A DNA stretch of 63,218 nucleotides from NCBI GenBank assembly GCA_004298675.1, contig SCRI01000034.1, forward strand, positions 1-63,218, written 5' to 3'. The first letter of the stretch is position 1. Each line of letters opens with the position of its first letter. The stretch is from a bacterium (GTDB lineage Bacteria; Vulcanimicrobiota; Vulcanimicrobiia; Vulcanimicrobiales; SCRA01). The translations under genes were made by a program, and so were the position numbers. The notes beneath the pieces were generated by a model that was given only the letters and a program-made list of their open reading frames with translations, was not told the DNA's origin and ran no database searches. This document shows, in pieces, positions 1 to 63,218 of the stretch.

Positions 1-898
1 GCTCGCCCCGCGCGCACGCCAGCGCTGCGAGCAACGGCTCGATCTCCTCGCTGCGCTCCACCGTGACGTCCTCGACTTGCAGCCCCAGCTCCAGCGCGCG
101 CGCGAAGACGTCGCGCCCGTGCGGCTCCATCCCCCCGCGCACCACCAACCGCGGCCGCATGCCCCACTGCTTGAGCGCGGCCGTGGCCTCGACCGCTTGG
201 ATCCAGCGCTTGTCGGGATCGAAGCGCCCCACTTTCGCCAACAGCGGCGCGCCGTCTCCCAGCGCCGCGCGTAGCGCGCGCACCTCGCCCTTGGCCGGCG
301 GATCCTCTACGAGCGCGGCGGGGATGCCATTGGGGATGACCATCGGATTCACGCCCAACGTCCACATGGCGTGCTTCATATACTTACTGACGGTGGTCAG
401 GGTAGCGGCACGCTGCAGCGCCTGCCAGTCGATGCGCTCGAAGCCGAAGGTGTTGTTGGCGTTCCAGAGCAACGTGGCGTCGTCACGCCAGCTCCGCTCG
501 CGCAGCAGCGCGTCGATGGCGATCAAGGCGAGGGCCGTGTGCCACTCCTCCGCCAGCACCACCACGCGCTCCCCGGCGGCGCGCGCGGGCGCGACGATCT
601 CCTCCACCACGAAGCGCGGCACGCTCGACGCGTAGTCGGACACCTTGCCGTCCTCGCCATCGTACACGCCGTGCGGGTGATACTGCGAGATCCACTGGCA
701 CCAGCGCCGCCAGGTGAGCCCCGGCTGCGGCGACTCGCTGCCCGGCAGCGACGGATCGCCCACGAAGATCAGGCTGGTGGGGTGGCCGCCCTCGGCCAGC
801 GCCGCCGCCAGCCCCGTCACGCGCACCCCCAAGCCGCCGGCCTGCGCGTAGCGATCGGGGCCTTCAAAGGAGAGGATCACGTACGGGCGCGTGCTCAT
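1..898 (-). CDS. Glycosyltransferase (GT4/GT5-like), C-terminus cut by window edge
   Basis: Reading the minus strand from the ATG at 898 gives an uninterrupted frame of 299 codons that runs off the left edge. The N-terminus (STRPYVILSFEGPDRYAQ, then AGGLGVRVTGLAAALAEGGH) resembles the GG(L/V)G donor-site loop and first Rossmann strand of starch/glycogen-synthase-like glycosyltransferases. Further on are TTVSKYMKHA, VIPNGIP and KVGRFDPDKRW, the usual order of the inter-domain hinge and the start of the C-terminal nucleotide-sugar domain in GT4/GT5 enzymes. It probably transfers a sugar from a nucleotide-sugar to a glycan or a small acceptor in the cytoplasm. The substrate cannot be read from the sequence. 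It is divergent from birA, 71 bp away. Confidence 0.8.
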   Translation of the reverse strand, partial: MSTRPYVILSFEGPDRYAQAGGLGVRVTGLAAALAEGGHPTSLIFVGDPSLPGSESPQPGLTWRRWCQWISQYHPHGVYDGEDGKVSDYASSVPRFVVEEIVAPARAAGERVVVLAEEWHTALALIAIDALLRERSWRDDATLLWNANNTFGFERIDWQALQRAATLTTVSKYMKHAMWTLGVNPMVIPNGIPAALVEDPPAKGEVRALRAALGDGAPLLAKVGRFDPDKRWIQAVEATAALKQWGMRPRLVVRGGMEPHGRDVFARALELGLQVEDVTVERSEEIEPLLAALACARGE

Positions 899-969
899 GC
901 CGCGCCGTTGGGCGCCGCGCGCGCGCACCCCTCCAGGGGCGCGCCGGCGCGCCGGGAAGCATCTCCACC

Positions 970-1701
970 ATGTGGCGGATCGAGCACGTCGACCAGACCG
1001 GCAGCACCAACGACGACGTCGCGGCGCGGCTGGGCGCACAGGAGGCGGGGCTGGTGCGCGTAGCGGCGCTCCAGACAGCCGGGCGCGGGCGGCGCGCCGG
1101 GCGCACGTGGCTGGCGCCGCGCGGCAGCGGCCTCACCTTCACCGCCGCGTTGCCGCGCCCGCTGCCGCCGCACGCGTTGTGGTGCGTAACCTTCTGGGCG
1201 GCGCTGGCGATCCGCGCCGCCGTGGTGCGCGTGACCGGCGCCGTACTCGACCTGACTTGGCCTAACGACTTGCTGCTAGGCGGTCGCAAGTGCTGCGGCA
1301 TCCTGTGCGTCAGCCGCGTCGAAGGCGAGCGCGCCTGGGTGGGCGTGGGCAGCGGCATCAACCTCGCGCGGCCGCGCGATGCAAGCCTGCTCGAAGGCAT
1401 CGTGCCTGCGCCGGCCTTCCTTTCGGATGCCGCCGAGGGCGTCGATCCCGCGCGCCTGCTCGACGCCGTGCTCGACGCCTACACTGCCGGCCTCCCCGAG
1501 CTGGACCACCCCGACGCCGTGGCGCGGCGCTGGGAGCGCGAGGCCCACCTGAACGGCACGCCCTACGAGCTGCGCGAGGACGATGGCACGGCAGTGCACC
1601 GTGCTATCGCCCGGCGGATCGCCGCGGACGGCTCGCTGATCGTCGAAGAAAACGGACGGGAACGCAGCATCGCGCTGGCCGACGCGCGCGTCGTGCGCTA
1701 G
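970..1701 (+). CDS. birA: Biotin--[acetyl-CoA-carboxylase] ligase
   Basis: A 243-residue protein that activates biotin with ATP and attaches it to the lysine of biotin carboxyl carrier domains. The N-terminal half has the QTGSTNDD substrate loop (about residues 9-16) and the biotinyl-AMP-binding GRGRRAGRTW motif (about 38-47). GGRKCCGILC (about 104-113) provides the conserved lysine and KxxGIL signature, and a small SH3-like C-terminal domain follows. There is no N-terminal winged helix, so this is the monofunctional (group I) ligase and not the repressor form. The ATG at 970 begins directly at the catalytic domain, consistent with family length. It is convergent with the archaemetzincin gene, 13 bp away. 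Confidence 0.93.
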   Translation: MWRIEHVDQTGSTNDDVAARLGAQEAGLVRVAALQTAGRGRRAGRTWLAPRGSGLTFTAALPRPLPPHALWCVTFWAALAIRAAVVRVTGAVLDLTWPNDLLLGGRKCCGILCVSRVEGERAWVGVGSGINLARPRDASLLEGIVPAPAFLSDAAEGVDPARLLDAVLDAYTAGLPELDHPDAVARRWEREAHLNGTPYELREDDGTAVHRAIARRIAADGSLIVEENGRERSIALADARVVR

Positions 1702-1714
1702 CGCGCGGAGATGG

Positions 1715-2245
1715 CTACTGCGTCTTGGTGCGCGAGCGGCGGTCGCAGCCCTCGCAGAAATACGAGAGCTTGTTGTCGGTATCGTAGATCGAGTTGGAGA
1801 AGTACATCACGCAGCGCGCGTTGTAGCAGTGCTTCAACCCGAAGGCATGCCCCAACTCGTGGACGCACTCCTTGAGGGTGCGCTGGAAGAGCGCGTTCCC
1901 GTCGGGCTCGTCACCGTAGAAATCGGTGCGCAGGCGGTGCAGCGAGACGACGGCGACCTGCTCGTGTTCGTTAGCGTCGCCGAAGATGAAGTTGTGCGAG
2001 GTCTTGTAGAGATCGAAATGCGTGAGGGCCAGCACGTAGCCGGGACCGGGACGCGTCGCCTGTACCCTGGAGACCACGGTGTTGAGGAAGAACTGCTTAC
2101 GGGTAGGATTGATCGAACTGGCCGGGAGCGTTAGACTCTTCTCGACGGCAAATTCGTAGAGAAAACGCTCCTCCAGACAGAGAGCGAGCCGGGAGAGAAA
2201 GGTAGGGTCGATCTCGTTGATCGGGACGATGTGGATTCGGCTCAC
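1715..2245 (-). CDS. amzA: Archaemetzincin family zinc metalloprotease
   Basis: A 176-residue cytoplasmic metalloprotease. The active-site motif HELGHAFGLKHC lies at residues 129-140, giving the HExxHxxGxxH zinc triad plus Cys140. It is followed by the family's cysteine-rich second metal site (C145, then CEGC at 164-167) and the Met-turn (CVMYFSNS). This arrangement is diagnostic of archaemetzincins (COG1913), which are common in archaea and sporadic in bacteria; the physiological substrate is unknown. No signal peptide is visible. The start is divergent from acpS, 39 bp away. Confidence 0.93.
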   Translation of the reverse strand: MSRIHIVPINEIDPTFLSRLALCLEERFLYEFAVEKSLTLPASSINPTRKQFFLNTVVSRVQATRPGPGYVLALTHFDLYKTSHNFIFGDANEHEQVAVVSLHRLRTDFYGDEPDGNALFQRTLKECVHELGHAFGLKHCYNARCVMYFSNSIYDTDNKLSYFCEGCDRRSRTKTQ

Positions 2246-2284
2246 GCATCACCTCGCACGGCCGGTGTTCTCGGAGCACCCCGC

Positions 2285-2647
2285 GTGATCCTCGGCGTCG
2301 GCATCGACATGGCCGAGGTCGAGCGCTATCGCTTCGACGAGCGGCGACGCGCGCTGTTCGCGCGCCGCGTCTACACCCCATACGAGATGGAGTACGCCTA
2401 CCGCAAACGCTTTCCGGCGGAGCGTCTCGCGGGCTTCTTCGCGGCGAAGGAGGCGGCACGCAAAGCCTTCGGCTTCGCGATTCCCTGGCGTGACGTGGGC
2501 GTGGTGCATCTGCGCAGCGGGAAGCCGACGCTTTCGTTCACGGGACGCAGCGCCACGCTGATGGAGCGCGCGGGCGCGCGCGAGATCCACGTCGCCATCA
2601 CCCATACGCGCGCGAACGCCTGCGCCGTCGTAATTTTGGAGGCCTGA
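2285..2647 (+). CDS. acpS: Holo-[acyl-carrier-protein] synthase (4'-phosphopantetheinyl transferase)
   Basis: Transfers the 4'-phosphopantetheine arm of CoA to apo-acyl carrier protein. The GTG at 2285 gives 120 residues, the normal AcpS length, beginning MILGVGIDMAEVERY; the Mg-binding Asp is in GVGID and the second acidic motif is FAAKEAARKAFG (about residues 54-65). The reading frame remains open upstream to an ATG at 2231, but that would add 18 non-conserved residues. It is followed 3 bp later by the NAD(P)HX repair gene. This acpS-nnr pairing is common in bacteria and indicates an operon. Confidence 0.93.
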   Translation: MILGVGIDMAEVERYRFDERRRALFARRVYTPYEMEYAYRKRFPAERLAGFFAAKEAARKAFGFAIPWRDVGVVHLRSGKPTLSFTGRSATLMERAGAREIHVAITHTRANACAVVILEA

Positions 2648-2650
2648 AGG

Positions 2651-4201
2651 GTGCACGTACTCACGCGCGAGGAGATGCGCGCGGCCGACGCCGCGGGCGC
2701 ATCGGCGATCCCCGGCGGCGAACCCTCGCTGATGGGATCTGCCGGCGCCGCGCTAGCCGAGGTCTGCCGCGCGTATGCCGCGCCTGGCTCGCACGTCGTC
2801 TGCTTCGCCGGGCGCGGCAACAACGGCGGCGACGGCGCGCTGGCGCTGGCGTCGTTGGCCTCCAGCCATCGCTGCACGCTCTACCTGCTGCACGAGCGGC
2901 ACGAGCTCTCCGTCTCCGCGCGCGTGGCCGTGGAACGCGCGGCGGATCGCGGCGTCGTCGTCTCGCTCGCGCCCAACGATCCGTCGGCGGCGCTCCACGG
3001 CGCCGATCTCGCGATCGAGGCCTTAGTGGGCACGGGCAGCCGCCTCCCGTTTTCGGCACGCATGGAGCACGTGATTCACGCGCTCAACGCGTTCCGGGGC
3101 CCCGTGATCGCTTGCGATCTGCCCGCCGGCATCGACCCCAGCACGGGCGAGTGCGCGGACACCACGCTGCACGCGCGCGCGACGCTGGCGCTGGGCGCGA
3201 TGAAGTACGGGCTGCTGGTCGAGCCCGGGCGCGCGCACGCGGGCGATCTCTGGGTCTGCGAGATCGGCTTTCCAGTGCGCCTGCTGGACGATCACCAGCG
3301 CACCTACCAAGCGCTGGAGGTGCTGACGTTCGCGCATTTGGTAGCCGAGCGCCCACAGCTCGTCGACAAGTATGCGGCTGGGCACGTGGCGATCGTCGCG
3401 GGCAGCGGCGAGTATCCCGGCGCCGCCGTGCTCTGCGCACGCGCCGCCGCGCGTGCCGGCGCCGGCTACGTCACGCTCTTCGTGCCGAAGGCCGCTGCCG
3501 CAACGGTGCGCGCGCATCTCGTGGAGGTGGTGGTGCGCGAAATCCCGCAGGATGTCGACGAACTGCTAGGTGCACTGACGAACGCCTCCGCCGTCGCCAT
3601 CGGTCCGGGCCTGGGGCGCACGGAGGAGACGCGCATGCTGGTGCACGCGCTGTGCGCTGGGCTCAACCAACCCTTCGTCGTCGATGCCGACGGCGTGGTG
3701 GCACTGGCGGGCTTCGCCGACTTGGTAGCAGGGAAGCGGGCCGTGCTCACGCCGCACTCGGGCGAGTTCGCGCGTCTGACGGGGCTGTCGCGCGAGCAGG
3801 TGGAGCGCGATCGCCTGGGTGCCGCCAAGGAGTTTGCGAAGGCGCATCCGCGCGGACCGGTGCTGCTGCTGAAAGGTTCGCCGACGCTCGTCACGCAGGA
3901 CGGCATGCGTCCGCGTCTGGGTTGGGCGGGTACGAGCGCGCTCGCGACGGCGGGCAGCGGCGACGTGCTGACCGGCACGATCGCAACGCTGTTGGCGCGC
4001 GGCCTCGCGCCCAGCGACGCCGCCGCCGCAGGAACGTTCTGGCATGGCCTGGCGGGACGCGTGGCGGAGCGGCACAGGCCCGGCGGCGTGATGGCCGGCG
4101 ACATCTGCGAAGCGCTGCCGGAGGCGATGGGCCTCGCGCGCGCGGCGACGCGCGACTGCAAGCCCGGCTGCGTGCGCCGCGTGCTCCCCACGCTGCCGTA
4201 A
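2651..4201 (+). CDS. nnr: Bifunctional NAD(P)H-hydrate epimerase / ADP-dependent NAD(P)H-hydrate dehydratase
   Basis: A 516-residue enzyme that repairs damaged NADHX/NADPHX. The N-terminal YjeF domain (about residues 1-210) has GRGNNGGDGALAL and EALVGTGSRLPFSA, and epimerises the R and S forms. The C-terminal ribokinase-like domain (about 230-500) contains AAGHVAIVAGSGEYPGAA, AIGPGLGR, LTPHSGEF, LLKGSPTLV and the dehydratase motif SALATAGSGDVLTGTI. GTG start at 2651, 3 bp after acpS, so the two are probably co-transcribed. It ends convergently 20 bp from dnaE2. Confidence 0.95.
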   Translation: MHVLTREEMRAADAAGASAIPGGEPSLMGSAGAALAEVCRAYAAPGSHVVCFAGRGNNGGDGALALASLASSHRCTLYLLHERHELSVSARVAVERAADRGVVVSLAPNDPSAALHGADLAIEALVGTGSRLPFSARMEHVIHALNAFRGPVIACDLPAGIDPSTGECADTTLHARATLALGAMKYGLLVEPGRAHAGDLWVCEIGFPVRLLDDHQRTYQALEVLTFAHLVAERPQLVDKYAAGHVAIVAGSGEYPGAAVLCARAAARAGAGYVTLFVPKAAAATVRAHLVEVVVREIPQDVDELLGALTNASAVAIGPGLGRTEETRMLVHALCAGLNQPFVVDADGVVALAGFADLVAGKRAVLTPHSGEFARLTGLSREQVERDRLGAAKEFAKAHPRGPVLLLKGSPTLVTQDGMRPRLGWAGTSALATAGSGDVLTGTIATLLARGLAPSDAAAAGTFWHGLAGRVAERHRPGGVMAGDICEALPEAMGLARAATRDCKPGCVRRVLPTLP

Positions 4202-4221
4202 CGCGGCCGCGCTACGGCGCG

Positions 4222-7200
4222 CTAGTAGAAGTCGTGCGAGCGGGTGCCGCGCGTCAGGTCTTCGAGCTCGAGCGGCGTCAGCGTTGCGGCAACCACGTGG
4301 ATCACGCCCTGTTCGTTCTGCAGCACACCGTCCACGACCAGCGCCTGCGCCTGCCGCGCCGCGCGGCGGAAGCGCTCGTAGATCTTCGGCTTGAGCACCA
4401 CGTTGACGGTGCCGGTCTCGTCCTCCAGCGTGAGGAAGACGAAGCCTTTGGCGGTACCGGGGCGCTGACGCGTGATGACCAAGCCGCCTACGCGCGCGCG
4501 CACACCGTCGTGCAGGCGCGCGAGCGCCGCGGCGCTGCTCACGCCACGGCGCTGCAGTAAGCCGCGCACGTACGAGATCGGATGGCGGCGCGTGGTGAGA
4601 CCCAGCCCCCAGAAATCGAGCGCCGTCTCTTCGGGGGCGCTAGGCGGTGCCAGCGGCGCCACACCTTCCTCAACGTCCATTAACCGCCCCAGCTCTCCGC
4701 GCTCCTCGCGCTCCACCAGCGCCGCCACCTCCCAGAGCGCGCGGCGGCGGTCGCGATACCACGGCTCGAACGCACCCACCGACGCCAAACTCTCCAGCGC
4801 CGCGCGCGGCAGGCGCGTGCGGCGCGCGAAGTCCACCAGGTCCGCAAATGGACGCCCTTGGGCGAGCGCCGTCTCGATACGCTCGCGCCGGCGCTCGCCC
4901 ACGTCGCGCACGAGTTGGTAGCCCAACTGCACCGTGCCGTCGTCGACGGCGCAACTCCACCAGCCGCTCGCGTTCACGCGCGGCGGGCGCACGGCGATGC
5001 GGTGGCGCTTCGCATCGTTGACGATGGTGCTGACGCTGTAGAAGCCCATCGGCTGCGCGTTGAGCAGCGCCGCCGTGAAGACTGCGGGATGGTGGCGCTT
5101 CAGGTACGCCGAGGCGTAGACCAGCAACGCGAAACTGGCGGCATGGCTCTCGGGAAAACCGTAATCGGCGAATCCTTGTAGCATCTGGTAGAGCCGCTCG
5201 GCGGCCTCGCGCTCGATGCCGTTGCACGCCATGCCCTCGATCAACTTCGGATAGAGCTCCTCCATGCGCTCGCGCGAGCGCTTGTTGCCCATGGCACGGC
5301 GCAGTTGGTCGGCCTGCCCGGGCGTGAAGCCGGCGGCCACGATCGCCAGGCGCATCCCCTGCTCCTGGAAGAGCGGCACGCCCAGCGTGCGCTCCAGCAC
5401 GGGCTGCAGCTTAGGATGCGGATAGGTGACGGGCTCTTGACCGTTGCGCCGCCGCAGAAACGGATGCACCATCTCGCCTTGAATCGGCCCCGGACGGATG
5501 ATCGCCACCTGCATCACCAGATCGTAGAAGCAGCGCGGACGTAAGCGCGGCAGCATCGACATCTGCGCGCGACTCTCCACCTGGAACACGCCCACCGAAT
5601 CGGCCCGGCACAGCATCTCATAGGTCTGCGCATCCTCGGGCGGCAGCGTGCGCAGCTCCAGCGGCTGCTCGGGATGCATGCGGTTGTACATGGCGAAGGC
5701 GTCGCGCAGCAGCGAGAGCATCCCCAAGCCCAGCAAGTCGATCTTCACCAAACCCAAGTCGGCGAGATCGTCCTTGTCCCACTGCACCACGCTGCGCTGC
5801 GCCATCGTGGCCCACTCCACCGGCGCCACCTCGATCAGCGGATCGCGCGTCAGCAGCATCCCACCCGAGTGAATACCTAGATGCCGCGGATACTTCTCGA
5901 TGCGCTTGCAAATCTCGCCCAGCAGCCGGAGGATCGAAGGACGAGGGGTATCCCCTCCGGGGGCCGCTCCGGTTTTGAGTGATTCGCGGACGTCGTATTC
6001 TTTGGCGATCGCGTCGACTTGCGGCAACGAGAGGCCGAGGGCCTTGCCGACGTCGCGGATGGCGCTGCGCGTGCGGTAGGTGATCACTTCGGCCACCATG
6101 GCGGCGTGGGCGCGGCCGTAGCGCTCGTAGGCGTACTGGATCACGCGCTCGCGGTCTTGGTGCGCGAAGTCGATGTCGATGTCGGGCACCTCCGCGCGCT
6201 CTTCGGAGAGGAAGCGCTCGAAGAGCAGACCATTGCGGATGGGATCGACGGCGGTGATGCCCAGGCAGTAGCAGACGGCGGAGTTGGCCGCGCTGCCCCG
6301 GCCCTGGCAGAGCACGTCGAGACGATGTGCCGCCTGCACGATGTCCCACACCACCAAAAAGTAACCGGCGAGATCGAACTTGGCGATAATTCCCAACTCG
6401 TAGTCGATCTGTCGCTCCACGTCGCGCGGCAGCGGCGAACCATAGCGTACGCGCGCGCCTTCGAAGACGAGATGGCGCAGGTAGATCTGCGTGCTCTCGA
6501 AACCCGCGGGCACGGAAAAGGACGGGAACTGTCCCTCTAATCGATCGAGCGAGAACGTGCAAGCCTGCGCAATCTCCAGCGTGGCGGCGATTGCTTCGGG
6601 GTAGGGCGCGAAGAGACGGCGCATCGCCGCGGCGTCCTTGAGGTAGGCCTCGGCGTTGGCCTCCAGGCGCGTGCCGGCGGCAGCTAGCGTGGTCTTCTCG
6701 CGCACGCAGGTCAGTACGTCGCAGAGTTGGCGATCCTCGCGTACGGCGTAGCGCACGCCGTTGGTGGCCACGCACGGCATGCGTAGACGGCGCGCCAGCG
6801 CCACGGTGCGCCGCACGCGCGTCGCGTCATCCGGGCGCAGATGATGCTGGAGCTCCAGGTAAGCGCAATCACCAAAGAGCGCGCGCAGACGCTCCGCGCG
6901 CGCCTGCGCATCCTCCGGCGGCGGCCAGCCCGAGAGCGCGATCAGATCGCCGGCATGGCCCTCCAGATCCTCCCAGCGCAGCCGCGCAGCGCCTTTGCTG
7001 CCGCGCAACTGCGCCGTGGAGATCGCGTGGCAGAGATTGGCGTAGCCCGCGCGCGTGCGCGCCAGCAGCACCACGGAGCCGCCTTCGTCCAGCGAGAGCT
7101 CCGTGCCGACGATGCCCTGCACGCCCGCCGCGCGTGCCGCGCTGCAGTGGCGCACGCTGCCGTAGAGGCCGTCGCGGTCGGTGAGCGCGAGCGCGTGCAG

Positions 7201-7314
7201 GCCAATCGCCGCGGCACGCTGCGCAAGCTCTTCGGGGTGAGCCGCCGCGCGCAGGAACGAGAAGTTCGACCACGCGTGCAGCTCCGCGTAACCGCTCGGC
7301 GATCGCTCACGCAT
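4222..7314 (-). CDS. dnaE2: Error-prone DNA polymerase III alpha subunit
   Basis: A 1,030-residue C-family polymerase that extends past lesions as part of the ImuA-ImuB-DnaE2 mutasome. It begins with a PHP domain (YAELHAWSNFSFLRAAAHPEEL), continues with the palm carrying the catalytic PDIDIDF motif, and ends with an OB-fold region (TVNVVLKPKIYERFRR). I start it at the ATG at 7314, where the PHP domain begins. The frame is open further upstream but overlaps imuB with no homology. The ATG lies 8 nt inside the 3' end of imuB, so translation is coupled. Transcription is expected from the LexA-controlled promoter in front of imuA. Confidence 0.95.
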   Translation of the reverse strand: MRERSPSGYAELHAWSNFSFLRAAAHPEELAQRAAAIGLHALALTDRDGLYGSVRHCSAARAAGVQGIVGTELSLDEGGSVVLLARTRAGYANLCHAISTAQLRGSKGAARLRWEDLEGHAGDLIALSGWPPPEDAQARAERLRALFGDCAYLELQHHLRPDDATRVRRTVALARRLRMPCVATNGVRYAVREDRQLCDVLTCVREKTTLAAAGTRLEANAEAYLKDAAAMRRLFAPYPEAIAATLEIAQACTFSLDRLEGQFPSFSVPAGFESTQIYLRHLVFEGARVRYGSPLPRDVERQIDYELGIIAKFDLAGYFLVVWDIVQAAHRLDVLCQGRGSAANSAVCYCLGITAVDPIRNGLLFERFLSEERAEVPDIDIDFAHQDRERVIQYAYERYGRAHAAMVAEVITYRTRSAIRDVGKALGLSLPQVDAIAKEYDVRESLKTGAAPGGDTPRPSILRLLGEICKRIEKYPRHLGIHSGGMLLTRDPLIEVAPVEWATMAQRSVVQWDKDDLADLGLVKIDLLGLGMLSLLRDAFAMYNRMHPEQPLELRTLPPEDAQTYEMLCRADSVGVFQVESRAQMSMLPRLRPRCFYDLVMQVAIIRPGPIQGEMVHPFLRRRNGQEPVTYPHPKLQPVLERTLGVPLFQEQGMRLAIVAAGFTPGQADQLRRAMGNKRSRERMEELYPKLIEGMACNGIEREAAERLYQMLQGFADYGFPESHAASFALLVYASAYLKRHHPAVFTAALLNAQPMGFYSVSTIVNDAKRHRIAVRPPRVNASGWWSCAVDDGTVQLGYQLVRDVGERRRERIETALAQGRPFADLVDFARRTRLPRAALESLASVGAFEPWYRDRRRALWEVAALVEREERGELGRLMDVEEGVAPLAPPSAPEETALDFWGLGLTTRRHPISYVRGLLQRRGVSSAAALARLHDGVRARVGGLVITRQRPGTAKGFVFLTLEDETGTVNVVLKPKIYERFRRAARQAQALVVDGVLQNEQGVIHVVAATLTPLELEDLTRGTRSHDFY

Positions 7315-8773
7315 AGCTCCCCAGCACGTACCAGCGGGAGCCTTCGCGCGCGATGCGCAGCAGTGCGCCGGAGGCGGTCTGCACGTCGTAGTCGTCGCGT
7401 TCGTTGCCGCCGCTCCACCAGCGCTCGGCGGTACGCCACGGTCCGGCCACCTCCACGATCTCGTCGTCGTCAACCGCGCACGGCCTGCCGCGGCGCACGC
7501 GCACGGTAATCTCGCGGCGTTCGCGCAGCAGGCACAGATGCGCCGCAGGCTGCGTCGTGGCAGCGTGCTGCGCGTGGTGACGCTCCACCGACGCCAACGC
7601 GCCGCCCACGTCGAACGGCGCGTACGCGAAGCGACCTTCCGGGCGGAAGGCGGCACGGACTTCGGCGCGCTGGAGGCTCTCCTCACCGAAGGCTCCGGCC
7701 ACGCGTGCCAGCGCCGTCTGCAGCGATTCGGCATCGGGATGCGACGCCGTCAGGAGCGTGAGCGGAATGCCGCCGTCCTCCACGCGCGCGGCCTCCACGC
7801 GCACGCCGCTCACCGCTTCGTTCCGCGTCTCCAGCGCGCTTTCGAGACGCGCGCGCAGCAGCGTGAAGAGCACGTCGGCACGGGCCGTGGGCGAGGCGAC
7901 CTCGCAGCGCAGCCGGCGCCCTTCGCCGCGCTCGCTCTCCAGCGTCAGCTCCAGCCGCGCGCAGCGCCGCCCGGCACGTTGGAGATCGGCGGCGAGTTGC
8001 TCGATCAGCCCGCGGCAGGCGAAGAGCACGGCCTCCATGCGATCGATGGGCTCCTGCGCCTGCGCGCTTGCGGCGATGGCGCCGCGGCGCGGACGCGGGC
8101 GCAGCGGCATGCGATCCTCACCGCGCGCCAGCGCGTGCCAGCGTAACGCCTGCGTGCCGAAGCGGCGCGCCAGCGCGCCGGCGGGGAGTGCCGCCAGTTG
8201 CCCCAGCCGGCGCACGCCCAGCAACGTCAGACGCTCCTGATCCTGCGCGGGCAGCCCCAGCAGCCGCAGCGGCTGCGCGGCGAGGAAGGCCGCCTCTTCC
8301 TGCGGGGCGACGATGCGTTGCGCGCGTGCCGCGGCATAGGCGGCCAGACGCGCGCGGGCCACGCCCACCTGTGCCGGCCAAGGGTTCATGCTGCGCGCGA
8401 TGCGCTCGCGCTGCCGCTCCAGCGTCAGCGGGATGCCGCGCAGGTCCAGGTAGGCCACGCCCGCGCGCGGGCTCTCGATGGCGGGGCTGGCCGCGTCGAG
8501 CGCCTCCAGCGCCTCTTCCCAACAACGCGCGGTGAGCGCGGAGTCGTGCACCAGGATCTCGGCCTCCGGCGCGGCAGCCGCCGCCTGCACCTGGCTCATC
8601 CCCAGCCGCGCCCCCAGCGCCCGCGCAGCGGCGGAGAGCGCGATCACGCGGCCGCGCTGCGGACGGTCAACCACCATCGCCGCTACCTGCGCCGGCAACG
8701 TGGCGCACGCGGTTCGCTCCCTCCATGCGGCGGCCATGGGAAAGGAGGGGATGAAGACGCAGGCTATCGCCAT
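7307..8773 (-). CDS. imuB: ImuB, Y-family polymerase-like mutasome protein
   Basis: A 488-residue DinB/ImuB-family protein starting MAIACVFIPSFPMAAAW, the typical ImuB N-terminus. The canonical Y-family active-site S-I-D-E-x-(Y/F)-L-D is replaced here by SPRAGVAYLDLRG, which lacks the paired acidic residues. In known systems ImuB is not a polymerase: it connects the beta clamp, ImuA and DnaE2 at lesions. The helix-hairpin-helix region lies around LTLLGVRRLGQLAALPAGALARRFG. The gene overlaps imuA by 107 nt upstream and dnaE2 by 8 nt downstream, forming a tight three-gene cassette. Confidence 0.93.
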   Translation of the reverse strand: MAIACVFIPSFPMAAAWRERTACATLPAQVAAMVVDRPQRGRVIALSAAARALGARLGMSQVQAAAAAPEAEILVHDSALTARCWEEALEALDAASPAIESPRAGVAYLDLRGIPLTLERQRERIARSMNPWPAQVGVARARLAAYAAARAQRIVAPQEEAAFLAAQPLRLLGLPAQDQERLTLLGVRRLGQLAALPAGALARRFGTQALRWHALARGEDRMPLRPRPRRGAIAASAQAQEPIDRMEAVLFACRGLIEQLAADLQRAGRRCARLELTLESERGEGRRLRCEVASPTARADVLFTLLRARLESALETRNEAVSGVRVEAARVEDGGIPLTLLTASHPDAESLQTALARVAGAFGEESLQRAEVRAAFRPEGRFAYAPFDVGGALASVERHHAQHAATTQPAAHLCLLRERREITVRVRRGRPCAVDDDEIVEVAGPWRTAERWWSGGNERDDYDVQTASGALLRIAREGSRWYVLGSYA

Positions 8774-9452
8774 CGCAGAGTCCCTCGCAACGCATCTCGA
8801 TCAGTGCCTCGCCGCCGATGCGCCCCCACCGGTGCTTGCGCAGCACCACGCGGACGCGGTAACCCGCGAGACGGCAGAGGTGGCCGGCCGGACCCTCCCA
8901 GAGCCCCTCCTCGATCTCGCAGCGCAGGCGCACGGCAGCCGGCGCCGCCGCCTGCGGCCCCGCCGAGGTGGCGTCGACCACCAGCAGTGAGGAGCCGCCC
9001 CGCTCGCAGAGGGTGGCCAGGCGCTGCCAGACGGGGTGGGCCACCGGGGGCGCCGCCAGCGCCACCAGCGCGAAGCTGCCGGGGCGCAGGAGCAGATCGG
9101 CGGCCCGGGCCTGGGCCAGCGCCTCCCGCGGTGGGTGGACGATCAGGAGGCGGCCGAGGTCGACGCCTGCGGCGGCCAGTGCCGGCGGGTAAAGGCTGCC
9201 GTCGTCGACGGCGGCGGCCAGTCCGGTGGCAGTGGCCCCGGCAAGCAGGGCCGCCGCCAGGCTCCAGGAGCCCGCCCCTTCGAGAGCGATCAGCCCCGCG
9301 GCTGGGAGGCCGCCTCCCAGCACGCGGTCGAGAGCGGAGAGGCCGGTCGGCCGGAGCCCGCCGCCTGGGCTCGCCACGAAGCCTTCCCGGCCCGCCAGAC
9401 GGAGGCGGAGATCGTGGAAAGCGGCGCGGCGGTCGAGAACGAGAGGCTCCAT
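8667..9452 (-). CDS. imuA: ImuA, RecA-like mutasome protein
   Basis: A 261-residue protein with a degenerate RecA/SulA-like fold: GLSALDRVLGGGLPAAGLIALEG (about residues 37-60) matches the strand and P-loop region, but the GxxxxGKT sequence is lost. In other bacteria ImuA (ImuA' in mycobacteria) is essential for translesion mutagenesis with ImuB and DnaE2. It is the first gene of the SOS cassette. Its ATG lies only 9 nt after the -10 box, so the mRNA is probably leaderless. The last 35 or so codons overlap imuB in another frame and are low in recognisable content, so the tail may be non-essential. Confidence 0.88.
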   Translation of the reverse strand: MEPLVLDRRAAFHDLRLRLAGREGFVASPGGGLRPTGLSALDRVLGGGLPAAGLIALEGAGSWSLAAALLAGATATGLAAAVDDGSLYPPALAAAGVDLGRLLIVHPPREALAQARAADLLLRPGSFALVALAAPPVAHPVWQRLATLCERGGSSLLVVDATSAGPQAAAPAAVRLRCEIEEGLWEGPAGHLCRLAGYRVRVVLRKHRWGRIGGEALIEMRCEGLCDGDSLRLHPLLSHGRRMEGANRVRHVAGAGSGDGG

Positions 9453-9461
9453 GGGAGACTC

Positions 9462-9490
9462 ATCATACTCGAACGTATGTTCGATTTCAA
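9462..9490 (-). promoter_or_regulatory. SOS promoter of imuA-imuB-dnaE2 with LexA box in the spacer
   Basis: On the minus strand TTGAAA (9490-9485) is followed by a 17-bp spacer and TATGAT (9467-9462). The spacer contains a perfect LexA site, CGAACATACGTTCG (9483-9470), matching the Gram-positive/mycobacterial consensus CGAAC-N4-GTTCG. LexA bound here would cover the space between -35 and -10 and block RNA polymerase. The -10 ends 9 bp before the imuA ATG. Confidence 0.9.
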
Positions 9491-9491
9491 G
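9484..9491. repeat. Left target-site duplication of the IS1595-type element
   Basis: The 8-bp sequence ATTTCAAG immediately precedes the left terminal repeat and recurs at 11407-11414 immediately after the right one. Eight bp is the duplication length expected for the IS1595 family. Its complement contains the -35 hexamer of the imuA promoter. Confidence 0.9.
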
Positions 9492-9509
9492 CGGAATTAT
9501 ATACTTGAC
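9492..9509 (+). repeat. Left terminal inverted repeat of the IS
   Basis: CGGAATTATATACTTGAC. It pairs with the complement of 11389-11406 (GGTAGTTATATACTTGAC) at 15 of 18 positions. Confidence 0.88.
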
Positions 9510-9572
9510 GAATGTTTGGGAGTTTAGGCTTGAATCGAACCAATAGAGATCGACCGGACGGCGGGGAGTGTT

Positions 9573-9740
9573 ATGATCCTGTCCATGAAGGACCCCAAGG
9601 ATTCCCTGGAACCCTTGATTCCGTTGGGCCAGCTCAAGAAGGTGGTCAAGGATATCATCGCGGTCCCGAAAGAGAAGATCGAAGAGGCCAAGAAGCCGAG
9701 GCGCAAGCGGACGGAGAAGAACGCCGCAAAGAAGCGCTAG
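9573..9740 (+). CDS. Small basic hypothetical protein inside the IS
   Basis: An ORF of 55 codons from the ATG at 9573, or 51 from the ATG at 9585. GGGGAG at 9563-9568 lies 4 nt before the first ATG, which favours it. The product begins MILSMKDPKDSLEPLIPLGQ and has a strongly basic tail rich in Lys and Arg (AKKPRRKRTEKNAAKKR), so nucleic-acid or membrane contact is possible. I do not recognise a family. It is transcribed opposite to the transposase and is likely a passenger gene of the element. Confidence 0.5.
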   Translation: MILSMKDPKDSLEPLIPLGQLKKVVKDIIAVPKEKIEEAKKPRRKRTEKNAAKKR

Positions 9741-9817
9741 AGTTCTTGCGCGCCTATTTCTCCACGACCGATCTCGAAGTCTCGACAGTTCGGGCAGAGG
9801 TTGGGCTTGACGCTGTT

Positions 9818-10399
9818 CTAGCGATCTTGAATGGCCGAGAAATAGTCGATTCGTCGGCTCAAGAAATCTTCACTCGCCGGCACGACTTCTTCGAAGAAGA
9901 TGGCGTGTAATTCGTCGTACACCCGTTCTAGATTATTCAGTATGCAGGCCAGCGTGCTTGGGTTATAGGTCGTATTTTTGGAGTTGAGGCCAATTCGGCG
10001 CTCGTGCCTTACTGTGTCTGGTTCGGGTCCAATACTCCACCTGCCGTGGACGAGTCTGTTCCGCGTTCTCGCTGCATCTACAATGGCATCCAGGGATTTT
10101 TGGAATCTCTTGAGCAGCGCTGGATTCTCGGAGAGGCGAATCCTAGCCACGGCAATTAGACTTTGGGTTTTGCCAGCAATCCCCGTACAATGTTCCATGA
10201 TTTCCATGGCGGCAATTTCGTCGCCAGTCGAAAGCGATTCGCCAAACAGAAGCGTCGCCAACATGACGGCTAACGATGCCTCGATTCTCGTCCATTCAAC
10301 ATAGATAGCCCCCAAGGCCGCCAATGCTTGTGGGCGCTGAGCTAGTGCATGTGAGCCTCGAAAGCCTGCGTTCAGGACGGGCTCACGGCTATTTTTCAT
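9818..10399 (-). CDS. Passenger protein of the IS with an Rx4H (HEPN-like) motif
   Basis: A 193-residue, mostly helical protein of no assigned family. RTRNRLVHG (residues 111-119) contains R113-x4-H118, the spacing of the catalytic motif of HEPN ribonucleases and of related all-helical proteins often annotated as hypothetical. It starts 5 nt downstream of the transposase stop and is co-oriented with it, so it is probably translated from the same mRNA. It could be a toxin-like or defence-related cargo, or an accessory to transposition; the sequence does not decide between them. Base composition is lower in G+C than the chromosomal genes nearby. Confidence 0.7.
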   Translation of the reverse strand: MKNSREPVLNAGFRGSHALAQRPQALAALGAIYVEWTRIEASLAVMLATLLFGESLSTGDEIAAMEIMEHCTGIAGKTQSLIAVARIRLSENPALLKRFQKSLDAIVDAARTRNRLVHGRWSIGPEPDTVRHERRIGLNSKNTTYNPSTLACILNNLERVYDELHAIFFEEVVPASEDFLSRRIDYFSAIQDR

Positions 10400-10404
10400 G
10401 GGTA

Positions 10405-11358
10405 CTATTTGTCGGTCAGCGCTTTATAGGTCAACCGCTTTCCGTCTACCATCTTTACGGCCTTGGCGAAGCGCGGCCCGTCCTGGTTCGTTCGCTCGCT
10501 GAAGCGGAAGATATGCTCGTTCAGATAGGCCTGTAGATGCTCTGGCAGGACGTGGACATACGTTCCGCCGAGGGTGCGCTTCAGCACCGACCAGAAGCAC
10601 TCCACATTGTTTACGTGGGCGTTTCCACGGACGTACTCGAAGGCGTGGTTCACGACCTCATGCGCCGCAAAGTAGCGGTCTAGGTGCTTATAGGACATGA
10701 GCGAGTCCGTGAACATCTTGGCTGCGGAATCGACGTTCTCCAGGATCTTGGGAACCAACGTCCCCTTTCGGACGCTTGGAACTACAAAGGCGCGGGCTTG
10801 ACCCTGACGCTCGTCGTTCGACCGTTCCACGATCCCAAGCACGGGCGTCTTGCCTACAGAGCCAACGGCCTTCATCCCCGAGGGGACATGGTAGTGGGTG
10901 CGCCGCTTGTGGCGGAGCTTGCCACCGACGAACGTCTCGTCGGCCTCCACCTCGCCATTTAGACGACCAAAGGACTCCTGTCCCATCGCCAGGCGGATGC
11001 GATGGAGCATGAACCAAGCCGTTTTCTGCGTCGTCCCTAGGGCGCGGGCCAGCTCGCACGAGGATACGCCGTTGCGGTTGCTCGCCAGGAGCCAAATCGC
11101 CGGCAGCCACTTGGTGAAGGGGATCGGCGAGTCCTCAAAAATGGTGCCGACCTTAGCCGTGAACTGCCGCTTGCAGTCATTGCAGTACCAGCGACGGTAC
11201 TTAGCGAGGTAGGCGACGGAGGCCGATCCACAGCCCATGCGGGGACACGCTACGCCGTTCGGCCAGCGAATCTGGACGAAGAAATCGTGAGCCACTTGCG
11301 GGTCCGAGAACTGCTGCACGGCTTGGAGCATGGTCTTGGGAATCGGCTGGTTCTCCAT
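10405..11358 (-). CDS. IS1595-family (ISXO2-like) transposase
   Basis: A 317-residue DDE transposase. The N-terminal zinc ribbon shows C-P-R-M-G-C (about residues 38-43) and WYCNDCKRQF (about 57-66). The catalytic core has VEADETFVGG (first Asp), MFTDSLMSYK (second Asp) and NVECFWSVLKR (Asn/Glu), as in the IS1595 group. All motifs are intact, so it is probably active. The gene lies between inverted repeats 31 bp from its right end. Confidence 0.95.
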   Translation of the reverse strand: MENQPIPKTMLQAVQQFSDPQVAHDFFVQIRWPNGVACPRMGCGSASVAYLAKYRRWYCNDCKRQFTAKVGTIFEDSPIPFTKWLPAIWLLASNRNGVSSCELARALGTTQKTAWFMLHRIRLAMGQESFGRLNGEVEADETFVGGKLRHKRRTHYHVPSGMKAVGSVGKTPVLGIVERSNDERQGQARAFVVPSVRKGTLVPKILENVDSAAKMFTDSLMSYKHLDRYFAAHEVVNHAFEYVRGNAHVNNVECFWSVLKRTLGGTYVHVLPEHLQAYLNEHIFRFSERTNQDGPRFAKAVKMVDGKRLTYKALTDK

Positions 11359-11388
11359 GCCACCATTCTAGTCCGAAAGCGCACTTTT

Positions 11389-11406
11389 GTCAAGTATATA
11401 ACTACC
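11389..11406 (-). repeat. Right terminal inverted repeat of the IS
   Basis: The complement reads GGTAGTTATATACTTGAC and matches the left end at 15 of 18 positions. Confidence 0.88.
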
Positions 11407-11414
11407 ATTTCAAG
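11407..11414. repeat. Right target-site duplication
   Basis: ATTTCAAG, identical to 9484-9491. Confidence 0.9.
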
Positions 11415-11445
11415 CCGCTGCTCCGAGGACTTTCCTGGCGGTCTT

Positions 11446-11532
11446 AAGGCATCTTTTGCATGGTTCTTGGCGTGCTTCGCATAGGCTTTGGCGTGTTTTG
11501 CAGATCATAGAGCCCACACACTTTGCTAGATT
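11446..11532 (+). promoter_or_regulatory. Promoter of the AraC-type gene with three 21-bp-phased operator repeats
   Basis: Three 16-bp direct repeats start at 11446 (AAGGCATCTTTTGCAT), 11467 (TTGGCGTGCTTCGCAT) and 11488 (TTGGCGTGTTTTGCAG), exactly 21 bp apart, i.e. on one face of the helix. The second and third agree at 13 of 16 positions. The last repeat ends where a -35 box would lie relative to the -10 candidate TAGATT (11527-11532). This is the arrangement of AraC-family half-sites. A second copy of the pattern lies before the dehydrogenase gene. Confidence 0.75.
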
Positions 11533-11559
11533 AGGGTAGACACCGTTAAGGGTTTACCG

Positions 11560-12585
11560 ATGAACAACCACTTTCGCGTCCATGGACGCCTGCGTACCAA
11601 GCTGGAAGAGCTCGGCGTCAACGTCTCCGCCGTCTTGCGCCGGGCCGGGCTTCCTCAAGGTCTCTTTGACGCAACGCGCGTGCTCGTTACCACGGAAGAG
11701 CTGTTTGCCTTATGGCAAGCGGTGGGGGACGTCAGCGAGGATCCCGCCATCGGCCTCCGGATTGGAACGGAGACGAAGACGGAGCATTTCCACCCGATGG
11801 CCCTCGCCGCGCTCTCAACCGAGACGCTTGGGGCGGCGTTGCGGCAGATCTCGCGCTACAAGCTGCTCTGCTGCCCTGAAGAGATGCGGCACGAGATCGA
11901 CGGCAATGAGTGGGCCCTTCAGTTCCGCTGGCTCCTCGCCGGCGGCGCCGAACCTCCCACGCTGACCGAGTACTGCTTTGCCTCGATGCTCTCGCTGGCA
12001 CGCCACGGCACGGGCAAGCGCATTACGCCCCTGCGCGTCGAGTTCGCGCAGCCTCGCACGCACCTCGGCGCACTCGAGACGCATTTTGGTTGCCCCGTCG
12101 TTTTCGGCGCGTCACACAACGCGATCGTCTTCCACGCGGACGACGCGCGGCAACCGCTCGTCACCCGCAACTCCGAGCTTCTCGCCATGCTCGCGCCTCA
12201 ATTCGACGAGGAGCTGAAACGGCAACATCGCGAGCAGAGCTTCGTCGAACGGGTACGCGAGGCGATACAGATGCGGCTGACCGGGCGGCGGCCGGCGATC
12301 GACGACGTTGCCGGTGCCCTCCACATGAGCGCTCGCACGCTTCAACGGCGCCTGCAAGACGAAGGCTCGAACTTTCAGCGCGTCCTCGAAGAGGCACGCC
12401 ACCAATTGGCGCGCCGCTACCTTGGCAACTCGCGCCTCGAGTTGAACGAGACCGCCTATCTGCTCGGTTACGAAGATGCGAATTCCTTCGTCCGCGCGTT
12501 CCGTGCTTGGGAGGGGATCCCGCCGGTACACTGGCGTGAGGCACACGTACTGGACAAATCACGAACGGAAGCGTTGGCTACGTAA
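11560..12585 (+). CDS. AraC-family transcriptional regulator (arabinose-binding-like N-domain)
   Basis: A 341-residue regulator. The N-terminal domain (about residues 15-210) is of the AraC_binding-like type found in OruR/ArgR-like regulators (RIGTETKTEHFHPMALAALSTETLGAALRQ). The C-terminal AraC HTH (about 240-330) has IDDVAGALHMSARTLQRRLQDEG and NETAYLLGYEDANSFVRAFRAWEG, both helix-turn-helix units complete. It probably senses a small molecule and controls itself and the downstream dehydrogenase, because the same phased repeats lie in front of both genes. TTAAGGG 8 nt before the ATG is a usable ribosome binding site. Confidence 0.93.
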   Translation: MNNHFRVHGRLRTKLEELGVNVSAVLRRAGLPQGLFDATRVLVTTEELFALWQAVGDVSEDPAIGLRIGTETKTEHFHPMALAALSTETLGAALRQISRYKLLCCPEEMRHEIDGNEWALQFRWLLAGGAEPPTLTEYCFASMLSLARHGTGKRITPLRVEFAQPRTHLGALETHFGCPVVFGASHNAIVFHADDARQPLVTRNSELLAMLAPQFDEELKRQHREQSFVERVREAIQMRLTGRRPAIDDVAGALHMSARTLQRRLQDEGSNFQRVLEEARHQLARRYLGNSRLELNETAYLLGYEDANSFVRAFRAWEGIPPVHWREAHVLDKSRTEALAT

Positions 12586-12598
12586 GCAGCCGCAAAGA

Positions 12599-12663
12599 AC
12601 GGCGTGCTTCGCATACGATCCGGCGCCTTTCGCCTAACCGTTTCCCCGGCAAACGCGTACAAT
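12599..12663 (+). promoter_or_regulatory. Predicted AraC-activated promoter of the alcohol dehydrogenase gene
   Basis: Repeat one (12599-12614) shares 14 consecutive bases, GGCGTGCTTCGCAT, with the middle operator repeat of the AraC-type gene. Repeat two starts 21 bp later (12620-12635, CCGGCGCCTTTCGCCT, 10 of 16 matches). The -10 TACAAT (12658-12663) has no recognisable -35; repeat two abuts that position, as in class II activation. Only 7 nt separate the -10 from the ATG at 12671, so the mRNA is likely leaderless. Confidence 0.72.
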
Positions 12664-12670
12664 CGTACGC

Positions 12671-13723
12671 ATGAAGGCAACAGTCTATCGCGGTGCACGC
12701 GACGTGCGCCTCGAAACGGTTCCGGATCCAACCATTCGTGATTCGCACGACGCGATCGTTCGTGTGACGCGCGCCGCGATCTGCGGCTCCGATCTCTGGT
12801 TCTACCGCGGGGTCACGGAGTTGACTCCGGGGACGCGCACGGGTCACGAATTCATCGGCATCGTGGAGGAGGCCGGCGGCGACGTACACGGTCTGCACCG
12901 CGGCGATCTCGTGGTTGCGCCCTTCGCGTGGAGCGACGGCACCTGCCAGTTCTGCGAGGCACAGCTTCAGACGTCGTGCGTGCACGGCGGCTTCTTCGGG
13001 ACCAAGAACGGCGGCACCGAGAACGGCGGCCAAGCGGAGCTGGTGCGCGTGCCATTCGCGGACGGTACGCTCGTGAGACTGCCCGAAGCCATCGCCTCCG
13101 ATAGCGGCAAACTCGACGCCGCGGCAACGCTCTGCGACGTCATGGGAACCGGGCACTACGGCGTACTAGCCGCGGATACGGCACCCAACTCGACGGTCGT
13201 GGTCGTCGGCGACGGCGCAGTGGGTCTCTGCGCGGTCCTTTCGGCGGCAAAGCTGGCTCGTGCCAAAGAGGTCATCGCGGTTGGCCACAACGCCAAGCGT
13301 CTCGAGATCGCGACACGCTTCGGCGCGACGCGCACGCTCAACGCCCACGACGCCGGCGTGCAGGATGAGATCATCGAGCTCACGCGCGGTGGGGCACCGC
13401 ACGTCGTGGAAGCAGTGGGAAATCAAGAAAGCTTCGAGCTCGCCGTCAACATCACGCGGCCCGGCGGCGTCGTCGGCTTGGTCGGCGTTCCTCACGGAGT
13501 TACAAGCGCGCCGATTACCACCATGTTCTACCGTCATATCTCGCTGCACGGCGGGCCCGCGCCGGTGCGGGCATACCTGCCAGAGCTTATCGCCGGTCTG
13601 GAAGCCGGGCGCATCGATCCCTCGCCCGTTCTCGATCTGACGCTGCCGCTCGATCGCGTCGCCGAGGGCTACGCCGCGATGGACGAGCGCCGCGCAACCA
13701 AAGTATTGCTCGCGGTCGCCTAG
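12671..13723 (+). CDS. Zinc-dependent alcohol dehydrogenase (MDR superfamily)
   Basis: A 350-residue NAD(P)-dependent dehydrogenase. The catalytic zinc site is visible in [14 protein letters not shown] (Cys at about residue 38) and [12 protein letters not shown] (His/Glu, about 59-70). The Rossmann domain has [20 protein letters not shown] (about 177-196). The structural-zinc loop ([12 protein letters not shown]) keeps three cysteines and is shorter than the classical four-Cys form. It is likely to oxidise an alcohol or reduce an aldehyde; the substrate is unknown. It sits directly after the AraC-type gene, shares its operator, and is followed by a cupin gene 50 bp later. Confidence 0.9.
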
Positions 13724-13773
13724 TCGTCCGTCATCTCCTCGGGACATCACCGTTCCAACTGAAAGACAACACC

Positions 13774-14220
13774 ATGGAAATCAAGAGTGCCGGATCGCAA
13801 GCCTCGGCTCAGGGATCTTCGGATTATTTTACCGGTGCGGCTCGCATCGATCCGCTTTTCGACCGCGAGGATCCGGCTCGGACCTCCGGTGCGCTCGTCA
13901 CGTTCGAGCCGCACTCGCGTACCGCTTGGCATACGCACCCGCTCGGTCAGACACTCCTTGTGACGTCAGGATGCGGCCGCGTGCAGCGTTGGGGAGGCCC
14001 CACCGCGGAGATCCGCCCCGGCGACGTCGTGCTGATTGCTCCGGGTGAGAAGCATTGGCACGGCGCAGCACCGGCGACAGCGATGTCGCATATCGCCATT
14101 CAAGAGAAGCTTGACGGTAAGGCCGTTGACTGGCTCGAGCAAGTCAGCGAAGAGGAATACAACGAGGCGCCGCTGGCTTCGGTCAGCGGCGCCGCCACCT
14201 CAACAATGCCTCGAAGCTGA
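13774..14220 (+). CDS. Cupin-domain protein
   Basis: A 148-residue single-domain cupin. Cupin motif 1 is [22 protein letters not shown] (about residues 50-71), with the metal-binding His-x-His, and motif 2 is [19 protein letters not shown] (about 79-97). Proteins of this type are often annotated as quercetin-dioxygenase-like or carboxymuconolactone-decarboxylase-associated cupins. The function is probably binding or isomerising a small oxygenated substrate with a bound metal. It follows the dehydrogenase and probably belongs to the same transcription unit. Confidence 0.88.
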
Positions 14221-14669
14221 GCTGGTACGTGGTGGCGATCTTCGCAAGTGCCCGCAAACTTTCGTTTTCCGCGTATAGCGTTGTCATCCAGAAGAACAAG
14301 ACAAATCCAGCAATCCAAACGCCACATGACTTGTACGAGCGAGCATTCCGCGGCCTTGTCAAAGGAATCGTTCGGCGGCGTGGCAAGTCGAGCAGGTATC
14401 GCATCTTCGCCGCAGATCTCGAGTTACAACCGAAGAAGTCGGCGTTTCTCGGTACGTTAAAGAGCGCGCTCTCGAGCGAGAGCGGTCTACGATACCACGT
14501 CCATTCTCATCCAGCGCACTCTCACCACATGCTTCAAGTCGGTGACTATATATGTTGGGCCATAGCAAGAAAGTGGGAACGCGGAGACTCGCGATCACAT
14601 GCGCTCGTAGCAAGCAAGATAGTGGTCGAATTCGATTTCTTCCGAAAGGGTACGACGGAGTACTACTAG
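14221..14669 (+). pseudogene. C-terminal remnant of a DUF3800 protein
   Basis: The frame encodes the last part of a DUF3800 protein: YERAFRGLVKGIVRRRGKSS, then LQVGDYICWAIARKWERGD and a terminal EFDFFRKGTTEYY, all at the positions typical of that family's C-terminus. The N-terminal acidic motif (DESG-like) and roughly the first third are absent. The frame runs back into the end of the cupin gene without a plausible start (first candidate is GTG at 14229). I infer a deletion or rearrangement fused the remnant to the cupin 3' end. Its G+C is low for this region, consistent with a mobile origin. Confidence 0.7.
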
Positions 14670-14721
14670 CCACCGTTGACAGCGCATGGTATCCTGACCT
14701 TGAAGGTACTCGCCTTGCGAA

Positions 14722-14739
14722 AAGAGCCCATTGGCTCTT
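14722..14739. terminator. Short hairpin after the DUF3800 remnant
   Basis: AAGAGCC, four-base loop, GGCTCTT. There is no clear T-tract on either side, so termination is only possible. Confidence 0.35.
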
Positions 14740-14762
14740 CGGAGGATAGCAAGGAAAGTCAA

Positions 14763-14788
14763 GAGGAGGGTGATTATTCGCCCTCCTC
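14763..14788. terminator. Hairpin between converging genes, likely terminator of the hydroxyacid dehydrogenase gene
   Basis: GAGGAGGG, ten-base loop, CCCTCCTC: a perfect 8-bp stem. On the minus strand it follows the dehydrogenase stop by 25 nt and is followed by TTGACTTTCC, a weak T-rich tail. Confidence 0.55.
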
Positions 14789-14813
14789 CACATTTACCAC
14801 CGCAACTGGCATC

Positions 14814-15842
14814 CTAATAGCCGCGGGTGGGGTCGAGGCGGTTGAGCAGCGGCTCGCCGGCCGTGTAGCGGCGCAGGTTCTCGGCGAAGAGCTCGGTGGC
14901 GCGCTCGTTGTAGTTGGGCGCCCAGCCGGCCACGTGCGGGCTGATCATCACCCCCGGCAGTCCCCATAACGGCGAGGACGAGGGGAGCGGCTCCTGCGCG
15001 AAGACGTCGAGCAGCGCCGCTTCGATTCGCCGCTCGCGCAGCGCCTGCGTCAGCGCCTCCTCGTCACACGTGGCGCCGCGGCCGATGTTAATGAAGATCG
15101 CGTTCGGTCGCATCGCCGCGAAGGCCTCGCCTCCGAAGATGTTGCGCGTGCGCTCCGTGAGCGGCAGTGCGTTGAGCACGACGTCGCTCCCGGCCAGCAA
15201 CTCGTGCAGCGCATCCGGTGCCAAGTAACGGTCCGGCAGCGTACCCTCGGGATCCCCGGTACCTGGCGCGACGAAACCGCGCTCGCGGCGATCACCGCCG
15301 CGGCGCATCGCCAGCACTTGCATGCCGAACGCTTTCGCCAGCCGCGCTACGTGGCGCCCGATGCTGCCGTACCCCACGATGCCCAGCGTCTGCCCGTGAA
15401 TCTCGCGCGGCACGAATAGCCGCTCGCGGTCCGCCGCCTCCGGCCACTGCGCGCGCCGCTGCCACGCCAGCAGTTCCGGCAGACGCCTGCACCACGCCAG
15501 TAGCATGGCGAAGACGTACTCCGCCATCGGAATGGCATGGATACCGCTGGCGGTGGTGACGGTCACGCCGCGCTCCACGAGCGGGCTGCTCAAGAGGACG
15601 TCGGCGCCCGCCGAGTTCAATTGAATCCAGCGCAGCGCGGGCACTTGCTCCGGTGCCGGCACGTCGCGGAACGTGAAGAGCACCTCGACGTCGTGCCACA
15701 CGTCCGCGGGGATTGCCGAGGGCTTATGCGCGAACGCCGGCGAGCCGTCGCTCCAGCTCTGGATCTCGAACGCGGGAAAGCCAGCCCGCAGGCGTTCCAC
15801 CGTCGTGCCGGCCAGCGGAATGGTGATGAGGATGCGTCGCAT
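14814..15842 (-). CDS. D-2-hydroxyacid dehydrogenase (NAD-binding)
   Basis: A 342-residue member of the D-isomer-specific 2-hydroxyacid dehydrogenase family, which interconverts 2-oxoacids and D-2-hydroxyacids with NAD(P)H. TLGIVGYGSIGRHVARLAKAFG (about residues 152-173) is the dinucleotide fold. The catalytic Arg lies in INIGRGATCDEEALTQAL, the Glu in LLDVFAQEPLP, and the His in MISPHVAGWAPNYN. An insertion (GDRRERGFVAPGTGDPEGTLPDRY) after the Rossmann strand is longer than in glyoxylate or lactate enzymes. The substrate is not identifiable. It is divergent from the OsmC gene. Confidence 0.92.
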   Translation of the reverse strand: MRRILITIPLAGTTVERLRAGFPAFEIQSWSDGSPAFAHKPSAIPADVWHDVEVLFTFRDVPAPEQVPALRWIQLNSAGADVLLSSPLVERGVTVTTASGIHAIPMAEYVFAMLLAWCRRLPELLAWQRRAQWPEAADRERLFVPREIHGQTLGIVGYGSIGRHVARLAKAFGMQVLAMRRGGDRRERGFVAPGTGDPEGTLPDRYLAPDALHELLAGSDVVLNALPLTERTRNIFGGEAFAAMRPNAIFINIGRGATCDEEALTQALRERRIEAALLDVFAQEPLPSSSPLWGLPGVMISPHVAGWAPNYNERATELFAENLRRYTAGEPLLNRLDPTRGY

Positions 15843-15920
15843 GGGTCACTCTCCTACGCGCGCCGGCACGCATCCGCCTCCCGCAGGTACCGTGCCGCGC
15901 CGCCGCTGAAGCAGCCGCCC

Positions 15921-16391
15921 ATGACACGCGAACATCGCTATACCACGACGGTCACCTGGACCGGCAACTCCGGCACGGGCACCTCGTCATACCGCGCCTA
16001 CGATCGCAGCAACGAGATCGCCGCCGCGGGCAAGCCGGCGATTCTCGCGTCCTCCGACCCGCATTTCCGTGGAGACGCCGCGCGCTACAATCCCGAGGAG
16101 CTGCTCGTGGCCGCGCTCTCCTCGTGTCACATGCTCTCGTATCTGCACGTCTGCGCGAGCGCCGGCATCGTGGTCACGCGCTACGTCGACGCCGCCGAAG
16201 GCAGCATGACCGAAAGCGGCGACGGCGGCGGCCACTTCACGCGCGTCGTGTTGCACCCGCAGATCACCGTGCAGGCGGGGGCGGATCTCGCGCAGGCGCG
16301 CGCGCTGCACCACGACGCGCAGGCCAAATGCTTCATCGCCAACTCCGTCAACTTCCCCGTGGAGTGCGAACCCTCGATCACCGCGGAATAG
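15921..16391 (+). CDS. OsmC-family peroxiredoxin-like protein
   Basis: A 156-residue OsmC/Ohr-fold protein. NPEELLVAALSSCHMLSYLHVCASAGI (about residues 57-83) contains the peroxidatic Cys in SSCHM. The usual second cysteine region, CFIANSVNFPVECEP, carries two Cys near the C-terminus, so a Cys-based peroxidase cycle is feasible. These proteins reduce organic hydroperoxides with dihydrolipoyl or other thiol partners. It is a single gene, divergent from the hydroxyacid dehydrogenase. Confidence 0.92.
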   Translation: MTREHRYTTTVTWTGNSGTGTSSYRAYDRSNEIAAAGKPAILASSDPHFRGDAARYNPEELLVAALSSCHMLSYLHVCASAGIVVTRYVDAAEGSMTESGDGGGHFTRVVLHPQITVQAGADLAQARALHHDAQAKCFIANSVNFPVECEPSITAE

Positions 16392-16469
16392 CCGCGCGAA
16401 CGACCGGCATCGCGCGAGCACGCGGGCAGGCGCCCGAGTACCCCGAAAAGCCTCTGAAACGGCTCACTT

Positions 16470-16494
16470 TCACGATTCCGAATCGTGATATACT
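16470..16494 (+). promoter_or_regulatory. Promoter with 19-bp palindromic operator before the DUF1326 gene
   Basis: TCACGATTC-C-GAATCGTGA (16470-16488) is a perfect 9+1+9 palindrome. It is immediately followed by a -10 box, TATACT (16489-16494). A repressor bound here would occupy the -35/-10 spacer. Size and symmetry would suit an ArsR-, MarR- or TetR-type dimer; no such regulator is encoded next to it. Confidence 0.7.
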
Positions 16495-16540
16495 GCACGC
16501 CAAACAAACCCGCTTGCCGCCGCAACGAGGAGGTAACGGC

Positions 16541-17215
16541 ATGGCTGGAGTGCAGCAGAATCCGACCCTAACGAGCGCGGTCCCCGCGACCGAGCGCATT
16601 ATCTACAACCTCCAGGGAACGCTGCTCGAAGCGTGCTCCTGCAAAGTCATCTGCCCCTGTTGGGTAGGCGAAGACCCGGATGGAAATGCGTGCGACGCGT
16701 TTCTCGCCTATCACTTCGATCAAGGCACGATCAACGGCGTCGACGTCAGTGGTCTCTCGTTTGTCGGCGTCGCCAAGATCCCCGGCAACGTCTTGAGCCC
16801 GGGCAGTTGGAAGCTGCTGCTGCTCGTGGACGAGAAAGCCTCCGACGAGCAGATCCAAGCGCTGGTCGACGCCTACTCGGGCAAACTCGGCGGACCGCTC
16901 GCCGACTTAGCCAAGCTCATCGGCGAGGTCTTGGCCGTGGAGCGCGCCCCCATCACCCATGAGGTGCGGGGCGGCAAAGGGACGCTGCGCGTCGGCGACG
17001 CGGTCAGCGCCGCGATCGAGCCGTTCCGCAACGCCGACGGTACCGCCACCACGCTGCGCGACTCGATCTTCTCGACGATCCCCGGCTCGCCCGCGTACGT
17101 CTCGAGGGCCACGCACCACGACGTGAACCTGCCCAAGTTCGGCATGACGTGGTCGTTCGAGAACCGCAACGCCGTTCAGGGCGACTATCACATGTTCTAT
17201 TCAACCAAGGCATGA
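16541..17215 (+). CDS. DUF1326 family protein
   Basis: A 224-residue protein of the DUF1326 family, which has no established biochemical function. The cysteine-rich signature EACSCKVICPCWVGEDPDGNAC lies at about residues 31-52 and could bind metal. The remainder is beta-rich and ends near WSFENRNAVQGDYHMFYS. GAGGAGGT 7 nt upstream of the ATG is an excellent ribosome binding site. Its stop overlaps the ATG of the DUF2182 gene, a partnership seen in many bacteria, so the two products probably act together, perhaps at the membrane. Confidence 0.88.
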   Translation: MAGVQQNPTLTSAVPATERIIYNLQGTLLEACSCKVICPCWVGEDPDGNACDAFLAYHFDQGTINGVDVSGLSFVGVAKIPGNVLSPGSWKLLLLVDEKASDEQIQALVDAYSGKLGGPLADLAKLIGEVLAVERAPITHEVRGGKGTLRVGDAVSAAIEPFRNADGTATTLRDSIFSTIPGSPAYVSRATHHDVNLPKFGMTWSFENRNAVQGDYHMFYSTKA

Positions 17216-17987
17216 CGAGCGTCAGGCGCGCGGCAGGCGTGCCGCTCGTGATCCCTGGGGCGATCGCGGCGGCGTGGGCGCTCGCCGTGATCGCCCAATA
17301 CACCGGAACCGCGCGACTGCTCCACCACGACGCCTTGGCCGAAGGCAGTCTCCACACGTGGGCGGCGCTTGGCCTCTTCAGCCTGGCCTGGCAGGCGATG
17401 ATCGCGGCTATGATGCTGCCGACGACGTTGCCGCTCGTGCGCCTCTTCTCCGCGGCCTCGACGCAGCAGCCGCGCCCCGGCGTTGTGCTATTCGTGTTGC
17501 TGCTGGGTTACGCGGCGGTGTGGACGCTCTTCGGCGCGCTCGCGTTCCTTGGTGACGTCGCACTGCACCGTTTCGTCGACCGGGCGCCGTGGCTGCAGGC
17601 GCATGCGTGGCTGATCGCAGGCGGTACCCTCGTACTCGCGGGGGCGTTTCAGTTTACGCCGCTCAAGGATGCGTGCCTCACCAAGTGCCGCCTTCCCGGA
17701 ACTTATCTCATGCAGCGCTATCGCCGTGGCGCTGCCGCCGCGTTTCGAATCGGAAGCGAGCACGGCCTAACCTGCGTGGGCTGCTGTTGGGCGCTGATGC
17801 TCCTGATGTTCGCCGCCGGCGTCGCGCATCTGTGGTGGATGGCGGCGCTCACGGCGATCATGGTCTACGAGAAGGTCGCGCCGCGCGGCCGGCAAGCGGT
17901 CCCGGTGGCCGGCGTGCTGCTGTTGACATGGGGACTGTTGGTGGCGCTGCATCCAAGTTGGCTGCCGGCACCGCTCGCGGGCGTCTT

Positions 17988-17991
<4 letters not shown>
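17212..17991 (+). CDS. DUF2182 membrane protein
   Basis: A 259-residue integral membrane protein with about six to seven hydrophobic segments. Family hallmarks are the WQAMIAAMMLPTTLPLVRLF segment (about residues 60-79), FTPLKDACLTKCRLP with two Cys (about 147-161), and GLTCVGCCWALMLLMFAAG (about 184-202), which could form a thiol metal site. The ATG overlaps the DUF1326 stop (ATGA), so translation is coupled. The DUF1326-DUF2182 pair is often annotated as predicted metal binding; the function is unknown. The 3' end overlaps the convergent CoA-transferase gene by 4 nt. Confidence 0.88.
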
Positions 17992-21912
<3,921 letters not shown>

Positions 21913-21916
21913 AGGC

Positions 21917-24895
21917 TCAATCGCCGACGGCTAACTCGCCCAGCACGCGCATGTTCTCGTGCTGCAGTTCCTCGCTGCGCGCACGGTCCGCTCTGCGGCG
22001 CGCGCGCGGATCGGCTAGTACCACGCGCAGGTATTCGCCGGTATACGAGTGCGGATGGACAGCTATTTCCTCCGGCGTGCCGGTGGCCACCAGCGTGCCG
22101 CCGCGATCGCCGCCTTCGGGCCCGAGATCGATCACGTAATCCGCCGTCTTGATCACGTCGAGATTGTGCTCGATCACCAGCACCGTGTTGCCCGTCTCCA
22201 CCAGACGCTGCAGCACGTCGAGCAGCTTGTGGATGTCCGCGAAATGCAAGCCCGTGGTTGGCTCGTCCAGCACGTAGAAGGTGCGCCCGGTCGAGCGGCG
22301 CGAGAGCTCGGTGGCCAGCTTCACGCGCTGGGCCTCACCGCCGGAGAGCTGCGTGGCGGGCTGCCCCATCTTGATGTAACCCAACCCCACGTCGCAGATC
22401 GTCTTGAGCTTGTTGGCGATCTTGGGAATGGCGGAGAAGAGCACCTGCGCCTCGTCCACGCGCATCTCCAGCACGTCGGCGATGGAGGCACCTTTGTACT
22501 TCACTTCGAGCGTCTGCGCGTTGTAGCGCCGTCCCTTGCAGACTTCGCACGGCACGTAGACGTCTGGCAGGAAGTGCATCTCGATCTTGATGACACCGTC
22601 GCCCTGACAGGCCTCGCAGCGTCCACCCTTCACGTTGAACGAGAAACGCCCCGGCGTGTATCCGCGCATCTTCGCCTCCGGCACCAGCGAATACAGCTCG
22701 CGCACGGCATCGAAGACGCCGGTGTACGTGGCCGGGTTCGAGCGCGGCGTGCGCCCGATCGGCGACTGATCGATCACCACCAGTTTGTCCAACTCACCCG
22801 CACCGCTGACGCGGCCATAGGTGCCGCCTGCACTCTGGCCGTGCAGGTGCTGCCCCAGCGCGCGGATCAACACCTCGTTCACCAGCGACGACTTCCCGGA
22901 GCCCGAGACGCCGGTGACGCAGGCGAAAACGCCGATGGGAAAGTCCACATCGATCGAGCGCAGATTGTTGGCGCTGGCCTTCTCCACCCGCAGCCACGCG
23001 CGCGGCTCGCGCCGGTGCGCCGGCACCGCGATGAACTGTTTGCCCATCAGATAGGCGCCGGTGAGCGACTCCGGATTCGCCATCACTTCGTCGAGCGTCC
23101 CCGCCGTCAGGACACGACCGCCCTCGGCCCCCGCGCCCGGCCCGATGTCCACCACGAAGTCGGCCTCGCGGATCGTGTCCTCGTCATGCTCCACCACGAT
23201 CAGCGTGTTGCCGAGATCGCGCAGCGTCTTCAACGTGGCTAACAGGCGATCGTTGTCGCGCTGGTGCAGTCCGATGGACGGCTCGTCCAGAATATAGAGC
23301 ACGCCCACCAACGCGCTGCCGATCTGCGTGGCCAGACGAATGCGCTGCGCCTCGCCGCCGGAGAGTGTGGTGGCACTGCGCGCGAGCGTGAGGTAACCCA
23401 GGCCGACGTTGCGCAAGAAGCCCAAGCGCGCGCGGATCTCCTTGAGGATCTGGTTCGCGATCAACTGCTCGCGCTCGCTGGGCTTGAAGGCCGCGAAGAA
23501 CGCCGCCAACCGCTCCACGCTCATGCGCGTGAGCTCGTCGATGCTCTGCCCCTCGATGCGCACGGCGAGCGCCTCGGGCTTGAGGCGCGCCCCTTTACAG
23601 GCGGCGCAAGTGGAGGCGGACATGTACTTCTCGATGTCGTCCTTCACGTAATCGCTGGAGGTCTCGTTATAGCGGCGCTGGAGGTTGTTCACCACGCCCT
23701 CGAACGAGGTTTCGTAACTCCACGACTGCCCACGCTTGGAGGTGTAGGTGAATTTCTCGCGCGCTTCGGTACCGTAGAGCACCAGATCCACCACGTCGTC
23801 GGGCATCTTCTCGATCGGCGTGGTCATCTTCACGCGGCGCTTGGCCAGCACGCGCTCCAACTGCTGCAGATAGTATGGATTCATGGAGGGAAACTTGCCG
23901 GTTCCCAGCGTCTTGCTCCACGGCACGATGGCGCCGTCCGCGATCGACTTGCTGCGGTCGGGGATCACCTTCCAGGGATCGATCTCGATCTTGACGCCCA
24001 GACCGCTGCAAGCGGAACAGGCACCGTAAGGCGAGTTGAACGAGAACAGCCGCGGCGCGATCTCCTCGAACGAAAGCCCGCAATAGACGCACGCGAACGA
24101 CTCGCTGAAGAGCAGCTCGCGCTCGTTAGCATCCTTGGATTCCTGCACCAGCACTTCGACGATGCCGGTCGAGAGGCGCAGCGTCGTCTCCACCGAGTCC
24201 GTCAGGCGCTTGCGAATGTCGGGCTTGATGACCAGGCGGTCGACCACCACCTCGATGTCGTGCTTGCGCTTCTTGTCCAGCTCGATCTTCTCGCGCAGCT
24301 CGCGCACCGTGCCGTCGACGCGCACGCGCGCGAAGCCCTCCTTCGAGATCTCCTCGAAGAGTTTGGCGTACTCACCCTTGCGCCCGCGCACCACCGGCGC
24401 CAGCAACTGCAGGCGGCTGCCCTCCGGCAGAGCTAGGATCTGCTCGACGATTTGCTCCGCCGTCTGCGCTTGAATGGGCCGGCCGCAGTTGTGGCAATGG
24501 GGCGTCCCGATGCGCGCGAAGAGCAAGCGCAAATAGTCGTAGATCTCCGTGACCGTGCCGACCGTGGAGCGCGGATTCTTAGAGGTGGATTTCTGATCGA
24601 TGGAGATGGCCGGCGAGAGCCCCTCGATATAGTCGACGTCGGGCTTCTCCATCTGTCCGAGAAACTGGCGCGCGTACGAGGAGAGCGACTCGACGTAGCG
24701 GCGCTGCCCCTCGGCATAGATCGTGTCGAACGCCAGCGACGACTTTCCGGAGCCGGAGAGCCCGGTGATGACGATCAGCCGGTTGCGAGGCAACACGACG
24801 TCGATGTTCTTGAGATTGTGTTCGCGCGCGCCTTTGATGACGATGGCATCCAGGGCGCGGGCTTGGGCGGAAATGGGGGGCTTCTGCTCGATCAT
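21917..24895 (-). CDS. uvrA: Excinuclease ABC subunit A
   Basis: A 992-residue damage-recognition ATPase of nucleotide excision repair; it loads UvrB at lesions. There are two ABC modules: Walker [22 protein letters not shown] near residues 42-62 and [18 protein letters not shown] in the second half, each with [10 protein letters not shown] signatures. Zinc-binding cysteines are visible in [14 protein letters not shown] and CSACSGLG, and in CEACQGDG and CEVCKGRR. I start at the ATG at 24895, giving MIEQKPPIS and family-typical length; the frame is open upstream to 25147 but that stretch overlaps the ilvE leader. No LexA box is visible upstream. Confidence 0.96.
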
Positions 24896-24956
24896 CGGAA
24901 CCTGCACGCTTCTATCGTAGACCCCGTTGGCCTTCCGAGGTTTACACCAGCGGTCA

Positions 24957-24985
24957 TTGACAGTGGCGGCGTCGCATGTTAAGTT
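24957..24985 (+). promoter_or_regulatory. Promoter of the ilvE leader
   Basis: TTGACA (24957-24962), 17-bp spacer, TAAGTT (24980-24985). The expected transcription start is about 24992, 3 nt before the leader-peptide ATG. Confidence 0.75.
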
Positions 24986-24994
24986 TGCGGGTAC

Positions 24995-25060
24995 ATGTAT
25001 CGCTCGCGCGCGCTCCTTCCCGTCATTATTTTGCTTAGCCGCTTCGCTAGGAGCCGGTGA
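24995..25060 (+). CDS. Branched-chain amino acid leader peptide (21 aa)
   Basis: ATG at 24995 to TGA at 25058-25060. Residues 7-14 read LLPVIILL, seven Leu/Val/Ile codons out of eight in a row. This is the composition expected for a ribosome-stalling leader of an ilv gene. No Shine-Dalgarno is possible if the mRNA starts near 24992, so initiation would be leaderless. The last codons (25038-25048) form one strand of the antiterminator. Confidence 0.82.
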
Positions 25061-25133
25061 GGTAGACGCGCGCAGACAAGCCCAGTCATCGAAAAAGCGA
25101 GCGGCCCTCACCAAAGGGCCGCTCGCTTTTTCG
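25038..25133 (+). promoter_or_regulatory. Transcription attenuator of ilvE (antiterminator and terminator)
   Basis: Terminator: 25090-25108 pairs perfectly with 25115-25133 (19 bp, six-base loop CACCAA), ending in CTTTTTCG. Antiterminator: GCCGC-T-TCGCT at 25038-25048, inside the leader peptide frame, pairs with AGCGAGCGGC at 25096-25105 through two 5-bp blocks around a bulged T and disrupts the terminator stem. A ribosome stalled on the Leu/Val/Ile codons leaves 25038-25048 free (read-through). One that reaches the stop codon masks it (termination). Confidence 0.8.
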
Positions 25134-25149
25134 CTAGGAGGAAGCAATC

Positions 25150-26103
25150 GTGGCCATGGCTCAACCTAAACGGCCCCAACCGGCCGTCGACGTCGCTCCG
25201 TTGTATTGGTACGACGGCGGAATCGTCGATCAAGCCGAGGTGGAGATTCACCCGTTCACGCATGCGCTGCACTACGGCAGCGGCGTGTTCGAGGGCCTGC
25301 GGGCCTACCAGACCGAGCGGGGCCTGTGCATCTTCCGGCTGCGCGATCACATGGAGCGCTTCCTCCGCTCCGCCGCCACCTACCACCTCGCTGTCGACTA
25401 CACGCTAGAGCAACTCTGCCAAGCCGTCGTTCGGACCGTGCGTGCCAACCCCGTGGGCGAGGTCTACGTTCGCCCGCTGGCTTGGTTCGGAGCCGGCGGC
25501 CTCTCCCTGGCACCTTACAGCCACGCTCCCACCCACGTGATGGTGGCCGTGCGCCCGCTCGGCGGCTACTTCTCGGGCGGAGACGAACGGCCGACGGTGC
25601 GGCTGACGGTCTCTTCCTGGCAGAAGTCGCCCTCGGAGTCCCTCCCGAGCACCGTCAAAGCCAGCGGCCACTACGCCAACAGCGTCCTGGCGATGAGCGA
25701 GGCGATGTCCCGGGGCTACGACGAGGCGCTCATGCGTAACAAGTACGGGCGCATCGCCGAGGGCTCGGGTGACAACGTCTTCTTCGTGCGGGGCGGCACC
25801 CTCCACACCAACGACGCCGGCGAGGACATCCTGCCGGGCATCACGCGGGGCACGGTACTGGAGCTGGCGGACCGGCTGGGCATCCCGGTCAGCGTGGAGC
25901 CCTTCTCGCTGGAGGACCTGCTGGGGGCCGACGAGGTCTTCATCACCGGTACCGCCGCCGAGGTCACGGGCGTGCGCGAGATCGATGGCGCCGTCATCCC
26001 CCACGGCGCGCAGGCCCAGGTCACGGCGCGGCTGCAGGAGGCCTATGGGCAGGCGGTGCGCGGCAAAGGTCCGGAGGCCGCGCGCTGGTGCACCATCGCC
26101 TAG
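25150..26103 (+). CDS. ilvE: Branched-chain amino acid aminotransferase
   Basis: A 317-residue PLP-dependent class IV (fold type IV) aminotransferase for the final step of Leu, Ile and Val synthesis. Characteristic motifs are [19 protein letters not shown] (about residues 38-56), [17 protein letters not shown] with the PLP lysine (about 169-185), and [12 protein letters not shown] with [13 protein letters not shown] downstream. The GTG at 25150 lies 8 nt after AGGAGG (25136-25141); an internal ATG at 25156 is an alternative with poorer spacing. Expression is predicted to depend on the attenuator immediately upstream. Confidence 0.95.
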
Positions 26104-26120
26104 CGATCACCGCAGGTTGA

Positions 26121-26163
26121 CTCTTGTCTTGTCAGTTGACAAGACAAGAGTCTTGACTACAAT
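26121..26163 (+). promoter_or_regulatory. Promoter with 30-bp palindromic operator before the NCS1 gene
   Basis: CTCTTGTCTTGTCA (26121-26134), GT, and its exact complement TGACAAGACAAGAG (26137-26150) form a perfect 14+2+14 palindrome. The right arm includes the -35 TTGACA (26136-26141), spaced 16 bp from the -10 TACAAT (26158-26163). It probably binds the NiaR-type repressor encoded as the second gene of this operon. It could also act as an ilvE terminator stem, but no T-tract follows. Confidence 0.78.
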
Positions 26164-26170
26164 GAGGGGC

Positions 26171-27526
26171 ATGCAGACCGCATCCGCGCCCAAAGCCCCT
26201 GCCTACGGCGAACGCGTGCTCGCCGTCGAGCCTTATAGCATCGAGCGCATTCCCGAGCGGGAGCGCCACGGCACGCCGGCCCATCTCTTTCCCCTCTGGC
26301 TCGGCGCCAACCTGACCATCGCCGACTTCGCGCTCGGCTTCCTCCCCGTCGGCCTCGGCCTCTCATTCGGCGCCACGATCGTGGCGCTGGTGGTAGGGAA
26401 CGTGCTGGGCGGGGCGCTGCTGGCACTGGCCTCCGCCATGGGGCCGCGCACGGGCGAGCCGCAGATGGTGGCGGGGCGCTGGTCGTTCGGGCACATCGGC
26501 GGCTACCTACCCGGCGCCCTCAACTGGATCAGCACCGTGGGCTGGTTCACGATCAACAACATCCTCTGCGCCTTCGGCCTGCAGCTGCTGTGGCCCACCC
26601 TTTCGTTCCCCGTCGCGGCGCTGATCCTGGCCGCCGTGCAAGTACTGTTGACGATCTTCGGACACAACATGATCCACCTCTACGAGCGGATCATGTCGGT
26701 GGTGCTGGGGGTGCTCTTCCTGATCACCACCATCATCGCCGCGGCACATGCCGGAACGGTGGCGGCATGGCAGCCGCAGCCGCACGGAGCACCGCTGGCG
26801 CTCTTCGCGATCGTGCTCTCGGCCGCGTTCTCCTACATCGCGAGTTGGGCGCCTTACGCCTCCGACTACTCGCGCTATCTGCCGAAGGACACGAACCTCG
26901 GCCCGGTCATCGGCTGGACGTTCCTAGGCTCGGCCGTCTCCTCGCTCTGGCTGGAGATCCTGGGCGCCGTCGTGGCGATTCTCGCGGGGACGGCCGCCAG
27001 CAACCCGATCGCCAGCCTGCACGCGGTGATGGGCGGCTTCGGCGCCGCCGCCGTCGTAGCGGTCATCCTCGGCGGCACCGCCGCCGACGCGCTGAACCTC
27101 TACTCCAACGCGCTCTCGGCGCGCTCGCTCGACATCCCCGTCTCGCGCGCCGTGCTCACCGTTGTGGCGGGTGCCGTGGGGCTGGCGCTCAGCCTCTACG
27201 GCTCGGGCCACTTCTCGTCGTTCTACGAGCACTTCTTGCTGCTGCTGGGCTACTGGGTAACGCCGTGGCTGGCGATCCTCTTCGTCGACTTCTTCGTCGT
27301 GCGCCGCGCCGGTGTGCCGGAGGGCGCGCCCGCAGCGGGGGTCCGCTGGGGGGCACTCGTGAGTTACGCGCTGGGCATCGTGATCTCCGCGCCGTTCATC
27401 GCCACGCCGCTCTACACCGGAGCGCTGGCGGCGCGCTGGGGCGGGGCCGACTTCAGCTACTACGTCTCCTTCGCAGCCGCGGCGATTGCGTACGCACTGC
27501 TGCGCGGCGTACCGCCGAAACGATGA
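26171..27526 (+). CDS. NCS1-family nucleobase/vitamin:cation symporter
   Basis: A 451-residue permease with about 12 membrane helices, in the cytosine/purines/uracil/thiamine/allantoin (NCS1) family. The N-terminus IERIPERERHGTPAHLFPLWLGANLTIADFALG is typical of cytosine-permease-like members. The ATG at 26171 lies 7 nt after the -10 box, implying a leaderless mRNA; an in-frame ATG at 26162 overlaps the -10 and is less likely. The stop overlaps the start of a NiaR-type repressor. Because of that coupling I infer a nicotinate, nicotinamide or nicotinamide-riboside type substrate, though a nucleobase cannot be excluded. Confidence 0.88.
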   Translation: MQTASAPKAPAYGERVLAVEPYSIERIPERERHGTPAHLFPLWLGANLTIADFALGFLPVGLGLSFGATIVALVVGNVLGGALLALASAMGPRTGEPQMVAGRWSFGHIGGYLPGALNWISTVGWFTINNILCAFGLQLLWPTLSFPVAALILAAVQVLLTIFGHNMIHLYERIMSVVLGVLFLITTIIAAAHAGTVAAWQPQPHGAPLALFAIVLSAAFSYIASWAPYASDYSRYLPKDTNLGPVIGWTFLGSAVSSLWLEILGAVVAILAGTAASNPIASLHAVMGGFGAAAVVAVILGGTAADALNLYSNALSARSLDIPVSRAVLTVVAGAVGLALSLYGSGHFSSFYEHFLLLLGYWVTPWLAILFVDFFVVRRAGVPEGAPAAGVRWGALVSYALGIVISAPFIATPLYTGALAARWGGADFSYYVSFAAAAIAYALLRGVPPKR

Positions 27527-28059
27527 GCACGCACCGCGCGCACGGCGGCACCGAGCGTCGTGCGCGCCTGCTCGCCGAACTAGAGTCCGCCTCCGCGCCG
27601 CTGCGCGGCAGCGAGCTTTCCACGCTCTTGGGGGTAAGCCGTCAGATCGTGGTGGCAGACGTCGCCATCCTGCGCGCGGCGGGCGCGTCGATCATCGCGA
27701 CGCCCCAGGGCTACCTGTCGGCACCCGCTGCCAACCGCACAGGTCTGCACGCGCTCATCGCTTCGCGCCACGCCCCCGCGGAGAGCGAACGCGAGCTGCG
27801 CGCGCTGGTTGCGTGCGGCGTGCGCGTGGTGGACGTGGTGGTCGAGCATTCGCTCTACGGCGAGCTGCGCGGCCAACTCAATCTCGCTTCGCAGCATGAC
27901 GTGAGCGAGTGGCTCGTCGAGCGCGAAAGCCGCGGTGCGCACCTGCTCTCAGAGCTCACCGAGGGGCTGCATCTGCACACCCTCGAAGCCCCCTCCGAAG
28001 CCGCGCTCGAGGCCGCGAAGGCGGCCCTGCGTACGCTGGGTTTCCTCGTCGAGGCATAG
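27523..28059 (+). CDS. niaR: NiaR-type transcriptional repressor (HTH_11 plus 3H domain)
   Basis: A 178-residue regulator. The N-terminal winged helix (about residues 11-55) has LLAELESASAPLRGSELSTLL and GVSRQIVVADVAILRAAG. The C-terminal 3H domain has VVEHSLYGELRGQLNLASQHDVSEW and LTEGLHLHTLEAP, with its conserved histidines in place. NiaR (YrxA) represses NAD-synthesis and niacin-uptake genes when nicotinate is bound. The ATG overlaps the NCS1 stop (ATGA), so both genes are translated together; the 30-bp palindrome upstream is its probable site. Confidence 0.92.
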   Translation: MSTHRAHGGTERRARLLAELESASAPLRGSELSTLLGVSRQIVVADVAILRAAGASIIATPQGYLSAPAANRTGLHALIASRHAPAESERELRALVACGVRVVDVVVEHSLYGELRGQLNLASQHDVSEWLVERESRGAHLLSELTEGLHLHTLEAPSEAALEAAKAALRTLGFLVEA

Positions 28060-28088
28060 CATCGCGCGGCGCCGAAGCGGGCCTCTCC

Positions 28089-28913
28089 ATGGAGACCACG
28101 CTCTCGGCCGTCGATTTCGAGCGTTTGGAACGCGAGACGGAGCAACTCCGTGCCGCCTTCGCCGCCGGCGATCCGATCCGCCACGTCACGATCGAGCACA
28201 TGCTGCGCGACGAGCCGGCACGCCGCGCCATCGCGGCCTTTCCCACCCCCGAACGGATGGCGATCGCGTTCGCGGGCCTAGCCGAAGTGAAGAACGCCGA
28301 GGAGCGCATCGAGCGGCTCGATCCCATCTTTCAGGCGATCTTTAGCGACCTGCGTTCTCCGCGCTTTCTGCAGTGGCTGGAGGCGCTCACGGGCATCCGC
28401 GAGCTGCGCGCCGATCCCGAGCTGCACGGCGGCGGACTGCACCAAGGTCCCGACGGCAGCTTCCTCGACATCCACGCGGACTTCAACCTCCATCCACGCC
28501 TGCGCATCTATCGCCGGCTCAACGTGCTGATCTATCTCAATCCTGAGTGGCAGGAACGCTGGGGCGGTTGTCTGGAGTTGTGGGCGCAAGACATGTCGGA
28601 GCGCCGCGCGTTCATCGTTCCGATCGCCAACCGCTGCGTCATCATGGAGACGCACGATCACGCCTACCACGGCTACAAGCAGCTCCACCTCCCGCCCGGC
28701 GTGACGCGCAAGTCGTTGGCGTCGTACTACTACTCACCGCACCGGTCGGAATCGCAGACGGAACAGGAGCACAACACGCTCTTCCAATTGCGCCCGGAGG
28801 AGCGCGCGGGCTCACGCACGCGTCAGTTTCTGCGCCGCATCGAGGCGCTCGCGCCGCGCTCGACTCGCCCGCTCGTGCGCATCGTCCGGCGGATATTCGG
28901 CCTCTCGGACTAG
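28089..28913 (+). CDS. 2-oxoglutarate/Fe(II)-dependent oxygenase, prolyl-hydroxylase-like
   Basis: A 274-residue protein. FLDIHADFNLHPRLRIYRRLNVLIYLNPEW (about residues 126-155) gives the first HxD metal ligands and the strand after it, GGCLELWAQD follows, and THDHAYHGY (about 190-198) carries the distal His. The fold is that of 2OG-Fe(II) oxygenases acting on proline or on small molecules. The conserved Arg for 2-oxoglutarate may be one of the residues after HLPPGVTRKS. The substrate is unknown. It starts 29 bp after niaR in the same direction and may be co-transcribed, with no evident functional link. Confidence 0.85.
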   Translation: METTLSAVDFERLERETEQLRAAFAAGDPIRHVTIEHMLRDEPARRAIAAFPTPERMAIAFAGLAEVKNAEERIERLDPIFQAIFSDLRSPRFLQWLEALTGIRELRADPELHGGGLHQGPDGSFLDIHADFNLHPRLRIYRRLNVLIYLNPEWQERWGGCLELWAQDMSERRAFIVPIANRCVIMETHDHAYHGYKQLHLPPGVTRKSLASYYYSPHRSESQTEQEHNTLFQLRPEERAGSRTRQFLRRIEALAPRSTRPLVRIVRRIFGLSD

Positions 28914-28933
28914 GGGTCTACGGTAAACGAACG

Positions 28934-29647
28934 CTAGGCTCCGGAAGCCTTCAGCTCTAGGTATTCGCCCGCTACGACCAGCGTGAAGTAGGCGGAGGCC
29001 GTCCCCGCGATCAAGCCGCCCGCGAGGGGCCCGAGAAACGGCACGGCATGCAGAATGCTGTGCACCATGCCCACCAGGATGCCGATGATGGCGATGGCTA
29101 CGATCATCGTCAGCGTGGAGCTGCTGCGGCGCATGGCGATGCGAACGCTCTCCCTGATCGCCTCCACGCCGCGGACCTCGCCGATAACTGCCGCCGGAAA
29201 CGTGTAGACCACAAAGAAGATGAACGCCAGCAGCGCCAGGCCGAAGGTAGGGAGACTCAGGAGCAGCGCCACGACACCCAGGGCGAACAGCACGACGAGC
29301 GCCACCACCACGTTGCCGGCGTCGCGCTCGAAAGCAGCCGTACCGTCGGCTAACGTCGCGCTCCCGGTGCGCCAAGCCGTTCCCGCCATCCCCGTGGTGT
29401 ACGTCACCGACGCCACGAACAGGATGAACTGAATCAGTAGCGCCAGCTCGGTGAAGAAGAATCCGGCGCTGACCTCGGTCCACTCGCCGTCGGGGCCGAC
29501 GACGTAGTGGGCACCGAGCACGGCGCGTACGATCCCGGCGAGAATGCCCGCCACGATCCCCGGCAGCGCGAGGATCCAGTTGCGGTTGAGAATTTGCCAG
29601 GAGCGGGAGAAGACGCCGGCGGTGGACTCGACCACGGTGGCCTCCAT
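28934..29647 (-). CDS. Multi-pass membrane protein of unknown function, paralogue A
   Basis: A 237-residue protein with an N-terminal FSRSWQILNRNWILALPGIVAGILAGIV segment and about six hydrophobic helices. The last ends in LVVAGEYLELKASGA. Sequence pattern and order (SW-LNRN start, TLADG before the middle helices, a charged RESVRIAMRR loop, terminal aromatic-acidic YLEL) are shared with the next gene (29674-30492). The two are therefore diverged duplicates, possibly forming a heteromer. Proteins of this architecture are commonly hypothetical. I assign no function. Confidence 0.75.
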   Translation of the reverse strand: MEATVVESTAGVFSRSWQILNRNWILALPGIVAGILAGIVRAVLGAHYVVGPDGEWTEVSAGFFFTELALLIQFILFVASVTYTTGMAGTAWRTGSATLADGTAAFERDAGNVVVALVVLFALGVVALLLSLPTFGLALLAFIFFVVYTFPAAVIGEVRGVEAIRESVRIAMRRSSSTLTMIVAIAIIGILVGMVHSILHAVPFLGPLAGGLIAGTASAYFTLVVAGEYLELKASGA

Positions 29648-29673
29648 GCGTGCGACGTGAGTCTGCCCCTACA

Positions 29674-30492
29674 TTACTCGTAGATCGGGCGCATGGTTTC
29701 AGCAGGCAGGCCCTGCGGTGAGGAATCCTCCAGCTGCAGGAACCTTCCGGTCACCACCAGCGTCACATAAGCGCCCCACAAACCTTCCACAATGGCGGCG
29801 GCGATCTGCGCGAGCGCGGCCGTCCACGGCTGGTGAGCCACAACGCCGTCGAGCGCGCTGCCGCCTAGGAAGAGCAGCCCGCCCACCAACGCCAGCGGAA
29901 TCACCATGACCACCGTCTCGCGCGCCCGCTTGCGCGCCAACGTCACGCTGCGCACGAAACCGTCGAGGGCCCGGCGCCCACCCACCACGATCGCCGGCAC
30001 GGTATAGATGGTGAAGAACCAGAACACCAACGCCACGGCGATGACGGCAGCACGCAACGCCGCCGAGGGATGGGTGACGATCGCCCGGCGCGCCGGCTCG
30101 CTGGGCACAGCCGCCGCAAAAACGAGATAGGTGGCCACGGCCACGAGCGTGCCAACCCCTACGATCAAGAACCACAACGTGGCCAGCGCCCACCAGCGCC
30201 GCGCGCCGGCACGGACGCCGTCGGCAAGCGTGGCCAGATCGACACGCCACGCCGCGGCGCTCATGCCAAATGCCGCGGCGGTGAGGTAGTTGCCGCCCAC
30301 GAAGTAGATCACCAGCCAGAGCGCTACGAATGCCAGCACGAGCGCCGCACGCGAGAGATCGTGCTCCGGCTGACGCGCAAGCGCGGCGCTGAGGGCGATC
30401 AGCAGACCGAGCCCCTGCAGCAGCAGCGCCGGCACAGCCAGGATCGGATTCTCCCGGTAGAGCCGCCAGCTGCGGCCAAACAGCTCTCTCAC
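29674..30492 (-). CDS. Multi-pass membrane protein of unknown function, paralogue B
   Basis: A 272-residue protein from the GTG at 30492: VRELFGRSWRLYRENPILAVPALLLQGLG, then about six hydrophobic segments and a C-terminal TLVVTGRFLQLEDSS. It shares the SWxLxxxNPxLAxP opening, the ATLADGVRAG motif and the terminal pattern with its neighbour. The frame is open upstream but overlaps the HAD gene. The GTG overlaps the HAD stop (GTGA), so both genes are co-translated. No function is assigned. Confidence 0.72.
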   Translation of the reverse strand: MRELFGRSWRLYRENPILAVPALLLQGLGLLIALSAALARQPEHDLSRAALVLAFVALWLVIYFVGGNYLTAAAFGMSAAAWRVDLATLADGVRAGARRWWALATLWFLIVGVGTLVAVATYLVFAAAVPSEPARRAIVTHPSAALRAAVIAVALVFWFFTIYTVPAIVVGGRRALDGFVRSVTLARKRARETVVMVIPLALVGGLLFLGGSALDGVVAHQPWTAALAQIAAAIVEGLWGAYVTLVVTGRFLQLEDSSPQGLPAETMRPIYE

Positions 30493-31202
30493 GCCGGCCA
30501 CCGCGCCAACTCCGCGTCCAGCGCCGCGATTTCCCCGATCACCGCGTCCGGGCTCGGCCGCCCCTGCGGCAACGGCTCGCCGCGCACGTTGACCCAGATC
30601 GTACGCAAGCCGGCTTCGATGGCACCCACGATGTCGCGGTCGTAGCGGTCGCCCACCATCACCGTCTGAGCGGGAGTCGTGCCGATGCGCTCGCAGGCGT
30701 GCAGGAAGACGCGCGGATCGGGCTTGACCATCCCCACTTCGTCGGCGATCAAGATGGCGTCGAAATACGGCTCGATCTCGAGCAGCGCGATCTTCTCGCG
30801 ATGCGTCTCGGAGAACCCATTGGTCAAGAGCGCCAGCCGGTAGCTCGCGCGCCAACGCTCCAGTTGCTCGTCCACGTTGGGAAACAGCGCCAGGTTGCCC
30901 CGGCGCGACGCATTGTAGAGATCGGCGGCGCGCCGCGGCGCGGCGTGGTCGGTGATGCCGAGGTCCGCGAGCGCCGCGGCCCACATGCGCTCGCGCAGGC
31001 TGACGGTGCTCTTGCCGAGCTCCGCGGGCGTGAGGCGCTGCCAGAAGCCGTCGGCTTCACGAATGTAGGCATCTTTGAGCGCTTCGGGGTCTACGCTGTG
31101 CTCCAACGCAAGCGCGCGCGCCGCCTCCAGTGCGGCGGCATGGTACGAACGGGTGTCATCGCAGAGGGTGTCATCGAGATCGAAGACCAGGCCGCGGATC
31201 AT
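30489..31202 (-). CDS. HAD-superfamily hydrolase (YjjG/NANP-type)
   Basis: A 237-residue phosphatase of the haloacid dehalogenase superfamily. Motif I is FDLDDTLCDD (residues 7-16), motif II LALLTNGFSE, motif III the Lys in GMVKPDPRVF, and motif IV VMVGDRYDRDIVGA. The cap is an all-helical C1 type, as in pyrimidine nucleotidase YjjG and N-acylneuraminate-9-phosphatase; substrates in this group are small phosphates or nucleotides. It overlaps the downstream membrane gene by 4 nt. Confidence 0.9.
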   Translation of the reverse strand: MIRGLVFDLDDTLCDDTRSYHAAALEAARALALEHSVDPEALKDAYIREADGFWQRLTPAELGKSTVSLRERMWAAALADLGITDHAAPRRAADLYNASRRGNLALFPNVDEQLERWRASYRLALLTNGFSETHREKIALLEIEPYFDAILIADEVGMVKPDPRVFLHACERIGTTPAQTVMVGDRYDRDIVGAIEAGLRTIWVNVRGEPLPQGRPSPDAVIGEIAALDAELARWPA

Positions 31203-31253
31203 CCTCCCGGTATATCGCTTGCGCGCTCGGCACTCCTCCGTACGTGCAGCGCG

Positions 31254-32372
31254 TCAGGAGGAGCGGCGCGCGAAACGCAGCGTGGCCGCCACGATCAGCA
31301 GCGTACCCAACCCGAGCATGCCGGCCACCGAGGGCCAGAGCACGCCGGCGCCGGCGCCGCGCAGGATGATGCCGCGCAGGATTTCCAGGAAGAACGTCAG
31401 CGGAATGGCATAGCCCAGCCACTGCATCACTACCGGCATCAGCTCGCGCTCGAAGAAGAACCCGGAGAGCAGAATCGAGGGCATCGTCACGGCAAACGTC
31501 ATGAGCATCGCCTGCACCTGCGTGCGCGCGATGCTGGAGATGAGCAGCCCCAGGCCCAACGCCGCCGCCATGAAGCCCAACCCCAGCAGCAGCAGTTGAG
31601 CCAAACTGCCCGCGATTGGCACGCCGAAGATCCAGCGCATCGCGGCGAGCGCCAAGAGAAAATCGACGAATCCAATCACCACGTACGGCACGATCTTGCC
31701 CAGGATCAGCGCCCCCGCGCCGATGGGCGTCACCAGCACTTGATCGAGCGTCCCGCGCTCGCGCTCGCCCACGATCGAAAGCGCCATGAGAAAGACCGTG
31801 ATCAACTGCATGATCACGCCGATCAGTCCGGGCACGAGGAAGTTTGCGCTACGCAGGCTGGGGTTGAAGAGCATCCGCGGGCGCACTTCCACGAGCGGCG
31901 GCGGGCCGGGACCGCGCTGCTCGCGCGCAAGCTGCGCTCCGATGGCGGTGGCGGCGGCGTAGGCCTGCTGGGCGATGGTGGAATCGGAGCCGTCGATCAG
32001 CACCTGGATGCGCACGGGCTCTCCGGCGCGCACGTCCGCCGTGGCGTTGGGGGGGATGTCGAAGGCGGCACGGACGTGCCCGGCGACGACCAACTGCTCG
32101 AGCTGGGCTCGCGACGTTGCCACGTAGCGCAGATCGAACTGCTGCGAAGCGCGCAAGGCATCGAGAGTGCGCACGGCCACCACGCCGCGATCTTCGTCTA
32201 GATAGGCGGAGGCGACGTGCAGCACTTTGGTATTGATGGCGTAGCCGAAGATCAGCATCTGCGCCACCGGCAGCGCTAGCGCGAGAATCAAGGTGAGCGG
32301 ATCCCGCGAGACGTGGATCACCTCTTTGTAGAGGATCGCCGCGAAGCCGCGCACGCCGAAGGCCTCGATCAT
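31254..32372 (-). CDS. ABC-2 type exporter permease (YbhR/YhhJ-like)
   Basis: A 372-residue ABC-2 permease: an N-terminal membrane helix (LILALALPVAQMLIFGYAI), a periplasmic domain of about 150 residues, and five C-terminal helices. These include SIVGERERGTLDQVLVTPIG (the ABC-2 signature) and MPSILLSGFFFERELMP. It is the last gene of a three-gene cassette with an ATPase and a HlyD-type periplasmic/lipoprotein adaptor. Related systems export drugs or lipophilic compounds. Its start overlaps the ATPase stop by 4 nt. Confidence 0.9.
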   Translation of the reverse strand: MIEAFGVRGFAAILYKEVIHVSRDPLTLILALALPVAQMLIFGYAINTKVLHVASAYLDEDRGVVAVRTLDALRASQQFDLRYVATSRAQLEQLVVAGHVRAAFDIPPNATADVRAGEPVRIQVLIDGSDSTIAQQAYAAATAIGAQLAREQRGPGPPPLVEVRPRMLFNPSLRSANFLVPGLIGVIMQLITVFLMALSIVGERERGTLDQVLVTPIGAGALILGKIVPYVVIGFVDFLLALAAMRWIFGVPIAGSLAQLLLLGLGFMAAALGLGLLISSIARTQVQAMLMTFAVTMPSILLSGFFFERELMPVVMQWLGYAIPLTFFLEILRGIILRGAGAGVLWPSVAGMLGLGTLLIVAATLRFARRSS

Positions 32373-33310
32373 CGGCTGCCGTGCCCCCGCGTGAGCGTGA
32401 GAAAGATATCCTCGAGCGACGGCGTGATATGCTCGACCGCGCCGATCTGCGTGGCCGCGGCGAGATCCGCGCGCATACGGCCGGGGTCGACGCCGGCGTC
32501 GACCAAGACATGCAGTTGGCGGCCGAAGATCGTCACGTCGCGCACGTAGCCCAGACGGCGCGCGGCGGCGTACGCGGGCATGATCTCCTCCGCCGCCACG
32601 CTGTAACGTGCCGCATCCGGGGGATCCACGCCGGGCAGGCGGCGCAGCTCCTCTTCAGTCCCGGCGGCGATCAGCTCGCCGTCGTAGATGTACGCCAGAC
32701 GCGAGCAGCGCTCGGCTTCGTCCATGTAGTGCGTGGTCACGAAGAGCGTGACGCCGCGCTCCGCCAGCGTGAAGAGCAGGTTCCAGAGATCGCGCCGCGC
32801 TACCGGATCGATACCGGCCGTGGGCTCGTCCAGAAAGATCACCGCCGGCTCGTGGAGCAGCGCGCAGGCCAGCGCCAGGCGCTGCTTCCAGCCGCCCGAG
32901 AGCGTGGCGGCGCGCGCCCGCGCGAAGTGCCCGATGCCCACCAGCTCCACGGTCTCGCGCTTGCGCTCGCGCCGCCGCTGCGGCGTCAAACCGTAGGCGC
33001 GGCCGTAAAACTCCAGGTTCTCCTCCACCGTCAAGTCGCCGTAGAGTGAGAACGACTGCGACATGTACCCGATGGCGTGGCGCACGCTGGCGATCTGTCG
33101 CACCACGTCGAAGCCCAGCACGCTGGCGCGTCCGCCGGTCGGGCGCACCAAGCCGCAGAGCATCTTGATGGTCGTGCTCTTGCCGCTGCCGTTGGGGCCG
33201 AGGAAACCGAAGATCTCGCCGCGCGCCACCCGTAGATCGAGGGCGCGCACCACGGTCTTCTCACCGTAGCGTTTGCTCAATCCCTCGATCGCGATGGCGT
33301 CGGTGCTCAC
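32369..33310 (-). CDS. ABC transporter ATP-binding protein of the exporter
   Basis: A 313-residue ATPase. Walker A is FLGPNGSGKSTTIKML (about residues 36-51), the ABC signature is ATLSGGWKQRLALACAL (tryptophan instead of the common glutamine-linker residue), Walker B is VIFLDEPTAGIDP, and the H-loop is LFVTTHYMDEAERC. The roughly 90-residue C-terminal extension contains GVDPPDAARYSV, typical of the YbhF/DrrA group. It is overlapped on both sides by the adaptor and permease genes, so all three are translationally coupled. Confidence 0.94.
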   Translation of the reverse strand: MSTDAIAIEGLSKRYGEKTVVRALDLRVARGEIFGFLGPNGSGKSTTIKMLCGLVRPTGGRASVLGFDVVRQIASVRHAIGYMSQSFSLYGDLTVEENLEFYGRAYGLTPQRRRERKRETVELVGIGHFARARAATLSGGWKQRLALACALLHEPAVIFLDEPTAGIDPVARRDLWNLLFTLAERGVTLFVTTHYMDEAERCSRLAYIYDGELIAAGTEEELRRLPGVDPPDAARYSVAAEEIMPAYAAARRLGYVRDVTIFGRQLHVLVDAGVDPGRMRADLAAATQIGAVEHITPSLEDIFLTLTRGHGSR

Positions 33311-34467
33311 GGCACGGCGACCTCAGCGGTCGTCCCGCCGCGCAGCAAATGTCGCGAATCGTGCACGCGCACTTTCACGCCGAAGGTGAGATTGGCGCGA
33401 TCCTCCGCGGTCTGCACGTTTTGCGGCGTGAACTGCGCCTGCTGGTCGATCTGCTCCACGACGCCCTGAAAAACTTGACCACCCAAACCCTCGGCGCGCA
33501 CGTCGACCTTCGCGCCGACGCGTAACGCGGCCAGCTCCCGCTGCGGCACGTAGATGCGAACGAACGGGTTTCCGGACTCGTCGACCGTGGCTACCCCCAT
33601 GCCCGCCCCTACGAGATCGCCGGCGTGGAGATCGAGCGCCGAGATCACGCCCTCCGCCGGCGCGCGCACGACCGTCTCATCCAAGCGCTGGCGTGCCGCC
33701 GCCACCGATCCGCGGGCCATCTCCACCGCCGCGCGCGCCTGCGCGATCTCCTCGGGCCGCGCGCCTTCCTGCAGCGTGCGCAACTGCGCGCGCGCGGCAC
33801 GATAGGATTCAAGCGCCGCGGCGGTTCCGCGCGGTACGTTGACCGCGCGGTCGTCGTCGAGTGCCACGCGCGCCGCCGCCAGACGCGCACGAGCGGCCGC
33901 AAGCGCGGCACCTGCGCTGCTCAGCGCCGCCGCCGAGGCGTCGCGAGCCTGCGCCGAGATCGCGCCGTGCGCATAGAGCTCGCGCTGGCGCGCATCGTCG
34001 CGCGAGCGCTGCTCGTACAGCGAGCGCGACCCGGCGACGTCGGCACTGGCCTCGTGCACACGCACCTGGTCGGTCGCGATCGCATGCAGCCCGGAACGCT
34101 GCGTCTTCTCGTAGAGCGCCTGCGCCTGCGCGGCTTGCGCCGCGGCGTGCTGCACGTCGCTGGGACGGGAACCGTTGCGCAGCTGCGCGAGCGCCGCTTG
34201 TGCCTGCGCCAGCCGCCCTTGCGCCGTCAGCAGATCCGCGCGCTGTGCGGTAGCGTCGAAACGCACGATGACGTCGCCGCGCTGCACGAGGTCGCCGTCG
34301 GCCACGGCCACCGCGGTAACGCGCCCGCCCACGGTGCTTCCAACCGTCGCCGAGACGCTCTGCAGCGTCCCGCTGTAGGTGTGGCTGGAGGTGCTCGCGC
34401 AACCCGCCAGCACAGCCAGCGCCGCGGCTCCCGCCAGCCTTCGAGCCCCGCGCACGAGAGCGCCCAT
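33307..34467 (-). CDS. HlyD-family membrane fusion lipoprotein of the exporter
   Basis: A 386-residue protein from the ATG at 34467. The N-terminal signal ends in a lipobox (AVLAGCAS, Cys at about residue 24). The first half of the biotinyl-lipoyl domain (GTLQSVSATVGSTVGGRVTAVAVADGDLVQRGDVIVRFD) is followed by a long alanine-rich coiled coil (about residues 85-270). The second lipoyl half and beta-barrel (VVRAPAEGVISALDLHAGDLV) close it. It links the ABC-2 pump to the cell envelope. It starts 3 bp after the GH38 stop, suggesting one transcript from 36956. Confidence 0.92.
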   Translation of the reverse strand: MGALVRGARRLAGAAALAVLAGCASTSSHTYSGTLQSVSATVGSTVGGRVTAVAVADGDLVQRGDVIVRFDATAQRADLLTAQGRLAQAQAALAQLRNGSRPSDVQHAAAQAAQAQALYEKTQRSGLHAIATDQVRVHEASADVAGSRSLYEQRSRDDARQRELYAHGAISAQARDASAAALSSAGAALAAARARLAAARVALDDDRAVNVPRGTAAALESYRAARAQLRTLQEGARPEEIAQARAAVEMARGSVAAARQRLDETVVRAPAEGVISALDLHAGDLVGAGMGVATVDESGNPFVRIYVPQRELAALRVGAKVDVRAEGLGGQVFQGVVEQIDQQAQFTPQNVQTAEDRANLTFGVKVRVHDSRHLLRGGTTAEVAVP

Positions 34468-34469
34468 GC

Positions 34470-36956
34470 TCAGATATTCTTGATGGGGAAACGGATGCGT
34501 ACGGAGACTAAACCATGCGCACATAACGGTATCCGCATCACTCGATCCTCCAGCTTCAACTCGCCGTTTTCGATAGAACGTTCCTCGGCATCCACCAGCT
34601 CCGCACCCAGCGGTCGCGTCGCCACTTCGAGCGGCACCGCGCCCTCCACGCCATCGCATTCGCGCAACCGCACGATCACGCCCTTGCAGTCGTCGGCGAG
34701 CTTGATCGCGGCGATCAACACGTTGGCGGCCTCGCACTTGACCAGATGCGGACGGCGGGGCTCGGCGAACTCACGCCAGGCCCGCTCCAACTCACCGGGC
34801 GCGACCCCGCCGTGCGGGACCAGCGCGTACTCCAGCACGTGCTCGCCCAGATCGGCAGCGGGATCGGGCCAGGTGGTGCCGCGCAGCAGCGAGAGGCCCA
34901 CCTCAACGCCCCCGTCTGCGCCCGGCGCGATACTCCAGCCGTAGCGATCGGTGCTGAAGACCGCACAGCCCGCCGTGGAACAGAAGCGCTGGCCGGGCGC
35001 TTCGAATTTTGCTCGCTCCGCTTCGGTGGCGGGGCGCACGGGGCGCTCCAGTACGCCGTGCGGCTGGCCGAAGAGCGCGCGCTCGTCGTTCTGCGTGAAG
35101 CTGTGCTCGACCCGTAGGATCGTGCGCCGTTCGTGCCACGCGATACGCATACCCACGCGCAGCCACGACTCCCCAGGCGCGAGCCGCAGGTGCTGCACGA
35201 TCTCCGATTCACCCAACATACGGCGCACCACCACGCCGTCGCGCGTAGCCTCCACCTCGGCCGGGCCCAGCTTCAGCGGCCGGCTCCGATAGCCGGCATC
35301 CAGATTCCACGCTTCCCAGCGCTTGGGCCGGTCCACGAAGGCGCGCAGCACGTTGGCCCGGCGCACGAAGTTGCATCCCCCCGACTCTAGCGTCACCACC
35401 TGACCCTCGTCGTCGACGCGCGCGCGCACCAAGCCGTTGTCCAGCAGCCAGGTCTCACCGTCGCGCTGCGGCGCGGAGATCTCGATGCCACGCGAGGGCA
35501 AGCCGCGCCCGCCACGCGGGAGCACGGCGTCGCAGCGCATCAGCGCAGCCTGAAGGTGTTTGCGCGCGAGGGCGTAGCCTTCGAAGGCCTCGTCCGTCGC
35601 CGCTCCGATCGTCGTGCCCGCCAACAGATCGTGGGACTGATTGGTCAGCAGAATCCGCCACGCGATGTCCAGGTCCTTACGGTTCTCGCGCAGCATCGAC
35701 TGCGCCACACGGAAGGAGGCACACCACGCGGTCTGCTCTTCGGCCTCGCCGATCGCGAACTCCAGCGCCGCGTTCTCCGCCTTCAGCAATGCGTTGGAGG
35801 TGTAGGTTCCGCGGTGGTACTCCAGATAGAGCTCACCGCGATACGCCGGCAGACGCGCGCCGTCGCACGCCGCCGCGTCCGCGAACCAGGCCGCCGCGCC
35901 GGACCACGGCAGTCCCGCCTCGCGCACGTGCGCCAGCGTACCGCGCGTGGGCCCGCCCCCGCCGTCGCCGTAGCCCACCAGCAGCGGCGTCTCGTCGACG
36001 CGTGCCTCGGCCACTCGGCCGGGAGTTGGTGCGCCTTCGTAAGACGCGCCCAGCACCGCCAGCACGCGCGAACCGTCCGAGCTCTCCCACCACCAGCGCG
36101 TGTGCGGAAAACGCGTGCGCTCGTTCCAGCGCAGCTTGGTGGTGTAAAAATACGGCACGCCGGCGTGGTGCAGCAGCAGCGGCAGCGTGGAAGGGAAGCC
36201 AAAGCTGTCCGGGAGCCAGCAGACCTCCGCCTCCGTACCTAGGACCTCGCGCGCGTAACGCCGTCCGAGCACGAGCTGCCGCAGCAGTGACTCCCCACTA
36301 GCCGCGTGGCAATCCGCCTCCACCCACATGGCGGCGACGCTGGCGTCGATTCGCTGCGCCTGCGCCAACGTGCGCACGCGCGCGGAGAGCTCGGCGTCAT
36401 CCTGCTCCAGCCACGCGTAGAGCTGCGGCTGCGACTGCGCGTAGACGTAGGCCTCATCGCTCTCGAGATAACGGGTCTGATTGGCGAGCGTGCGCGCAAA
36501 CTTGCGCCGCGCCTGCGCCGTCGTCCAGAGCCAGGCCGCGTCGATGTGGGCATGCCCAATCGCAGCCGGAGCCGTCAGCCGCGCACCGCCGGTGCCATCC
36601 TCTCCGCTTGCGATGATCACGCGTCCGTGCAGCGGGACGGCGCGTTCGCGCGACATCAAGCGCCAGCGCAGCCCCGGCCCCGCGGGCAGACCGCTGCCCG
36701 GCAGTCCGCGACGTTCGACTTCAAGGGTGAGCTCGCTGGCGCTCTCGCTCTCTTGCAGCGAGACCGCACGATGTTCGCGATCGAATGCGCCGCGCAGCTC
36801 GCCGTCTTGACGCAGCAACGCACCGTTGGGCCAGCGATAGAGCAGGATCGCGCCGCGCGGCACGCGCTCGAGGCGGGCGCGCAGCAATGCGATCTCCTCG
36901 CCACCCTCTCGCGTAAACGTAATCTTCACGTAGCCGCCATTCGCAAAGGCCCCCAC
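34470..36956 (-). CDS. Glycoside hydrolase family 38 alpha-mannosidase
   Basis: An 828-residue enzyme. The zinc site begins with GHAHIDAAWLW (residues 134-144), and CWLPDSFGFP has the probable nucleophile Asp250; TNQSHDLLAGTTIG follows in the catalytic domain. The C-terminal half is the beta-sandwich typical of GH38 (LRVEHSFTQNDERALFGQPHGVLER). No signal peptide is visible, so it probably acts in the cytoplasm on mannosyl oligosaccharides. GTG start at 36956. It is divergent from the MATE gene and lies directly upstream of the exporter cassette. Confidence 0.93.
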   Translation of the reverse strand: MGAFANGGYVKITFTREGGEEIALLRARLERVPRGAILLYRWPNGALLRQDGELRGAFDREHRAVSLQESESASELTLEVERRGLPGSGLPAGPGLRWRLMSRERAVPLHGRVIIASGEDGTGGARLTAPAAIGHAHIDAAWLWTTAQARRKFARTLANQTRYLESDEAYVYAQSQPQLYAWLEQDDAELSARVRTLAQAQRIDASVAAMWVEADCHAASGESLLRQLVLGRRYAREVLGTEAEVCWLPDSFGFPSTLPLLLHHAGVPYFYTTKLRWNERTRFPHTRWWWESSDGSRVLAVLGASYEGAPTPGRVAEARVDETPLLVGYGDGGGGPTRGTLAHVREAGLPWSGAAAWFADAAACDGARLPAYRGELYLEYHRGTYTSNALLKAENAALEFAIGEAEEQTAWCASFRVAQSMLRENRKDLDIAWRILLTNQSHDLLAGTTIGAATDEAFEGYALARKHLQAALMRCDAVLPRGGRGLPSRGIEISAPQRDGETWLLDNGLVRARVDDEGQVVTLESGGCNFVRRANVLRAFVDRPKRWEAWNLDAGYRSRPLKLGPAEVEATRDGVVVRRMLGESEIVQHLRLAPGESWLRVGMRIAWHERRTILRVEHSFTQNDERALFGQPHGVLERPVRPATEAERAKFEAPGQRFCSTAGCAVFSTDRYGWSIAPGADGGVEVGLSLLRGTTWPDPAADLGEHVLEYALVPHGGVAPGELERAWREFAEPRRPHLVKCEAANVLIAAIKLADDCKGVIVRLRECDGVEGAVPLEVATRPLGAELVDAEERSIENGELKLEDRVMRIPLCAHGLVSVRIRFPIKNI

Positions 36957-36973
36957 GCACCCTGCTCGAAGCG

Positions 36974-38389
36974 GTGGAGGTGCGACCTCGTGACGACGTC
37001 ATCGATCATCGCGATCTGCGTGCCGTGGTGGGGCGCCTCGTCGTCCCGCAGATCGTCTCGCTGCTTGCCGATCAGCTGCTAGGCGTCGCCGATACGATCG
37101 CGGTTGGAGCGCTCGGCCGCGAGCCGCTCGCCGCCCTCAGCGCTGCCACGGCGATCTTCGCCGTCATGGTGGCGCTGGTATACGGCATGCGCTCCGGTCT
37201 CTCGATCCTCGGAGCGCAGTATATCGGCGCACGCGACTACTCCGGATTCGGCCGCGTGGTCCGGGCCTCGGCGGTGGCGCCGTTCGCCCTGGCAATCGTC
37301 TTCGCCGTCGCAACCGCCGTGAGCGGCGAAGCCATGCTGCACGCGCTGATCGGCCCGCTGCCGGTGCTCCATCAAGGCGCGCTCTATTTGACGCTGCGCG
37401 CTTTCACGCTCTTCTTCATCGCCTACGAAATCGTGACGCTGTCCGCGCTGGGCGCCGCCGGCGACGCCAAGCCCACGGTGCACGTGCTGGTGATGATCAA
37501 TGCCGTGCATCTGCCGTTGTTAGCAGTACTGGCCCTGGGCATCGGGACGCACCATCCCTACGGTATCGTCGGCGCGGGCGTCTCATCGCTCTTGGCAGAG
37601 TGCGCCGGCTTCGTCTACTGCGTGCTGCTCGTCAAGCGCCGCGCCGACTTGAAGATTCTCGAACGGCTCGATATCGACTGGAAGCTGGCCCGGCAAAGTG
37701 TGGTGCTGGCGCTGCCCGAAGTGGTCTTCCTTGCCGCCATGCTGACACCGGACTTGGTGATGGTGGGGCTGGTGGCTCCGCTGGGTGTGGCAGCGGTGGC
37801 GGCACTGCGCGCGATCAACGTGGTGGCTGAGCTCAGCTTCGCGCTCCCCGGCCCCTTTGGCTACGCCGTGCAGACGGTGATCGGTCAGCGCCTGGGCGCC
37901 CGCGACCCGCAGGGAGCGCGCTGGTTTCACGCGCGCTCGCTGCATCTGGGCACGCTCGCCTGTTTGATCGGTGGGGGCGTGCTCGCGGCCTTGGCTTGGC
38001 CCATCGCCTTCGCGCTGACGCTGCAGCCGGAGCTGGCGGCGCTTGCCGCCGGGCCGATGGCGCTCTACATGCTGACCATGCCGCTGAAAGGCCACGCCAT
38101 CATCGGCATTGCAGCCATTCGTGCCGCGGGCGACACACGTTTCTCGATGCTCGTGGGAACGATCACGGGCCTGGTGGTGCTGCCGCTGGCCTGGCTCTTC
38201 ATCCACGTGACCGGGCTGGGGCTCTTCGGCGTTCCGCTAGCGTGGATCTGCGGCTGGGGCATGCGCGTGGCCGTGACGGCGGTGAAGCTCCGTCTCGACC
38301 CCTGGTGGGAGCGCGCGCCGCTGACGACTCCGCTCGCGCCGGTCCCTATCCTCGAAGGCGAGCGCAGCATCGAAGCCGGCTACAAGTAG
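36974..38389 (+). CDS. MATE-family multidrug/cation antiporter
   Basis: A 471-residue transporter with about 12 membrane helices in two similar halves. VVPQIVSLLADQLLGVADTIAVGALGREPLAALSAATAIF (about residues 22-61) is the conserved first MATE segment. The second half repeats this pattern around LALPEVVFLAAMLTPDLVMVGLVAPLG. It is expected to exchange Na+ or H+ for drugs or organic cations. The start is taken as the GTG at 36974; this lies inside the region between two divergent genes and is not certain. Its 3' end is 3 bp from the uvrB stop (convergent). Confidence 0.88.
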   Translation: MEVRPRDDVIDHRDLRAVVGRLVVPQIVSLLADQLLGVADTIAVGALGREPLAALSAATAIFAVMVALVYGMRSGLSILGAQYIGARDYSGFGRVVRASAVAPFALAIVFAVATAVSGEAMLHALIGPLPVLHQGALYLTLRAFTLFFIAYEIVTLSALGAAGDAKPTVHVLVMINAVHLPLLAVLALGIGTHHPYGIVGAGVSSLLAECAGFVYCVLLVKRRADLKILERLDIDWKLARQSVVLALPEVVFLAAMLTPDLVMVGLVAPLGVAAVAALRAINVVAELSFALPGPFGYAVQTVIGQRLGARDPQGARWFHARSLHLGTLACLIGGGVLAALAWPIAFALTLQPELAALAAGPMALYMLTMPLKGHAIIGIAAIRAAGDTRFSMLVGTITGLVVLPLAWLFIHVTGLGLFGVPLAWICGWGMRVAVTAVKLRLDPWWERAPLTTPLAPVPILEGERSIEAGYK

Positions 38390-38392
38390 CCG

Positions 38393-41300
38393 TTAGCGCA
38401 ACAGTTCCGTCAGCGAGCTTTCGAAGATCTTGGGCGCCTTGCCCTGGAAGAGCAACGACTCGTTGCCGCCGATCTGGCGGCGCAGCTCCATTAGCTCGTC
38501 GCGCAACGCGGCTGCCTTCTCGAACTCCAAGTTGACCGCGGCGTGCTTCATCTGCTGCTCCAGGTCCTTGGCCATCGCCAGCGCCACGTCGCGCGGCAGA
38601 CGATCCAGCTTGACGGCGGCAGCCGCACCCTCCGGCGGGGCGCCGACTTGCGCCAAGATATCGCGGATCTGTTTGCGCACCGTGCGCGGCTCGATGCCGT
38701 GCTCCTGGTTGAAGGCCATCTGCATCGCACGCCGGCGCTTGGTCTCGTCGATGGCTTTGGCCATCGACTCCGTGATCACGTCGGCGTACATGACGACTTT
38801 GCCTTCGACGTTGCGAGCAGCGCGGCCAATGGTCTGAATGAGCGAGGTCGCCGAGCGCAGGTAGCCCTCCTTGTCCGCGTCGAGGATACCCACCAGCGAA
38901 ACCTCCGGCAAATCGAGGCCTTCGCGCAGCAAATTGATGCCCACCAGCACGTCGAACTCGCCCAGGCGCAGATCGCGTAGAATCGCGATGCGCTCCAGCG
39001 TCTCGATCTCCGAGTGCATGTAGCGCACGCGGAAGCCCATCTCCAGGAGAAAGTCCGTGAGGTCCTCGGCCATCTTCTTGGTGAGGGTGGTCACCAGCAC
39101 GCGCTCGTCGCGCGCCACGCGCCCACGGATCTCCTCCATCAAATCGTCGACCTGATTGCGCGTCGGGCGTACCTCGACGTCCGGGTCCACCAGCCCCGTC
39201 GGACGCACGATCATCTCCACCACCTGCGTCGCCCGGCCCAGCTCGTACGAGCCGGGTGTGGCCGAGACGTAGACGGCCTGGTTGAGATGCTGCTCGAACT
39301 CCTCGAAGAAGAGCGGCCGGTTGTCCAGTGCGCTGGGCAGGCGGAAACCGTGCTCCACCAGGCTCTCCTTGCGCGAGCGATCGCCCCCGTACATACCGCG
39401 CACCTGCGGCAGCGTGACGTGCGACTCGTCGACGAACAGCAGCCAGTCCTTGGGGAAGAAGTCCAGCAGGCACCACGGCGTGGAGCCGGCTTCGCGTCCG
39501 GTAAGATGGCGCGAGTAGTTCTCGATGCCGTTGCAGTAGCCGACCTCGCGCAGCATGTCGAGATCGTAGTTGGTACGCATCTCCAGACGCTGCGCCTCCA
39601 GCAATTTACCGTGGCTGCGGAACCACGCCAGACGTTCTTGCAGCTCCTCATCGATGGAGCGGATGGCGCGCTGCATCTTCTCCTCCGGCGTGATGAAGTG
39701 TTTCGCCGGGAAGATCATCAGCTCGTCCTTCGACTCCACGTACTCGCCGGTGAGCTGATTGACCACGTTGATGGCGCTGATCTCGTCGCCCCAGAACTCG
39801 ATGCGGTGCACCAGATCCTCGTCCACGCCCACGAACTCCAGCGTGTCACCGCGCACGCGGAAGTTGCCGCGCACCAGGTTGAGATCGTTGCGCCGGTACT
39901 GCATGTCGACCAGCTTGCGGAGCAGCACGTCTCGGTTCCATTCCTCCCCGATGCGGATGCGGCAAGAGAGCTCCATGTAGTCGGCGGGCGAGCCCAAGCC
40001 GTAGATGCAGGAGACGGAGGCCACGATCAGCGTGTCGGGGCGCGTCAGCAGCGCCTGCGTGGCGCTGTGGCGCAGACGCTCGATCTCGTCGTTGATCGAG
40101 CTGTCCTTCTCGATGTAGGTGTCGGTGTGGGCGATGTACGCCTCGGGCTGATAGTAGTCGAAGTACGAGACGAAGTACTCGACGGAATTGTTGGGAAAGA
40201 ACTCCTTGAACTCGGCGCACAACTGAGCCGCCAGCGTCTTGTTGTGGCAGAGCACCAGCGTGGGCTTCTGCACCTCGGCCACCACGGCCGCCATCGCCAT
40301 CGTGTTATGGACGATCAGCCCGCCCAAGCCGGCGAGAAAGGTCTCATTGTCCGCCACGCTCACGTCGTAGACGTAGGGCGCATCGTAGCGCTCGATCTCC
40401 TCCACCGCGGCCACCGCCGCCCAGCGTGGGCGGCACAGACCCCGCCAATGCTCCGCGGCCGCGAGCGCACCGGCGGCACGCCGTGCGTCCACGGTGCTCG
40501 CGCGCACGCAGCGCACCAGGGCGCCGGCGATGCGCAGCAGTTGCTCGGTGGTGGGCATGCGCTCGTCACGCTCGATCAGCGAGAGCGCACGTGGGGTGAG
40601 TGCGGCCGCGCGCGCCAGATCGCGCAGACGCAGGCGCACGCTCTCGCGCACGTGGCGCAGCTGGCGCGGGGTCAGCGGCACGTAATCGCTGTCGTGCCCC
40701 TGGCTCGCGCGCACCACGCGCTCCAGCAGCTCGCGCCGCTCGACGTGGCGCGATTCGACGTGAGCGGCGAAAGCGGCGAGATCGCCATGGCCCGCGATAC
40801 CGCAACGCCAGTACCAACGGTAGCCTGCGCCGTCCAAGCGCGGCAGCCAGACGCGCGCGATCTGTGCGTGGATGCCAAAGCGCAGCAGCGCCAGCGCCAC
40901 GTCTCCGGCACTTTGGCTGGTGGAGAGCAAGAAGCCCACCGAGCGTTCCTCCACCTTGCCGCAGCGCTCGAAGAGGCGCTCCAGAGCGGCGGCGAGATCG
41001 GCTTCGTCGCTGCGCTCCCAACCGGGCGGCAACGTGCTCCCGCCCAAGCCCAGCGTCTCGCGCAGCGCTACCTGGCCCACCGACCAAGCCGCCGGCGCGC
41101 TACTCCTTCCGCGCGCCGCCGCGGACGCGGTGAACCCCGCGGCCACCGCCTCCGAGCGCCCGGCTAGCTGCCGCGGCACGGGGAGGTAATCGCCCGGGCG
41201 CACCTCGCTCCCGCGCAGCAATTCCAGCCGTCCCGAGCGCAAGACGTAGACGCTGTGATCTCCCGTTACCGTCACGCCCCGTCCGCACACCGTCTGCACG

Positions 41301-41716
41301 CGGTACATGCTGCGTGGGGCACGGTGACGGATCAGCCACGTGAGTGGCTTCATCTCCAGCGCGTAGGTGCGCGGATTGAGGCTGAGCGTGTAGACGGCGC
41401 GCTCGGGACGATGCAGCTCGGTGCCGCTCGTGCCCAAGGCGTCGACGCGCCGCTCAACGGCGCGGTCCACCAATTCGCCGATCGTCGTACGTACCGGCGT
41501 GAGCGAGCCGCCATCGTCGAACCACACGAGCATCGGCTCCGCGCCGTCCAAACTCTTACCGGAGCCCGTCACCCCCAGCAGCGTCTGTGCGCGATCTCCA
41601 CGCTCCACGCCGCGGGCCAGCGCGGCGACGGCCTTGGGCTGATCGCCCGCCAACTGGTACGGGGCAACGAGTTCGAACGCGCCGTTCTGCATCGTGACCA
41701 AGGATGCTTCGCCCAT
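38393..41716 (-). CDS. uvrB: Excinuclease ABC subunit B precursor, interrupted by an intein
   Basis: A 1,107-residue precursor. N-extein residues 1-54 end at the P-loop GVTGSGK; residues 55-471 are the intein; the C-extein resumes at T472 ([20 protein letters not shown]). Splicing would rebuild GSGK-TMA, the Walker A of UvrB, in a product of 690 residues. The exteins have all UvrB parts: [11 protein letters not shown] (beta-hairpin region), helicase motifs such as [27 protein letters not shown] and QTIGRAARN, and the C-terminal UVR motif. The ATG at 41716 has GGGGGAAG 8 nt upstream; the internal ATG at 41692 is an alternative. No LexA box is visible. Confidence 0.95.
40304..41554 (-). other. 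UvrB intein (417 aa), Ser1 to Asn417
   Basis: The first residue is Ser ([16 protein letters not shown], block A). Block B has [11 protein letters not shown] with the T97-x-x-H100 pair. The C-terminus has [15 protein letters not shown] and GLIVHN, with penultimate His and terminal Asn; the next extein residue is Thr. All chemistry for splicing is present. The middle (about residues 186-230) matches a LAGLIDADG-type endonuclease region ([21 protein letters not shown]), but the acidic core reads [10 protein letters not shown] and lacks the expected Asp-Gly pair, so nuclease activity is probably lost. Residues about 304-348 form an XRE-like helix-turn-helix. Confidence 0.92.
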
Positions 41717-41769
41717 CGATCGACTTCCCCCACCAGGACACGCCACGCTTGGCTTGGAAAGAGGTCGCG

Positions 41770-42795
41770 ATGACTCAGAAACCGCTGCTCTTCAGCGGCA
41801 ATTCCAACCCTGAGCTCGCTGCAGAGATCGCCCGAGCGATGGAAACGCGCGTTGGCCACGCTCTGGTAACGCGGTTCAAGAACGAAGAGACCCGGATCCA
41901 GATCCAGGAGAACGTCCGTGGAGCTGAGATCTTCGTCATCCAGTCGATCTGCCGCTCGCCCGACGGCTTAGGCGTCAACGACGCCGTGATGGAACTGCTG
42001 CTCATGATCGACGCGCTGCGCCGCGCGTCGGCCTACCGCGTGACCGCGGTCGTTCCGTATTACGGATACGCCAAGCAAGACAAGAAGACGACCGGTCGCG
42101 AGCCCATCTCCGCCAAGGTGCTCGCGAACATGATCACCACGGCAGGCGCCAAGCGCATGGTGACGATGGACCTCCACGCCGCGCAGATCCAGGGCTTCTT
42201 CGATCTGCCGGTCGACAACCTCATGGCCATGCCTACGCTGTGCAACTACCTGCGCCGCAAGGGGCTCCAAGGTGACCGCATCGTGGTGGTCTCGCCGGAT
42301 GCCGGCGGCGTGGGGCGCGCGGAGGCCTTTGCGAAGCGCCTGGGCTCCCCGCTGGCGATCACGTTCAAGCGCCGTCCACAGCCCGACATCTCCGAGGTCA
42401 CGGAGATCGTCGGCGACGTAGAGGGCCGCATCGCCGTGATCATCGACGACATGATCTCCACGGGCGGTACGCTGGTCAAGGCCTCCGAGGCCATTCTCGG
42501 GCGCGGCGCGCGCGAGGTCTTCACGCTCGCGTCGCACGGCATCTTCGCCGGCGATGCCATCACGCAGCTCGAGCAGTCGCCCATCACCGAAGTCGTCGTC
42601 ACCAACACGATCCCTGTTCGCGCCGAGGCGCTGAAGAGCGGGAAGATCAAGGTGCTCTCCGTCGCGCAGACATTCGCCGACGCGATCAAGCGCATCACGT
42701 CCAATCGTTCCGTCTCCGAGCTCTTCAACCGCGAAGAGCGAGACGAGAAGGACGAGACACCCGTTCTGGAGGCACCGGCGGCGCTCGTCACCTAG
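41770..42795 (+). CDS. prs: Ribose-phosphate pyrophosphokinase
   Basis: A 341-residue PRPP synthetase that activates ribose-5-phosphate with ATP for nucleotide, His and Trp synthesis. Motifs are [38 protein letters not shown] (ATP/flexible loop), [19 protein letters not shown], and the PRPP-binding [12 protein letters not shown]. It is slightly longer at the C-terminus than the typical 315 residues (acidic tail [16 protein letters not shown]). GAGG lies 5 nt upstream of the ATG. It heads a probable operon with the L25 and pth genes. Confidence 0.95.
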
Positions 42796-42821
42796 ACCAC
42801 CTGAGTCTTGAGAAGGACAAT

Positions 42822-43487
42822 TTGAGCGTCATGCCAGCCACGAATGAACTCCCCGTCCAGCCGCGTACCGATACCGGCTCGGGCCCCGCGCGTAAGATTC
42901 GCCGCCAGGGTCTGGTGCCCGGCATCGTCTACGGTCACGGTCAGACGATTCCCATCGCGTTCTCTTCGAAGGCGCTGCACGACGCGCTGGGCGGCCACAG
43001 CGCCTCGGGCGTGCTCTTCACGCTCACCGGACTCCCCGGCAAGAGCGCCACGGCACGTCTACGCGACGTGCAGATCGACCCGACCAAGGCTCACCGGCTC
43101 GTCCACGCAGACTTCCAACTCGTTACGCGCGGCGAGGCCGTGCGCGCCGAGGTTCCGGTGATCACCGTCGGCGTCGCCAAGGCGGTCAAGGATGCCGGCG
43201 CGATCCTCGAAGTGGCGCTGCACTCGGTGCTGATCGAGGGCCCGGCCGGCGAGATCCCCGAAGCGTTGGAGGTTGACGTCACGCAGTTGGCTCTGGGCGG
43301 TCACATCTTCGTCGGCGACCTCACGCTCCCCAAGGGACTGAAGGCGGTCACCCCAGCCGACACCCTGCTCGTCGCGGTCGAGGCTTCGAAGATCGAACGC
43401 ACGCTGGCCGAGGAGGCCGCGCAAGCGGCACCGGCAACGCCGCAGCCCGAGGTCATCAGCCGCGGCAAGGAAGGCGAAACGGCATAG
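42822..43487 (+). CDS. rplY: 50S ribosomal protein L25 (general stress protein Ctc family)
   Basis: A 221-residue protein with N-terminal L25 domain (GPARKIRRQGLVPGIVYGHGQ, about residues 21-41) and a C-terminal TL5/CTC beta domain (EVPVITVGVAKAVKDAGAILE onwards). It binds 5S rRNA. The start is either TTG at 42822, 4 nt after AGAAGGA, or ATG at 42831; I list the TTG because of the closer Shine-Dalgarno. The prs-rplY-pth order is conserved in many bacteria. Confidence 0.93.
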   Translation: MSVMPATNELPVQPRTDTGSGPARKIRRQGLVPGIVYGHGQTIPIAFSSKALHDALGGHSASGVLFTLTGLPGKSATARLRDVQIDPTKAHRLVHADFQLVTRGEAVRAEVPVITVGVAKAVKDAGAILEVALHSVLIEGPAGEIPEALEVDVTQLALGGHIFVGDLTLPKGLKAVTPADTLLVAVEASKIERTLAEEAAQAAPATPQPEVISRGKEGETA

Positions 43488-43504
43488 ACCACGTCAGGCT
43501 CGTC

Positions 43505-44050
43505 GTGGGGCTGGGGAATCCCGGCCCCGCGTACGCTTCCACGCGCCACAACGTCGGCTTTCGCGTCGTCGACGCGTTGGCGGAACGCCTGGGCGGCGTC
43601 TCGTGGAAGAGCAAACACCAAGCCCTGCAGCTGCTGCTGCCCGCGCGCGACGCGCTGCTGATCAAACCGCAGACGTATATGAACGCCTCGGGCGACGCCG
43701 TGGCGCCGATCGCGCACTTCTACCGCATTCCCCCCGAGCGCGTGCTGGTCGTCAGCGACGATATGGATCTGCCCACCGGCAAGCTGCGCATGCGCGCCGG
43801 CGGCTCCGACGGCGGACAGCGCGGCCTGCGCTCGATCGCGGCGCGCTTGGGCACGCAGGCCTTTCCGCGCCTGCGCGTCGGCATCGGCCGCCCCACGCAC
43901 GACGATGCCGTCGATCACGTACTCTCAGGCTTCGAAGCCGAAGAAGAGACGCTGCTGCGCGAGCGCGTTCCCGTTGCCGTGGAGGGTATCATCCATTGGC
44001 TGGAGGCCGGCACCGAGCCGGCCATGCAGTTCGTCAACGCACCGCGATGA
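43505..44050 (+). CDS. pth: Peptidyl-tRNA hydrolase
   Basis: Releases tRNA from prematurely dropped peptidyl-tRNA. Motifs are VGLGNPGPAYASTRHNVGF (catalytic His in TRHNVG), LLIKPQTYMNASG, VVSDDMDLPTGKLRMRAGGSDGGQRGLRSI and FPRLRVGIGRP. The first canonical start is GTG at 43505, which begins at the second residue pair of the conserved V-V-G-L-G-N-P-G strand and loses the usual M-x-L-x. The frame is open back to an ATA at 43484 that overlaps the L25 stop and lies 10 nt after AAGGAAGG, so translation may begin there. Confidence 0.92.
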   Translation: MGLGNPGPAYASTRHNVGFRVVDALAERLGGVSWKSKHQALQLLLPARDALLIKPQTYMNASGDAVAPIAHFYRIPPERVLVVSDDMDLPTGKLRMRAGGSDGGQRGLRSIAARLGTQAFPRLRVGIGRPTHDDAVDHVLSGFEAEEETLLRERVPVAVEGIIHWLEAGTEPAMQFVNAPR

Positions 44051-44283
44051 ACGCGCCCAACCCCGGTCCGCGCCTGTTGATCGCTCTGGGCTCGGCGCTC
44101 CTGATCCTGGGCCTGCTCTGGGCGCTGCTCCCGCAGATCCGCCTTGGGCGCCTACCCGGAGACCTGGCCTTCGGCGGAGAGCGCTTCCGCCTCTATCTCC
44201 CGCTGGGCACTTCGCTGCTGCTCTCAATCCTCTTGACCCTGGTCTTCGCCGCCGTTTCTTGGCTCTTCGGCACTCGACGTTGA
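44047..44283 (+). CDS. DUF2905 family small membrane protein
   Basis: A 78-residue protein with two membrane helices separated by LGRLPGDLAFGGERFRLYLPLGTS, the DUF2905 signature. The ATG overlaps the pth stop (ATGA), so it is co-translated. The family has no known function; it is widespread in bacteria. Confidence 0.88.
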   Translation: MNAPNPGPRLLIALGSALLILGLLWALLPQIRLGRLPGDLAFGGERFRLYLPLGTSLLLSILLTLVFAAVSWLFGTRR

Positions 44284-44311
44284 GGCGTAACGTTACGATA
44301 CTGGAGAGAAG

Positions 44312-44986
44312 ATGGACACATTCACCGGCCGCACCATCGTGATCCGCGTGGAGTCCGGAGCACTCGATGAACGCACGACGTTCTTTTCGGACCTGGCGTT
44401 CATGCTCGAACAATCGCTGCATCCGGTCGTCGTAACCGGGCAGCCCGGCGCCGCGAAACGCTTGGCGGGGCGCATCAATCAACTCGGCAGCGCCGGCGTG
44501 GGCCTCTCCGGAGCGGATGCCGGTCTGATTCTCGCCGGCAGCAACGCGGAGATCCGTGCCGTCAATCCAGCCCTGCTGCACACGCTCTTCGCCAGCGGCT
44601 ACCTGCCGCTGATCGACCCCGAAGGCCTCACCCTCGCCGCCGAAGGCATCCGTCTCCAAGCCGACGACGTGGCACGCGCCGTGGGCGCGGCCCTGGAAGC
44701 CAAGCGCGTGCTGTTCTTCCACACCGGCGGCGGACTCGCCGATCCCCTGACCTCCGAAGTCATCGCCGATCTCACCCCCGCCGAAGCCCTCACGCTGGCC
44801 GACTCCGGTACCCTCGACCCCGAGCTTGCCTCCACCGCCCGCGCCGCCGCACGCTCCGTGCGCGGCGGCGTCGAAGCCGCCGAGATCCTCGACGGCGGCG
44901 TCGCCCATGCCGCCATCGTCGAGCTCCTCACCCAAACCCATCTCGGCACCCGCGTCACCGGCTCCATCCGCATCGCCCGCGCCTAA
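44312..44986 (+). CDS. Acetylglutamate-kinase-like protein, probably non-catalytic
   Basis: A 224-residue protein similar to ArgB over its whole length but shorter than the usual 280-300 residues. Recognisable ArgB landmarks are GSAGVGLSGADAGLILAG, SGYLPLIDPEG, IRLQADDVARAVGAALEAKRVLFF, VIADLTPAEALTLADSG and ILDGGVAHAAIVELLT. The N-terminal phosphate-binding K-Y-G-G is replaced by RVESGAL, the GGGP loop by TGQPGAA, and the G-G-M-x-x-K region by PELASTARAAARSV. The ATP- and substrate-binding residues are therefore largely missing. It could be a regulatory or scaffold relative. A ribosome binding site (GGAGAG) precedes the ATG. Confidence 0.7.
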   Translation: MDTFTGRTIVIRVESGALDERTTFFSDLAFMLEQSLHPVVVTGQPGAAKRLAGRINQLGSAGVGLSGADAGLILAGSNAEIRAVNPALLHTLFASGYLPLIDPEGLTLAAEGIRLQADDVARAVGAALEAKRVLFFHTGGGLADPLTSEVIADLTPAEALTLADSGTLDPELASTARAAARSVRGGVEAAEILDGGVAHAAIVELLTQTHLGTRVTGSIRIARA

Positions 44987-45224
44987 CCCCCGCCCATGCC
45001 CTGGCGGCCACGCGAGCATCGCGTGGCGCACACCTCGCTCCGGGACCGCGGCTCGCACATCCTGTGCGACCGCTTAGTTCCGCGCGCTTCCGGCCCTCCA
45101 GGCCTCGCGCGCTGCATAAGTCCCTGCGCGAGGAATGCGCCACGCTCGCTCGCTGACACACTGGCAGCGCAACGGTTGCGCATTCGCAACGTCAGCGACG
45201 TCGCACGCGCAGCCGCGCGAGAGC
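44987..45224. other. Intergenic region rich in hairpins, no gene seen
   Basis: 238 bp without a convincing reading frame. Inverted repeats include CCACGCGA-GCA-TCGCGTGG (45008-45026), TCGCACA-TCC-TGTGCGA (45053-45069) extended by GCGG/CCGC with one bulge, and GTTGCG-CATT-CGCAAC (45175-45190). It lies between the 3' ends of converging genes, so some of these could terminate transcription, but none has a T-tract. I found no tRNA-like cloverleaf, including no selC. Confidence 0.5.
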
Positions 45225-46481
45225 TTAGTGGCAGTCGTCGGGGAGATTTTGCATGAAGGCGATGCGCTCGCCTAGAGGTGGGTGCGTGCCGAAGAAGAGG
45301 GTCGCCCAGCGCGGCGGGCAGAGTTGGCCGAAGCCTTCGTCGGCGAAGCGCACGAAGGTACGCACGCCGGCGGCGCGATCGCCGTTGAGCGTGAGGGCGT
45401 AGGCGTCGGCACGATGTTCGACGCGGCGCGAGAGCGCGTTGCCCAGCGGCTGCGCGAGCACGGCTAAGACGGCGGCCATCGCCAACAGGCCGATGGCGCG
45501 GCGCTCCGGCGGCAGCGGACGCAGACGGCGCGGCTCGAGCAGCTCTATCAGCACGATGCTCGCGCATCCGAGCAGCCAACTCCAGAAGACACCGCGATAG
45601 ACGTCGCCGTGCACGGCATGGCCCATCTCGTGTGCCAGCACGAAGAGCACGTCGTCACGACCGTAGCGTTGCAGCAGCGTGTCGCCGACGACGATGCGCT
45701 GCGTCTTCCAGAAGCCGAAGACGAAGGCATTGGCAAGTTCGCTTTGCGCGGAGAGATTCGTTTCGAAGATGCGTGCATGCAGCAGGCCCGCACGCTGCGC
45801 CTGCCGCTCGATGGCATCGCGCAGCGGTGAGGCCGGCATGGGACGATAGGAGTTGAAGAGCGGCGCGATCCACAGCGGAACGACGATCGCGACGAAGACC
45901 GCGAACGGCGCCAGCACCGCTGCAATGCGCAGCGACCAGCGCGGACGGCGCAGCGTGCTGATGGCCTGCGCCAGGACCGCGCCCGCCAACAGCTGCAGGC
46001 CCAAGGCGGCACTCTCGTTGGAGAGAAACGTGGCCGCGCTCTCGCGCGAGAGTCCAAGCGCCCGCGCCACAAGCACGCCGGCGACGTCGAAGGGCACGCC
46101 CCAGACCCAGAGCCACAGCGAGAGCAGCGCACCGATAACAGCGTAGCGCGCCGGCCGCGGCGCGCCGGGCAGCAAGCGCTCGAGCGCACGGTGCCAGCCC
46201 AGCAGCATGAACGCGATTGGCGCGAAGACGAAGGCGGCCAGCGATAGCACGGCGCGCGCGCGGCTGTAGCCGGCGATGCAGACTGCCTCGCGCTGGCGGC
46301 GCGCATCCACGAGCAGCGCGGCAGGGTCGCGCAACAACCGCTCCACCGGGATCGCCTCCACCCGGCGTGCATCGGCGGAACGGTCGAACGTAGCGTGCGG
46401 GCAGCGGCGCACCTGTGCGACGCTCAGCACACCGGCGGCTGCCGCCACGGCCACCCACAGGATCAGCACGCGCGCTCTCAT
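45225..46481 (-). CDS. M48-family (Ste24/CAAX-protease-like) zinc metalloprotease
   Basis: A 418-residue membrane protease. There is an N-terminal hydrophobic segment, several membrane helices (about residues 75-205), the zinc motif HEMGH (284-288) and a downstream Glu in VEHRADAYAL (about 357-366). The overall plan is that of the Ste24p/M48 peptidases that process prenylated or membrane proteins. The ATG at 46481 is preceded almost directly by a strong hairpin that contains its likely Shine-Dalgarno. It follows the peroxiredoxin gene by 56 bp on the same strand. Confidence 0.9.
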   Translation of the reverse strand: MRARVLILWVAVAAAAGVLSVAQVRRCPHATFDRSADARRVEAIPVERLLRDPAALLVDARRQREAVCIAGYSRARAVLSLAAFVFAPIAFMLLGWHRALERLLPGAPRPARYAVIGALLSLWLWVWGVPFDVAGVLVARALGLSRESAATFLSNESAALGLQLLAGAVLAQAISTLRRPRWSLRIAAVLAPFAVFVAIVVPLWIAPLFNSYRPMPASPLRDAIERQAQRAGLLHARIFETNLSAQSELANAFVFGFWKTQRIVVGDTLLQRYGRDDVLFVLAHEMGHAVHGDVYRGVFWSWLLGCASIVLIELLEPRRLRPLPPERRAIGLLAMAAVLAVLAQPLGNALSRRVEHRADAYALTLNGDRAAGVRTFVRFADEGFGQLCPPRWATLFFGTHPPLGERIAFMQNLPDDCH

Positions 46482-46484
46482 GGC

Positions 46485-46511
46485 GAGGGCTCCGTCGCCG
46501 ACGGAGCCCTC
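46485..46511 (-). promoter_or_regulatory. Hairpin that sequesters the ribosome binding site of the M48 gene
   Basis: GAGGGCTCCGTC (46496-46485 read on the complement as the 3' arm) and GACGGAGCCCTC pair perfectly over 12 bp around a three-base loop. The 3' arm on the mRNA contains GGAG 8 nt before the ATG at 46481, and the stem ends 3 nt before that ATG. No T-tract follows, so translational control is more likely than termination. Confidence 0.55.
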
Positions 46512-46537
46512 TCCTCTTCAGGTGGTGTGGTCTGCCT

Positions 46538-47041
46538 TCAAGCGAGCTTGCGCAACTCGTCGAAGATCTGCTCCTCGTCGGGCTGCTCGCCGATGTCGTG
46601 CACGTCGATGTAGCGCACGACGCCCGTCTTGTCGATGATGAAGACGGCACGCTCGGAGTAGCCCTCTTTGCGCAGGACGCCGTACTTCTGCGCCACCGCG
46701 CCATGCGGCCAGAAGTCGCTGAGGATCGGGTAATCGAGTCCACCCAGGGACTCCACCCACTTCGCGCTGGCAGGCTTGGTATCGATGCTGATGCCCACGA
46801 CCTGGGCATTATAGCCTTCGAACCGATCGAGTTGCTCGGAGTACGAAGGCATCTGGGACGTTCAGACCGGGGTGAACGCGAGGGGGAAGAACACCAGCAC
46901 GACGCTCTTGCCGCGGTAATCCGCGAGTTTGAAGTTGCCGTCTTTATTGACGATGGGGAGCTCGAACTCCGGGGCCTTGTCGCCGGTCTTGAGAGTCGGC
47001 GTTTGATGCCCCGTGCTCGTACGCCCTTTGGTAACCGCCAT
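46538..47041 (-). CDS. Selenocysteine peroxiredoxin (UGA at the peroxidatic position)
   Basis: ATG at 47041; the frame has one in-frame TGA at codon 60 (46864-46862) and then continues to the TAA/TGA-terminated end at 46538, giving 167 residues if UGA is read as selenocysteine. The sequence around it is [20 protein letters not shown], matching F-x-P-x-A-F-T-P-V-C-T of AhpC/TSA peroxiredoxins with Cys replaced. Residues on both sides fit the family with no frameshift ([15 protein letters not shown] before; [20 protein letters not shown] after). Such enzymes reduce H2O2 or organic hydroperoxides. GGAAAGG lies before the ATG, and the gene follows the second UGA-containing gene by 49 bp. Confidence 0.9.
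46814..46850 (-). promoter_or_regulatory. Candidate SECIS hairpin of the seleno-peroxiredoxin
   Basis: GCCTTCG (46850-46844) pairs with CGAAGGC (46820-46814); an inner CGAG-CAA-CTCG stem (46838-46828) closes the apex. The stem begins 11 nt after the UGA, within the range of bacterial SECIS elements. The apical loop differs from the classical GGUC form. Confidence 0.5.
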
Positions 47042-47090
47042 GGTTAGTTACTACGACCTTTCCATTGGGTGTTGAGTGATGATGTGATGG

Positions 47091-47762
47091 TCAATCCTCG
47101 TACGTCCGGATCGTGCCCGGCTCGACGGGATTCACGAGACACGCCAACGCGTGCTCGACAGTCTTTCTTTGAACCTCAACTGCGCCGGCGGGGCCGACGG
47201 GCCAGCCCAAGCCGTGGTTGACCGGATGAACGGCGCGCGGCGGACGCGCTTGCGCCGACTGCCCCGGCTCGACCGTGATGAGGATGGTGGGGATTCCGGC
47301 CGCCTCGATGGCTCGTTGAACATGCACGACCGTGCGATGGCAGAGCGGTCACCCGCCGGTGAGCAGGACGGCGTCGGTGGGACTGTGCTCGATCTTCTGG
47401 GCAATCTCGGGCGCCGTCTCCTCGATGACCTGCTTCATACGCAGCGTGTACCCCATCATGCCGTAGTGCATCGGCGCCACGGCGCCGATCACGCCGTCGC
47501 GAGCCAACTCACGCAGGCGCTCGATCGGGAAGACGCAGTTGATGTCCTGGAGGGCCTGGGAGGTGTCGTAATGGGCGTGGGTGACGGTAAGGTCGCCCGG
47601 ATTCACGTCGCCCGGGATCTCGCGGTACGAATTGTCCCCCTCGACGTCGTACGGCGTCTGGCTCTTGAGGTGCACGCCGGCGGTGGAGAGTAGCGCGATC
47701 GTCGCCCCGGCCAGCTCCTTCGTGAAAGGCGTATACGGAATCGCTCGGCGCGATAGTTGCAT
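47091..47762 (-). CDS. Selenoprotein B-like (GrdB/PrdB family) protein with UxxC motif
   Basis: 223 residues from the ATG at 47762 with one in-frame TGA at codon 138 (47351-47349). The context is DAVLLTGG-U-PLCHRTVVHVQ, followed by RAIEAAGIPTILI. Non-seleno homologues of this glycine/sarcosine/betaine/D-proline reductase-B-like family have a C-x-x-C here, so UPLC is the expected redox pair. Upstream conserved parts are VTHAHYDTS, INCVFPIERLRELARDGVIG and MMGYTLRMKQVIEETAPEIA. It is a short stand-alone form; no GrdA or GrdC gene lies nearby, so a general thiol/selenol oxidoreductase role is more likely than amino acid reduction. It precedes the peroxiredoxin gene. Confidence 0.88.
47321..47339 (-). 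promoter_or_regulatory. SECIS element of the selenoprotein B-like gene
   Basis: CAT-C-GCAC-GGTC-GTGC-ATG: a 7-bp stem with one bulged C and apical loop GGUC. The loop begins 17 nt after the UGA. Loop sequence and distance closely match the known fdhF element of E. coli (GGUC loop, about 18 nt). Confidence 0.8.
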
Positions 47763-47815
47763 ACGGTGTTCATTTTCTTTTTTATATGAAACCCCTGCAC
47801 GGCTCAGCGACCGGG

Positions 47816-48937
47816 CTAGCTACCTTCCGCCTCCTCCCGCGACGCGACCGCTGGGCCCAAGGGCCCTGCCACCGAGACGCGATCCTTGCCGGAACGCTTG
47901 CTATGGTACATCGCGCCGTCGGCGGCCTCCAGCAACAGCTCCGCGCTCTGGGCGTCCTCGGGGTATGCGGCTACGCCGATCGACGCGCTGACATCCGACC
48001 CCAGCGCCCGTACCGCCCGGCGGATACGCTCGGCCCGCTCGACGGCCGGCCCCTTGCCTTCGTCGAGCAGCGCCAGGCAGAACTCGTCGCCGCCGTTGCG
48101 CGCGATCAGAGCGGAGGCCCCCTCGCAACACTCGCGCAGCACCCGTGCCACGCCGCGCAGCAGCGCGTCGCCGGCCGCGTGCCCCAGGCGGTCGTTGACG
48201 CGCTTGAAGTGGTCGGTGTCGAGAAAGATCAGCGCGAGTGCCGCATAGCGGTCGTGCGCTGCCGGAGCCAAGGCGCGCGCAAGGCGCAGGCGAAAGGCGC
48301 GCGGCGTCAGTAGGCCCGTTAGTCCGTCGGTGATCGCCTCGGTGACGTGGCGCTCGATGCGCGCCCCGGCCTCCAGCGCCCCGGCACAAGCCGTGCTCAA
48401 CAGCGTCGCCAGCTCCAGCGCCTCCGGCGTGGGCGCGGTGGGGAGCCCGCCGGCGTACAGCACGCCACAGAGGCGATCGCGATGGCGAATCACCAGCGCC
48501 GCCGCGCAGCGTTGCTCTGGGATCAGCGGCCGCACCGCGCCGCCGGTCCGCAAGACCTGCGCGCAACCCGTGCTCGCCGCCAGAGTCACCACGTTCCCCG
48601 CGCCGTCTCGCAGGAGCTGAACGCCACGCCACGCGGGAGCCGTCGGCCCCCATCCGTCGACGCAGCGCAACAACTCGCCATCGGCTTGGAAATAGAGCAG
48701 CAGACGCGCTGGAAGCAGCCGCGCCACGGCTGCGAAGAGCGCGCCGCGCGCCGCCGCCTCGCCTTCGGCCGAGGCCTGCGCCACCTCACGCACGGCATCG
48801 GCCAACGCGCGCCCGCGCAGGCGTTCTTCGCGCAGGCTCCGGCGCAACACGAACAGCCGGCGCAGCATGAATGCGGCGGAGGCGCTAAGCGCAATGGAGA
48901 GGACGACGATCCACACCGTGGCCACACCCGCTGCCAT
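47816..48937 (-). CDS. Diguanylate cyclase with N-terminal membrane anchor and GAF-like domain
   Basis: A 373-residue protein. It has one membrane helix (VATVWIVVLSIALSASAAFML, about residues 5-25), a linker coiled coil (30-65), a GAF-like sensor region (about 65-195) and a GGDEF domain (about 205-360). The domain has DGLTGLLTPRAFRLRL and the active-site RNGGDEFCLAL. The allosteric I-site (R-x-x-D five residues before GGDEF) is absent, so product inhibition is not expected. It would synthesise cyclic di-GMP in response to an unknown signal. It lies between glmU and the selenoprotein genes on the same strand. Confidence 0.92.
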   Translation of the reverse strand: MAAGVATVWIVVLSIALSASAAFMLRRLFVLRRSLREERLRGRALADAVREVAQASAEGEAAARGALFAAVARLLPARLLLYFQADGELLRCVDGWGPTAPAWRGVQLLRDGAGNVVTLAASTGCAQVLRTGGAVRPLIPEQRCAAALVIRHRDRLCGVLYAGGLPTAPTPEALELATLLSTACAGALEAGARIERHVTEAITDGLTGLLTPRAFRLRLARALAPAAHDRYAALALIFLDTDHFKRVNDRLGHAAGDALLRGVARVLRECCEGASALIARNGGDEFCLALLDEGKGPAVERAERIRRAVRALGSDVSASIGVAAYPEDAQSAELLLEAADGAMYHSKRSGKDRVSVAGPLGPAVASREEAEGS

Positions 48938-48963
48938 GGCGCGAGGGTTCGGCGCGCGGGGCG

Positions 48964-50331
48964 TTAGGCCTTGCTCTCGTCCCGCAGGGGCCGCGCCGGA
49001 TTGCCCACCACGCGCTGTCCCGGCGCGACGTCGCGGATGACCACAGCGCCCGCCCCGGTGAGCGCGCCCGCCCCGATCGAGATCGGGGCCACGAGCGAGG
49101 AGTTGGTGCCGATGAAGGCGCCGTCGCCGATCGTGGTGGCAAGCTTGTTCGTGCCGTCGTAATTGCAGGTGATGGTGCCGGCGCCGATGTTGACGTTGGC
49201 ACCGATTTGCGCGTCGCCCAGATACGTCAGATGGTTGGCCTTGGTGCCCTTGCCCAGCCGGCTTTTCTTCACCTCGACGTAGTTGCCGACGTGCACGCCG
49301 TCCTCCAGCACGGTACCCGGACGCAGACGCGCGAAGGGGCCGACCCGCACGTTCTCGCCCAGCGTGGACTCCACGACCTCCGAGCGGCGGACGGCGCAGT
49401 TCGCGCCCACCACGGCGTCGACTAGCTCGCTGTCCGGACCCACCGTCGTGCCTTCACCGATGCGCGTGCGCCCACGCAGCGAGGTGTTGTGCAGCAGCGT
49501 CACGTCGCGCGCCAACTCCACACCGGACTCCAGATAGGTGGTCTGCGGGTCCTCGATCGTCACGCCCTCACGCATCCAGCGCTCGCACAACTGCGCGTTC
49601 ATGATGCGGCGCGCCGCGGCCAGCTCGACGCGATCGTTGATCCCCATCGTCAGACGCGGATCTTCGCACACGACCGGCAGCACCGCGTGCCCCTCGGCCA
49701 CGCACAGCGCGACGGCGTCGGTGAGGTAGTACTCGCGTTGCGCGTTGGCGTTGGAGAGCCGCGGCAGCACCGCGCGCAGCAACGGCTCGTCGAAAGCGTA
49801 GATCGCGGCGTTCATCTCCTGCAGCGCCAACTGTTCCGGAGTTGCGTCGCGTACTTCGACGATGGCGCGCACGCGGCCGTCGCGATCGCGCACGATGCGT
49901 CCGAAGTTGGAGGGCAGCGGCATGCGCACGGTTACCAGCGCGCAGGCGGCGCGCCCCGTGCCGCCGTCGTGCGCGGCCAATGCTGCAAGCGCGCCGCGCA
50001 GCACCTCTCCCGTCACCAGCGGCATGTCGCCGGAGCAGATCAGCAGCGGTCCAGCGGCGGGCGGCAACTCGGCCAGTGCCACCTGCACCGCATGACCCGT
50101 GCCCAACTGCGGCTCCTGGATCACCGCGCGCGGCGCGGGCGCGCCCAACTCGCCCAGGCGCTCGTGCAGCTCGGGCGAGCAGACCACCGTAACGTCGCCG
50201 ATCCCAGCGCCGCGCAGGGCTCGCAGCACGTGCGCCAGCATCGGCTCGCCGCAGAGAGGGTGCAGCACTTTGGGGAGCGCGCTCTTCATGCGCGTACCCT
50301 TGCCGGCCGCGAGAACCAGCGCCCGCGTCAC
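48964..50331 (-). CDS. glmU: Bifunctional UDP-GlcNAc pyrophosphorylase / glucosamine-1-phosphate acetyltransferase
   Basis: 455 residues, the standard length. The N-terminal uridylyltransferase has LAAGKGTRMKSALPKVLHPL, PQLGTGHAVQVAL and NAAIYAFDEPLL. The C-terminal left-handed beta-helix has GPFARLRPGTVLEDGVHVGNYVEVKKS, KANHLTYLGDAQIG, NIGAGTITCNYDG and VAPISIGAGALTGAGAVV. It makes UDP-N-acetylglucosamine for peptidoglycan. The start overlaps the gltX stop by 4 nt, so it is coupled to gltX. Confidence 0.97.
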   Translation of the reverse strand: MTRALVLAAGKGTRMKSALPKVLHPLCGEPMLAHVLRALRGAGIGDVTVVCSPELHERLGELGAPAPRAVIQEPQLGTGHAVQVALAELPPAAGPLLICSGDMPLVTGEVLRGALAALAAHDGGTGRAACALVTVRMPLPSNFGRIVRDRDGRVRAIVEVRDATPEQLALQEMNAAIYAFDEPLLRAVLPRLSNANAQREYYLTDAVALCVAEGHAVLPVVCEDPRLTMGINDRVELAAARRIMNAQLCERWMREGVTIEDPQTTYLESGVELARDVTLLHNTSLRGRTRIGEGTTVGPDSELVDAVVGANCAVRRSEVVESTLGENVRVGPFARLRPGTVLEDGVHVGNYVEVKKSRLGKGTKANHLTYLGDAQIGANVNIGAGTITCNYDGTNKLATTIGDGAFIGTNSSLVAPISIGAGALTGAGAVVIRDVAPGQRVVGNPARPLRDESKA

Positions 50332-51806
50332 GCGCGCAGCGCCTCACGCCGATCGAGAAACTCCGCCACGCGCAGCAGCGAAACGTCGCGCCCCAGCACC
50401 TCCAGTGTCTGGAAGATGCCCGGGCTCACCGCATGTCCGGTAACGGCAACGCGCAACGGGTGAATGAAATCCGCGGCTTTACGGCCGTGCTGCTCCGCCA
50501 GCCCGCGAACGGCCGCCTCCAGCGCGGCGGCGTCCCAGCTCTGCACGCCTCGCAGGCGCTCGCGCACCAGGCTCAGGCGTTCGAAGGCCTCGGGCGTGCC
50601 GGCACGCTTCTTGACGGCCTCGGGATCGGGGACGATGCTCCCCGGCTCGAAGAAGTAACGGTTGGCCTCCACCAGCTCCGCCAGCGTCTTGGCACGCTCG
50701 CGCAGCAGCTCGCAGACGGCGGCCACGTGCGCGCGGCCGGTGCGCAGGGTGGCGGCATCGGGCTGCAGCGAGAGGATCAAGGTGGCGCCGTCTACCAGCT
50801 CGTCGAGCTCGGCGGTCTTGATGTACTCGCCGTTCATCCACGCCAGCTTCTCGGTGTCGAACTTCGCGCCGCTCTTCTGCACGCGCTTGGGATTGATGTC
50901 GAAGGCGGCCACTAACTCCGCGCGCGTCATGATCTCGCGGTCGTCGCCGGGCGACCAGCCCAACAGCGCGATGAAGTTCAACAGCGCTTCGGGCAGATAC
51001 CCCAGGCGCTGAAAGTCCGCCACCGCGGTAGCGCCGTCGCGCTTGGAGAGCTTCTTCCCCTGCATGTTGAGAATGATGGGGATGTGCGCGTAGGCCGGCG
51101 GCGTCCATCCGCAGGCCTCGTAGAGCAGATTCTGTTTGGGCGTGTTGGCCAGGTGCTCCTCACCGCGGATCACGTGGCTGATCTCCATCGCGTGATCGTC
51201 GATCACGGCCGCGAAGTTGTACAGCGGCTGCAGCCCTTGCTTGGTGATGATGAAGTCTTCCACTTGGCCCGGGGGGTAGACGACGTGGCCGCGCACCATG
51301 TCGTCGACCGCATACGAACGCGACTGATCGACGGCGAAGCGCAGCGCCGGCATCTCGCCCCCCAGCGCCCGCGTCTTCTCCTCGCGCTCCGGTGCGCTCA
51401 AGAAGCGGCATTGGCAGCGCGCGGCGTTGCTGATCTGCTCGGGCTCTTCGTCCTGGGTGCCGGGATCCTCATCCTTGGCGGCGCAGAAGCACGGGTAGAC
51501 TAGTCCGCGCTCCAGCAGCTCTTGCGCCTTGGCCCGGTACAGGGGTAGGCGCTCGCGCTGCGTGTAGGGGCCGAACGGTCCGCCTTTACCGGGGCCCTCG
51601 TCGAAGTCGATGCCCAGCCACTCGAACGCCTTGGTGATGGCCTCGCGGTACTCAGGGCGTTCGCGCGCCATGTCGGTGTCCTCGACGCGCAGCACCATCG
51701 TGCCCCCATGGTGGCGCGCAAAGAGCCAGTTGAAGAGCGCGGTACGCGCCCCCCCGACATGGAGAAACCCCGTCGGTGACGGAGCAAATCGAACCCTGAT
51801 GGACAT
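50328..51806 (-). CDS. gltX: Glutamate--tRNA ligase
   Basis: 492 residues, class I aminoacyl-tRNA synthetase. The HIGH-type motif is RFAPSPTGFLHVGGARTALFN (residues 6-26) and the KMSKS-type motif is GKKLSKRDGATAVADF. The C-terminal helical anticodon domain follows. Insert residues CFCAAKDEDPGTQDEEPEQISNAARCQCRF provide four Cys in the zinc-binding region. It starts 27 nt after the small 67-residue gene and is part of the long minus-strand array. Confidence 0.97.
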   Translation of the reverse strand: MSIRVRFAPSPTGFLHVGGARTALFNWLFARHHGGTMVLRVEDTDMARERPEYREAITKAFEWLGIDFDEGPGKGGPFGPYTQRERLPLYRAKAQELLERGLVYPCFCAAKDEDPGTQDEEPEQISNAARCQCRFLSAPEREEKTRALGGEMPALRFAVDQSRSYAVDDMVRGHVVYPPGQVEDFIITKQGLQPLYNFAAVIDDHAMEISHVIRGEEHLANTPKQNLLYEACGWTPPAYAHIPIILNMQGKKLSKRDGATAVADFQRLGYLPEALLNFIALLGWSPGDDREIMTRAELVAAFDINPKRVQKSGAKFDTEKLAWMNGEYIKTAELDELVDGATLILSLQPDAATLRTGRAHVAAVCELLRERAKTLAELVEANRYFFEPGSIVPDPEAVKKRAGTPEAFERLSLVRERLRGVQSWDAAALEAAVRGLAEQHGRKAADFIHPLRVAVTGHAVSPGIFQTLEVLGRDVSLLRVAEFLDRREALRA

Positions 51807-51832
51807 GCCTTACTTTCGTGGGAGCCGCAAGC

Positions 51833-52036
51833 TCAATGATAGACTTCTTCCAGGCGTTTGATCTTGCGGAGGTTGGAGTCCGAGTACGCGCGCAGCTGCG
51901 ACACCGCCGACGTGGAGTACATCTCGGGAAACTCGCGACGTACCCGATCCAGCACGTCGTTACAGAAGAGCTGTACTTCACGCGCGCGCACGAGACGCGC
52001 GCGATGCTGCAGCTCGAGATAGTCGTCGGCTTTCAT
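51833..52036 (-). CDS. Small hypothetical protein in the mutase operon
   Basis: 67 residues from the ATG at 52036, overlapping the mutase small-subunit stop (ATGA), which implies translational coupling. The sequence is charged and helical: [20 protein letters not shown], then [20 protein letters not shown] at the C-terminus. No known domain is evident. Its place after icmB suggests a role in the mutase complex or in B12 handling, but nothing in the sequence proves it. Confidence 0.65.
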
Positions 52037-52458
52037 CGCAGTACCTCGCGCCGCTTGAGACACTCGCTCTTCACGAACTCGATGATCTCCGCCAGCGGCG
52101 CGCCGGGTGTGAAGATGGCGCGCACGCCCAGACGCTTGAGCTCCGCAGCATCGTCGGCTGGAATGGTGCCCCCGCCGAAGAAGACGATATCGTCGGCGCC
52201 GCGTTCCTTGAGCTGCTCCACCACCAGCGGAAAGAGCGTCATGTGCGCACCGGAGAGGATCGAGAGGCCGATGCCGTCGGCATCCTCCTGGATCGCCGTC
52301 TCGACGATCTGCTCCGGCGTTTGGAAGAGACCGGTGTAGATGACCTCCATGCCGGCATCGCGCAGCGCGCGCGCGATCACCTTCGCGCCGCGGTCGTGGC
52401 CGTCCAAACCGGCTTTCGCGACGACGATGCGGATCGGTCGTTTCGTCTGATCGGGCAA
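52033..52458 (-). CDS. icmB: B12-binding small subunit of acyl-CoA mutase (IcmB-like)
   Basis: 141 residues with the cobalamin-binding D-x-H-x-x-G motif in [15 protein letters not shown] (about residues 15-29) and GGGTIPADD (about 95-103), which holds the nucleotide tail. The stand-alone small domain is the arrangement of isobutyryl-CoA mutase rather than of the fused methylmalonyl-CoA mutase large chain. The start is TTG at 52458, 1 nt after the 46-residue gene's stop, with GAGGGAGAAG upstream. It binds adenosylcobalamin for the radical rearrangement. Confidence 0.92.
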
Positions 52459-52459
52459 C

Positions 52460-52600
52460 CTACTTCTCCCTCGGAGCCGCTCCCTGGCGGCGTTCCTGTT
52501 CTTGAACCAACGTCAATGCCTGCTGCATCTTCTCGGTGAACTCCACCAGGCGGCGGCGCAACTCGCGCTCCCGCTCCGGAGTGATCTCGATAGTCTGCAT
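52460..52600 (-). CDS. Small hypothetical protein between the mutase subunits
   Basis: 46 codons, ATG at 52600 to TAG at 52462-52460. The product is rich in Glu, Arg and Gln ([20 protein letters not shown], then [14 protein letters not shown]) and is probably a single amphipathic helix or coiled coil. GGGAGACAGGGAT precedes the ATG. It fills the exact gap between icmA and icmB with one-base spacing to the next gene, so it is likely translated. It may mediate subunit contact; no family is recognised. Confidence 0.6.
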
Positions 52601-52639
52601 ATCCCTGTCTCCCTAGAACCCAGGAACCCCTAGCGATTC

Positions 52640-54385
52640 CTAAAAGGCGGGCATCTCGGTGTAGCGTCCATAGACGTCCACCATCGTTTCGACGATCTCG
52701 CCCTCGCTAGCCAACGCGCGCACGGCGTCGAGGATCGGCTCTATCAGCGGCGCACTCTTGCTCTCGCAGGCGCGCCGCAACGCTGCCAGCGTCTCCTCCA
52801 CGCGGGCGGCGTCGCGCGCGGCGCGCAGCGCGCGCACGCGCTCGGCTTGCTCCAACTCCACCGCGCGGTCGATCTTCAAGAGATCGATCTCGGGCCGCTC
52901 GTCCGGCTTTTCGAAGGCGTTGACGCCCACGATCACGCGTTCTTTGCTCTCGAGCGAGCGCTGGTACTGATAGGACGCATCGGCGATCTCCCGCTGGAAG
53001 AACCCGGCTTCGATGGCGGGGATCACTCCGCCGAACTCGTCGATGCGCGCGAAGTACTCCTCGGCGGCGCGCTCCATCTGAGCGGTCAGCGCCTCCACGA
53101 AATAAGAGCCGCCCAGCGGATCGATCACATTGGTGACATTGGTCTCGTAGGCCAGCACCTGCTGGGTGCGTAGCGCAATCTCCACCGACTTTTCGGTGGG
53201 CAGCGCCAGCACTTCGTCCATCGAGTTGGTGTGCAGCGACTGCGTCCCACCCAACGCCGCCGCCATCGCTTCGAACGCGACGCGCACGATGTTGTTCTCC
53301 GGCTGCTGGGCGGTGGCGCTGCAGCCCGCCGTCTGCGTGTGGAAGCGCAGCGTCCACGAGCGCTGATCCTTGGCGCCGTACTTCTCACGCATGCGGCGCG
53401 CCCAGATGCGGCGCGCGGCGCGGAACTTGCAGATCTCTTCGAAGAAGTCGATGTGCGAGTTGAAGAAGAACGAGATGCGCGGCGCGAACGAATCGACGTC
53501 CATACCGCTCTCGATACCGGCCTCCACGTATGCGAAGCCGTCCGCCAGCGTGAATGCCAGCTCCTGCACCGCCGTCGATCCCGCTTCGCGGATATGATAG
53601 CCGGAAACGGAGATGGGGTTGAACTTCGGCATGCGGTCGCGCGTGAAGCGCATCATGTCGACGATCACGCGCATGTGCGGCCGCGGCGGGAAGATCCACT
53701 CCTTCTGCGCGATGTACTCTTTGAGGATGTCCGTCTGGATGGTGCCGCCGAGTCGCTCGGCGGGCACGCCCTGCACTTCGGCCGCGGCGACGTACATGGC
53801 TAACATGATGGCCGCGGGGCCGTTGATGGTCATCGAGGTGGTGATGGCGCCCAGATCGATGCCGTCGAAGAGCACCTGCATGTCGCGCACCGAGTCGATC
53901 GCCACGCCGCACTTGCCCACTTCGCCCAGCGCGCGCGGGTGGTCGCTGTCGTAGCCCAGCAGCGTCGGCATGTCGAAGGCGACCGAGAGTCCCATCTGCC
54001 CCTGCGAGAGCAGAAAGTGGTAGCGCTCGTTGGTCTGCTTGGCGGTGCCGAAGCCGGCGAACTGGCGCATCGTCCAGAGGCGCCCCTGGTGCATGCTGGG
54101 GTGGATGCCCCGCGTGTACGGATACTGCCCCGGCAAGCCGAGATCGCGGCTGAGATCCAGGTCCGCCACATCTTCGGGTCCATAGAGCGGCTTGGTCGGC
54201 AGATCGGAGATCGTGCGGTCCATCGCCCCGGAGCCCGCACCGCTGCGCAGTTTCGCGCGTCCGTACTCGCCCGCCCAGCGCTCGTGCGCCGCCTCGTACT
54301 CCGGGGTCGGCTTGGCGCCCAGCCCGCTTGCGGTCTGCTGCGCCGTCGCCGCGCCTGAAGCAGCGCGATCGATTGTTTTTGCCAC
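52640..54385 (-). CDS. icmA: Acyl-CoA mutase large subunit, isobutyryl-CoA-mutase type
   Basis: A 581-residue TIM-barrel subunit. Key residues are [12 protein letters not shown] with Phe109 and [14 protein letters not shown] with Gln227. Methylmalonyl-CoA mutases have Tyr and Arg at these positions to bind the carboxylate; Phe and Gln match isobutyryl-CoA mutase. [15 protein letters not shown] and [19 protein letters not shown] are the conserved substrate and cofactor regions. It would interconvert isobutyryl- and n-butyryl-CoA (or a related pair) with adenosylcobalamin. icmB and meaB lie on either side in one operon. Confidence 0.88.
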
Positions 54386-54433
54386 TCTCGCTACCTTATC
54401 TCATCGTGTCGTTGGGTGGAAAAGCCTGAACCA

Positions 54434-55471
54434 TTATACTCCCGCCTCACGATGGTGGGCTATCTCCGCCGCGCTGGCCGTGTGGAGCCCCTTCACCGTG
54501 GCGCGGACGCGCGGTGCCAGGCGAGCGGCCGTGGCAGCGGGCGCTTTGGGGTCGAAACGCTGCAGGATCTGCTCGGCGGCGGCATAGGGATCGAGCACCC
54601 GGTCGGCCACTTCCTCCATCAACCCGGAGGCCACCGCACCGGCCATCGCCCCGTCGACGGAGGCAGCCAGACGCCCCACGATCAGGTTGCGCACCTCATG
54701 GGCGAACGCCCCGGCGCGCTTGCTGCGCAGCTCCCCGCTCTCCTGCAGGTAGGCATGGTGCGACCATAACGCCTCCCACAATTGCTCGGTGCCCTCGCCG
54801 GTGGTGGCCTGCGTCATCACCAATGCCGGCGCCCAACCCTGCCAGTCCAGCATCGTCATCATCACGCGGATCTCGCGACGGAGCTGGCCCGCCATCGGAT
54901 GGTCGGCCTTGTTGACCACGAAGACGTCGGCAATCTCCATAATCCCAGCCTTGAGCACCTGGATCGAGTCGCCCGAGCCGGGCTGCAGGCAGACGACGGT
55001 GGTGTCGGCCACCTCCGCGATCTCGATCTCCGACTGCCCCACCCCCACCGTCTCGACGATCACCAGGTCCTTGCCGAACGCGTCCATCAGCATCACCGCA
55101 TCGCCGGTGGCACCGGCGATGCCGCCCAAGTGGCCACGGCTGGCCATCGAGCGGATGAAGACGCCGGGATCGGTGAAGTGCTCCGAGAGCCGGATGCGGT
55201 CTCCCAGCAGCGCGCCTTGAGAAAACGGCGAGCTGGGGTCGACGAGGATCAGGCCGACGCTTTTGCCTTCCTTACGCGCACGGGTGACCAGCGCCCCGGT
55301 CAGCGTGGACTTGCCCACGCCGGGCGGCCCCGTGATGCCGACGGTGAAGGCACGCCCGGTCTCTTTGAACAACGCCGCCACCAGCGGCGCGGCGCCCCCA
55401 CCCTCAGCCACAGAGATCGCCCGCGCGAGCGCGCGCCGGTCGCCTCGCTTGATACCTTCCACCACATCCAA
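54434..55471 (-). CDS. meaB: MeaB-type GTPase chaperone of B12-dependent mutase
   Basis: A 345-residue G3E GTPase. The P-loop is GITGPPGVGKSTLTGALV (about residues 45-62), the switch/G3 region is DLVIVETVGVGQSEIEIAE, and the G4 motif is VVNKADHPM. These proteins gate cofactor loading and protect the mutase from inactivation. It is the first gene of the mutase operon, 48 bp before icmA, and divergent from the peptide-binding protein gene. Confidence 0.95.
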   Translation of the reverse strand: MDVVEGIKRGDRRALARAISVAEGGGAAPLVAALFKETGRAFTVGITGPPGVGKSTLTGALVTRARKEGKSVGLILVDPSSPFSQGALLGDRIRLSEHFTDPGVFIRSMASRGHLGGIAGATGDAVMLMDAFGKDLVIVETVGVGQSEIEIAEVADTTVVCLQPGSGDSIQVLKAGIMEIADVFVVNKADHPMAGQLRREIRVMMTMLDWQGWAPALVMTQATTGEGTEQLWEALWSHHAYLQESGELRSKRAGAFAHEVRNLIVGRLAASVDGAMAGAVASGLMEEVADRVLDPYAAAEQILQRFDPKAPAATAARLAPRVRATVKGLHTASAAEIAHHREAGV

Positions 55472-55552
55472 CGGGGAGTTCCTCCGAATCGGCTATGGGT
55501 TCGAAGGGGGCCAGGGAACCCCTACCGTGCGCTCGTACCTTCGCGGGACAGC

Positions 55553-57160
55553 ATGCCTATCGCGTCGTGGATCCCGGGCCGCTTGGGAGCGCTCGCCGCG
55601 CTCGTGCTCCTTGCGCTCTCCGCCGCGGGGTGCGCCGCCGCGGCACGCGCCTTGCCGAACGACACGCTCGTGGCCCTGGAGGCAGGCGACGCACCCACAC
55701 TCAACCCGCTCCTGGCCACCACCCAGTACTCACAAGAGTACGACTACCTGATCATGGACCCGCTCGTGGGCACCGGGGACCATTACCAGCCCATCCCTTG
55801 GCTCGCCACGTCCTGGAGCGCCAGCCCCGACCATCTCCATTGGATCGTCCACCTGCGCCACGGGGTCACCTTCTCCGACGGCGTGCCGTTCACGTCGCGC
55901 GACGTCGTTTTCTCGTACGACACCTACCTGAATCCCGCCACCGGCTACCCGTACGCGGGCCAGTTCGCCTACATCAAGCGCGTCAGCGCGGCCGGTCCGT
56001 ACGCGGTGCGCTTCGATCTCAAAGAGCCTAACGCGCTCTTCCTCACCGAAGGCCTCAACCTGTGGATCCTGCCGCAGCACATCCTCGGCCAGGTTCCGCC
56101 GGCACAGCTGCGTACCAGCTCCTTCGGCGAGCATCCGGTGGGCACGGGCGCCTACGTGCTGCGCTCGTGGAGGCATGATGACGAGATCCTCTTCGCGCGC
56201 AATCCGCACTGGTGGCACGGCTTACCCGGCATCCCCAAGATCGACGTGCGCATCGTGCTCAACGACGCCGCGGAGCGCGAGGCGATGGAGGGCGGTGAAG
56301 CCGACTTTTACGACGGCATCGGCTCCGCCACGTACGAGCTGATGCGCCGGCAGGATCCGCATCTGCACTACCTGCACGTGCCCGACCTCTACGCGATCTT
56401 CATGCTGACCGACGACACGTTGCCGGGTCTGCGCGACGTGCGCGTGCGCCAGGCGATGATCTACGGCTGGGACCGCGACGCCTTGGTAAACAGGTTGATG
56501 CACGGCGACGCGCAGGTGGCCACGGGCATCGTGCCCCACGGTCTGCCCACCTGGCACGATCCCAACGTTCAACACTATCCGTACGATCCGGCGCGCGCGC
56601 GAGCGCTGCTGGACGCCGCGGGCTGGAGAGTTGGCCCGGGCGGCGTGCGCGCGCGCGGCGGCACGCGCCTGGCGTTCACGCTGCTGCTCCCCAACGGCGG
56701 TGCCGCCACCAGCGATCTCGCCGCCGACTTCCAAGCCGACATGCGCTCCATCGGCATCGCGATCGGCGTGAAGATGCTGGACTACGCCACCTTCGTGCAA
56801 GACCTCGACGGCCGCCGCTTTCAAATCGCCTTTACCGGCTGGGGCGGCACGCCCGACCCCGACCAATTCACTTTTCTGGACTCCTCGCAGTGGTCGCCCA
56901 CGGGTAACAACACCACGCACTACGCGAGCGCCGCCGTCGACGTCACGCTGCGGCAGGGCCTGCGCGAGCTGGATCCCATCAAACGCACCGCGATCTATAA
57001 CCGCATGCAGCAACTGACCGCGCTGGATCCGCCGGTGATCTGGGGCTACGATCTCTACTACCGCGCCGCGCTCTCGCCGCGCGTGAACGTAAACGGCGCA
57101 GCGCTGCTGCCCGGTCTCTACATCTGGAACGACATCTGGCGCTGGAGGCTGCGGACGTGA
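55553..57160 (+). CDS. Peptide/nickel-type ABC transporter substrate-binding lipoprotein
   Basis: A 535-residue family 5 solute-binding protein. It begins with a signal sequence and lipobox (LLALSAAGCAA, Cys at about residue 27). DAPTLNPLLATTQYSQEYDYLIMDPLVG, FSDGVPFTSRDVVFSYDTY and VGTGAYVLRSWRHDDEILF follow the DppA/OppA pattern. I use the ATG at 55553, directly in front of the signal. The frame is open far upstream but that is antisense to meaB. The next gene overlaps its stop by 4 nt, so the importer is one operon. Confidence 0.93.
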   Translation: MPIASWIPGRLGALAALVLLALSAAGCAAAARALPNDTLVALEAGDAPTLNPLLATTQYSQEYDYLIMDPLVGTGDHYQPIPWLATSWSASPDHLHWIVHLRHGVTFSDGVPFTSRDVVFSYDTYLNPATGYPYAGQFAYIKRVSAAGPYAVRFDLKEPNALFLTEGLNLWILPQHILGQVPPAQLRTSSFGEHPVGTGAYVLRSWRHDDEILFARNPHWWHGLPGIPKIDVRIVLNDAAEREAMEGGEADFYDGIGSATYELMRRQDPHLHYLHVPDLYAIFMLTDDTLPGLRDVRVRQAMIYGWDRDALVNRLMHGDAQVATGIVPHGLPTWHDPNVQHYPYDPARARALLDAAGWRVGPGGVRARGGTRLAFTLLLPNGGAATSDLAADFQADMRSIGIAIGVKMLDYATFVQDLDGRRFQIAFTGWGGTPDPDQFTFLDSSQWSPTGNNTTHYASAAVDVTLRQGLRELDPIKRTAIYNRMQQLTALDPPVIWGYDLYYRAALSPRVNVNGAALLPGLYIWNDIWRWRLRT

Positions 57161-58113
57161 GCACCTACATCGTGCGCCGCCTGCTGGGTGCCATCCCGCT
57201 GCTGCTCGTGATCACGTTCATCTCGTACGCGCTGATGGGTCTAGCGCCCGGCGGCCCCACCGCCATCCTCACGCGCGAGGCCCACGCCATGCCGCCGGCG
57301 GCGCGCGCGCACCTGATCGCGCTCTTGGGCCTGGATCGTCCGTGGTACGTGCAGTATTTCTACTGGCTGGGCGCACTCGTCCACGGCAGCCTGGGTACGT
57401 CCTACGTTGACGGACGCCCCGTGCTGGAGAAGATCCTGGAGAAGCTGCCGGTCACGCTCGGCCTGATCGTCTTCTCGCAGGTGCTGACGCTGCTGATCGC
57501 CATCCCCACGGGCGTCATCGCCGCAGTGCGCCGCAACTCGCTCTTCGACCACGTCTCCACCATCGTCGCGTTCTTGGCCTACGGCTTCCCCGTCTTCTGG
57601 CTGGGCTTGATCTTCATCGACGTCTTCGCGCTGCATCTGCGCTGGCTGCCCGCCGCGGGCTACGCGTCGCTCGGACACGAGCACGATCCGCTCGACCACC
57701 TGCGCCACCTGATCCTGCCCGCCGTCACGCTGGCCATCGTGAGCCTGGCCAGCTGGATCCGCTACCAGCGCGGCGCCATGCTCGACGTACTGGGCGAGCC
57801 CTACGTGCGAACGGCACGCAGCAAGGGGCTCTCCGAGCGCGTCGTGATCTTCCGCCACGCCCTCCGCAACGCGCTCATCCCCACGCTCACGCTGCTGGGC
57901 CTGAGCCTGCCGAGCTTGGTGGGCGGCGCGTACTTCCTGGAGTACGTCTTCTCGATTCCCGGCATGGGCTATCTCGGGCTAACCGCCGTCTTCCAACGCG
58001 ACTATCCCACCGTCATGGGGATCACGTTGCTCTCCGCGGTACTAGTGGTGCTAGGGAACCTCTTCGCCGACGTCGCCTACGCGGCCGCCGATCCGCGCGT
58101 GAGATACGACTGA
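57157..58113 (+). CDS. Peptide ABC transporter permease (DppB/OppB-like)
   Basis: 318 residues, six predicted membrane helices, with the N-terminal STYIVRRLLGAIPLLLVITFISYALM typical of DppB and the EAA-loop region RTARSKGLSERVVIFRHALRNALIP. GTG start at 57157 overlaps the binding-protein stop. It forms the first half of the membrane channel. The DppC-type partner begins 15 bp downstream. Confidence 0.94.
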   Translation: MSTYIVRRLLGAIPLLLVITFISYALMGLAPGGPTAILTREAHAMPPAARAHLIALLGLDRPWYVQYFYWLGALVHGSLGTSYVDGRPVLEKILEKLPVTLGLIVFSQVLTLLIAIPTGVIAAVRRNSLFDHVSTIVAFLAYGFPVFWLGLIFIDVFALHLRWLPAAGYASLGHEHDPLDHLRHLILPAVTLAIVSLASWIRYQRGAMLDVLGEPYVRTARSKGLSERVVIFRHALRNALIPTLTLLGLSLPSLVGGAYFLEYVFSIPGMGYLGLTAVFQRDYPTVMGITLLSAVLVVLGNLFADVAYAAADPRVRYD

Positions 58114-58128
58114 TATGGGACGCGCGGC

Positions 58129-59013
58129 ATGAAGCTCGTGCTCAAACGCTTCCTGCGCGAGCGCTCCGCCGTGGCCGGGGCGATCGTGCTGGCGATCGTC
58201 GTCGCCGCCGCGCTCTTCGGCCCGCTCGTCGTGCCCTATTCGCCCATCGCGATCTCGCATGCGCTGCTGGGGCATCCGCTCGCGCCTTCGCTGATCCACC
58301 CGTTCGGTACCGATCTGCTGGGGCGCGACGAGCTCGCGCGCGCGCTCATCGGCGCGCGCGTCTCGCTCACCATCGGCTTCACGGCCATGATCGTGGGCAT
58401 CGTGGTGGGCACGCTCTATGGCGCAATCTCCGGGGCCGCCGGCGGCGCCGTGGATGCGCTCATGATGCGCGTGGTCGACGCGCTGCTCTCGTTCCCCACC
58501 TTCTTCCTAATCATCACGGTGGAGGCGCTCACGGACACCTTCACGCTGGCCGTGGTCGTGCTGGTGATCGGGCTGCTCTCGTGGATGGGCGTGGCGCGCC
58601 TGGTACGCGGTGAGATCCTCTCGCTGCGCGAGCGGGATTTCGTGGAGGCGGCACGCGCCCTGGGTGTGGGCCCGGCGCGGCTGCTGCTGCGCCACCTCAT
58701 CCCCAATGCGCTGGCACCGGTGGTGGTAGCGGCAACACTGGCCGTAGGCGACAACATCCTCACGGAGGCCGGCCTCTCGTTCCTGGGGCTGGGCGTGCAA
58801 GTGCCCACGCCGTCCTGGGGTAACATGCTGCAAGACGCGCTGCTCCCTGCGGCGCAATCGGCGCCGTGGCTGATCCTGGCGCCGGGGCTCCTGATCGTGG
58901 TGACGCTCTTGGCGTTCAATCTCGTGGGTGAGGGCATTCGCGTGGCCTTCGACCGCTCGATCGCGCAAGACGTCGGCGCCGCCGCCGCGGCAACGGCGGA
59001 AGAGGCGGCCTGA
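58129..59013 (+). CDS. Peptide ABC transporter permease (DppC/OppC-like)
   Basis: 294 residues with HPFGTDLLGRDELARALIGARVSL (the DppC N-terminal signature) and the EAA loop VEAARALGVGPARLLLRHLIPNALAP. No ATPase gene follows; the two-component genes come next. The ATP-binding subunits must therefore be supplied elsewhere. The C-terminal tail is alanine-rich and acidic. Confidence 0.94.
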   Translation: MKLVLKRFLRERSAVAGAIVLAIVVAAALFGPLVVPYSPIAISHALLGHPLAPSLIHPFGTDLLGRDELARALIGARVSLTIGFTAMIVGIVVGTLYGAISGAAGGAVDALMMRVVDALLSFPTFFLIITVEALTDTFTLAVVVLVIGLLSWMGVARLVRGEILSLRERDFVEAARALGVGPARLLLRHLIPNALAPVVVAATLAVGDNILTEAGLSFLGLGVQVPTPSWGNMLQDALLPAAQSAPWLILAPGLLIVVTLLAFNLVGEGIRVAFDRSIAQDVGAAAAATAEEAA

Positions 59014-59049
59014 CGTAGGACACCGCGCCCCGCGCGCGTACCATAACTC

Positions 59050-60222
59050 ATGCCGACCACCAGCAGCCTCGGGCGCGTGACACGGATCTTCTCCGCGCTC
59101 GCGCAGAGCCAGAAGCCGGGCACGCTCCTCGCGCGCGTGGCGGCGGAGCTCGCGCGTCTGCTCGAGCAGCCTCTGGCCCTGGCCGCGCTCTCCGCTCCCT
59201 CGCACTACGTCCTGGCAGCGGCCACCGGTCTCACCGCGGCGTCCAGGCTGCAATTGCGCCACACCCCGCTCGATCCCGCACGCATCCCCACCCTGGCGGC
59301 GGCCTCGGCACGTCAAGGGCCGGTGCGTATCGAGTCGGCGGAGCTGCCGCTGCACTGGCGCGAGGCCTTGGGCGTGCTGGCGCTCCTGGTCCCCATCTGG
59401 AGCCGCGACCGCCGCGGCGGTTTCTTTCTGCTGCCCTCGCAGGGCCAGGAGCGCGAGGAGCGGCTGCTGATCGCGGAGGCCCTGGGTTACCAGACCGGCA
59501 TCGCGCTGGAGAACGCGGAGCTGCTGCGGCGCGTCTCGCAGAAGGAGCAGGCGCTGCGCTCGATGGTCCGCTCCCAGATGGAGGCGCAGGAAGAGGAGCG
59601 CCAGCGCGTGGCCGGAGACATCCACGACGGCCTCACGCAGCAGTTGGTAGGCATCTGGTATCGCGTGCACGCCTGCGAACGGCTGATCGAGACGCAGCCG
59701 CAAGCGGCCCGCGAAGAACTAGCGGTCATCAAAGCGCGCATCGACGAATCGTTAGTTGAGGCGCGCAACGCCCTCTACAACCTGCGTCCCTCCACCCTCG
59801 ACGATTTAGGACTACTGCCCGCGCTTCATTCGCTGTGCGCGCGTTTCCAAGAGGAGACGGCCGTCCACGCGCGCTTGGTGGCGGAGACGCTGCAGCAGCT
59901 GCCGGAACACTACGAGGTGGCGCTCTACCGCATCGTCCAGGAGGCGCTGAACAACGCGCGCAAGCACGCGCAAGCCTCCAATCTCTCGGTGGTGGTGCGC
60001 AGGCGCGGCGAGCGCCTCACCGTCGAGATCCGCGACGACGGACGCGGTTTCAACCCGCGCGCGCAGCGGCGCTTCCGCAACGCCGCGCACTTCGGCGTGG
60101 CGGGCATGAAGGAGCGCGCGAAACTGTTGGGCGGCACGCTAGCCGTGCGCAGCGCCCCCGGCCACGGCACCTCGATCCGCGTCATCATCCCGCTGCCTTT
60201 GGAGGTACGAGCCCTTGCCTAG
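59050..60222 (+). CDS. Sensor histidine kinase, NarL-type (GAF plus HisKA_3)
   Basis: 390 residues, no membrane segment. There is a GAF-like domain (about residues 20-160), then HisKA_3 with the phospho-acceptor His in RQRVAGDIHDGLTQQLVG (about 185-202). The HATPase_c domain has EVALYRIVQEALNNARKHA, VEIRDDGRGFNP and FGVAGMKERAKLLGG. It probably senses a cytoplasmic ligand or redox state. The response regulator starts 8 nt before its stop, so the pair is translated together. Confidence 0.93.
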   Translation: MPTTSSLGRVTRIFSALAQSQKPGTLLARVAAELARLLEQPLALAALSAPSHYVLAAATGLTAASRLQLRHTPLDPARIPTLAAASARQGPVRIESAELPLHWREALGVLALLVPIWSRDRRGGFFLLPSQGQEREERLLIAEALGYQTGIALENAELLRRVSQKEQALRSMVRSQMEAQEEERQRVAGDIHDGLTQQLVGIWYRVHACERLIETQPQAAREELAVIKARIDESLVEARNALYNLRPSTLDDLGLLPALHSLCARFQEETAVHARLVAETLQQLPEHYEVALYRIVQEALNNARKHAQASNLSVVVRRRGERLTVEIRDDGRGFNPRAQRRFRNAAHFGVAGMKERAKLLGGTLAVRSAPGHGTSIRVIIPLPLEVRALA

Positions 60223-60916
60223 CGTCCAGACCCTGCGCCGCGCGCCGATTCGCGTGGGGATCGTCGACGACCATCGCATGGTACGCGAGGGTTTGGTCGC
60301 GATGCTCCGCCACCACGCCGACCGTATCGCGATCGTCGGCGAAGCGGGCGACATGCAGGCGGCGGTGGAGATGATCGCGCGCGAGCGGCCCGACGTGGTG
60401 ACGCTCGACATCCGCCTGCCCGGCAGCAGCGGCCTGACCGCCTGCCGCGCCATCCGCGACCGCTTCCCCGAGGTGGCCGTGGTGGTGCTGACCGTCTACG
60501 AGGACGAGCAGTACATCGTGGAGGCCCTGCGCGCAGGTGCACGCGGCTATCTGCTCAAGCGCGTCTCCGACGCGGCGCTCGTGGAAGCCCTGGAGGCGGT
60601 GCAGCGCGGCGAGACGGTGGTGGATCCAGCCCTGGCCGCCGCCTACGAGCGCGCGCAGGCCCCCGGCAGCAAGCGCGCCGGCAACTGGCCTGGCGGTGAG
60701 GCCGGCCTCACCCGGCGTGAGGGCGACGTCCTGGCCTGCATCGTCGAGGGGCTGCCCAACGCCGCCATCGCGGAGCGCCTGACCATCTCCGAGGAGACCG
60801 TGAAGAGCCACGTCAAGGCCATCCTGCGCAAGCTGGGCGCCCGCGACCGCGCCCAAGTGGTCGGCATCGCGCTGCGCGAGCGCTTGATCTCCGCGGGGCC
60901 GCCGGCACCGCCCTAG
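60215..60916 (+). CDS. Response regulator, NarL/FixJ family
   Basis: 233 residues from a TTG at 60215. The receiver domain (about residues 10-128) has IVDDHRMVREGL, the phospho-Asp in VVTLDIRLPGSSGL, and the Lys in GYLLKRVSD. The LuxR-type HTH (about 160-225) has LTRREGDVLACIVEGLPNAAIAERLTISEETVKSHVKAILRKL. It is the cognate partner of the upstream kinase. Target genes are not evident from this window; the adjacent peptide importer is a candidate. Confidence 0.94.
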   Translation: MPSVQTLRRAPIRVGIVDDHRMVREGLVAMLRHHADRIAIVGEAGDMQAAVEMIARERPDVVTLDIRLPGSSGLTACRAIRDRFPEVAVVVLTVYEDEQYIVEALRAGARGYLLKRVSDAALVEALEAVQRGETVVDPALAAAYERAQAPGSKRAGNWPGGEAGLTRREGDVLACIVEGLPNAAIAERLTISEETVKSHVKAILRKLGARDRAQVVGIALRERLISAGPPAPP

Positions 60917-60940
60917 CTCAAGGACGTGAGACTTCGGCCC

Positions 60941-60970
60941 TTGACGGCGGCCGAGCCCGGCTGGTACTCT
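60941..60970 (+). promoter_or_regulatory. Promoter of the infC operon
   Basis: TTGACG (60941-60946), 18-bp spacer, TACTCT (60965-60970). It is flanked by the inverted pair CTTCGGCCC (60932-60940) and GGGCCGAAG (60975-60983). Confidence 0.6.
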
Positions 60971-60976
60971 AACCGG

Positions 60977-61094
60977 GCCGAAGTAGAAGCCCCGCTTCTC
61001 ACCGGAGGGCCCTAGGCCGCTCCGGTTCTCGCACGAAGCCCTCGTGCAAGACGCCGCCCGGCAGCGGTGCGTGGAGCGGGCTCATTCAAAGGAG
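60977..61094 (+). promoter_or_regulatory. Structured 5' leader of infC-rpmI-rplT
   Basis: About 125 nt separate the promoter and infC. Three hairpins occur in series: AGAAGC-CCC-GCTTCT (60985-60999), ACCGGAG/CTCCGGT (61001-61026, with inner GGCC-CTA-GGCC), and GCACGA-AGCCC-TCGTGC (61031-61047). AAAGGAG (61088-61094) is the infC ribosome binding site. By position it may be an L20 or IF3 autoregulatory leader; no known consensus was matched. Confidence 0.55.
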
Positions 61095-61102
61095 TATCGC
61101 TC

Positions 61103-61690
61103 ATCGCTAGACCCCTCCGAATCAACGAACAGATCCGCATCCGCCAAGTGCGCGTCATCGACGATGAAGGCGCACAGCTCGGCGTGATGCCGACGGAGCA
61201 AGCGCTCGACCTCGCCCGCGGCAAGGGGCTCGATCTGGTCGAAGTCTCGCCCACGGCAGTACCGCCCGTATGCCGGATCGTCGATTACGGACGTCTCAAG
61301 TACGAGCAATCGAAGAAAGACAAAGAAGCCCGCAAGAAGCAGTCGCACAACGAGCTGCGCGAAGTCAAGCTGCGTCCGAAGATCGACCAGCACGACTACG
61401 AGACCAAGGCTCGCATGGCGCAACGTCTGCTCAGCGATGGCGACAAAGTCAAGGTAACCATCATGTTCCGCGGTCGCGAGGTCACGTACGCGAACTTCGG
61501 CCGCCGCCTCCTGGACCGCATGGCGCAAGACATGGCCTCCGTCGCCAACGTCGAGCGCGAGCCGCGCCTGGAAGGCAAGAACATGTTCATGATTCTCGCG
61601 CCGCGCGCGGAGGTACGCGCAAGCGCGAGGCAGCAACCGGCGGCCGCGGGCGCGCCCAAGGAGCCGAGTCAAGGAGCGACCAGTGCCTAA
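61103..61690 (+). CDS. infC: Translation initiation factor IF-3 with ATC start
   Basis: 195 residues starting at ATC 61103: I/M-ARPLRINEQIRIRQVRVIDDEG. The conserved IF3 N-terminus begins exactly here, and the only strong Shine-Dalgarno (AAAGGAG) is 8 nt upstream with no ATG, GTG or TTG between. A GTG at 61067 is in frame but has no ribosome binding site. IF3 genes commonly use AUU or AUC so that IF3 represses its own translation. N-domain, linker (KYEQSKKDKEARKKQ) and C-domain are complete; the tail (ASARQQPAAAGAPKEP) is an extension. The stop overlaps rpmI. Confidence 0.93.
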   Translation: MARPLRINEQIRIRQVRVIDDEGAQLGVMPTEQALDLARGKGLDLVEVSPTAVPPVCRIVDYGRLKYEQSKKDKEARKKQSHNELREVKLRPKIDQHDYETKARMAQRLLSDGDKVKVTIMFRGREVTYANFGRRLLDRMAQDMASVANVEREPRLEGKNMFMILAPRAEVRASARQQPAAAGAPKEPSQGATSA

Positions 61691-61889
61691 GATCAAGACA
61701 CACCGCGGAACCGCGAAGCGCATCAAAGTCAGTGCCGGCGGCAAGATTCAGCACGAACATCAGTTCAGCGGCTGCCACCACATCCTGACCAAGAAGAGCT
61801 CGAAGCGCAAGCGCCACTTCCGTAAGACGGCGATAGCCGCGCCGGGCGATGCCCGCCGCATTCGCGCGCTCGTGCCGTATTTGGCGTAA
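61683..61889 (+). CDS. rpmI: 50S ribosomal protein L35
   Basis: 68 residues, GTG start at 61683 overlapping the end of infC by 8 nt. MPKIKTHRGTAKRIKVSAGG and HHILTKKSSKRKRHFRKT are the L35 signatures. Co-transcribed with infC and rplT. Confidence 0.96.
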   Translation: MPKIKTHRGTAKRIKVSAGGKIQHEHQFSGCHHILTKKSSKRKRHFRKTAIAAPGDARRIRALVPYLA

Positions 61890-61907
61890 CGGAGGGGGAC
61901 GACTCAC

Positions 61908-62267
61908 ATGGCTCGCATCAAACGCGCCGTCAACTCACATAAGCATCGCCGCAAGGTGATGAAGCTGGTCAAAGGCTTTCGCGCCGCCCGCCGCCGCAAC
62001 TATCGCGTTGCCAACGAGGCGCTGCTCAAGTCGCTGGCTTATGCCTTCCGCGACCGCCGCGTCCGCAAGCGCGACTACCGCTCGCTATGGATCTCGCGCA
62101 TCAATGCCGCCGCCCGCCGCGAGGGCATGAGCTACTCGCGTTTGGTCAACGGCCTCAAGCGCGGCGGCGTCGCCGTCAACCGTAAGATGCTCGCGGATCT
62201 AGCCGTGAACGACGCGGCCGCGTTCGGTAAGCTCCTGGCGCTGGCGAAGCAGCACCTGAGCGCCTAA
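61908..62267 (+). CDS. rplT: 50S ribosomal protein L20
   Basis: 119 residues, the standard length: MARIKRAVNSHKHRRKVMKL, RRNYRVANEALLKSLAYAFRDRRVRKRDYRSLWI. GGAGGGGG lies upstream of the ATG. L20 binds 23S rRNA early in assembly and in several bacteria represses its own operon through the leader. Confidence 0.97.
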   Translation: MARIKRAVNSHKHRRKVMKLVKGFRAARRRNYRVANEALLKSLAYAFRDRRVRKRDYRSLWISRINAAARREGMSYSRLVNGLKRGGVAVNRKMLADLAVNDAAAFGKLLALAKQHLSA

Positions 62268-62377
62268 CGGCCTCCACCACGCACACCAGCGGCGGCGGCT
62301 CGCCCCTACGGGCCGGAATCCACAACGAGCGCCTGCGCGATCTGCGCGCACTGCGCGATCGTAAGGGGCGCCGCCGC

Positions 62378-63082
62378 TTGGCGCGCTTTATGCTCGAAGG
62401 CCCGACGCTGCTGACGGAGGCGCTGGAGAGCGGCATTCACATCGAGACGCTGGCGATGACGGAGGCGGCCTATGACCGCCACCGCGCGCTGGCACAGTGG
62501 TGCGAGAGCAGCGGCGGCACCGTCTTGCTGCTGGAGGAGCGCGCGTTGGCGGCGCTGGCCGACACCGCCACGCCGCAGGGCATCGTCGCCGCGGCCGCCG
62601 AGCAACTCTCCACGCTCTCCGCCGTGCTCGACGCCGGCGGACCGGCGCTGGTGCTGGCGGGCGTGGGCGACCCCGGCAACGCCGGCACCCTGGTGCGCTG
62701 CGCCGAGGCCTTTGGCGCCGGCGGCGTCTGCTTCGTCGACGACGCCGTCGACGCGCTCAGCCCCAAAGTGGTGCGGGCCGCCATGGGGGCACTTTTCCGC
62801 GTGCCCATCGCGCGCGGCGAGGCCGCGGAGCTGGAACAGTTGGCGCGCGCGCGCTCGCGCGCAATCGTCGTGGCCGATTTGGAGGGCGAGCCGTGCGATC
62901 GCTTCGAGTTTCCCGCCGACTTCCTGCTGGTGATCGGTCACGAGCGGCGCGGACCCGCGGCGTGGCTCGAGCGCGCCGACGCGCGCGTGCGCATCCCCCA
63001 GCGCGGCCGCGTCGAGAGCCTCAACGCGGCAATGGCGGGGAGCATCCTGCTCTACGAAGCGGCCCGCAATCGCCCGTCGTGA
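62378..63082 (+). CDS. TrmH/SpoU-family RNA 2'-O-methyltransferase
   Basis: The catalytic SPOUT domain has LAGVGDPGNAGTLVRCAEAFGAGG, VVRAAMGALFRVPIARG, LLVIGHERRGPAA and RIPQRGRVESLNAAMAGSILLYEA. The N-terminal substrate-binding domain begins upstream of this TTG: the same frame reads NERLRDLRALRDRKGRRRLARFMLEGPTLL in pieces from about 62318, where only an ATC is available. The true start is therefore uncertain (62318 is my best guess for homology). It follows rplT by 50-110 bp, a common neighbourhood for this methyltransferase. Confidence 0.9.
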   Translation: MARFMLEGPTLLTEALESGIHIETLAMTEAAYDRHRALAQWCESSGGTVLLLEERALAALADTATPQGIVAAAAEQLSTLSAVLDAGGPALVLAGVGDPGNAGTLVRCAEAFGAGGVCFVDDAVDALSPKVVRAAMGALFRVPIARGEAAELEQLARARSRAIVVADLEGEPCDRFEFPADFLLVIGHERRGPAAWLERADARVRIPQRGRVESLNAAMAGSILLYEAARNRPS

Positions 63083-63109
63083 GCGGGTTTTGCGGTTTTG
63101 TCAAGACCC

Positions 63110-63138
63110 TTGAGGGGACCTAGGGCCTATGCTATACT
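63110..63138 (+). promoter_or_regulatory. Promoter at the right edge
   Basis: TTGAGG (63110-63115), 17-bp spacer, TATACT (63133-63138). It lies 53 bp before the ATG of the last, cut gene. Confidence 0.65.
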
Positions 63139-63191
63139 GATGCCGCCGGACCACCGGTTACGAGCCTGAAGAGATGGGGTAACGCCAGACG

Positions 63192-63218
63192 ATGCTAACC
63201 TCCGAGTTCTTCTGGAAG
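63192..63218 (+). CDS. Start of an unidentified gene, cut by window edge
   Basis: ATG at 63192 is followed by eight more codons (MLTSEFFWK) and then the window ends. It lies downstream of a good promoter with GATGGGGT about 12 nt before the ATG. Too short to identify; pheS often follows rplT but these residues do not show it. Confidence 0.4.

Follow-up and report, generated by a model that had tools for sequence, protein, structure and literature searches.

A near-leaderless, ribosome-mediated attenuator predicted before ilvE in an order of Eremiobacterota, and its relatives before other amino-acid and sulfur genes

The ilvE gene in the stretch of DNA analysed here (63,218 nucleotides, in the following called the window) is most probably controlled by a transcription attenuator of the ribosome-mediated ilv/trp type. 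It would be carried on a near-leaderless mRNA and belong to a previously undescribed set found across an order of little-known soil bacteria (Eremiobacterota), in which the sensor codons are fitted to the gene downstream. We put the probability of this reading at roughly 0.88. The leader, its promoter spacing, the terminator, the mutually exclusive covarying helices and the match between codons and gene all emerge from the comparison of sequences across relatives.

In the window, ilvE (25150-26103, plus strand) and the divergent uvrA (minus strand, start near 24896) are separated by 254 nt, which hold a promoter, a leader ORF, a hairpin and a Shine-Dalgarno sequence. ilvE starts with GTG and encodes a branched-chain amino-acid transaminase, which scores above the cut-offs of PRK06606 and TIGR01122 (319 bits; cut-off 245.6); ilvE of FW021_bin.48, from the same genus, is 86% identical. 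The promoter (24957-24985, plus strand) consists of TTGACA (24957-24962), a 17-nt spacer and the extended -10 box TGtTAAGTT (24977-24985), and the pattern TTGAC-N-TGnTAnnnT is conserved in relatives. The leader ORF (24995-25060, plus strand) runs from ATG at 24995 to TGA at 25058-25060 and has 21 codons, among them the putative regulatory run Leu-Leu-Pro-Val-Ile-Ile-Leu-Leu (LLPVIILL; CTC CTT CCC GTC ATT ATT TTG CTT, 25013-25036). It is followed by a terminator that folds into a 19-bp stem (25090-25108/25115-25133) with T5 at 25127-25131; this tract is short and lies inside the extended stem. Leader and stem had been described as such in an earlier note on this DNA, and both are there in the sequence. 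The Shine-Dalgarno sequence of ilvE, AGGAGG, is located at 25136-25141.

Only 9 nt lie between the -10 box and the leader ATG, which leaves no room for a Shine-Dalgarno sequence and predicts a 5' UTR of about 0-3 nt. Among 39 leaders with the same layout (14 before ilvE, 22 before ilvB, 3 before leuA), the distance from the end of the -10 box to the start codon is 7-11 nt in 32; therefore the mRNA is expected to start at the ATG or within a few nucleotides of it. The leaderless start suggested by the earlier note is in keeping with this spacing, which is conserved across relatives.

Could the hairpin simply be an ordinary terminator or transcription boundary between uvrA and ilvE, with an ORF that arose by chance? 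In favour of this, the stem forms a nearly symmetric A5/T5 inverted repeat, and both the pairing and the excess of Ile, Leu and Val codons in the leader (p 0.05) are marginal when the window is taken alone. However, uvrA is transcribed away from the stem, the ilvE promoter lies upstream of it, and the layout recurs at 14 ilvE loci whose neighbours differ from those in the window. A scan for the layout (TTGAC-N15-20-TAnnnT-N5-13-ATG/GTG, an ORF of 14-32 codons with at least 20% Ile, Leu and Val, and a strong hairpin downstream) gave no chance matches either: it hit the window once, at the ilvE leader, and gave 0 matches in 60 Markov-shuffled windows. In 785 kb of fetched loci all its 35 matches lay at ilvE, ilvB or leuA, and the outgroup ilvE loci L034-L085 had no match. 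We regard a mere boundary as extremely improbable.

Downstream of ilvE, at 26120-26151, the window contains a perfect 32-nt palindrome, ACTCTTGTCTTGTCA-GT-TGACAAGACAAGAGT, of which none is expected by chance. It overlaps a TTGACA...TACAAT promoter that belongs to the following permease-like ORF, and judging by its sequence it is likely a repressor operator.

The switch itself was modelled by folding the leaders before the 3' arm of the terminator exists, with the ribosome footprint masked. With stall masks at codons 7-15 (nine positions), the minimum-energy pair in both the window and the sister species is 25056-25062 with 25106-25112 (GGTGAGG/CCTCACC). The first strand is the core of region 2, the predicted antiterminator strand (25055-25073), and contains the TGA stop; its partner belongs to region 3 (25090-25114), which comprises the 5' arm of the terminator (25090-25108) and the loop. 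The helix is lengthened by three-bp blocks; in the sister species it has nine contiguous pairs. A ribosome placed at the stop codon covers this strand and lets the terminator form, region 4 (25115-25133) being its 3' arm. In the minimum-free-energy fold of the ribosome-free leader, region 1 (25006-25022, codons 4-10) pairs with 25055-25073, and the terminator forms as well. This 1:2 stem, the anti-antiterminator, occupies 12 of the 13 antiterminator bases. The same ribosome-free combination is obtained for the sister species L002 and for the leuA leaders; in L005 and L086 the ribosome-free fold lacks the terminator. A leader ORF with cognate codons, a terminator, an antiterminator exclusive with it and a 1:2 stem are thus all found in silico, and sequence and folding together suggest that a complete attenuator with 1:2, 2:3 and 3:4 pairings very probably precedes ilvE.

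The earlier note had envisaged a different architecture, in which late codons of the leader (GCCGCTTCGCT, 25038-25048) are the antiterminator strand, pair with 25096-25105 and need no separate 1:2 stem. This duplex can form in the window (-14.5 kcal/mol, with one bulge), and a ribosome stalled early in the codon run would leave its leader strand accessible. But the duplex is not conserved: it is weak in the sister species (-9.4 kcal/mol), where the stop-region pairing is stronger (-18.2 kcal/mol). It is also never the minimum-energy pair at any of the nine stall positions, and folding predicts a 1:2 stem for either species. In addition, the homologous columns of other leaders use the stop-region strand; in a 22-leader alignment the columns of region 2 of the window are identical to those of the ilvB leaders. 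We therefore consider the pairing of 25038-25048 improbable as the antiterminator. What holds of the proposal is the principle: the masked folds are consistent with a strand at the 3' end of the leader that is freed by stalling and covered when translation terminates. Folding with and without a ribosome footprint indeed gave a switch between exclusive states, with another antiterminator pair and a 1:2 stem. In the window, however, the strand comes from the stop region and not from the leader codons, as its first base is 2 nt upstream of the stop codon and its last one beyond. Other genera have it within the ORF, by up to 26 nt, which fits the general idea of the earlier note.

Our model of the stop-region attenuator is as follows. 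RNA polymerase would start within a few nucleotides of the leader ATG, and a ribosome would load at the very 5' end of the transcript. As long as charged tRNAs for Leu, Val and Ile are sufficient, the ribosome would reach the UGA at 25058 and cover region 2, so that the 3:4 terminator forms and ilvE is left untranscribed. Under shortage it would stall within LLPVIILL and cover region 1; the free region 2 (GGTGAGG...) could then form a helix with the 5' arm and loop of the terminator (CCTCACC...), and transcription would proceed into ilvE. If the leader is not translated at all, the 1:2 stem would sequester region 2 and the terminator would form. The start site, leaderless initiation, stalling, termination in vivo and the response to starvation are what we infer here.

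How general is this arrangement? A leader with promoter and terminator precedes 14 of the about 30 ilvE copies of the clade (117 genomes of the class). The earlier note had named homologous upstream regions without the leader ORF or the alternative pairing as evidence that would speak against it; these 14 loci of the order keep both, and about as many ilvE copies have neither. Most of the latter either follow ilvD or other genes within an operon or have a different upstream region. In L090 and L091 the ilvE start codon lies just past the -10 box, which predicts a leaderless ilvE without attenuator. The genus of the window contributes two ilvE leaders only, since a third contig ends 20 nt upstream and G003 has no ortholog; a DNA search for further ilvE leaders in this genus returned G002 only. 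The ilvE leaders share runs of branched-chain codons (LPVIILL; VDVVVI; LVIL; LPVSIFIV), and their ends are tails conserved genus by genus (RLRSS*, PAGSSFA*). A comparable attenuator precedes ilvB in most genera examined; in one genus, g2, ilvB sits inside an operon and the attenuator precedes ilvC instead. leuA has an attenuator in the window genus, and divergent leuA copies at five further loci have Leu/Ile-rich leaders. The window genome carries three branched-chain attenuators (before ilvE, leuA and ilvB-ilvC-leuC-leuD) and four attenuators of the set in total. No promoter-leader-terminator array was found at trpE, which sits behind an apparent ribosomal-protein gene.

Most of the evidence for pairing is thermodynamic, and it gains its weight from the family. 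In the window alone the antiterminator is indistinguishable from dinucleotide shuffles (p 0.12 and 0.40 with two definitions), although only 2 of 37 foreign terminators fit the window leader as well as its own. Across the family, stalled-ribosome masks give every one of the 39 leaders a 12-24 bp antiterminator that spans the stop region, and a ribosome at the stop gives the terminator. Compared with shuffles the duplexes have a mean z of -2.6, with 28 of 39 at p <= 0.05. Because comparing duplex energies with shuffles is a weak test for single GC-rich leaders, a swap test was added. Over 21 gene-genus groups the leaders fit their own terminators better than swapped ones (z -6.3; 0 of 20,000 permutations). 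At loci outside the training set of the covariance model R1 described below the signal is weaker (z about -3.4, maximum p 0.03), since these share a GCCGA core.

Covariation was assessed in the alignment of 22 leaders including the window, because the two sequences L001 and L002 by themselves gave too little depth and were aligned wrongly in the loop. The antiterminator occupies the same columns in 17-20 of the 22 leaders, with 89% of cells paired and 19 two-sided changes. Its covariation is 0.343, compared with 0.179 +/- 0.025 in shuffles (0 of 500), a control that relatedness inflates, and with at most 0.091 when the helix is slid, a control that relatedness leaves unaffected. The terminator, the helix exclusive with it, reaches 0.390 versus 0.209 (0 of 500). 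Thus pairing does not exceed chance for the window alone and does so for the family. With shared branched-chain runs and two exclusive helices that both covary, the comparison of relatives proposed in the earlier note supports, from sequence, ribosome-mediated attenuation of ilvE with Leu, Val and Ile codons as the sensor.

The terminators differ in their T tracts. At the g2 ilvE loci (L013, L014, L015, L017, L019, L093, L094, L012) strong stems are followed by only 2-3 T in the next 8 nt, so that termination there may need a factor. Immediately upstream of the antiterminator strand, the leaders at these loci also carry a small hairpin in which A-U and G-C pairs covary. These weak U-tracts would suit a leader that senses Leu, Val and Ile and acts mainly on translation or RNA stability, or whose peptide or small RNA acts in trans as known for peTrpL of Sinorhizobium (PMC7298713). 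Such an action is unlikely to be the main one, however, as the ilvE Shine-Dalgarno sequence (25136) lies outside the stem and most ilvB and leuA loci have good T tracts.

R1 was built from the 22 aligned ilvB and ilvE leaders and run on 117 genomes; its E-values are rough. The window matches at 24981-25136 (E 5e-18), being itself a training sequence. Among 149 genomes of the phylum, many of them fragmented assemblies, full-length matches occur in one order only (two families), the genomes outside this order serving as the negative control. In each of the 61 fetched full-length matches from outside the training set, the position that R1 assigns to the start codon holds ATG or GTG, which is partly built into the model, and there is an ORF of 12-45 residues, which is not. 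The single-contig, 3.5-Mb genome G004 has seven matches at E <= 1e-5.

The full-length matches also precede ilvC (sensor MFARLVLVLSVILTDPPDRRAAFA), ilvA (MFASSSIIIASRIIIAAPPGRRAASA), leuA (MLVTSLLLLALALVGRSASNRLGLTTA), aroA, encoding EPSP synthase (MSPSAFWYRRYYGCTKSVSVEFGIA), the prephenate dehydratase gene pheA (MLTDRSLAFAYYYYFCRPPGR; in L211 with a DAHP synthase domain behind), DAHP synthase in the window genome (MFTSPRSYFAYWYFTDAHRRSG) and sulfur genes, namely those for NMT1/THI5-like, sulfonate-binder-like substrate-binding proteins (MLNRGLCLMAMCICCLPHRDRRTSA) and for sulfite reductase (MLLCCCLLMACPASVARRSASS). At 48 loci the fraction of cognate codons is 0.289, as against 0.150 +/- 0.017 after reassignment of the leaders (0 of 20,000). 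This bears on the idea that the element is a cis-element of another kind (a T-box, a ppGpp or other riboswitch, or a protein-binding terminator) and its ORF incidental. A terminator in the 5' UTR is common to T-box, riboswitch and protein-binding classes, but leader codons that follow the pathway of the downstream gene are not what a ligand switch would produce. Furthermore, neither the window nor 14 related loci have a match at the gathering score of any Rfam family, T-box included, and a lax scan gave only sub-threshold matches to unrelated families. We hold such an element to be very unlikely.

Matches that cover R1 only in part (columns about 65-154) may represent plain terminators and did not enter the tallies. 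Those before homoserine dehydrogenase and threonine synthase (MTTTITTTTT...), metX, metY, trpD and peroxiredoxin are treated as leads only.

Several single leaders deserve mention. In L221 (G000:C74:25766-25919, minus strand), the leader SYFAYWYF before DAHP synthase in the window genome combines Tyr, Phe and Trp codons. Ten leaders with Tyr runs (up to YYYYYYGYF) on the attenuator scaffold (L214, L220, L224, L235, L241, L242, L244, L252, L258, L260) precede a gene for an uncharacterised 250-aa protein with a weak Haem_oxygenas_2 match only. The predicted fold of this protein (pLDDT 80) best matches Chlamydia trachomatis CADD (8va9, 1rcw; E 5e-6, TM about 0.7). CADD is a diiron enzyme and uses a tyrosine to make p-aminobenzoate. 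Leaders with Cys and Met codons (L218, L225, L230, L231, L237, L250, L256; L243; L253, L257; L240, L255) stand before genes for sulfonate-type binding proteins, a TauE/SafE exporter, sulfite reductase and PAPS-reductase-like proteins, and from their sequences they form a candidate sulfur-starvation regulon under attenuation. In L268 (G102:C93, near 149362-149448) a short Cys-rich ORF and a terminator directly precede an apparent Cys-tRNA gene (anticodon GCA by eye), with a transporter-like ORF next.

A possible interpretation, which we favour with some reserve, is that the attenuators of this order of Eremiobacterota go back to one leaderless scaffold, copies of which were re-coded to sense Ile/Leu/Val, Leu, Ile, Phe/Tyr/Trp, Tyr, Cys/Met and perhaps also Thr and Met. 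Ribosomes that read tRNA charging would then be a main control of amino-acid and sulfur genes in the order, with the ilvE element of the window as one member. The shared scaffold could reflect either common descent or convergence on similar GC-rich terminators. Homologous attenuators with changed sensor codons offer a direct test of specificity change, and leader codons give clues to gene function, as with the poly-Tyr leaders before the CADD-like protein. The set becomes testable in a cultivated relative, Vulcanimicrobium alpinum (PMC9758169), if G004 is its genome. In the literature that could be searched we found no description of cis-acting amino-acid control in Eremiobacterota, in line with the earlier note, according to which the arrangement is not known from such a lineage or for a solitary ilvE.

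The classical attenuators of E. coli trp, ilvGMEDA, leu and thr work by the 1:2, 2:3, 3:4 logic with runs of cognate codons. The ilvE element shares this logic, whereas the E. coli leaders have a 5' UTR and a Shine-Dalgarno sequence, belong to multi-gene operons and mostly have region 2 after the stop codon. A close counterpart is ilvBNC of Corynebacterium glutamicum (ilvB-II motif), where transcription starts 1 nt before the ATG of a 15-residue leader rich in branched-chain amino acids (PMC11857589, PMC10272879) and three exclusive hairpins (antiantiterminator, antiterminator, terminator) include ORF nucleotides in the antiterminator (PMC11857589). It thus has what is predicted for the ilvE element: a near-leaderless start, a branched-chain leader, three exclusive hairpins and an antiterminator strand that reaches into the ORF. 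The two systems differ in the gene (ilvB) and the phylum, no Rfam-level similarity was found between them, and the ilvE element has its antiterminator core at the stop codon and a scaffold that serves many amino acids. Mycobacterium tuberculosis ilvB1NC likewise has branched-chain sensor codons (LVVI) and stop-codon masking: a ribosome at the stop masks the antiterminator and the terminator forms, and a stalled one frees it (PMC13236596). It differs in its 166-nt leader region, gene and lineage, and no order-wide family of mixed specificity is described there (PMC13236596).

Near-leaderless sensor ORFs for several amino acids, as predicted for the order-wide set, are known from Streptomyces lividans, with the leaderless leader peptides leuL, trpL, ilvL, metL and thrL, several of them without evident terminator (PMC8079986), and from the leaderless polycysteine ORFs of mycobacteria (Canestrari 2020, as cited in PMC13236596). 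Unlike for the order-wide set, these reports mention no RNA scaffold that the different specificities have in common. In Sinorhizobium meliloti the trpL mRNA begins at the leader ATG, as predicted for ilvE; it differs in being a Trp-codon attenuator of an alphaproteobacterium whose leader RNA and peptide also act in trans (PMC7298713). Neither the mechanism nor leaderlessness is therefore new, leaderless attenuators having been described in Actinobacteria and in Sinorhizobium. What appears to be new, as far as the searched literature goes, is the phylum, a solitary ilvE under its own attenuator, an RNA family without Rfam match and the use of one scaffold with varied sensor codons.
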